This document shows positions 1 to 26,911 of a stretch of DNA of 26,911 nucleotides, piece by piece; position 1 is the stretch's first letter; each line of letters opens with the position of its first letter. This DNA is from a virus. A model generated the notes under the pieces. It did not search any database, had not been told where the DNA came from, and saw nothing but the letters and a program-made list of their open reading frames with translations. The stretch lies in IMG/VR virus record IMGVR_UViG_3300030108_001515, positions 1-26,911 of that record. One strand, given 5' to 3'. Both the position numbers and the translations under genes were made by a program.

Positions 1-72
1 ATAACAACACAAGCATATTCGCCGGTTGATGCGCCTTCCTCATATGCAACCGTTGCTTGGTTGCCGGTCATT
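1..72. repeat. Terminal overlap of a circular contig (left copy)
   Basis: Bases 1-72 repeat bases 26840-26911 with a single mismatch (A at 9, G at 26848). Joining the copies continues one reading frame, the major tail protein, without a break. The simplest reading is a circular or circularly permuted genome whose linear assembly carries an overlap. A true short terminal repeat is less likely because the repeat lies inside a structural gene. The mismatch is synonymous (Cys TGT/TGC). Confidence 0.9.
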
Positions 73-401
73 ACAACCGTTCCACTTGGAGAGTCATCTT
101 CTGATACTAGCTGAAGTAATGATTGAAGAACCGTGACGTTTTCAACCGCGTAATCGCTAAAAGTAAAAGTATATGTTCCGCCTTTATTTACAACGATATG
201 ATCGTCCGGTCTTAATATTCTTTGCCCTGATCGTTCTATTTCTGCTCTTTGTGAACCCTCTGAGAAATCAATATCATTGACTTCGGGTGTTCTTAATTTA
301 TACAATGTTCCGGATACACTATTCGCGCCAAGATTGCCCGTTTGAATTGAAAAGAACGATTCAAATTGTTTTCCGGAATATACTGTTTTATCTAATGACA
401 T
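1..401 (-). CDS. Major tail protein, N-terminal part (continues at 26911)
   Basis: This is the start of a gene broken by the window ends. The ATG at 401-399 overlaps the stop of the upstream gene in a TAATG pentamer. From here 110 codons run without a stop into the duplicated region, where the frame joins the 219 codons of 26251-26910, giving about 329 aa. The N-terminal segment is rich in Ser, Thr, Gly and Val, as expected for a beta-sandwich tail-tube protein. The assignment rests on position: it follows the tail-terminator-like gene and comes directly before a frameshifted tail chaperone pair and a tape measure, the usual siphovirus order. No specific family motif was recognised. Confidence 0.75.
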   Translation of the reverse strand, partial: MSLDKTVYSGKQFESFFSIQTGNLGANSVSGTLYKLRTPEVNDIDFSEGSQRAEIERSGQRILRPDDHIVVNKGGTYTFTFSDYAVENVTVLQSLLQLVSEDDSPSGTVVMTGNQATVAYEEGASTGEYACVV

Positions 402-577
402 TATTTATTCCTTTTTTGTTTTTTGATAATGTATCCACCATCCAATAATTCTTTGGGCGGATTCTTGATGTCAACTTCTTTGCCTTCTGCCAATGCTTTT
501 GCGACTTCTTTTCCAAGTCCGTGATAATCATTGATTGAATTAAAAGAGTTTATATTTTTTCCAATAATATACTTCAT
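401..577 (-). CDS. Small protein between tail terminator and major tail protein (58 aa)
   Basis: A 58-residue protein starting with MKYIIGKN. The ATG at 577-575 follows a strong ACGGAGG at suitable spacing and overlaps the upstream TGA (ATGA). A longer frame opens upstream, but this start fits the ribosome site and the overlap. The protein is lysine-rich, with no membrane segment or recognisable motif. Its conserved slot between tail terminator and tail tube genes suggests a minor tail or assembly role. Function unknown. Confidence 0.7.
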   Translation of the reverse strand: MKYIIGKNINSFNSINDYHGLGKEVAKALAEGKEVDIKNPPKELLDGGYIIKKQKRNK

Positions 578-1083
578 ACATAAACCTCCGTAACGGTACA
601 ATTAAACGACATATTAGCGCGAAAGATGTCAAGATTTTCTTCATCTTGTTCATATTCAATCGATTCAATACGTCCATCGTGGTATTTATAAACACCTGAC
701 GGCGAATAATGTGCGTTGTTATGAATCAATCTTTTTACGTTTTCAGCCGTTGAAATTAAATTTTCTTTTACCATTTTAAATCCTCCGCCGCGTATCAATG
801 TATATATAATATTTATAACATATGAACGCGATTGTCCACTTGCAAAATGTTCAATTAATGTATCTTCTGTTGGATCAAGGACAAACGATTGGTTGCCGCG
901 ATGTTCATCAATGACCGGGATATTGAATTCATTTCGCATTAAATCTTGTAATGATACCATTACATTGTCATATAATGTATTTTGAAATGAATCCGCATCA
1001 TTTGAACCAAAGTCAAAGGTGTTCGATTCTTCAGAAAATAGATTATGATTTTCTGCGAAAAGTGGCGATTGTAAAGTTGCCAT
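574..1083 (-). CDS. Probable tail terminator / tail completion protein
   Basis: A 169-aa protein lying between the head-tail adaptor and the major tail protein, where siphoviruses place the tail terminator that caps the tube and joins it to the head. The C-terminal strand (residues about 157-169, ending MSFNCTVTEVYV) resembles the closing strand of lambda gpU/gp17-type terminators, and the central helical and beta stretch fits that small alpha/beta fold. The ATG directly follows the stop of the upstream gene. The call rests on gene order and general fold impression, so the role is inferred. Confidence 0.55.
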   Translation of the reverse strand: MATLQSPLFAENHNLFSEESNTFDFGSNDADSFQNTLYDNVMVSLQDLMRNEFNIPVIDEHRGNQSFVLDPTEDTLIEHFASGQSRSYVINIIYTLIRGGGFKMVKENLISTAENVKRLIHNNAHYSPSGVYKYHDGRIESIEYEQDEENLDIFRANMSFNCTVTEVYV

Positions 1084-2066
1084 TAAATGCGCTCCGCTTT
1101 AGCGTGTTTGACTGCCATAGTTCGTGAATCTAAAACGCCTGAGATTTCTAATTCCCATTCGTCATTGATAGTATATACACCGGGCGAAAACCTAACCGCC
1201 ATTCCTCGTCCTATATCTTGAAATGATCCGTCAATTATCTCGGCATCTTTTACAATTGATGTTTTCAATCCGGTATCGTCAGAAACAAACGTTGAGTATT
1301 TAACAGAAGAAGCCGAACCCGTTGCAAATGTCCCGGCGGTTGTTATAATAATTTTTACAACATCCCAATCAACGCTTGGCGTTCCTTTTACGTCAATGAT
1401 TGAACCGGTTGAACTTGCATTGATTGATATTTCACGAAGAATGCCATCGTGTTTCGCCATTCCTTCATCTTGATATAAAGCGATTTCGCCTTTTCTTATC
1501 ATATCCAAAAAGCCGGTTCCTTCGGGATTCATTGCTTTATTTAATATTTCTTCTGATTTTTCAAAATCGAATGGACGAACAAGATCAGAACAAGCAATTA
1601 TTGCGGTACTTCTAACAATTAGTTCGGGCCAATTGTTTCCGGTTGCTGATTCCATTCCAACACCTTTACGCGGATAGATTCCAAATGGCACGATATTTCT
1701 CACCATATCAGAAGCTTTTTTAACTGCTTCAAGTTTTAGATCTTCCCAATCGCGACCGCCTTCAATGACCGAACTATTCAATAATGTTGTTGATGAGTTG
1801 GTCAAGAATAAACTTAGTAATCCGGTTGATGAATTATAATTGTATTCTTTGTTCGCGTTTGGTGTATCGGTTACGCTTGTTAATTCTTCGCCATCTTTGA
1901 ATAGTTGTGTCACGTGACCGGAAGAATAAAGATAATATAAATCAGTTGTTCCGGAGGATTGCCAATCGCTTTGCAATACACGGCGCATATTATAATTATT
2001 TATATTTGGTTCTATATATTGCAAATCTGTTGTTGAATTTGCGTACACCGCTTCGTAACTACTCAT
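1083..2066 (-). CDS. Putative head-tail connector/adaptor protein (327 aa)
   Basis: A 327-aa structural protein. Residues 1-100 are polar and Tyr/Ser/Asn-rich. Residues about 105-200 are helical, with the segment IIACSDLVRPFDFEKSEEIL like the helical bundle of gp6/gp36-type adaptors that sit below the portal. Residues about 205-327 look like a beta domain, possibly a fused tail-completion or decoration module. It overlaps the upstream 61-aa gene by 8 bp and precedes the tail terminator, a typical place for a connector. It is longer than stand-alone adaptors (about 100-150 aa), consistent with a fusion. No exact family was recognised. Confidence 0.5.
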   Translation of the reverse strand: MSSYEAVYANSTTDLQYIEPNINNYNMRRVLQSDWQSSGTTDLYYLYSSGHVTQLFKDGEELTSVTDTPNANKEYNYNSSTGLLSLFLTNSSTTLLNSSVIEGGRDWEDLKLEAVKKASDMVRNIVPFGIYPRKGVGMESATGNNWPELIVRSTAIIACSDLVRPFDFEKSEEILNKAMNPEGTGFLDMIRKGEIALYQDEGMAKHDGILREISINASSTGSIIDVKGTPSVDWDVVKIIITTAGTFATGSASSVKYSTFVSDDTGLKTSIVKDAEIIDGSFQDIGRGMAVRFSPGVYTINDEWELEISGVLDSRTMAVKHAKAERI

Positions 2067-2244
2067 AATATTTAATCCTGTTTTTTTCTTGCATATTTAT
2101 CTTGACGGGGATTTCCAAATCGTTTATTAATGCTAATAGTTCAACAATATCGATATAATGTCTTTGTGGTTCATCATTTAAGGCGTTTATATCTATCTTC
2201 CCGGCCTTTTCTTTTATTATGCGAATGTTATCATCTAGGTTCAT
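2059..2244 (-). CDS. Small acidic protein after endolysin (61 aa), function unknown
   Basis: A 61-aa protein that is largely helical, with charged residues and a leucine/isoleucine-rich centre (IDIVELLALINDLEIP). Its ATG overlaps the endolysin stop (GTATGA), so it is probably translated by coupling. It has no cysteines, membrane segment or known motif. It may be a structural accessory of the adjoining connector or a small regulator. Confidence 0.6.
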   Translation of the reverse strand: MNLDDNIRIIKEKAGKIDINALNDEPQRHYIDIVELLALINDLEIPVKINMQEKNRIKYYE

Positions 2245-2714
2245 ACTTTGACCGCCCTACGGAACCAACCAAACCAAAACTTTTCTTGTGAAGGTTTGCG
2301 GATGACTATCTTTGCAAATTTTAAAACGCGATAAGCTCTCAATCTGTCAGGCTCAAGGTTTTTACAAGCTCCGATCGTAGCCGAGCCAACTAATCCGTCT
2401 TCTTTTATCTTGTAAGTGTTTTTTCCATTACAAGCTTGTTGAAGAACTTTTGCAGCTCCGCGCCTTCCAAAATTGACAACCATATCAAAGTAAACTTCGC
2501 GTAATTGATTTGGAAGTTGTTCAGCTTTTGACGGAACCCAATAATCTTCGTAGTAGATTTGTTTAGCTTGTTCAACAGAAAGATTCTTAATGTCTAAGTC
2601 CGGATATGCTTTTTTTGATATGCCAAGATTTGTTTCACCACCCGCGTCGTGCTTGTCATTTACATAACCGCCTTCAGATTCCAAGACGTGATCTATTATT
2701 TCATCAAATGTCAT
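2241..2714 (-). CDS. Endolysin, glycoside hydrolase family 108 muramidase
   Basis: A 157-aa lysozyme-type endolysin that would cleave the peptidoglycan glycan chain at the end of infection. The GH108 signature is near the N-terminus: the motif EGGYVND, with catalytic Glu14, followed by GGETNLGIS around residues 25-33. The C-terminal half matches the peptidoglycan-binding domain usually paired with GH108 (VVNFGRRGAAKVLQ, GLVGSATIG). No signal peptide is visible, so export depends on a holin. The start was placed at 2714 because that ATG overlaps the holin-like gene's TGA (ATGA); an alternative TTG lies three codons upstream. It is adjacent to holin-like and XhlA-like genes. Confidence 0.92.
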   Translation of the reverse strand: MTFDEIIDHVLESEGGYVNDKHDAGGETNLGISKKAYPDLDIKNLSVEQAKQIYYEDYWVPSKAEQLPNQLREVYFDMVVNFGRRGAAKVLQQACNGKNTYKIKEDGLVGSATIGACKNLEPDRLRAYRVLKFAKIVIRKPSQEKFWFGWFRRAVKV

Positions 2715-2950
2715 CTTTTCCAAGCTATCTTTAAAAGTGCGCCCATTACGTCCAAAATCTCTTTCATTATCTGTTTGCGTTCTTCACTATCAAGTTTGCC
2801 GTCATCTTCATACGCTTCTTGTAATGCTTTGAAAACTTCTTTTAATTCGTCAACAAGTTTCTTGTATTTTAAACCGACCATTGTTGCGCCACCGGCTACA
2901 ACCAATCCCATCAAATAAAAGAAATTTGTCCAATTGAACCAATCTAACAT
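2711..2950 (-). CDS. Putative holin (one membrane segment, 79 aa)
   Basis: A 79-aa protein with a short N-terminus, one hydrophobic segment (residues about 8-27, FFYLMGLVVAGGATMVGL) and a charged helical tail containing DGKLDSEERKQIMKEILDV. Similar small proteins next to phage lysozymes are usually holins or holin-like. The ATG at 2950 has a good AAAGGAG site. A longer frame to 3016 exists but lacks such a site. The 3' end overlaps the endolysin start, forming a lysis cassette. The holin role is inferred from topology and neighbours. Confidence 0.65.
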   Translation of the reverse strand: MLDWFNWTNFFYLMGLVVAGGATMVGLKYKKLVDELKEVFKALQEAYEDDGKLDSEERKQIMKEILDVMGALLKIAWKR

Positions 2951-2951
2951 T

Positions 2952-3185
2952 TTATTCTCCTTTGAATAAATATGCGATGAATCCGCCAAAGATAACTGAC
3001 AATACCGATCCGACACCTTGAATCGCTGACATTTTATTTTCTAAAGCTCTTACGCGTCCGTTCTGCATTTGAATCTCAAGTTTTGTGTCCGTTGCTTCTT
3101 TGTGTACTGCTTCAAGAGTTGATTCTATCCTTGCCAATCTTTCAACTATATCGGTTCGATATTGTTCAGTTTCCGGCTTTGTCAT
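2952..3185 (-). CDS. XhlA-like haemolysin/holin accessory protein
   Basis: A 77-aa protein consisting of an N-terminal coiled coil (residues about 8-52, with DIVERLARIESTLEAVHKEA and a heptad pattern) and a C-terminal hydrophobic anchor (SVLSVIFGGFIAYLF) ending in KGE. This matches the organisation of the XhlA haemolysin family, membrane-associated proteins acting with holins in phage lysis. It lies immediately before the holin-like gene and the endolysin. Its ATG lies inside the preceding 49-aa gene, so translation is probably coupled. Confidence 0.75.
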   Translation of the reverse strand: MTKPETEQYRTDIVERLARIESTLEAVHKEATDTKLEIQMQNGRVRALENKMSAIQGVGSVLSVIFGGFIAYLFKGE

Positions 3186-3315
3186 CTTTTTTATTTTTCT
3201 TTTCTTGTGCTTCTAAAGCTTTTTCATAACCTTCAATTAAATAATTTAATTCATTTAAATTAGCAATCAAGGTTAGTCTTTGTTTCTTTAGCTCTTCAAG
3301 TCGTTGTTTTTGCAT
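3166..3315 (-). CDS. Short coiled-coil protein before the lysis cassette (49 aa)
   Basis: A 49-codon gene with a strong GGGAGG site six bases before the ATG at 3315-3313. The product is almost entirely a charged helix (begins MQKQRLEELK, ends KKDDKAGN) without cysteines or a membrane segment. It overlaps the start of the XhlA-like gene by 20 bp. It could be a partner of the XhlA-like coiled coil or a lysis timing factor; no family was recognised. The ribosome site, codon use and tight overlap make it a real gene. Confidence 0.75.
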   Translation of the reverse strand: MQKQRLEELKKQRLTLIANLNELNYLIEGYEKALEAQEKKNKKDDKAGN

Positions 3316-3332
3316 TTTGCCTCCCTGTTAGA

Positions 3333-4250
3333 TTATGCTTCTAATGCTTCCACTTTATCCGATAGTTCTTGGATAGCTTTCAGCATCATAAACATTATAT
3401 CTTTGTTATAAACTCTTTTCAATTCTTCGGAATCATCAACGAGCGAACTGCTAACCGCTTCTACTTCTTGAGCAATTACACCGATTAAAGTCCTGCTATC
3501 GGTTTGGTCTTTGTATTTAAAATTCCTAACCTTAATATTGTTTATTGTATCTAGACAATTTGGCGCATCAACAATATTCTCTTTAACGGTTTCATCGGAT
3601 AAATCAGCGTCGTTTGATTGAAAATTTACAACACCACCATTTGACCTAACTTCAAATCTTACAGTTGAGCCACCATCTATAAATTGTTGGAATTTAGAAG
3701 TGGTGTTGTTTGGCGAAACTCCAGAAAATTGCAACTGCTGACAGAACGCATTTCCAGAGGATGCGCTATTAACTATACTTGCCACCCAATCATTTGCAGA
3801 GCTTTCTACGTCAAGAACATATGAAGGAGAACCAGTCCCAATCCCGACTTTATTATTCCCACCATTTACAAAAAACATATTAGCATTTCCATCAGATTCA
3901 ACTCTAAAGTCATAGTCTCCCGAATCTTCATTAATTGTAAAATTTCCGCCGTCTTGCACAACCGCGCCATTCATATCGATTGTGGTTGCGTTTATTTCAA
4001 TTTCTGTATCAGAAACCAGATCAAGCACACCGTCCGCGCTTTGATGTATATATGTTCCGGTATCTCCAAATTCTAAGCGATTTGTTCCGGTCATCATCAA
4101 TGCATCGGTTGCTATTGTGAATCCAAATGTTGTTCCGTTGTCGCCGTCCTTTACTGAGACGTGTGTTGTGCCATTTCCTCCGCCGTCCGCGTCAACGTGC
4201 AAAAGTTGTTCAAATGAACTTGCTATACTTTGTGAGCCTAATGCTGCCAT
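3333..4250 (-). CDS. Tail fibre/spike with C-terminal S74 intramolecular chaperone
   Basis: A 305-aa protein that probably trimerises as a virion fibre. Residues about 1-130 are Gly/Asp/Thr-rich repeats (DGDNGTTFGF, DSGDYDFRVESDGNANMFFV) typical of phage fibre shafts. A variable beta-rich region follows. The last 90 residues form a peptidase S74 chaperone domain: the motif LSDETVKENI contains the Ser-x4-Lys dyad (Ser218, Lys223) used for self-cleavage, followed by FKYKDQ, LIGVIAQEVE and a terminal coiled coil. The domain helps the trimer fold and is then released. It sits between head genes and the lysis cassette, away from the tail-tip genes. The ATG has an AAAGGAG site. Confidence 0.9.
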   Translation of the reverse strand: MAALGSQSIASSFEQLLHVDADGGGNGTTHVSVKDGDNGTTFGFTIATDALMMTGTNRLEFGDTGTYIHQSADGVLDLVSDTEIEINATTIDMNGAVVQDGGNFTINEDSGDYDFRVESDGNANMFFVNGGNNKVGIGTGSPSYVLDVESSANDWVASIVNSASSGNAFCQQLQFSGVSPNNTTSKFQQFIDGGSTVRFEVRSNGGVVNFQSNDADLSDETVKENIVDAPNCLDTINNIKVRNFKYKDQTDSRTLIGVIAQEVEAVSSSLVDDSEELKRVYNKDIMFMMLKAIQELSDKVEALEA

Positions 4251-4278
4251 TTTTTATCTCCTTTCCATAAGATAAGTT

Positions 4279-4295
4279 GCACGGCTATTCCGTGC
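4279..4295 (-). other. Intercistronic hairpin between the 117-aa gene and the fibre gene
   Basis: A perfect 6-bp GC-rich inverted repeat (GCACGG / CCGTGC, 5-nt loop) fills the 48-bp gap between the 117-aa gene and the fibre gene. On the transcribed strand no U-run follows, so it is not a standard terminator. It may block 3' decay or mark an mRNA processing site. Confidence 0.5.
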
Positions 4296-4298
4296 GGT

Positions 4299-4652
4299 TT
4301 AATCAATAAATGCAAATTTTCGTTTTTCTTCTTCAAATTTTGTCAAAATACTGCCAAAGGTTATGTATTCGCCAAGTTCTTTTAACCCTTCGGTCACGTC
4401 GTGAATGTCTTCGCCTACTAAGTTTTGACCGGCTTTTTTTAATGCAACAGATATCGGAAGATTTGAAACGCCCGGGCCTTCAAGATCATTCGCCCAAGTC
4501 TTTAACATCTGCATCAAACTTCCGGTGTATCCAAGTTCTTGTAATCCCGCCCTCATAGCGTCATTAAATGACATTGCATCGGTTGTCCCGGCTACGTCAA
4601 GGAAGTATTCCTTCAATACTGAATTTATATGTCTTTTACTTCCTAAAGCCAT
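4299..4652 (-). CDS. Unknown late protein (117 aa), probably structural
   Basis: A 117-aa, largely helical protein (MALGSKRHINSVLKEYFLDV...). It contains a Gly-rich turn (ELGYTGSLMQMLKTWANDLEG) and an acidic-to-basic C-terminus. No membrane segment or catalytic motif is visible. The ATG overlaps the upstream stop (TAATG). Its place between the capsid gene and the fibre suggests a fibre-anchor or head accessory role, but I do not recognise the family. Confidence 0.75.
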   Translation of the reverse strand: MALGSKRHINSVLKEYFLDVAGTTDAMSFNDAMRAGLQELGYTGSLMQMLKTWANDLEGPGVSNLPISVALKKAGQNLVGEDIHDVTEGLKELGEYITFGSILTKFEEEKRKFAFID

Positions 4653-4792
4653 TATTTAGCCTTTTTAGCTTTTTTCTTTTTAATCTCTTTTCCATCCTTA
4701 TCACATTCAACAAAACGTTCTTTTAAAGATTTTAGATCGTGACGTTCTTTGTCGTATTCGAAGATTATTCCTGATTCTTTTTTAAAATACAT
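4652..4792 (-). CDS. Short lysine-rich protein after the capsid gene (46 aa)
   Basis: A 46-codon gene (MYFKKESGIIFEYDKERHDL..., ending in a KKKKAKKAK tail). The ATG at 4792 follows a run of nine A and a weak GGGAAAG, and the stop is a TAATG overlap with the next gene. A basic tail with a compact N-terminus is common among small head-associated proteins. Support comes from the coupling and from filling the gap between capsid and 117-aa genes. Function unknown. Confidence 0.7.
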   Translation of the reverse strand: MYFKKESGIIFEYDKERHDLKSLKERFVECDKDGKEIKKKKAKKAK

Positions 4793-4813
4793 TTTTTTTT
4801 CTTTCCCAAGATA

Positions 4814-4832
4814 GGGGCGGATAAACCGCCCC
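4814..4832 (-). other. Strong hairpin just downstream of the major capsid gene
   Basis: A perfect 7-bp stem GGGGCGG / CCGCCCC with a 5-nt loop lies 16 bases past the capsid stop. The transcribed strand lacks a U-tract after the stem (UAUCUUGGGAAAG), so full termination is doubtful. It may stabilise capsid mRNA or reduce read-through into the next gene. Confidence 0.6.
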
Positions 4833-4847
4833 GTATCATTGTTTTAT

Positions 4848-5732
4848 TTAGCTAACGTCTGAAAGTATAGTTACACCAAAAGCGTCTTTTACTTCGACTT
4901 CGCCCCAAAAACCGGTCGCAACGTACTCAGTAGAACGGAAAGAAGCGTTTCTTTCTGTTTCAATACGCATTAGACCTTCAGGGCCAACCGCTAATCCCAT
5001 CGCACCGGCTGAGAACATAAAGGAAGCGGTATCCCCACCCGATGAGACATCATCATCAATTTCATTTGAGAAATAAATATCGATGCCACCGAGTGACGTA
5101 ACGAATCCACGTGACAAGAATTCTTGCCCTTGTTCGCCTAATAGTGAAGCGGGTTTTGAGTTTGAACCGGTCACGGCAACGTCAACAAGTAATCCTTGTA
5201 AACCTTTTGGCCCAAAGATTCCTTTGTCACTCATAACCAAGTTATAAGGCGCGGGAGCGTTTGCAGCTCTTAACTGTCTTAATCCACCAAAGATGTGGTC
5301 AAGTGTTAAAGCAGTTCCGGCTCCGGCTTCTGTTTGTGAAAATGACTTTCCAAGTGTCACAAGATCATTGTCGAGCTTCGCAGCTACGGCGTTTCCTAAG
5401 ATTGCGCCGGTATTACCCGCGATGTCGTCAGCGTTACCCATTACTGCAAGGTCGGTCACGTCTGCACGTATAACGTGTTCAGATACGGTCGCGGTTCTTG
5501 CGGTTGTTGTAATGCTTGTTACTGTTGAATAGTCTGCACCGTCTGTGGCTGCGCCAACTGCTGATGAAGCAACTGCGCTATATTCAGGCCATTGAACGGT
5601 TATTGCGCCCGGAGGGCATTGTTTAACGGATACCAAGGGGAACATAACGTTGGTTTCATTGAAGGCAATAATTGCATCTCCAATGACTTTATCCAGACCA
5701 CCTTGGGCTACTCCGGTATCGGTTTCAGCCAT
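4848..5732 (-). CDS. Major capsid protein (HK97-fold, probable)
   Basis: A 294-aa capsid subunit. It is rich in Ala, Gly, Val and Thr, with the segment TTTARTATVSEHVIRADVTDLAVM and a C-terminal stretch (MFSAGAMGLAVGPEGLMRIETERN) resembling the P-domain and A-domain strands of small HK97-type capsids. Length and composition fit this fold. It directly follows a coiled-coil scaffold gene and a 76-aa protein, and is followed by a strong hairpin. The ATG has an AAAGGA site. No separate protease gene is obvious, so maturation may depend on the scaffold or on the MuF-like peptidase. Confidence 0.88.
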   Translation of the reverse strand: MAETDTGVAQGGLDKVIGDAIIAFNETNVMFPLVSVKQCPPGAITVQWPEYSAVASSAVGAATDGADYSTVTSITTTARTATVSEHVIRADVTDLAVMGNADDIAGNTGAILGNAVAAKLDNDLVTLGKSFSQTEAGAGTALTLDHIFGGLRQLRAANAPAPYNLVMSDKGIFGPKGLQGLLVDVAVTGSNSKPASLLGEQGQEFLSRGFVTSLGGIDIYFSNEIDDDVSSGGDTASFMFSAGAMGLAVGPEGLMRIETERNASFRSTEYVATGFWGEVEVKDAFGVTILSDVS

Positions 5733-5735
5733 TTT

Positions 5736-5966
5736 TTAGTCCTTTTCTTTATTTGGAGGAACCCAACCGCCAAAATACTTTTTGGTCGATACGCGTTTTC
5801 CACGTTGTGCATTGTTCGCTCGTTCTTCTAATTCGTCAATCATTGTTTCGTATGGTACTTTCTCGCCTTTTATTGTGGCGTGAATATCTCCGTCCGGAAG
5901 ATTCTTTTCTTTCAAATCTCCCTTTGGATCGAGATCAACTCCGAATGGTTTATACTTATTTGCCAT
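5736..5966 (-). CDS. Small head protein between scaffold and capsid (76 aa)
   Basis: A 76-aa hydrophilic protein (MANKYKPFGVDLDPKGDLKE..., ending VPPNKEKD). I chose the ATG at 5966; a TTG two codons upstream is closer to an AAGGA and could also serve. It overlaps the scaffold stop by 11 bp. Charge and Pro/Gly content suggest a partly unfolded capsid accessory or decoration protein, although no motif confirms this. Confidence 0.7.
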   Translation of the reverse strand: MANKYKPFGVDLDPKGDLKEKNLPDGDIHATIKGEKVPYETMIDELEERANNAQRGKRVSTKKYFGGWVPPNKEKD

Positions 5967-6507
5967 AGCCAATCATTATTCCTTTTTTAACCCGAGTGCT
6001 TTGTTTATAGCTTTTCGGATCGCTTTCGGCCCATTCTTTCATAGAAGTATAACCACCATATGAACCGGGAGATTGATTATCAACCTTGACCGGTGTTGCG
6101 GTAGTGTATTCATTCGCGAGGTCTTCCAATACATCGATTGGGTGTCCTTTGAACTTTTCTTGTTTTGATTCAGGCAAACGCTCAAGCAATGCTTGACGGC
6201 GATTTGCTTCGTAAGTTTCCAAGCGTTCTTTATAAGGCGACAATGATTCAACTTGACTTTGAAGTTCTGCTATCAATTCATCTTTCTTCCCATCTTGTTG
6301 CATTCTTTCTTGTCGTCTTTTTTCTTCTTTTGTTTGAAGCTCGGCAAGTTGTGATTCAAGTCCTCGAATCTTATCTTTCTTAGCCATTACTTCTCTTAAC
6401 AAATCCGACTGCCCGGAAGTGTCGGTTGTGGTCTGACCTTTAGCGGTCAACTCGTTGCCGTTTGCTTCGGCGTTCTCTTGTACGTTTTCTTGTACTGATT
6501 CTGACAT
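5956..6507 (-). CDS. Scaffolding protein
   Basis: A 183-aa acidic, Gln/Glu-rich protein. Residues 1-35 are low-complexity (repeated QEN), residues about 36-105 form a long coiled coil, and the C-terminus is short and basic (STRVKKGIMIGYGK), the usual place for capsid binding. It would guide procapsid assembly and then leave. It has a strong GGAGG site and lies two genes before the major capsid gene. No protease motif is visible. Confidence 0.88.
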   Translation of the reverse strand: MSESVQENVQENAEANGNELTAKGQTTTDTSGQSDLLREVMAKKDKIRGLESQLAELQTKEEKRRQERMQQDGKKDELIAELQSQVESLSPYKERLETYEANRRQALLERLPESKQEKFKGHPIDVLEDLANEYTTATPVKVDNQSPGSYGGYTSMKEWAESDPKSYKQSTRVKKGIMIGYGK

Positions 6508-6510
6508 TTT

Positions 6511-6711
6511 TTATGCCTCCTCGTTTATTGATTCAAATCTTATTCCGTTATCACCTTTAAAAGGTTTAGAATGATTATTTTCGCTTCTTATAATTTCTTT
6601 GGGTATCCCTTCTTCAAATGCTTTACAAGCAAATTTATCTATATTTAATAAATTCAAATGTTTACAAGAAAAACAAATTGGCTCACCTACTGTTATTGTA
6701 AACCTAGCCAT
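6511..6711 (-). CDS. Small cysteine-containing protein (66 aa) next to MuF-like gene
   Basis: A 66-aa protein with a CFSCKH motif at residues 13-18 and another Cys near residue 29, suggesting one half of a zinc-binding knuckle. The first strand (MARFTITVGEPI) and ending (KPFKGDNGIRFESI) look like a compact beta protein. It overlaps the end of the MuF-like gene and precedes the scaffold, so a minor head role is likely. With only three Cys and one His nearby, zinc binding is uncertain. Confidence 0.65.
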   Translation of the reverse strand: MARFTITVGEPICFSCKHLNLLNIDKFACKAFEEGIPKEIIRSENNHSKPFKGDNGIRFESINEEA

Positions 6712-7912
6712 CTATCAACCTTTTTACTGTTAGTGCGTATTTTGAAGGGTTAGCGGTGTGATATGCCATTGCATAAGATTCGGCAATCCATTCCATTACA
6801 TTTTGACTTGCATATTGTGAAACAAAATCATTTCCAAATATTTCTTCATATAGTTTTGCATTTGTTCCTTTTTTCTTGAAACTGTTAATATAATTTATTT
6901 TCTCTGCTTGAGTTTTTCCACTTTCTTTCCAAGTTTTATTCCAATTATTTTTTCTTAATTTCATATCCTCGATATATTCAAAATACAAATCTTTTAATTT
7001 CTGTCCTTTTGCGGTTTTAACTATTATTTTTTTATTTTTTATATCTATATGTTTAAAGGATAAATTGTGGCCTAATTCGTGACTAATCACAGCTTCAAAT
7101 TTATCTCCGCCCCTAAAGTTCCAACCACTTTTAACACCTTTTTTAAGGTCATTAGAAATATTAAAATCTTTAGACACAAGTCTTGAGTTTACTATCAACC
7201 CTCCCGCTCTATTTGTAAAAGCATATGTTTTAATTGGAGTTTGTTGAACAGATACATTCCTTAAATTTAATTTAGCATTATTATCTAAATGTTTTTTTAT
7301 AGTTCTATTAATTTTATTTCTAAATTTTAAATCTATATCTTTTAGACTCGTATAATTTAATTTTAAATTACTTTTAAGCCATTTATCCGAATCTTTTGTC
7401 CTTGTATGCTTACCCGCCATATCTCGTAACGTTACATCGTAATTTTCTTTTTTTAATAAAGGTTTGTCAAGATTTTCGTCTTTATAATCAACCGGCAATA
7501 ATTTACAACGGCAATTGGTTTGGCATATGCTAAAACCTGAAGCCGGAAGTCCAATCTTTTCATAAAAGCTCATTGTCCCAATTTCGCCGTGTCTTTCTTG
7601 ACAATCAATGCAAACACTTTTATCTCCAACGGATACCCATCGAAATTCTTTTACACCGGCTTTAACAAATTCAGAATCCGAGCTTTGATTTGATGAAAAT
7701 TCAACACCGTTACGAACTGTATTCTTTATATTGTTTCTAAATGTACCAAATAATTGACCACCCCTATTAAGATCATTTAATAAAACTTCTTTAATTGCTT
7801 GATTTGTCATCCCTGAAGCTTTCATTGTGCCAATTAATTCTTGCAAAGATAAAGCAGTTTGCGAAGCGGAAGCCGATATTTTATTAGCTATTTTCAATTG
7901 CAAATCACGCAC
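6704..7912 (-). CDS. MuF-like head morphogenesis protein fused to a zinc metallopeptidase domain
   Basis: A 402-aa minor head protein. Residues about 1-140 match the MuF/SPP1 gp7 head morphogenesis domain, including C101-x2-C104 (SVCIDCQERHGE) and a C130...CRC136 cluster (ICQTNCRCKLLP). Residues about 150-402 carry the zincin motif HELGHNLSFKH (His278, Glu279, His282, with His288 in the metzincin third-ligand position) and a downstream WIAESYA with Glu378. It may be packaged and injected, or act in head maturation. Start GTG at 7912 overlaps the upstream stop. The portal-proximal order supports the head role; peptidase activity is inferred. Confidence 0.85.
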   Translation of the reverse strand: MRDLQLKIANKISASASQTALSLQELIGTMKASGMTNQAIKEVLLNDLNRGGQLFGTFRNNIKNTVRNGVEFSSNQSSDSEFVKAGVKEFRWVSVGDKSVCIDCQERHGEIGTMSFYEKIGLPASGFSICQTNCRCKLLPVDYKDENLDKPLLKKENYDVTLRDMAGKHTRTKDSDKWLKSNLKLNYTSLKDIDLKFRNKINRTIKKHLDNNAKLNLRNVSVQQTPIKTYAFTNRAGGLIVNSRLVSKDFNISNDLKKGVKSGWNFRGGDKFEAVISHELGHNLSFKHIDIKNKKIIVKTAKGQKLKDLYFEYIEDMKLRKNNWNKTWKESGKTQAEKINYINSFKKKGTNAKLYEEIFGNDFVSQYASQNVMEWIAESYAMAYHTANPSKYALTVKRLIDG

Positions 7913-8339
7913 GTTTTAATTCTCTTTCAATTTGTTCTTCAACTACTTTTAAAATATCTTTTTCTACTTTTTCCGTTATGCCAAACCATTCGCGCTTCGG
8001 AAGTCTTCCCATTCCTTCTTGATGAAATAATCCTACATCTGCCATAGTAACATTTTTCCCCGGATATCTTTGTGTTTTACCCGGATGAATTACAACCTCT
8101 TGCTTTTTCCTTGTTGCTTTTTTTACAACTAAATTTCTCATTTTACCAGTATCGACTAAAGTTTTGCCTTCTGTTTTTTTAGAAGGTTGCAGTTTGTCTT
8201 TAACTCCCATCCCCTTTTCAAGTCTTTGAAAGTGGTCTTTCTTAACTATTTGACCGGCAAGATTTAATTGTTTTGTTAAATCAAGCTTAATCTTTTTTAA
8301 ATCAAACTTTTTGTCTAATGTAAATATTTGATTAGCCAA
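7905..8339 (-). CDS. Virion morphogenesis protein, Mu gpG / tail-completion-like
   Basis: A 144-aa basic protein resembling the phage virion morphogenesis (Mu G / P2 S) family that helps join tails to heads. Visible family features are an N-terminal basic helix (KKIKLDLTKQLNLAG), the LVDTGKMRNL segment near residue 61, the GLFHQEG turn and the conserved LPKREWFGIT before a final helix. The start appears to be TTG at 8339, overlapping the previous stop. It lies between portal and MuF-like genes, its normal place in Mu-like head modules. Confidence 0.78.
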   Translation of the reverse strand: MANQIFTLDKKFDLKKIKLDLTKQLNLAGQIVKKDHFQRLEKGMGVKDKLQPSKKTEGKTLVDTGKMRNLVVKKATRKKQEVVIHPGKTQRYPGKNVTMADVGLFHQEGMGRLPKREWFGITEKVEKDILKVVEEQIERELKRA

Positions 8340-8565
8340 TTGTTTTCAATATCCTTTTTGCAAATTTTTGCCCTTGTTTAGCACCTTTTTCTATTTCGTC
8401 AATATGTTCATTTAAGAACGCTAATCCAAGTGACAATAAATATCCTTCCGTATCTTTCAATAATTCGTCTATATCAATCGATGGTAATATGTTTTCTGCG
8501 TTTTTAATTACTTCCTCTTGTATTTCATCAATCTCAGCAATGTGATTAAGTACCAATTGTGCCAA
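8332..8565 (-). CDS. Small acidic helical protein between portal and neck genes (77 aa)
   Basis: A 77-aa protein, predicted mostly helical (residues 8-40 acidic, 40-77 with a basic end KFAKRILKTIG). It starts with TTG at 8565 inside the portal gene's 3' end and overlaps the next gene by 8 bp. There is no membrane segment or known motif. Its position suggests an accessory of head-tail joining. Function unknown. Confidence 0.68.
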   Translation of the reverse strand: MAQLVLNHIAEIDEIQEEVIKNAENILPSIDIDELLKDTEGYLLSLGLAFLNEHIDEIEKGAKQGQKFAKRILKTIG

Positions 8566-9874
8566 GTCTTCTTAATCCTTCAAATTGTGGTTGTTCTACT
8601 TGTTGTTCTTCTTCTCTATTTTCATCAACACGAGCAATCAATGCTTGTAAATCTTCTTCGCTTATATCAGGATTAAAATATCTTATTAGATCGGTTCTAT
8701 CAATCAATCCCTTTTCAAGCATAAACTCAAGGCGTTTAAATTCTTTTTCTTGGTCAAGTGGGTATTCTACTTCCGCAAAGTCAACATAATAATTTTCGCC
8801 CATATCTTTACCCGTATGAACACGAATAATTTGACGATCAACTTCATATCTTTCACTTTCCCAGTCTTTCCATTTAGGGATATCACTTTGACGCGATTCA
8901 AGGTTTTCCATTTCCATCAAACGCAATGCGGTTCCACTTGGTGCGTTGCCTGATTCATCCCATTTAATTCTTAAATGATTATTGATAGCCGTTTGATTTG
9001 CAAAGCTTTTAGAAACCTCAATCATTTGGAGAAGGTTTGCCGGGGAACTTACAAAAGAGAACGAACTTTCAGGCGGCATCAATAAAACGCGGTCAATACC
9101 AAGCTTCATATGCGTTGCTTCATCGATACCGGTTGCAACGGGTTGACCAAACGCAAAACGTGTGGCAAGTGCAATCTCAGTATTGACAATACCTATTTGA
9201 ACGGCTGCGCGAACTACGTCGTGCGCTGCACTTGTGTATTCTGCAAATGTTACGGGTAATATTCCATATGGATTGCGGTCATTCTCTGTAACACTTATCT
9301 TGCGTCCGGCTTGGTCATATTTAAAATGTTTGCCTTCTATGCCGTCCCTATCGACTGACCAATAAACGAATATTCTGTTATTATTGTAGTCGCGACCTAC
9401 TTCATACGATACCGCGAACGGTTCTGATTCGCCATCCTTGTAATATCTTTTAAAGAATGGAATAAGATCATATTGAACCTTATTATTTACCCACTTAGAG
9501 CGAAAACCCATACAACCGGTCAACCAAGTTGTTTCGGTGTATTCTTGTGACTTAGAATCCAAGTGGTGTGTCAATGCAAGATATTCTTGCGCTTGTTCGC
9601 CGTTTATCATTCTTTTAGGCGGTTTCTTGTATAACATTTGACGCGCCCTAGCAAAGCGTGGAACAACCTTTTGCGGGAATACCGGTACTTGATTTAATGT
9701 GGAAGGGGAAAAGTATTGTTCAATATGTTGGTCAACGTTATCGTGATAGTAAAAATCTAAAGCGGTCGCCCTTTCTGCGTCTTCCTCCGCTTGAAGTCCA
9801 TTATGTGCTTGTCTTATCGACTCAAGAACAAGTTGTTCCGAATGGTCGGGAAGTACTACGTCATTAACTGTCAT
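8546..9874 (-). CDS. Portal protein
   Basis: A 442-aa portal subunit that forms the dodecameric DNA channel at the head vertex. The order terminase-portal-neck-MuF supports this, as does the motif SGTALRLMEMENLE near residue 313, typical of SPP1 gp6/HK97-like portals (stem region). Long amphipathic helices follow (EVDRQIIRVHTGK, LDQEKEFKRLEFMLEKGLI) and a C-terminal acidic tail with EEEQQVEQPQ. Length matches compact siphovirus portals. The ATG at 9874 overlaps the small membrane gene upstream. Confidence 0.9.
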   Translation of the reverse strand: MTVNDVVLPDHSEQLVLESIRQAHNGLQAEEDAERATALDFYYHDNVDQHIEQYFSPSTLNQVPVFPQKVVPRFARARQMLYKKPPKRMINGEQAQEYLALTHHLDSKSQEYTETTWLTGCMGFRSKWVNNKVQYDLIPFFKRYYKDGESEPFAVSYEVGRDYNNNRIFVYWSVDRDGIEGKHFKYDQAGRKISVTENDRNPYGILPVTFAEYTSAAHDVVRAAVQIGIVNTEIALATRFAFGQPVATGIDEATHMKLGIDRVLLMPPESSFSFVSSPANLLQMIEVSKSFANQTAINNHLRIKWDESGNAPSGTALRLMEMENLESRQSDIPKWKDWESERYEVDRQIIRVHTGKDMGENYYVDFAEVEYPLDQEKEFKRLEFMLEKGLIDRTDLIRYFNPDISEEDLQALIARVDENREEEQQVEQPQFEGLRRLGTIGT

Positions 9875-10019
9875 AAAAAGTCCATTGATTTTGTTTAGTG
9901 TAATTAGTCGCCAAAAATTCTTTTATATCGCTATGATGTTTTTTTTCTACGTGTTTTCCGTAAAAATACAAGAACGCAAATATTGCGTTAAAAGCCAACG
10001 ACATACCCAAGATGAACAT
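9864..10019 (-). CDS. Small membrane protein between terminase and portal (51 aa)
   Basis: A 51-codon gene beginning at a TAATG overlap with the terminase stop and ending 11 bp inside the portal start. Residues 2-20 are hydrophobic (MFILGMSLAFNAIFAFLYFY), followed by a basic, His-rich tail (GKHVEKKHHSD). This looks like a single-pass membrane protein with the tail in the cytoplasm. Its role is unknown; anchoring packaging complexes or an exclusion role are possible. The tight coupling on both sides supports it. Confidence 0.75.
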   Translation of the reverse strand: MFILGMSLAFNAIFAFLYFYGKHVEKKHHSDIKEFLATNYTKQNQWTFYDS

Positions 10020-11236
10020 TACCACGACTTTGACACCATTACGCGTCTACGAACCGGATACAAGCGATTTATGGCATATCCTAGCGCGTCACTTGCGTGG
10101 GTTTGTTCTTTGTCTGAAGTTTTATCAATATCATTGCCCTTCCAAACGTTTCGTTCTAAGTCCATAATAAGATTCGGACAATTCTCACAACTAAAGTTTC
10201 CTTCACGTATTAATTTATTAACTGCGTTAACACGATCTTTGACCGGAGGGTTTGCTTTTGGTGCTGATATTGTAAATCCGTAACTGCGAACGATAGCGTG
10301 GTCGCTCTGCACACTTGAAGAACGTCTTGCGCTTCCTGAACTATCCGGATAACATACAGATTGCGGATACTTCTTGGACAATACTTCCATCATATCATAA
10401 GTATTGGCGTTCTTTAATCTGACCTCATCAAATACGTGAATCCATCCGTTGCCCCTATAAAAGATTATAGAGGTTAGGGCGTCGACATTATAGTCCATAG
10501 CGATTCCAATCTCTAAACCGGATTCCTTTAGATCAGGACGTTCGATAACGTGTTGTTCTCTGTCAAACTCTTTATATACGCGCCCTTGTGTTAAGTTAAC
10601 AAACTTACCGTGAACGTATGCGTCAATCTGTTCTTGACTGTATGCTTTTAATAAACTTTGTTTATATTCATCTGATAAGTGAGGATTATCAAGCGTAGAA
10701 GCGTTTACAATACCAATATCCATCGATTGGTCGTTTGCAAGTGCAAAACCCCAATTCAATTGTTCAGGTGTTCCGGTCAAAAAGATTTGGGTTTTAACTG
10801 CGTCCGGATGTCTAACACGCGCAATCATTTGATTAAAGACCTCGCGCTTTTGGATGAATGGTTCGTCAATAACAGAGTACGCGATATTCGATCCTCGCAA
10901 TGAATCCGGCTTGTCACCTGAACCAAACCACAAAACGCCATTCCAATTGTGGAATATGAATTCGCTTCGTTGTTGATTGTATGTGTAATTGATTGAAGCA
11001 CGATTACATATATCTTTCAACGTTTCGATTATCGTTTTCGTGGCGAGTTGATGTGACGGCGATATATACATTCCCGGAATTGGTGCATTTAAATAGCTCA
11101 TTTGGATGCACTTTAGCGCTCCAATGTACGTCTTGCCCGAACCATAGCCACCGATCAGAAGAACAATCCGATTCTCTAAATCCCAAAACTTCCGTTGATG
11201 TTTTAGCATATTGTCTTTTTTTATTCGGAATATCAC
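10019..11236 (-). CDS. terL: Terminase large subunit
   Basis: A 405-aa packaging motor with ATPase and nuclease domains. Walker A is GGYGSGKT (residues 29-36), Walker B is SVIDEP (121-126) and the coupling motif is FLTGTP (152-157). The C-terminal RNase H-like nuclease has candidate metal ligands Asp248 (AMDYN), Asp298 (YPDSSG) and Asp383 (HASDALGYA). The start is GTG at 11236, overlapping the small subunit's TGA; an internal ATG nine codons later is an alternative. It likely packages by a headful mechanism, in line with a circularly permuted genome. Confidence 0.96.
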   Translation of the reverse strand: MIFRIKKDNMLKHQRKFWDLENRIVLLIGGYGSGKTYIGALKCIQMSYLNAPIPGMYISPSHQLATKTIIETLKDICNRASINYTYNQQRSEFIFHNWNGVLWFGSGDKPDSLRGSNIAYSVIDEPFIQKREVFNQMIARVRHPDAVKTQIFLTGTPEQLNWGFALANDQSMDIGIVNASTLDNPHLSDEYKQSLLKAYSQEQIDAYVHGKFVNLTQGRVYKEFDREQHVIERPDLKESGLEIGIAMDYNVDALTSIIFYRGNGWIHVFDEVRLKNANTYDMMEVLSKKYPQSVCYPDSSGSARRSSSVQSDHAIVRSYGFTISAPKANPPVKDRVNAVNKLIREGNFSCENCPNLIMDLERNVWKGNDIDKTSDKEQTHASDALGYAINRLYPVRRRVMVSKSW

Positions 11237-11535
11237 TCAATTATAATTTCATCCTTTGTAATATGTTGTTCAACTCTTTCAAGTGCTTTGCCTTCTGTTC
11301 TATCAGCTATAAACTGAACCGCCCAAGACTTACCTTCCAAAGCGTATTGAAATACGCGATGCATTACTACATCTAGCTTGGTCAATCCGTTTGTGCTTCC
11401 TTCTTCTTCGCCAATCTTGCGTAATATGTCCGGAATTGATTGACTGCCTTTGGGCCTACCTTTACCAACTGAAGCGGTGTTTCCCGCTACAAATTGTCCT
11501 TTACTATTCCGATTACCTCCGTTTTCAATCGGCAT
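11233..11535 (-). CDS. terS: Terminase small subunit-like protein, DUF5681 type
   Basis: A 100-aa protein with the N-terminal signature NSKGQFVAGNTASVGKGRPKG of DUF5681, a domain often found directly upstream of phage large terminases. The remainder is helical (LDVVMHRVFQYALEGKSWAVQF), consistent with DNA recognition and oligomerisation. It overlaps the methyltransferase gene upstream (ATG inside the last codons) and the large subunit downstream. The terminase role is inferred from position and family. Confidence 0.82.
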   Translation of the reverse strand: MPIENGGNRNSKGQFVAGNTASVGKGRPKGSQSIPDILRKIGEEEGSTNGLTKLDVVMHRVFQYALEGKSWAVQFIADRTEGKALERVEQHITKDEIIIE

Positions 11536-12715
11536 TTTTAATTCTTTCTGCTTTGTTTCCGGTGTATTCTTCCCAGCGCTTTACAATCACATCGCAATAA
11601 TGTGTATCAATTTCCATTCCATAACATTTACGATTAGTCTTTTCACAAGCAATTAACGTTGAACCAGAGCCTAGAAATGGGTCAAGTATATTTAAAGCAT
11701 CAGGTAATAGCTTGAAACATTCTATAGATAATATTATTGGCTTTTGTGTTGGATGAACTCTTTTGTCTTTGTGTTCACTTGCCTTTAACAATCCTTGCCA
11801 TCTATGTCTAACAATTCTTGCGGGTTTGTCTTGATTTGTCCAGGCCATCTCAATATCAGAGAAATTTTTTGTAGTTCCTTCAACCCCATCTATCTTATCC
11901 CAAACAATCCATCCTCTACTATTAGGCAACTTATCTGCAAAATGATTTGACCCCCAAATGCAATAATTTTCTGATAATCCTAATAAATGAGTAGGGTCAT
12001 AATATTTTTCATCTCCAATAATAGGGTTATATTTGTTTGCTTTTATAAAATTTTTATTTCCTTTTTTTAAATTTTTCTTCCCACCAAAAGCACCACCCCC
12101 ACCTATTTGATTGTTTTGAACTACACTTATGCCGTAAGGAGGGTCAGTAAACACCATATCAGCCTTCTGACCATCCATCAAGCGTTCAACATTTTCCTTT
12201 TTTGTTGCATCGCCACATAATAAACGATGTTCGCCTAATATCCATAAGTCGCCCGGTTGCGTAATTGATTCTTCAACTTTCGGAACTTCGTCATCTTCAA
12301 TAAGTCCATTGACTTGTTCAGGCTCTTTAAATTGTAATTCATCCTCATTGAATCCCCAATCAATCAATTCCCCAACGTCAAAATGGTTGGCTAACGCGTC
12401 CCAATCCCATTGACCAGTATTTTTATTTAATCTAACATTTAATTCTTTTTCCTTTTCTGGTGTTAAATCAACCTCTACACAAGGAACGTTTTCATATCCT
12501 AATTCTTTTGCAACTTTTAGTCTTTGATGACCACCAACTAATATATTCTTTCGTTCTTTGTTTGTGTTAACAATCAACGGATCAACAAAGCCAAAGCGTT
12601 TAATTGAATCTTTTAAGTCTTGATGTTGGTCTTTAGTAAGTTCGCGCGGATTGTATTCTGCAAATATTAAATTATTTACGTCATATTGCTTGGTTGTGAG
12701 TTGACCGTTTGGCAT
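11525..12715 (-). CDS. ParB-like nuclease domain fused to DNA adenine/cytosine methyltransferase
   Basis: A 396-aa two-domain protein. Residues about 8-95 form a ParB/sulfiredoxin-like domain with the GGHQRLKVAKELG box (61-73). Residues about 155-390 are a beta-class N6-adenine/N4-cytosine methyltransferase: DPPYG (191-195, catalytic), then HPTQKP (321-326) and the cofactor loop DPFLGSGST (345-353). The glycine/lysine-rich stretch near 205-222 may be a target-recognition loop. It may protect phage DNA from host restriction or mark packaging sites; it sits directly before the terminase genes. The ATG is in a TAATG overlap. Confidence 0.94.
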   Translation of the reverse strand: MPNGQLTTKQYDVNNLIFAEYNPRELTKDQHQDLKDSIKRFGFVDPLIVNTNKERKNILVGGHQRLKVAKELGYENVPCVEVDLTPEKEKELNVRLNKNTGQWDWDALANHFDVGELIDWGFNEDELQFKEPEQVNGLIEDDEVPKVEESITQPGDLWILGEHRLLCGDATKKENVERLMDGQKADMVFTDPPYGISVVQNNQIGGGGAFGGKKNLKKGNKNFIKANKYNPIIGDEKYYDPTHLLGLSENYCIWGSNHFADKLPNSRGWIVWDKIDGVEGTTKNFSDIEMAWTNQDKPARIVRHRWQGLLKASEHKDKRVHPTQKPIILSIECFKLLPDALNILDPFLGSGSTLIACEKTNRKCYGMEIDTHYCDVIVKRWEEYTGNKAERIKNAD

Positions 12716-12894
12716 TATTTACCAATAATTCTTTGTGCTATTCGATGCGATTGAGCAAAAGTTTTGCCTTTGCGCATTTCAGTTGCCATCTTTGACAAGT
12801 GTCTTTTTGTATGGTGTACCATATGTGATCGCATTTGTTGCCTTTGCCTTGCGGTCAACCCGTTTAAATTGATTCCTGTTAGATTACGAGCCAA
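12715..12894 (-). CDS. Small His/Arg-rich phage protein (59 aa, TTG start)
   Basis: A 59-codon gene reading (M)ARNLTGINLNGLTARQRQQ, then a basic His-rich part (HMVHHTKRHL) and KGKTFAQSHRIAQRIIGK. It starts at TTG 12894 with an AAAGGAT upstream and ends in a TAATG overlap with the methyltransferase gene. A similar LTARQ...HHTxxHL...GKTFxxAH pattern recurs, as I recall, in short proteins of other aquatic phages. Function unknown; a nucleic-acid-binding accessory is likely given its charge. Confidence 0.75.
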   Translation of the reverse strand: MARNLTGINLNGLTARQRQQMRSHMVHHTKRHLSKMATEMRKGKTFAQSHRIAQRIIGK

Positions 12895-12897
12895 AAA

Positions 12898-13002
12898 TTA
12901 CATCCTTTTGATAGTGTTCTTTTTACCCGCTTTAATTTTCATTTTATTTTTTTTCTTCTTTTTCTTTGGTTTTAATTTACTCATTCCGTAATGACTTGGC
13001 AT
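12898..13002 (-). CDS. Very small lysine-rich protein (34 aa)
   Basis: A 34-codon gene with an AAGGAG site and ATG directly after the upstream stop (TAA-ATG). It begins MPSHYGMSKLKPKK and runs into a block of eleven Lys in sixteen residues. Small proteins of this MPxHYG...KKKK type recur in phage late regions. It may be a DNA-condensing or virion-internal peptide. Strong Shine-Dalgarno spacing supports it as real; function is inferred only from charge. Confidence 0.72.
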   Translation of the reverse strand: MPSHYGMSKLKPKKKKKKNKMKIKAGKKNTIKRM

Positions 13003-13263
13003 TTATTTTCTCCTTCTTCGTTTTAAAGCTGCACGTCTTATGTCCGTGTCGTGTTTTCTAGTTCCTCGAATCATTGAATTGACTCTTGCCATTGCCCAAG
13101 TTGACATTGTAGCACCGCTTCTCGAACCCGCCCCAAGAAATGCACCTTGACCACGACGGTACGATTTCTTCAAGTCTGTCAGGTTGAACAACTTAGATTT
13201 CTTAGCTTTTGCGCGTAATGATTTAACAACGGTTGCGCTTAATGGTTTACGCTTTACTGCCAA
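13003..13263 (-). CDS. Small basic phage protein with RRRRK tail (86 aa)
   Basis: An 86-aa very basic protein (about one third Lys+Arg). Residues 1-35 are helical (SATVVKSLRAKAKKSK), followed by a Gly-rich turn (GQGAFLGAGSRSGATMSTWAMARVNSMI) and a KRRRRK end. The TTG at 13263, eight bases after AAAGGA, overlaps the previous gene. It belongs to a run of five small, mostly basic genes ahead of the methyltransferase. Nucleic-acid binding is likely, but the family is not certain. Confidence 0.72.
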   Translation of the reverse strand: MAVKRKPLSATVVKSLRAKAKKSKLFNLTDLKKSYRRGQGAFLGAGSRSGATMSTWAMARVNSMIRGTRKHDTDIRRAALKRRRRK

Positions 13264-13438
13264 GTTTAATCCTTTTATTAATTAATGATCTTGGAACTCT
13301 TTTGCCTTCCTTGTAAAGTTTTGATATCTGTTTTATTATTCGCGCAAGTTCTGCACGTTTTGCACCTTTTACCCCTGATAAATATTTTTTTGGTAGTCCG
13401 GTTCTTTTGTCTTTGATTGCTTTGCGTACTTTAGCCAT
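13247..13438 (-). CDS. Small basic protein, DUF5824-like (63 aa)
   Basis: A 63-aa basic protein with the pattern TGLPKKYLSGVKGAKRAELAR (residues about 13-33) and IKQISKLYKEGKRVPRSLINKR, which recalls the DUF5824 small viral proteins. The function of that family is unknown. It starts with ATG and overlaps both neighbours by 8-17 bp, so it is part of the coupled basic-protein cluster. The family link is from memory and should be taken as tentative. Confidence 0.7.
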   Translation of the reverse strand: MAKVRKAIKDKRTGLPKKYLSGVKGAKRAELARIIKQISKLYKEGKRVPRSLINKRIKLGSKA

Positions 13439-13739
13439 TTGATTTCTTTAATACTGATTGCGCCCAACGACGACCGGCGTTTCCTCCCCATAGTCCCCAA
13501 GCTATTGATGCACGACTTTTAGGATCGCGTCTATTTCTACGCTCTGCGGGTGTATCGTGACGAGCGAAAAAGCTTGTCATTCTTCTAACGGTTGCAAGTG
13601 GTATGTTCTTTCCTGATGATAGATCGCGTCCACGTGCCACACCGACCGCAGTTCCGCCCTTGCGTGACTTTGAAACCTCGCGCCTTGTTTGTAATGCCGT
13701 ACGTGCCGCCCTTCTAACTGATAATGGAGGAATTGGCAT
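13431..13739 (-). CDS. Small basic protein with GLWGG-GRRWA motif (102 aa)
   Basis: A 102-aa basic protein. Residues about 25-65 include GGTAVGVARGRDLSSGKNI and RRMTSFFARHDTP; the C-terminal part is SRASIAWGLWGGNAGRRWAQS. The same motif set occurs, as I recall, in many phage genomes, alone or fused to head-maturation proteases. It is the first gene after the early/late gap and thus the likely start of the late operon. Function unknown; a head-associated role is possible. Confidence 0.75.
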   Translation of the reverse strand: MPIPPLSVRRAARTALQTRREVSKSRKGGTAVGVARGRDLSSGKNIPLATVRRMTSFFARHDTPAERRNRRDPKSRASIAWGLWGGNAGRRWAQSVLKKSNG

Positions 13740-13752
13740 ATTTAAAATATCC

Positions 13753-13762
13753 TAACCGGTTA
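13753..13762. promoter_or_regulatory. 10-bp perfect palindrome before the first late gene
   Basis: TAACCGGTTA is a perfect palindrome 14 bp upstream of the start of the 102-aa gene, downstream of the candidate late promoter. It could be an operator for a dimeric regulator. Chance occurrence is possible in so short a site. Confidence 0.3.
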
Positions 13763-13813
13763 AGATTATTTTTTTGTTTTTCTGTCTACCGCCTTCGCCT
13801 TGTATGTTTTGCC

Positions 13814-13841
13814 ATAATAGCGGGTAGGGAAACAAATTCAA
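13814..13841 (-). promoter_or_regulatory. Candidate sigma70-like late promoter
   Basis: Reading the minus strand, TTGAAT (13841-13836) and TATTAT (13819-13814) are separated by 16 bp, matching 4/6 and 5/6 of the sigma70 boxes. It is located in the 134-bp gap between the regulator gene and the first late gene, where a late promoter is expected. AT-rich DNA yields such matches by chance, so this is a candidate only. Confidence 0.4.
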
Positions 13842-13844
13842 CCC

Positions 13845-13863
13845 TTCACCCTATTGGGGTAAA
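13845..13863 (-). other. Hairpin at the early/late boundary
   Basis: On the transcribed strand UUUACCC-CAAUA-GGGUGAA folds into a 7-bp stem with one G-U pair, 11 bp after the stop of the sigma-like gene. No U-tract follows, so it is a weak terminator or attenuator at best. It lies immediately upstream of the -35 box of the candidate late promoter. Confidence 0.35.
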
Positions 13864-13873
13864 AGTTTAAAGA

Positions 13874-14179
13874 TTATGGATTGAAATGACGTGTTTTTTT
13901 ACAAGCTTGATAAAAGTTTGTTTTGATTGTGCTTACGCTTTTGCCTTGAAGTTCAGCAATTCCAACAAATGAAAATCCTTGCACTATCCTCATAAAAACA
14001 ATCTTTTTTTGAATATCCGTCATATTTTGCCACCATTCACAAGTCCATTTAGCAAACTTTCTTTCGTCCTTGTCAAGGTTGTCATAAAACTGATTGTGTT
14101 CCATAACCTCCTTGACCACGTTTAGTCTTTTTATGGCAATTTTTGCCAAATCTGCGGATTCTTCGTCGTAACCTTGCAT
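13874..14179 (-). CDS. Sigma-70 region-4-like regulator, probable late-gene activator
   Basis: A 101-aa protein whose C-terminal half (WWQNMTDIQKKIVFMRIVQG, then FSFVGIAELQGKSVSTIKTN) is a helix-turn-helix of the sigma-70 region 4 type: a 'xxQxxVxxxRxxxGxSFxxIAxxxGxSxxTIKxxxxxAxxK' pattern. The N-terminal half is helical and acidic. The start is the ATG at 14179, in TAATG overlap with the membrane gene upstream; a longer frame exists but would cover that gene. As the last gene before the late block, it likely activates late transcription like the phage ArpU/RinA-type regulators. Role inferred from motif and position. Confidence 0.78.
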   Translation of the reverse strand: MQGYDEESADLAKIAIKRLNVVKEVMEHNQFYDNLDKDERKFAKWTCEWWQNMTDIQKKIVFMRIVQGFSFVGIAELQGKSVSTIKTNFYQACKKTRHFNP

Positions 14180-14301
14180 TATTTTATTGATTGTAATATC
14201 ACTTTTACTAATACCAAGACACCGATCAAACCGATCCAAAGCATTATGAGTCCAAAACCCATCTTGAATATAAAGTTTGCGATATCTAATAAAATACCCA
14301 T
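14179..14301 (-). CDS. Tiny membrane protein (40 aa)
   Basis: A 40-codon gene linked to both neighbours by TAATG overlaps. Nearly the whole chain is hydrophobic (MGILLDIANFIFKMGFGLIM, then LWIGLIGVLVLVKVILQSIK), giving one long or two short membrane segments with a Lys-containing end. It resembles early phage membrane peptides that alter host envelope physiology or exclude other phages; nothing sequence-specific confirms this. Coupling and the membrane-like composition argue against a chance frame. Confidence 0.75.
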   Translation of the reverse strand: MGILLDIANFIFKMGFGLIMLWIGLIGVLVLVKVILQSIK

Positions 14302-14540
14302 TAAAAAAAATCATCGTTTTTTGGTTTAAATGTGCTTTGGTAAACGTGGTGCGTCATTCCTTTGTCTGTCTTTTCTTTGTTCTTAGCGATTACAATATTC
14401 GCCCAACCGTTTTGATTTTCAATTTCTTTAAGTTGTTCCATAAATTCATTGACCTTAATTCCTACGTTTATTAATGAACTGCCTTCATCAAATACAACTT
14501 CTTTCAAAATAATTCCGTTTATATAGTTCTTTTCTTGCAT
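14301..14540 (-). CDS. Conserved-type small early protein (79 aa)
   Basis: A 79-aa protein (MQEKNYINGIILKEVVFDEG...). It has a beta-rich N-terminus, a central helix (VNEFMEQLKEIENQNGW) and the ending GMTHHVYQSTFKPKNDDFF. This arrangement recalls short phage proteins in replication regions with an OB-like or ssDNA-binding look, but no family can be named. A GGGAG site precedes the ATG, and the stop overlaps the next gene. Confidence 0.72.
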   Translation of the reverse strand: MQEKNYINGIILKEVVFDEGSSLINVGIKVNEFMEQLKEIENQNGWANIVIAKNKEKTDKGMTHHVYQSTFKPKNDDFF

Positions 14541-14551
14541 TTTAACTCCCT

Positions 14552-14806
14552 TTACTTATATTCTTTCCAAGATACTGTTTTGAAAATTGCTTTATGGTTT
14601 ACCCATCTAGCAAATTTTTTTTGATAAATGTCTTCTTTATTATAAGGCATAACATAAGGATTGCAGCCTAAATCTTTTAATTTTTGTACTCTATGCATAT
14701 CTTCTTCGTGCGTTGAATTAAAACCAATTAAAACATAAAAAACCATTTGATCAGGCTTTATCCCTGAGTCAAAACAAATTTTAATTCCTTTGGCAATTTT
14801 TTTCAT
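14552..14806 (-). pseudogene. Radical SAM protein C-terminal fragment
   Basis: An 84-aa product that reads as the last third of a radical SAM protein. KPDQMVFYVLIGFNSTHEED looks like the final barrel strand and loop, followed by HRVQKLKDLGCNPYVMPY and RWVNHKAIFKTVSWKEYK, a tail seen in full-length phage radical SAM proteins. The CxxxCxxC cluster-binding part is absent, and the space upstream is filled by the Dam gene. The ATG overlaps the Dam stop (ATATGA) and the frame is intact, so it may be a maintained stand-alone domain rather than simple decay. Catalysis is not possible without the cluster site. Confidence 0.7.
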
Positions 14807-15228
14807 ATTTTATTTAAAATTACAATCATAGAATCGTGCATTCCCGCTTTATTTGTCACGTATTCATTTTTAGTATTATAACCTGAAAATTTTAAACGTC
14901 CTTTTACAAATCTAATTTCTTTTTTATTTGGCAATATAAAATCGTGGAATAATATTGTACTTGTGCTAACAGGTAAAAGCATAACACATAATTTATTTTT
15001 TTTACTTTCTAAAATTGCTTTTTTTACAAAAGCATCTTTTAATTTTCTACTATATGGCGGATTTATAAAATTTCTAGTTCCCCAATCAATTTCTAAACCA
15101 TCCCATAATTTTATATCGTGCATATATGGACACGGATCAAAATTAAAATTAAATTCACGATTTAAATTATTATAAAAATCTTTTGGAGTTTTCCAATCGT
15201 CTTTGTGTTGTAAGTTTCTATTTTTCAT
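14803..15228 (-). CDS. dam: Phage DNA N6-adenine methyltransferase (Dam family)
   Basis: A 141-aa single-domain methylase of the phage Dam (PF05869) type. Visible features are DWKTPKDFYNNLNREFNF, DPCP at residues 31-34 (cofactor region), the catalytic NPPY at 56-59, and a C-terminal GRLKFSGYN. It probably methylates adenine (GATC in known relatives) and protects phage DNA from host restriction. GATC sites are common in this window, so they are not avoided. The ATG at 15228 has no clear ribosome site and follows a structured 80-bp leader. Confidence 0.92.
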   Translation of the reverse strand: MKNRNLQHKDDWKTPKDFYNNLNREFNFNFDPCPYMHDIKLWDGLEIDWGTRNFINPPYSRKLKDAFVKKAILESKKNKLCVMLLPVSTSTILFHDFILPNKKEIRFVKGRLKFSGYNTKNEYVTNKAGMHDSMIVILNKI

Positions 15229-15236
15229 ATTTTATT

Positions 15237-15329
15237 GGGGACAATGAATGCGCCAACATTATCACTTAAACAAATGTAATTAAAACAATTTTCAACTACA
15301 TAAATTATTTATTTAAGTTTCTTGTCCCC
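15237..15329 (-). other. Long-range inverted repeat enclosing the Dam leader
   Basis: A perfect 8-bp inverted repeat, GGGGACAA (15237-15244) and TTGTCCCC (15322-15329), encloses the 80-bp gap between DUF3310 and Dam and includes the end of the DUF3310 gene. On the RNA, the 3' arm ends 8 nt before the Dam start, which lacks a visible Shine-Dalgarno. It could close a multi-branched leader that governs Dam translation. No known RNA family was recognised. Confidence 0.45.
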
Positions 15330-15515
15330 GTTGTTTTCAATTAATAATTCTAAATATTTTTTAGCCTTTTTTAAATCTTGTAGTCCGTCTTTCTGTTTAT
15401 ACCTTGTAATATATTTTATAATGTTCCCTTCGCAAAATCCCATATCGTGTGAAAGTATATATTTGGTCGTTTCAATGCCTTTTTTATAATATTTTGGATT
15501 TATTGGATCGCTCAT
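15309..15515 (-). CDS. DUF3310 family small protein
   Basis: A 68-aa protein matching DUF3310, a common phage domain sometimes labelled a nucleotide kinase-like protein. The signature is NPKYYKKGIETTKYILSHDM near the N-terminus, then FCEGNIIKYITRYKQKDGLQ and DLKKAKKYLELLIE. The biochemical role of the family is not established. The ATG overlaps the exonuclease stop (ATGA). It lies in the replication/nucleotide region, as in other phages. Confidence 0.92.
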   Translation of the reverse strand: MSDPINPKYYKKGIETTKYILSHDMGFCEGNIIKYITRYKQKDGLQDLKKAKKYLELLIENNGDKKLK

Positions 15516-16447
15516 TTTGGAACGCTCCGAATATTGGTTTGAATGGAATTTACATTCTTTTTGTGTCTAATATATGGCGTTTTGCATCCCGTACAACGAT
15601 ACACCGGGAATTTGTTTGCAGTAGTAAAATAAAACGTTTCTAGTTCTTCTAAGTCCTCACAACCGCAATTTGGACAAACGTCAGCATCCATCAAGACACC
15701 AAGATTGGGATGATTCTTCATATATGGTCTTATTTTTAAATATACTTCTTCAAGTCCAATGACATCGTGCCGATTATAACTTTCCATAAGATCAAGCGAT
15801 TTTTGGTCGCCCTTCATACAATCAACCCAAAGGTCAAAAGATGTTTCAAGTTTATTTTGCAATTCAAAATGTTTAGTCAGGTAATCTTGTTTATATGAAA
15901 CAAAAGCAAATTCACGCCGGGCAACTTTTAGAGTATCAATCGTTCTATATGGCGATGGAGGTTTTATATCGTTATCAATAAAACGCGCGTTTAACTTTCT
16001 TATATCAAAGCGGTCAAGATTGTGACCGATTACAATGTCGGCTTCGTCCAATAATTCCCAAATAGATTGCAAAACCCGATCGTCTTTTCTTTTCTTGGCT
16101 TCCCGTGAAGTTACTATATCGGACATTACATTTTTATCATATAACCATTTAGCCGCCCAAGATATGACAAACCACGTCTTTTCATTGCCGTCTTTATCTT
16201 TTATAATGTTATTATGTGAAATGAATTGCTTATATAGTCCCCAAACGTATACTTCCATTAATGAAGTTTCGATATCGAATAATAATATCTTTGGAAGTCC
16301 GATTTCAGGCGATTCAATAGGAATGCTGAATTTCTTTTCGCATTTAAAACAAAAGTAGCGTTGGTTTTTATCTTGACCTTTGTTGGTATAGTAAAAACCT
16401 TCTTTTCTTGAGTAGTTGCTTTTACAATATGGACATTCTACGCTCAT
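15512..16447 (-). CDS. DEDDy 3'-5' exonuclease flanked by two zinc ribbons
   Basis: A 311-aa protein. Residues 1-40 form a zinc ribbon (C5-x2-C8, C33-x2-C36). Residues about 52-245 form a DnaQ/RNase H-like exonuclease with FDIET (Asp58, Glu60), GHNLDRFD (Asp148) and YNRHD (Tyr224, Asp228), making it the DEDDy type. Residues 255-290 form a second zinc ribbon (C258-x2-C261, C285-x2-C288). With no polymerase domain it may trim DNA during replication or recombination, or degrade host DNA. It has an AAAGGA site. Similar cores occur in phage predicted 3'-5' exonucleases; the double ribbon is uncommon. Confidence 0.9.
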   Translation of the reverse strand: MSVECPYCKSNYSRKEGFYYTNKGQDKNQRYFCFKCEKKFSIPIESPEIGLPKILLFDIETSLMEVYVWGLYKQFISHNNIIKDKDGNEKTWFVISWAAKWLYDKNVMSDIVTSREAKKRKDDRVLQSIWELLDEADIVIGHNLDRFDIRKLNARFIDNDIKPPSPYRTIDTLKVARREFAFVSYKQDYLTKHFELQNKLETSFDLWVDCMKGDQKSLDLMESYNRHDVIGLEEVYLKIRPYMKNHPNLGVLMDADVCPNCGCEDLEELETFYFTTANKFPVYRCTGCKTPYIRHKKNVNSIQTNIRSVPK

Positions 16448-16474
16448 TTGATTCCTTTGGTATGTGGTAAGGGA

Positions 16475-16879
16475 TCATAATTTTATTTTTTTACTACTAT
16501 CTTTCAAGTGAAGATAACCAACATATTTCATTATTTTATCATTATTTTCAAAGTCAGTCGTGCTTGGTTGTTTTCTCCATTCCCAATTAAAATCGTAATT
16601 ATTTTGTTCTAATTTGGTAATATTGAAAATATACAAATCGTTATTTATTAAGACCGCATAAATAAATTCCCGATCGTGTAACTTTGAAAAATATGAATTG
16701 AAAGCATATTTACTAAATTCGATTATCTGTGTTTCGTAATATTTGCGCCTTGCTTTTATCTCAACAATATAATTTTTGTCATATGCGTCAAACTGAAGAT
16801 ATTTTTTGGTAGGTTTTTTTAAACTTAAAATGAAATGATTATTTATCGTCTGTCTAATTAGGTTTTCAATTTGATTCAT
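16475..16879 (-). CDS. PD-(D/E)XK-like nuclease domain protein (134 aa)
   Basis: A 134-aa protein with a PD-(D/E)XK-like core: FDAYDKNYIVEIKARRKYYE (residues about 30-49) provides an Asp, then the Glu-x-Lys pair (EIKAR) on a beta strand, followed by helix IIEFSKYAFNSYF and strands YAVLINNDLYIFNI. Such small nucleases serve as phage resolvases or restriction-like enzymes. It lies directly after the HNH nuclease gene and before the exonuclease, forming a nuclease set. The assignment rests on one motif and on secondary structure impression. Confidence 0.6.
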   Translation of the reverse strand: MNQIENLIRQTINNHFILSLKKPTKKYLQFDAYDKNYIVEIKARRKYYETQIIEFSKYAFNSYFSKLHDREFIYAVLINNDLYIFNITKLEQNNYDFNWEWRKQPSTTDFENNDKIMKYVGYLHLKDSSKKIKL

Positions 16880-17234
16880 TTTTTATTTCTTTTAATAATT
16901 CTTCCAATTCAAAGTTTTTATATTTTTTAAGTTCTTTATGCCGACGGCGCAATTCATTGAATTTGTCTTGTCCAAACTTGTTGATATACCATTTGAAATA
17001 TGGCCATTGGTCAAATCCGTGTTTAAAATTGCACGGCCAACATTGTGTATGACAATTACCGTCATTTGATATATCCCACCGTGTTGAATGGTAACGCCTT
17101 GTGAATATATGACCATTCGTGAGACGTTCCCGACTTCCGCATTGTACGCATTGACCGTCTCTTTCTCTGATGTATTTTGAAACGGCAACATCAAGATTTT
17201 TAACTAATGTTTTCCGACTTGGTTTTTTTAACAT
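16866..17234 (-). CDS. HNH endonuclease, NinG/Rap-like
   Basis: A 122-aa nuclease. C29-x2-C32 (QCVQCGSRERLTNGH) with His42, and CHTQCWPCN with C61, C65 and C68, form the zinc-bound beta-beta-alpha HNH core. The spacing and the TNGHIFTRRYHSTRWD segment resemble the NinG/Rap recombination nucleases of lambdoid phages, which act on branched DNA. A charged C-terminal coiled region follows. Start chosen as ATG 17234; a TTG two codons upstream is possible. It overlaps both neighbours. Confidence 0.86.
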   Translation of the reverse strand: MLKKPSRKTLVKNLDVAVSKYIRERDGQCVQCGSRERLTNGHIFTRRYHSTRWDISNDGNCHTQCWPCNFKHGFDQWPYFKWYINKFGQDKFNELRRRHKELKKYKNFELEELLKEIKNESN

Positions 17235-17349
17235 TTTCAAACGCCTTAATCCATTTTTCTTTCAATTGACGAATAAGTGTTTCCGGTTTTTTATCTTTTA
17301 TCGCTTTTAAATATTCTTTATGAAGTTGTTTTTCTTTTAATTCCATCAT
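17200..17349 (-). CDS. Small lysine-rich helical protein (49 aa)
   Basis: A 49-aa charged helical protein (MMELKEKQLHKEYLKAIKDK...) with no cysteines or membrane segment. The ATG at 17349 overlaps the stop of the replication gene (ATGA); a second ATG follows immediately. It overlaps the HNH gene start by 35 bp. A DNA-binding or partner role for the HNH protein is possible. No family recognised. Confidence 0.65.
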   Translation of the reverse strand: MMELKEKQLHKEYLKAIKDKKPETLIRQLKEKWIKAFENVKKTKSENIS

Positions 17350-18113
17350 AGTTGCACCAATTGTTCGCGACATTCCGGACAATAAGCATAAACACCGGGT
17401 TTTATTTTTCTTTTGTGACAACCTTTAGAACATCCCGCCATAATCATATTATCCTTTTTTTCTTCTTCCTTATAAGATCCAGACGTGTTTTTGTACCATT
17501 CTTGGCGACAACAATTCCGGAACGCTGAAAAATAATTTTTATAACGTTTATCAGAAGCGCTCAACCAATCAACAAAAGAATTATAATAAAATTCTATATT
17601 CAAACGTGGAAAGTCGTTTTCATACGTTACAAGATTATCTTTGATTTCTTTTAGTTGTTCTTTTTTAGATTTTCGCTTTTTGTCTTTATCCTTATCCTTA
17701 TCCTTATCCATATATATATCCTGTACTGTACTTAGTTCAGTACTTAGAACAGTTGGGGAACTGTTGGGCAAGTGTTCAATTATTTTGTTTAACTCATACT
17801 TTTCTAATATTTTGATTACTGATTTATGAGCGTTCACTTTTTCGTTCAATTCCCCATATTGGTATTCAATGAACTTGGGAACAAACCATTTGCCATCCTT
17901 GAATTGTACTATCTTTCGGTTGAATGCTGCCAAAACTTCTTGTTCATCAAGATCAACGCCGATTTGAAAAGAAGCCAAATCAATATCAACTTCCCATATA
18001 CCGGCGTGATCGCAATTGTCTAAGAGATAAAACCAAAACAATTTGTGTTCCGGTTTTAACTCCCTTATCCATTTCTTTTTCCATTTTTCGGTTGACGTGA
18101 ATCGTTTCGCCAC
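17346..18113 (-). CDS. Replication initiation protein with zinc-binding C-terminus
   Basis: A 255-aa initiator-like protein. Residues about 1-105 resemble a winged-helix DNA-binding domain (KWKKKWIRELKPEHKLFWFY...DNCDHAGIWEVD). A Ser/Thr linker (115-135) and a KDKDKDKD run (about 137-144) lead to a helical domain (155-210) that could recruit helicase or its loader, as in lambda O/DnaD-type proteins. The C-terminus has four cysteines (228, 232, 245, 248), a zinc knuckle. Start GTG at 18113 overlaps the upstream TAG. A repeat cluster within the linker could be the origin. Confidence 0.82.
   Translation of the reverse strand: MAKRFTSTEKWKKKWIRELKPEHKLFWFYLLDNCDHAGIWEVDIDLASFQIGVDLDEQEVLAAFNRKIVQFKDGKWFVPKFIEYQYGELNEKVNAHKSVIKILEKYELNKIIEHLPNSSPTVLSTELSTVQDIYMDKDKDKDKDKKRKSKKEQLKEIKDNLVTYENDFPRLNIEFYYNSFVDWLSASDKRYKNYFSAFRNCCRQEWYKNTSGSYKEEEKKDNMIMAGCSKGCHKRKIKPGVYAYCPECREQLVQL
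17686..17709. repeat. (TTATCC)x4 microsatellite encoding the Lys-Asp run
   Basis: Four tandem copies of TTATCC on the plus strand encode alternating Asp and Lys in the replication protein. A unit of six keeps the frame when copy number changes. It is followed by an alternating AT run (17710-17719), giving an easily melted stretch beside the short repeats at 17728-17765. Confidence 0.9.
17728..17765. other. Repeat cluster within the replication gene, candidate origin
   Basis: Two direct copies of GTACTTAG (17728-17735, 17740-17747) are followed at once by a perfect 7-bp inverted repeat AACAGTT-GGGG-AACTGTT (17748-17765). Beside them lie an AT-rich tract and the TTATCC repeats. In lambda and many lambdoid phages the origin is located inside the initiator gene in the linker coding segment, with iterons beside an AT-rich melting zone. 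The same order is seen here. Origin function is inferred. Confidence 0.4.
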
Positions 18114-18226
18114 TACATAACCCTAATAAATTGCGCTATTAGATAGAAGCAAGTGAAAGCGACTACATAATAAGTTAATTTATCAGACTTCTTCGCCCGT
18201 TTGCGGGTGTCTTTCCTTAGATTCAT
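18113..18226 (-). CDS. Tiny membrane protein before the replication gene (37 aa)
   Basis: A 37-codon gene with a near-ideal AAAGGAGG site seven bases before the ATG at 18226. Residues 1-17 are strongly basic (MNLRKDTRKRAKKSDK), then one hydrophobic segment (YYVVAFTCFYLIAQFIRVM) spans the membrane, with the basic part inside. It begins inside the 69-aa gene's end and stops in a TAGTG overlap with the GTG start of the replication gene. Early small membrane proteins can cause superinfection exclusion; that is only a suggestion here. Confidence 0.8.
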   Translation of the reverse strand: MNLRKDTRKRAKKSDKLTYYVVAFTCFYLIAQFIRVM

Positions 18227-18392
18227 TTTGATCCTCCTTTGGTTTGATTTCTTTCATTGTCCAATCGTTGCGTTCTAATTGCTTGTAAATTCGTATAAAA
18301 TCGCCACGTTTGTCTTCTGCAAGTTCTTTTTGAACAATTATCGCCATTGTTTGTTCACCTTCTTTACTAAAATAAAATATTCTATTTTCCAT
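18183..18392 (-). CDS. Small charged early protein (69 aa)
   Basis: A 69-aa hydrophilic protein (MENRIFYFSKEGEQTMAIIV..., ending RHPQTGEEV). The ATG at 18392 follows a CGGAG site. An internal Met at 16 is an alternative. A short beta N-terminus, a helical middle and a polar tail are visible. No motif was recognised. The tail region overlaps the 37-aa membrane gene in another frame. Confidence 0.7.
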   Translation of the reverse strand: MENRIFYFSKEGEQTMAIIVQKELAEDKRGDFIRIYKQLERNDWTMKEIKPKEDQNESKERHPQTGEEV

Positions 18393-18403
18393 TTTATCTC
18401 CGA

Positions 18404-18691
18404 TTATAATAATTTAAACAATTCTTTAGTATTTTTAACGTCTTTTTTTAGATCGTTAATCTGACTTTCTATTTGTTCGCATTTTTGTATTATCGTATAA
18501 TATGATGAATTTAAGAATCTTTGGTTGCGTCGTATATCTTCCGTAATTCTCGAAGTAGTTGTTGAAGTTGTTTTATGCTTAAATCGTTGATTTTCGGTTT
18601 CCTTCCAAACATTGAAAATTTCACGTCCAATGTCACTTTTATTCCCATCAACATTTGAGCCTTTGCGAATTGTCTTATTAAGTGTGTCCAT
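18404..18691 (-). other. Open frame overlapping the 65-aa gene; its 3' third is otherwise unexplained
   Basis: A 95-codon frame starts at ATG 18691 inside the 65-aa gene and runs 107 bases beyond it. The 5' part looks like a shadow (Thr/Arg-rich, TTSTTTSRITED). The last 34 residues (SSYYTIIQKCEQIESQINDL, then KKDVKNTKELFKLL) read like a genuine coiled coil. There is no good start at the coiled-coil segment and no clear slippery heptamer. It may be an overlapping gene, an indel-broken C-terminus of the 65-aa protein, or a frameshift product. Confidence 0.4.
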
Positions 18692-18708
18692 TGGTCAATC
18701 TCTTTCAT
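18511..18708 (-). CDS. Small early protein (65 aa)
   Basis: A 65-aa basic protein. Residues 1-30 are amphipathic (MKEIDQWTHLIRQFAKAQML), then KFSMFGRKPKINDLSIKQLQ and a helix ending LLRELRKIYDATKDS. The ATG at 18708 lies within the last codons of the annealing-protein gene (14-bp overlap). It might be a single-strand-binding or recombination accessory given its neighbour; no family was recognised. A 95-codon frame overlaps it in another phase. Confidence 0.65.
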   Translation of the reverse strand: MKEIDQWTHLIRQFAKAQMLMGIKVTLDVKFSMFGRKPKINDLSIKQLQQLLRELRKIYDATKDS

Positions 18709-19177
18709 CTATGGTTTGATATGCCTTCTTTTTTATCCATTCTTTATCGGTATTTTCAATCAACCAATTTAGATATTCTAAAGGTAAATCTTTCCACTTT
18801 TTGCCTTTATGTTTTCCAAATCTGACCGTGTCGTCTTCTTCCTGCTGATGGATTGCGTTCTGTACTTCGTCGCCCGATGCGATCGAACCCACCAAGCCAA
18901 TGTTTAAGAATCCAAGTGCGCGTCCCACGGATGATGTTTCACAGTTTTCTAAAGCTGAAGTATTGTTTATTTGACTACTTCCAACAACTTCGTATGCTAA
19001 ACCGGTAAAGTATCTTTTTGGTTGTTCAACGTCTGGCATTACCTTTGTTTCAACAATGAACATTCCATCGGCTTTCAATAATTTACTCACAATCCGACCA
19101 TTCGGATATAATTTATGGAATTCATCAACGCGCTCATCAACAAGTACGTATTCCTTTCCGTGTATTTTAATTGACAT
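18695..19177 (-). CDS. ssDNA annealing-like recombination protein with ExoX-type C-terminal domain
   Basis: A 160-aa protein. Residues about 10-105 match phage single-strand annealing / ERF-like proteins: RVDEFHKLYPNGRIVSKLL, a central beta sheet and the diagnostic ENCETSSVGRALGFLNIG (77-94) followed by GSIASGDEV. Residues 119-150 are an ExoX C-terminal-like/DUF3820 module (FGKHKGKKWKDLPLEYLNWL). It probably binds ssDNA and pairs strands during replication or recombination repair. It has an ideal AAAGGAGG site placed inside the preceding gene. The second module's role is unknown. Confidence 0.8.
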   Translation of the reverse strand: MSIKIHGKEYVLVDERVDEFHKLYPNGRIVSKLLKADGMFIVETKVMPDVEQPKRYFTGLAYEVVGSSQINNTSALENCETSSVGRALGFLNIGLVGSIASGDEVQNAIHQQEEDDTVRFGKHKGKKWKDLPLEYLNWLIENTDKEWIKKKAYQTIDERD

Positions 19178-19445
19178 TTTGTCCTCCTTTGTTTAATCGT
19201 TTTATTTTAACAGTTTCCCGAATGATGTCGGTAATTCTTTTTGACTTCTCAAAATACCATTGATTCTTTTGATCATCAAATTTTTCAGGTTGTTGGCATT
19301 TATAAGCATAATGAATGTGATAGTTTGAATATCTTTCAACAATTTCTTCGGTAAGTTCTTTTATTGTTGAATATTTAAGACTATGACCTTTTGGGCCGTA
19401 TTCTGTATCAATCTCTACATATGCCATATATATTGGGTTTTGCAT
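19167..19445 (-). CDS. First early gene, unknown protein (92 aa)
   Basis: A 92-aa protein (MQNPIYMAYVEIDTEYGPKG...), with a beta-rich N-terminus, a His/Tyr-rich middle (YSNYHIHYAYKCQQPEKFDD) and a basic C-terminus (RETVKIKRLNKGGQNVN). Function unknown. It is the first gene after the main non-coding region, and its GGAGG, four bases before the ATG, can be sequestered by the upstream leader. Its product is therefore likely controlled at translation. It overlaps the annealing-protein gene by 11 bp. Confidence 0.75.
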   Translation of the reverse strand: MQNPIYMAYVEIDTEYGPKGHSLKYSTIKELTEEIVERYSNYHIHYAYKCQQPEKFDDQKNQWYFEKSKRITDIIRETVKIKRLNKGGQNVN

Positions 19446-19560
19446 TTATCCTCCAAAAAATAGTTGGCGGGGTATGACGATTTTAGGAGGATGCGCCATC
19501 GGAGAGATGATGACGTATGGAGTTATCCCCGCCAAATTAATGTTATGACCTCCTAAAATC
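19446..19560 (-). ncRNA. Structured 5' leader with interleaved repeats (pseudoknot-type translational switch candidate)
   Basis: Two perfect inverted repeats interleave. Stem 1 is 12 bp (19549-19560 with 19479-19490; GATTTTAGGAGG in the RNA 5' arm) and stem 2 is 9 bp (19527-19535 with 19464-19472; TTGGCGGGG 5' arm). Their order 1-2-1'-2' gives a pseudoknot with connecting loops of 13, 36 and 6 nt. The 3' arm of stem 1 (AUCCUCCU...) also pairs with the GGAGGAU ribosome site of the 92-aa gene (19448-19454), with 7 bp plus 4 more past one mismatch. Forming stem 1 would therefore free the ribosome site, and losing it would hide the site. A 29-codon open frame (TTG at 19535, stop next to the gene's ATG) crosses it. 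No known riboswitch class was recognised. Confidence 0.7.
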
Positions 19561-19583
19561 ATATTCTAATATACTTAAGTTTT
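19561..19583 (-). promoter_or_regulatory. Candidate early promoter region (-10 like)
   Basis: Upstream of the structured leader the minus strand reads TTGATG, a 19-bp spacer, then TATATT (about 19570-19575), followed by a short AT-rich start zone. A second reading uses TTGAGC further upstream. Spacing is longer than ideal in both. A promoter is expected here because the early operon begins just downstream, but the exact boxes are uncertain. Confidence 0.35.
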
Positions 19584-19587
19584 ATAA

Positions 19588-19701
19588 ATTTTCATCAATT
19601 TTTTAAGGCTCAAGCGGTTTATCATTATGTGAAATTAATGCAATGTACATTTCAAAAAATCAATAATCACTTCGATTTTAATCAATTGTTAAGCTCAAGC
19701 C
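19588..19701. repeat. Imperfect 28-bp direct repeat in the main non-coding region
   Basis: On the minus strand GCTTGAGC-TTAACAATTGATTAAAAT (19701-19675) and GCTTGAGCCTTAAAAAATTGATGAAAAT (19615-19588) differ by two mismatches and one gap. Between them is TGAAAT...ATTTCA (an inverted repeat near 19630-19653). They are adjacent to the candidate promoter. They may be operator or iteron sites for a phage regulator or for replication start. Confidence 0.6.
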
Positions 19702-19707
19702 TTAAAT

Positions 19708-19938
19708 TTAATATTTTAATAATTTTCTAAATAAAATTTTAGATTGTCTTGATTGCGACAAAACAAAAGAAACTTCTTTGCTTATTTCTAAAAGCTCTAA
19801 GTCTTTTGTTGTTTTATTATAATCTGACTTTTTAATTTTATCTGCTTTTTTTGAAAGTTCCTTTAAATCTCTTTCTAATTCTCTTTCATAAGCAAGTAAA
19901 GCATTTTTGATAATTCGCTCTTTTTGTTGTGTTTTCAT
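19708..19938 (-). CDS. Small helical protein (76 aa) at the end of the tail/lysis block
   Basis: A 76-aa charged helical protein (MKTQQKERIIKNALLAYERE...). It is a likely coiled coil along nearly its whole length, with a basic end (RQSKILFRKLLKY). The second ATG was chosen because a GGGAGG lies six bases before it; the first ATG abuts that site. It is separated from the lysis-like trio by a 77-bp AT-rich gap with a weak terminator candidate, and it precedes the main non-coding region. It could be a small regulator acting on the nearby repeats; this is not shown. Confidence 0.7.
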   Translation of the reverse strand: MKTQQKERIIKNALLAYERELERDLKELSKKADKIKKSDYNKTTKDLELLEISKEVSFVLSQSRQSKILFRKLLKY

Positions 19939-19980
19939 TTTCATCCTCCCAAAGATGTTTAATTAATCGTTGAAATAAAA

Positions 19981-20003
19981 TAAAAAAGAAATATTATTAA
20001 TAT
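19981..20003 (-). terminator. Weak Rho-independent terminator candidate
   Basis: A 5-bp AT-only hairpin (ATATT-ATT-AATAT, 19991-20003) is followed on the transcribed strand by a T-rich run (TTTCTTTTTTA). It lies just after the stop of the 101-aa membrane protein, the natural end of the late operon. The stem is weak, so efficiency is doubtful. Confidence 0.3.
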
Positions 20004-20015
20004 CAATAACTTTTT

Positions 20016-20321
20016 TTATAGTCCTTTTCCGTTGATTCTTCCTTTAAGATATGCAAGATCATCACTAATGTCGTTTAGTTCTTTTATTGTGTCTTCGTGC
20101 CTTCTATCGCGTGTTTGGTCAGAAGAATTCCATCTATCCACAAGTTTTACACATATTGACATTGTATTAGAAACGGTTGTTTCAAGCTTGGCGATATCTT
20201 GACGAATTTGGTCTAAATCTTCGTTTTGTGCTTTTTGCGACTTAATTAAGTTCATAATTAAGGCAATAAATAAAAAAACGATTACCCCGATCGCTCCATA
20301 TTCTGCGTATATATTTTCCAT
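20016..20321 (-). CDS. Membrane-anchored coiled-coil protein (101 aa), holin/lysis-associated
   Basis: A 101-aa protein with a short N-terminus, one membrane segment (residues about 9-26, YGAIGVIVFLFIALIMNLI) and a long coiled coil (KSQKAQNEDLDQIRQDIAKL and onward). The layout resembles BhlA/holin-like and phage-encoded membrane-tethered coiled-coil proteins. The ATG is in a TAATG overlap with the lipoprotein gene upstream. Together with that gene and the 85-aa gene, it forms a second envelope-active cluster. Specific activity is unproven. Confidence 0.65.
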   Translation of the reverse strand: MENIYAEYGAIGVIVFLFIALIMNLIKSQKAQNEDLDQIRQDIAKLETTVSNTMSICVKLVDRWNSSDQTRDRRHEDTIKELNDISDDLAYLKGRINGKGL

Positions 20322-20491
20322 TACCTTACTTCTACCTTTTCAAGTCTTTCGTGGTAAAAACAAAAATATTCGCCTGAATGGCTCGGTTTCCGTCCGTAAT
20401 AGTGTTTTTGACCATTTGTATCATTAATATATAGTTCCGCGCCTGAACACCCCAAAAAGAGCGTTAAAACGATAATCCTTCCCTTTTTCAT
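20321..20491 (-). CDS. Small lipoprotein, outer-membrane spanin-like (56 aa)
   Basis: A 56-codon gene that starts and ends in TAATG overlaps. It begins MKKGRIIVLTLFLGCSGAEL: a positive end, a hydrophobic core and a relaxed lipobox FLGC with Cys15, followed by Ser (which favours outer-membrane sorting). The mature part is about 42 residues, polar with aromatic residues (HYYGRKPSHSGEYFCFYHER). It follows a small inner-membrane protein, the usual two-gene spanin order, and would join the membranes at the final lysis step. Confidence 0.68.
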   Translation of the reverse strand: MKKGRIIVLTLFLGCSGAELYINDTNGQKHYYGRKPSHSGEYFCFYHERLEKVEVR

Positions 20492-20748
20492 TAGTACTCA
20501 TACAACTCCGCGTTTAGTGAATCTAATCTTTGCCAATCTATCGAATCCGCTTTGATACTAATCATTCCCATAAGCGAATCAACTTCAAACATCTTTTGAT
20601 ATATTTGCTCAAAATCTTTATTGTATCCAAAAACATATTGTTCTTCCGTGCATTTAAACATTCCAAATAATAAAACAATTGTTATTACTGAAGTATAAAA
20701 CGCCGTATATAAATGTTCGATTTTATTTAAAGATTTTTGAGTTATCAA
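20491..20748 (-). CDS. Small inner-membrane protein, i-spanin-like (85 aa)
   Basis: An 85-aa protein with one N-terminal membrane segment (residues about 14-31, AFYTSVITIVLLFGMF) and a helical polar remainder (FEQIYQKMFEVDSLMG, IDWQRLDSLNAELYEY). Start TTG at 20748 follows GGAGGAA and overlaps the stop of the 340-aa tail gene. Gene order (membrane protein, then overlapping lipoprotein) matches a two-component spanin, although no sequence match to Rz was seen. Confidence 0.6.
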   Translation of the reverse strand: MITQKSLNKIEHLYTAFYTSVITIVLLFGMFKCTEEQYVFGYNKDFEQIYQKMFEVDSLMGMISIKADSIDWQRLDSLNAELYEY

Positions 20749-21767
20749 AATTCCTCCTCAATAGTTAAAGATATATTTGAAATGTCGGGCGCGACTTGTT
20801 GCATATTTAAGGTATTATTGGCAAAACGTCCGAAGATATGTTCTGATTCTGCATTTGAACCAACTGAATCTTTGTCAATAGAAAAGATAAAAGGAATATG
20901 ATTGCCGTTTGTCTTATTCCAAACATCTTCAACAAATGAATCGTCAGTTGCATTCCTTGTTCCGTATTCATCAGGCATTAAGTCCGTATTATTTAAAAAA
21001 CTAAATTTAAGATCATAAATCAAACGACCGCCAAAAGAATCTGCGCCATTTGATGCAGTTGTAAAAGGCGATTTTGATGTTGTTGTTGCAGTTCTTCCAA
21101 AAGTATTTAAGTTGCTAAATCGTTGTCCGCCAAGTGATTCTTGTAAGTCGTTTAATCTGTTGAATGAAATTAATGTTGAAATTTCTAAATCCGGGGCGTG
21201 TGGCATTTCATAGACTTCGCCTAACAATATACATCCGATGAATAGATCGGTCGAACTAAATGTTCCGCCACTATTACCTTCAAATTGTATGCCAAAATAT
21301 CTCAATGCGCTTTCATCAAAAGTCACGATCGTACTTCCGTCCGCACTTGGTGCGATGTGATTTGTACTTATTGCGCCGTTTACGACGTTAACAGAATTAG
21401 ACATAGCCGTTGCGCTTCCCATATCAACGGCGGAAACGTGACCTTCGGTGTTACTTGCTTTGATTAACATTTTAGCATCAGCCGAAGCCATATTATGATT
21501 TAATATTGCAACAAAAGATTTCTTGGCGGTTGTGCTTTGTGTATCAATGTTTATAAGTACGTGGTCGGATGTTCCCGCGCTTGTATTAAAGTCAACTTTA
21601 TTTAAGGGACGCATATCAAAAAGTTCGGCTTCTGATCCGGTTTGAACACCAATCAGATTGCTTCCGGTTATTACGTCAAAGTTTCCGTTCTGTTCTGTTC
21701 CGCGACTCATTAAAAAATTTATTAAGTCGGGATAAAATCTTGGTGTTCTAATGTTCATATTTGCCAT
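20745..21767 (-). CDS. Tail tip/receptor-side structural protein (340 aa)
   Basis: A 340-aa beta-rich protein (Asn/Ser/Thr-heavy; FVAILNHNMASADAKMLIKA, LRYFGIQFEGNSGGTFSSTD). It lies directly after the large tail protein, linked by a TAATG overlap, and before the lysis-like genes. In many siphoviruses this slot holds a baseplate or receptor-binding protein. The jelly-roll-like composition fits, but no catalytic or chaperone domain is visible. Receptor binding is inferred. Confidence 0.65.
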   Translation of the reverse strand: MANMNIRTPRFYPDLINFLMSRGTEQNGNFDVITGSNLIGVQTGSEAELFDMRPLNKVDFNTSAGTSDHVLINIDTQSTTAKKSFVAILNHNMASADAKMLIKASNTEGHVSAVDMGSATAMSNSVNVVNGAISTNHIAPSADGSTIVTFDESALRYFGIQFEGNSGGTFSSTDLFIGCILLGEVYEMPHAPDLEISTLISFNRLNDLQESLGGQRFSNLNTFGRTATTTSKSPFTTASNGADSFGGRLIYDLKFSFLNNTDLMPDEYGTRNATDDSFVEDVWNKTNGNHIPFIFSIDKDSVGSNAESEHIFGRFANNTLNMQQVAPDISNISLTIEEEF

Positions 21768-24142
21768 TATGATACCCTTATTGCTTCGATGTTGCTTGAA
21801 TTAATGTTTTTGGCGATATCTGTTATCATATAATAACCGGCTGCGGTATTTTCAAAGGTTGTCGTCGTTGCGTCGAAGGTTGAAGTTGTTGAATTCCAAG
21901 AACCGCCAAGCGTTTGACCATATAACTTAAATTCTGAAGGCCAATTGCTAAAGTTAATAATATCGCCAATTTCTAAATGATTATATCTTGGACGTGATGT
22001 TGAAAATTTTAATTTTACTTTTCTATCTTTCATTAAGTATAAATAAGCTTCTGCAAGTTTTGTCGCGGTTGTATCATCTAAAATTTCGTTGGCTTGTACC
22101 TCAAATTTTAAAGATTGATTAAAACCTTCAACTCCTGAACCTTGCGAAGTTGAATCCGAAACGGTGACTTCTGATTTATTCTGTTTAGACGCGTAATCGT
22201 GGTTGTATTTTAAAATAATTTCATTTTTTACATTGTTTAAATTTGTTTTTGATATACTAACTGAATTTATATCATTGTAATCAATGGTATCGTCGGCGGA
22301 CGAATAGTCATCGGATCGCCTTAAGGTTTTAATTTTAAACTTACCATCTCCGCCAATATATACATACGACAAAGAAAATCTTGCTAATCTGTCGATTAAA
22401 TCTTTTGAATCAATAAATTTATTTTGGCAAAATGAAAATTTTATATCTGTAACCGCGTCTTCGTATATATCGCCAATAAAGCCATTTGTTGAATTACCTG
22501 AATTATCAAAAGTTGCAAAATCTATCTCACTTGAAGAAAGTCCCAATTCATCGCGCATTAGTGATTCAATTATAAAAATTGGATTTTCAATTAAATCGTT
22601 TGCATTGTATCCTTGATTCCTTGAATCTGCGTCTATATATGAACCATACTTTCGCCCTTTACCGCTATAATAAATATAATCTATTTTGACGGGGACAACT
22701 ATTGCGTCAGTTCTTGATAGTACAAATCTTTCGGAAACTGTTTCCATTTCTCCGGTTTCAACATTGTATTTGTCGTGAGTAAAAATTCCTTCTTGAATAT
22801 TTTCATCAACATATTGCTCGATATCTTCTATCTTAAAATCAACAACAAGTCCGGATTCTAATATCTGCGCTGATTCGTTGGCGGTTCCTGATCGTAAAGA
22901 ATATTCAATTGAACCTTCAAAATCCCAATTTGCGGTTTTTCCTGAATATAAAGAAACAACACTTGTTTTAAGTTCAGAATTTGAAGATATAGTATCGACA
23001 TCAACATTTTGAGAATTTGCGGTAAATCTAAAAACATCGTCATCTTCTCCGCTCAAATCTGAAACGGTTCCCCAACGATTCAAAACGCTTACCGAACTAT
23101 ATTCCCCTAATCTGTTTGCTTTTGGAATAGCGAAAGTCATTGTTGAAACAGAATTATTGGTCGTTGCGCCATTTGCCGTCCAAGTTGCCAAAGTAGAAAA
23201 AGAACCATCGCTTGTGTTTTCCTCATCAGTTACGGCACCGCTACCCGTTACACTTTCAGAAGCTAGATTTGAAGTACTAAGTGGTAAAAAAACGGACGCA
23301 TCAGAACCTCTAAATTCTATCTTTGATTTGCCATTATATGTCCCAGAACTTGGAAAAGATACTGCATTATTTGAATCTGTTAATGTTGCGTAAGAATCTT
23401 TGTTATTTATATATAAGTTTTCAGCGTCTAAAGTATGCAATGTTTCATTGTCAGCAAGCGCAATTGATTCTTGTCCTTGTACGTCCCATCTATCGGTAAT
23501 TATAGCCGGGAATGCGCCTTTGTAAAAATTATAATATTTATCAAAATGTGTAGTTGGTATTGTCCCGATATTGTCTTTTTCGTGAAAATCTCCAAAAGCC
23601 ATTGGAATAGGTTTGCCAATATTGTTTAGCGGTGCGCCCGAATATGTAGTTGAATCAACTATTGATGTTGGTAATCTTTTATGATATTTAGAATTTTTAT
23701 CCAATAAGGTAATTGAAACATTATTTCTGTCGTAATTTATATCGCCGGATATAATACCGGTTGCAATCATACGTGCCGAAGTGTCAAGCGTTGAAGTTTC
23801 GTTTGTATTTAGGAATAATTCCCATTTACGATTTGCAAAGTTATTCGTTGTAAATAAATCTGTAAACCTTCCGCCTTTTATCGATCTATCAGAATTTATT
23901 AATGTTACCGACATATTCCCGATGGAAGTTGTAAAATTAAAAAAATCTAAACTTTGTCTTATTGTTCCAAACGATGCAACAATTCCATAATATATGTCGG
24001 AACCATCTTCGCGATGTCTATCACTAACGCCAATAAAATTACTAGTATTAGTATCATCGTTGTAATATAGTTTTAACACCCAAAAAGCGGTTGTATTCGC
24101 GTTTTTAAGTGCGTTGCTTAGTGAAGTATCAAATGATAACAT
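21767..24142 (-). CDS. Large tail hub / tail-tip protein (791 aa)
   Basis: The largest protein here. Residues about 1-120 look like a distal-tail (Dit-like) domain (FWVLKLYYNDDTNTSNFIGV, SFGTIRQSLDFFNFTTSIGN). The C-terminal part has the segment FIDSKDLIDRLARFSLSYVY followed by IGGDGKFKIKTLRR, typical of gp27/tail-hub folds that form the tube end. The middle contains a Ser/Thr/Asn-rich insertion. It follows the tape measure via a TAATG overlap. A fusion of Dit and tail-associated hub is plausible; the exact domain limits are estimates. Confidence 0.75.
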   Translation of the reverse strand: MLSFDTSLSNALKNANTTAFWVLKLYYNDDTNTSNFIGVSDRHREDGSDIYYGIVASFGTIRQSLDFFNFTTSIGNMSVTLINSDRSIKGGRFTDLFTTNNFANRKWELFLNTNETSTLDTSARMIATGIISGDINYDRNNVSITLLDKNSKYHKRLPTSIVDSTTYSGAPLNNIGKPIPMAFGDFHEKDNIGTIPTTHFDKYYNFYKGAFPAIITDRWDVQGQESIALADNETLHTLDAENLYINNKDSYATLTDSNNAVSFPSSGTYNGKSKIEFRGSDASVFLPLSTSNLASESVTGSGAVTDEENTSDGSFSTLATWTANGATTNNSVSTMTFAIPKANRLGEYSSVSVLNRWGTVSDLSGEDDDVFRFTANSQNVDVDTISSNSELKTSVVSLYSGKTANWDFEGSIEYSLRSGTANESAQILESGLVVDFKIEDIEQYVDENIQEGIFTHDKYNVETGEMETVSERFVLSRTDAIVVPVKIDYIYYSGKGRKYGSYIDADSRNQGYNANDLIENPIFIIESLMRDELGLSSSEIDFATFDNSGNSTNGFIGDIYEDAVTDIKFSFCQNKFIDSKDLIDRLARFSLSYVYIGGDGKFKIKTLRRSDDYSSADDTIDYNDINSVSISKTNLNNVKNEIILKYNHDYASKQNKSEVTVSDSTSQGSGVEGFNQSLKFEVQANEILDDTTATKLAEAYLYLMKDRKVKLKFSTSRPRYNHLEIGDIINFSNWPSEFKLYGQTLGGSWNSTTSTFDATTTTFENTAAGYYMITDIAKNINSSNIEAIRVS

Positions 24143-25563
24143 TATCGATTGATACGAGCTTGACCGGTTGAAATCGCTTTATTGATTGCCGGGATAATGC
24201 TATTAGCTGCAAAATTGTGATCTACCATTCCGCCTTTAATTGTTTGATTAATGGTAATGTTTGGCGAGGGCGATGCTTGAGTTGGCGAACCTCCAAATAA
24301 AAATTTTAATCCGCCAAGTATTGATCCACCAAATGTACCCGCCGGCGCTGCTAATCCAATTAAAGATTCTTGAATAAATTTTTGTAATTTTAATTGTGCA
24401 GTAATTAAGATTTGTTGCGCAAGAACCCTTTTTAATGCTTGACCTAAATTATCCCCCATCAATGCGGAAGTTGCTAAAGAAGCGGAAGCACTTGAAGCGA
24501 ATTGAGAAAATTTTTCAAGTTCTTTTTTGCTAAGCGAAACGGTTTCAACTATTTTTTGACTTTCTTGTTGTGATTGTCTTAAAGCGTCGGCTGCTACTTG
24601 CAAATCTTTAATTGCGGGTTTTAAAACTTCTGCTAACTGTGGAAATTCTTCAAGTAAATTGGCAAATCTATTAATTTCTTGATTTATTTTGCTTAAATCT
24701 CCGTTTTCAATGACTTGCTTTGAACCATCTACTAAACTTTTAACAAAATCTTTTACATCTTTATTAAGCACATTAAATTTAAATTTTTGAATAGTGTCAA
24801 AAGCTGATTTACCTAATTTTAAAAGGCTTTCTGTGGCATCAGCAATTGTTTTAGAAAATCTTGTACCAAATGAAATCCTTAATTCGTCGGTTGCTGTTCT
24901 TAATCTGTTGAAATGATCTGTGGCAGTTAAATTTTCTTCTCCTAAATCTTTAACTAAGTCCCTTGCTTGACTCATTGCAGCATTTACAAAAGCTTGTTTT
25001 CTTTGTTGATCGCTTAATTGTCTTGATGATATTCCTAAAACATCTGCATAGTCTTTATTAGCTTTTTCAACATCAATCATAATACCTAAGTTGTCTAGCA
25101 TTAATTTTGATTGTCTTCCAAGTCCGGTTACTAATGATTGAACACCGAATAAAGTGTCTTGACCTAAAGATGAAGCCAACCTTTGTGAAATATCAAACAT
25201 TTCAGCCATTTGATTTTCGTTGTCAACAATTCCTAATAACATTGCATTATTGGCTTGTTCCATTAATTCAATAGAGTTTATGGTGCCATCTGTTGCGATT
25301 TTTAATTTATTTAATGCTTGAGAGCTAAATCCTGACGCTTTTGATAAATTTTCAAATGCAACGTTTACTTTTTCAAAGCGCCCAGCTAATTCGATTGAAG
25401 TTTTCATTCCTGAAATCAAACCTCTTGCAGCAAAAAAGGCAGCACCGGCTCTCGCGGCAGCTTTGCCCATTTTCCCAATACCGCCCTCAACGCCTTTAAG
25501 TTCTTCTTTTGTTTTCTTTGCTCCTTGTAATCGGAGTTTTAAAAGTAGGTCTTTAGTTGCCAT
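24142..25563 (-). CDS. Tape measure protein (short tail)
   Basis: A 473-aa tape measure. Features are a Gly/Ala-rich start (GGIGKMGKAAARAGAAFF), long helices (KASGFSSQALNKLKIA, QRLASSLGQDTLFGV), a hydrophobic region near 385-430 (AQQILITAQL, GTFGGSILGGLKFLFGG) and a polar end. At about 1.5 angstrom per residue it predicts a tail of roughly 70 nm. It follows the frameshifted tail chaperone by an 11-bp overlap, the standard order. Short for a siphovirus but normal for a genome of this size. Confidence 0.9.
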   Translation of the reverse strand: MATKDLLLKLRLQGAKKTKEELKGVEGGIGKMGKAAARAGAAFFAARGLISGMKTSIELAGRFEKVNVAFENLSKASGFSSQALNKLKIATDGTINSIELMEQANNAMLLGIVDNENQMAEMFDISQRLASSLGQDTLFGVQSLVTGLGRQSKLMLDNLGIMIDVEKANKDYADVLGISSRQLSDQQRKQAFVNAAMSQARDLVKDLGEENLTATDHFNRLRTATDELRISFGTRFSKTIADATESLLKLGKSAFDTIQKFKFNVLNKDVKDFVKSLVDGSKQVIENGDLSKINQEINRFANLLEEFPQLAEVLKPAIKDLQVAADALRQSQQESQKIVETVSLSKKELEKFSQFASSASASLATSALMGDNLGQALKRVLAQQILITAQLKLQKFIQESLIGLAAPAGTFGGSILGGLKFLFGGSPTQASPSPNITINQTIKGGMVDHNFAANSIIPAINKAISTGQARINR

Positions 25564-26232
25564 TTTCTTTTTTTGCCTTTTCTGCTGAACAAGCGTTCAT
25601 TTCGTTATCAATTATTGTAAAACAATCTAATCGATGCGCTGAAATATCATCAAGTTTGCCAAGCGATATATTGAATCTTTTGATATAATTATATTCGTTT
25701 ATCATATCATAGTGCCAAGATTCAAGCAAATAAGAACAATCTGCAAAGAATGGAACGGTATAGTACAAAATTTGACCATCGGTGTAATTTTCACTAGGTT
25801 CACAAACTTTGTCAATAATATTCCATATGTCATCAATCGTTTCTATCCTTACCGCGTTGTGTTTATAAGTAACCGGGAGTTTCGCCACAGTATAGGGGAG
25901 GCGACTATATGATCTAGGCGGTTTTGGAGTACCAAAAAAACTGCACCAAACCGCAAGGCTTAACCCCCGGAATCCTTTTTTCCCGGATCAATTCCCAAGT
26001 ATTCAAGAAATACCGCTTGAAGAACTTTATCAATTTCAGGCATTTCCATTCCTTGAAATTCTACTTCGCCTAATCCGGCTATTTCGCCCACACGTTCCAA
26101 GACTTCATAATATGCCCCGACATCCATCTTGCCCTCCCACCAAGTCAAAGCATTTAATTTGTGAAGTTCCCTTCTTTGTCCGTATGTGCATTCGTTTATT
26201 ATGTATTCTTTCCCATCGACTTTAATTGTCAT
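25553..26232 (-). CDS. Tail assembly chaperone GT fusion by -1 frameshift (226 aa)
   Basis: The T part (stop at 25553) is open from the frameshift site down. After residue 86 of the G protein (AAG codon, 25977-25975) a -1 slip gives GGA TTC CGG GGG and continues 140 codons, passing through the GTG at 25888 with no stop. The fused product is the lambda gpGT-type chaperone that loads tail-tube subunits on the tape measure. The downstream part (AKLPVTYKHNAVRIETIDDI...) is a 111-aa helical domain. Independent initiation at GTG 25888 cannot be excluded but there is no good ribosome site. Confidence 0.85.
25960..26232 (-). CDS. Tail assembly chaperone G-like protein (90 aa)
   Basis: A 90-aa protein (MTIKVDGKEYIINECTYGQR...) with a compact beta start and helices, ending EYLGIDPGKKDSGG. 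It follows the major tail protein and contains the slippery sequence in its last codons, so it is the unshifted chaperone, analogous to lambda gpG. The ATG has a GGAG site (GGGAGCGCAAAATG). Confidence 0.88.
   Translation of the reverse strand: MTIKVDGKEYIINECTYGQRRELHKLNALTWWEGKMDVGAYYEVLERVGEIAGLGEVEFQGMEMPEIDKVLQAVFLEYLGIDPGKKDSGG
25975..25984 (-). promoter_or_regulatory. -1 programmed frameshift slippery site (GGGAAAAAAG)
   Basis: Reading the minus strand, CCG GGA AAA AAG contains two usable heptamers, G_GGA_AAA (25984-25978) and A_AAA_AAG (25981-25975), the latter being the most shift-prone in E. coli. About 20 nt downstream GCGGTTTGG and CCAAAACCGC (25956-25920) form a stem of 7 bp plus 2 with one bulged A. 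The zero-frame stop lies between. The T frame is open immediately after the slip. Confidence 0.85.
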
Positions 26233-26250
26233 TTTGCGCTCCCTATATTA

Positions 26251-26911
26251 TTATGATGTTATGTCAATTGTAAACAATGCGTTTGAACCATCTGCCATCG
26301 CTTTAAATGGTAAGTCAATAAAGACTCCCGCATCCGTATTTGTGTGAGTGTATCCGGTATATTTAGCGGTTGGAATATCAAAGTCAATTGTTGATCCGTC
26401 GCCAATGCTAATGTTTCGCGATGTTCCCGCCCTAAAATCTGCGATTGTATCAACAACATTGTCGTCAAGCTTTGCGCTAATTGTACCCGTTACGTTGACT
26501 TGACCACCTCGCATATATGCGGAAGGTTCGTGACTAATTGAATTGACAGTTGAAAATCCTACTCTTTGAGCCGGATTTGATATGGTCATTTCAAAGTTAT
26601 TCAAAACAACGTCATTTCCTCCAATTGTCATAGTTGTACAATCGAAAAATCCTTTTGTGAAATCTACTGCGGTAGCGTTTGGCGATGTTCCCTCTGTTCC
26701 GATTACCGGTTGATATCCACTAAAGAACACACCTGAAGCGGTAAGTCTTCCGCCGTTGACGGTTGGGTTCATTGATAGTGTCAACTCTTGTAGAATGGAC
26801 GAGTGCATCAAGCGATCTTCGTCAGCGTCAGGCGATGAAATAACAACGCAAGCATATTCGCCGGTTGATGCGCCTTCCTCATATGCAACCGTTGCTTGGT
26901 TGCCGGTCATT
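26251..26911 (-). CDS. Major tail protein, C-terminal part (begins at 401)
   Basis: The last 219 codons of the tail-tube gene; the apparent Met at 26910 is internal, since the true start is at 401 across the junction. Sequence such as LTLSMNPTVNGGRLTASGVF and MTISNPAQRVGFSTVNSISH is beta-rich with many Asn, Gly and Thr. The GTISAKLDDNVV segment and the DLPFKAMADGSNALFTIDITS ending support a tube/Ig-like fold. It is followed by the tail chaperone gene after 18 bp. Confidence 0.8.
   Translation of the reverse strand, partial: MTGNQATVAYEEGASTGEYACVVISSPDADEDRLMHSSILQELTLSMNPTVNGGRLTASGVFFSGYQPVIGTEGTSPNATAVDFTKGFFDCTTMTIGGNDVVLNNFEMTISNPAQRVGFSTVNSISHEPSAYMRGGQVNVTGTISAKLDDNVVDTIADFRAGTSRNISIGDGSTIDFDIPTAKYTGYTHTNTDAGVFIDLPFKAMADGSNALFTIDITS
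26840..26911. repeat. Terminal overlap of a circular contig (right copy)
   Basis: The second copy of the 72-base end overlap, differing from bases 1-72 by one base (G at 26848 for A at 9). The change keeps Cys (TGC/TGT), which fits natural variation in the phage population better than random error. Confidence 0.9.

Follow-up and report, generated by a model that had tools for sequence, protein, structure and literature searches.

The leader upstream of the first early gene of this phage folds, as RNA, into a real and conserved pseudoknot with compensatory changes. We lean towards the reading that it represents a new family of leaders in which a 5'-terminal pseudoknot gates the translation of a phage early operon by means of an open reading frame (ORF) running through the knot. 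The window, by which we mean the whole stretch of DNA analysed, is the single virus record IMGVR_UViG_3300030108_001515 of IMG/VR (26,911 nt). Tracking one gene yielded 33 examples of this covarying early-mRNA pseudoknot, for which there is no Rfam family. The overlap of an RNA structure with a probably leaderless ORF makes structural control of leaderless translation directly testable.

Two interleaved stems precede the first early gene

The 12-bp and 9-bp perfect inverted repeats in the order 1-2-1'-2' described by the earlier note were confirmed (Table 1). Stem 1 is paired at 12/12 positions and can be extended to 14 pairs, including one U-G and one A-U, and stem 2 is paired at 9/9. A pair of perfect repeats (at least 9 bp and at least 12 bp) interleaved within 130 nt occurred once in the window, compared with a mean of 0.017 in 60 dinucleotide shuffles. 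Pseudoknot-free RNA folding of the leader returned stem 1 (14 pairs) together with an inner hairpin, CGUCAUC/GAUGGCG, hereafter P3, with a folding energy of -36.3 kcal/mol (z -3.2).

Table 1 Features of the leader and of the neighbouring genes in the window
Feature	Position	Strand	Remarks
-35-like ATGAAA, weak	19595-19590	-	spacer of 16 to the -10-like box
-10-like box TATATT	19568..19573	-	5 nt upstream of the leader ATG
Pseudoknot leader	19562-19446	-	5' of the 92-aa gene, inside a 262-bp intergenic region
Leader ORF, 38 codons, MILGGHNINLAGITPYVIISPMAHPPKIVIPRQLFFGG*	19446..19562	-	TAA stop directly before the first-gene ATG
Stem 1, 5' arm GATTTTAGGAGG	19549..19560	-	includes SD-like AGGAGG
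Stem 2, 5' arm TTGGCGGGG	19527..19535	-	9/9 with the 3' arm; covariation
Hairpin P3, 5' side CGTCATC	19509..19515	-	RNA folding
P3 loop ATCTCTCC	19501..19508	-	has the recurring motif TCTCTCC
Hairpin P3, 3' side GATGGCG	19494..19500	-	RNA folding
Stem 1, 3' arm CCTCCTAAAATC	19479..19490	-	CCTCC can alternatively pair with the first-gene SD
Stem 2, 3' arm CCCCGCCAA	19464..19472	-	9/9 with the 5' arm; covariation
Shine-Dalgarno (SD) region GGAGGAT of the first gene	19448..19454	-	
First early gene, 92 aa	19167..19445	-	no convincing family match
Second early gene, 160 aa	18695..19177	-	phrog_11717 (unknown function)
255-aa DnaA/DnaD-like gene	18113-17346	same as leader	better conserved neighbour of the leader

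The suspicion that the element matches no known class was borne out by a search with the Rfam 15 covariance models, which covered the window and 12 relatives and returned nothing at or above the gathering threshold; the top sub-threshold match, on the opposite strand, was to a nematode snoRNA (E 0.87). HDV-like ribozymes share the helix order of the leaders, P1-P2-P3-P1'-P2', and have a P1 of 7 bp and a short P1-P2 joint. In the leaders, by contrast, stem 1 is too long (11-15 bp in most) and the joint between stems 1 and 2 mostly measures 12-16 nt; with no Rfam match either, an HDV-like ribozyme was rejected.

The architecture recurs at a fixed genomic position

The 92-aa protein had only three relatives in IMG/VR (L002, L003 and L004), two of them from near-identical phages and the third, L004, 59% identical; the L004 leader retains stem 2, with A-U in place of G-C as its ninth pair. 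Relatives of the leader were located by tracking the 255-aa gene, whose product weakly matches a family of DnaA-like replisome organizers, and then scanning upstream for the architecture. These IMG/VR scans found the 1-2-1'-2' order in 33 loci, corresponding to 26 distinct leaders in about 8 sequence clusters drawn at about 72% identity. At all 33 loci the leader lies 1.5-3.2 kb upstream of the 255-aa-gene relative, on the same strand. L145, L148, L149, L170 and farther relatives of the 255-aa gene (L181 onward) showed no convincing leader.

The letters of the stems vary between clusters and every leader pairs with itself, as in relatives carrying TGCTTAAACCGA/TCGGTTTAAGCA with ACCGGGACA/TGTCCCGGT, GGTTAATACGA/TCGTATTAACC with ACCGGGGCGA/TCGTCCCGGT, or TGGGAGGACAAA/TTTGTCCTCCTA with GTGGGGTATCGTT/AATGATGCCCCAC. 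A covariance model of clusters A and B recovered hardly any other leaders, so the structure must be searched for by architecture. BLAST found nothing convincing for the leader among phage records or for the first-gene product among phage and plasmid records, and bacterial genomes yielded no relatives of either the first gene or the 255-aa gene. A pattern scan with an ill-fitting gap gave 13 matches, all 13 attributable to chance, and two looser pattern scans returned already known relatives only.

The first genes behind the leader differ between phages and encode unrelated small proteins; the leader persists. In many of these phages the first early gene encodes a 47-61 aa protein of the pattern RP..M...RFL.L.ARLEK..D.LGG..RV; first genes of this type (L154, L156, L161, L163, L169, L172, L178 and L191) had no convincing PHROG match.

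Compensatory changes support the crossing stems

As the stems had been picked by search, their self-complementarity alone would be a circular argument, and three controls were therefore applied: shuffles, arms taken from other clusters, and covariation with slid partners in an alignment. In the local shuffle test, the observed score was reached in 0/400 shuffles for each of the 8 cluster representatives. Arms swapped between clusters fitted poorly, with about 60% paired on average. Covariation was counted within clusters A and B because MAFFT gave no single structural alignment of all clusters; the resulting alignment A6 holds 11 leaders, aligned by column, and excludes L146 because MAFFT had shifted its stem 2 by one column.

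In A6, 96.6% of the cells of stems 1, 2 and P3 were paired. Ten pairs had changed on both sides, compared with 6.2 in shuffles (reached in 1/500), and there were 31 doubly changed cells, compared with 9.3 (0/500). The crossing stems 1 and 2 alone contributed 16 doubly changed cells versus 4.8 in shuffles (0/500), and the P3-equivalent hairpin covaried at 5/6 pairs. Counts of doubly changed cells are inflated by relatedness; the slid controls retain this relatedness, yet their pairing collapsed to 31-41%. Both UG and GU cells occur in A6, as RNA would show. A further hairpin, P4, which places the stem-1 3' arm in a loop and was suggested by folding of L152, L141, L153 and L178, showed no compensatory change, did not beat shuffles and was discarded.

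A start codon at stem 1 opens a frame that leads into the first gene

An ATG lies at the 5' arm of stem 1, or up to 12 nt before it, in 26/26 distinct leaders; stem 1 starts 4-12 nt past the ATG in clusters C and D and in L178. In 25 of the 26, the frame set by this ATG stays open across the pseudoknot. Among the cluster representatives, frame 0 had no stop before the end of stem 2 in 7/8, and the other two frames were stopped in 8/8. Given that an open frame arose in shuffles with a chance of 0.12-0.39 per leader and that the clusters are related, this signal is clear, not overwhelming. In the window the ORF has 38 codons, with its ATG at 19562, in place of the 29 codons reported by the earlier note, which had correctly placed its end right before the gene start: the TAA abuts the first-gene ATG.

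Where a first gene was called adjacent to the leader, the stop of the frame almost always lay between -7 and +11 nt of the gene start (with junctions of the forms TAAATG, ATGA and TAATG), or the frame continued into the gene, as in L142, L144, L152, L158, L159 and L167. The exception was L191, whose frame stops within the leader, 36 nt short of the gene. No first gene was called right behind the leader in L141, L143 and L146, and in L162 and L180 the frame passes a second structured element and then ends at the following start. Homologous first genes are in frame with the leader ORF in L158 and preceded by its stop in L140, which argues for delivery of ribosomes over an N-terminal extension. 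The ORF had been proposed as one further way for ribosomes to open the structure; its frame does lead into the first gene, and it is more widely kept than the SD pairing discussed below.

A conserved leader peptide was rejected, since frame 0 showed no synonymous excess (20/123 changed codons, compared with 37/133 and 37/134 in the other frames); nor were substitutions in the ORF enriched at third positions. With the peptide not conserved, selection appears to act on the passage of the ribosome through the leader and not on the product.

Across the 26 distinct leaders, -10-like matches peaked 5 nt before the ATG, with a mean best score of 7.75 compared with a shuffle mean of 6.57 (maximum 7.21 of 300). 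The promoter match of the window (9/12) was no better than shuffles when taken alone, and L178 lacks a clear -10 box. The sequence 5' of the leader ATG is AT-rich, with the -10-like box and no SD. From this arrangement we infer a transcription start no more than a few nt from the ATG; the early mRNA would thus probably be leaderless, with the AUG of the ORF at or near its 5' end.

A model for gating by the pseudoknot

In the model that we favour, the 5' end of the early-operon mRNA would form a knot of stems 1 and 2, with P3 inside, and would also be read as a short ORF. In the closed knot, the AUG, lying in or beside stem 1, would be poorly accessible and few ribosomes would enter. The knot would be open if its 3' arm had not yet been made, if a ribosome were already inside, or if some factor released the stem. 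Ribosomes on the ORF would then melt the knot and either end at the start of the first gene or run into it, so that the gene would be translated by termination-reinitiation or directly in frame and would depend on the ORF. The state of the leader might be set by a protein, as for T4 gp32, or by plain timing of transcription and translation. More tentatively, the leaders may constitute a new class of self-gating leaderless mRNA, in which the 5' start codon is trapped in the knot that its own ORF crosses, and only ribosomes entering before it closes, or after opening by a phage factor, reach the first gene. If true, such a self-gating leader would be an early-expression timer or sensor common to a whole uncultivated phage lineage.

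The alternative pairing proposed by the earlier note between the stem-1 3' arm and the ribosome site is exact in the window but not general. Positions 19492-19481 are complementary at 11/12 positions to 19459-19448 (7 bp, a mismatch and 4 bp), covering the GGAGG of the first gene. A CCUCC in the stem-1 3' arm is found in the GGAGG-type clade of the window (W, C, D, L172 and L191), where the SD pairing amounts to 6-10 bp and is individually weak in several members; it was significant in L095, L154, L161, L163 and L191, and weak in leaders of the window's type (p about 0.06-0.1). Clusters A and B, in which both arms and SDs differ in sequence, do not have the pairing, which hence cannot be the common mechanism of the family. 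The switch between two exclusive states is therefore at most an addition specific to this clade, in which the freed CCUCC of the stem-1 3' arm would cover the first-gene SD as an extra lock when no ribosome follows.

Alternative roles of the leader

An early phage protein might bind the knot, perhaps at a UCUCUCC loop, and repress the operon at the level of translation, in the way that T4 gp32 acts on its own mRNA; we regard such an autogenous operator as possible but less likely than not, and it is compatible with ribosome gating, for which it would supply the trigger. UCUCUCC occupies the equivalent P3 loop in the W, B, D, L172 and L178 leaders (TCTCTCC at L056:1215, L140:1481, L153:2889, L169:4361, L172:4069 and L178:2027). 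It is also present in a second, SD-sequestering pseudoknot at L159:4846 and L167:3217. The background of TCTCTCC is 0.12 per kb, and the motif is not bound to one reading frame. Its presence in at least five clusters, and again in the second motif, gives a hint of a shared factor, but clusters A and C have no such loop motif and the first genes vary.

The precedent is the T4/T2/RB69 gene 32 operator, a 5'-proximal H-type pseudoknot that precedes the RBS of a phage gene and is bound by gp32 (PMC3014915, PMC535899); according to a 2010 review, it may be the sole viral pseudoknot in translational autoregulation (PMC3014915). The leaders described here resemble it in having a pseudoknot ahead of the RBS in the mRNA leader. 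The T4 operator, however, is only about 28 nt long, is separated from an SSB gene by UUAAA repeats, and is not itself translated as an ORF that leads into this gene. The present leaders measure 93-99 nt, have P3 as an additional hairpin, are traversed by an ORF and precede unrelated first genes without an SSB match; there are no UUAAA or UUAA repeats between knot and start in the window, where the interval reads CTATTTTTTGGAGGATAA.

It seems unlikely that the pseudoknot mainly shields the early mRNA, the 5' bases being held in a 12-15 bp stem that blocks 5'-end-dependent decay and the open frame being merely tolerated. The stem-1 arm does lie at or beside the predicted 5' end of the transcript in most clusters, and a leader that stays while the first gene varies would fit service to the whole operon. 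Protection does not, however, predict the conserved ATG, the open frame or the stop/start overlaps, and the delayed onset of stem 1 in clusters C, D and L178 speaks against it.

The put sites of phage HK022 are RNAs that modify RNA polymerase (antitermination), and a structured leader that keeps its place at the 5' end of a long early operon, with unrelated first genes behind it, could act similarly at the level of the operon. We consider this improbable, as it leaves the open frame unexplained; we know of no likeness of the leaders to put sequences. Still less credible is a metabolite riboswitch with a pseudoknotted aptamer: the topology and the alternative SD pairing in one clade would suit it, but Rfam gave no match for the window and 12 relatives, there is almost no invariant unpaired core, and the loops differ wholly between clusters, unlike those of aptamers. 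A DNA operator or origin with no role as RNA, which perfect intergenic inverted repeats might suggest, is very improbable and was rejected, given that the repeats interleave, differ wholly among relatives, contain G-U pairs and overlap an open frame.

Comparison with known coupled leaders

Pseudoknots in translational control are already known from T4 gene 32, plasmid rep leaders and ribosomal-protein leaders. In rep leaders of the IncI-alpha/IncB type, the ORF is preceded by an SD of its own, the knot forms between two distant loops, and an antisense RNA exerts control. The present leaders differ from these in that the ORF has no SD of its own, being preceded by AT-rich sequence with the -10-like box, and probably starts at the 5' end of the mRNA, with the knot within it. 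The likeness to the leaders of IncI-alpha ColIb-P9 repZ and of IncB and IncL-M rep (references 9, 10, 13 and 18 of PMC10724649) lies in a leader ORF coupled to the next gene and a nearby pseudoknot; here, too, the ORF ends at or overlaps the next start. Gifsy-1 orf45-anrP/IsrK also couples a prophage gene to an upstream ORF within an RNA structure; its trigger is a trans-acting small RNA, and the relevant part of that account describes no conserved pseudoknot family (PMC4825925). Coupling through overlapping stop and start codons as such is established elsewhere (PMC6728339, PMC4825925).

A search of the open-licence literature found no paper describing such a leader family. To our knowledge, a knot at the mRNA 5' end has not before been combined with an overlapping, probably leaderless ORF and with the passing of ribosomes to first genes that are unrelated to one another.

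Further elements of the early region

The second pseudoknot motif occurs just before an early gene at L140:1735, L151:3751, L152:739 and L159:4804 and, with altered letters, in L162/L180 and at L167:3151. It consists of a 10-11 bp hairpin whose inner ATTCCTC pairs with the SD of the gene, GAGGAAT. The gene behind it is homologous to the 160-aa gene of the window in L159 and a different gene in the others. TCTCTCC, mostly doubled as TCTCTCCTCCTCTCTCCTCC, was also observed at L154:1946, L161:1236, L163:2630, L169:2564 and L173:864, where it directly follows a gene and precedes a terminator-like C-rich/G-rich hairpin, on the upstream side of the early block.

In the window, an inverted repeat TTTAAGGCTCAAGC/GCTCAAGCCTTAAA (19602-19615 and 19693-19706, 77 nt apart) flanks the region upstream of the putative promoter; it is present in L002 and L003, absent from L004, and a possible operator. 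On the minus strand, positions 13874-14314 encode a 146-aa protein with a match to Pfam Sigma70_r4_2 (sigma-70 region 4, E 9e-7), possibly a phage sigma-like regulator, and positions 11525-12715 encode a 396-aa protein with an N-terminal ParB-like domain and a DNA methyltransferase (phrog_498, E 5e-98).
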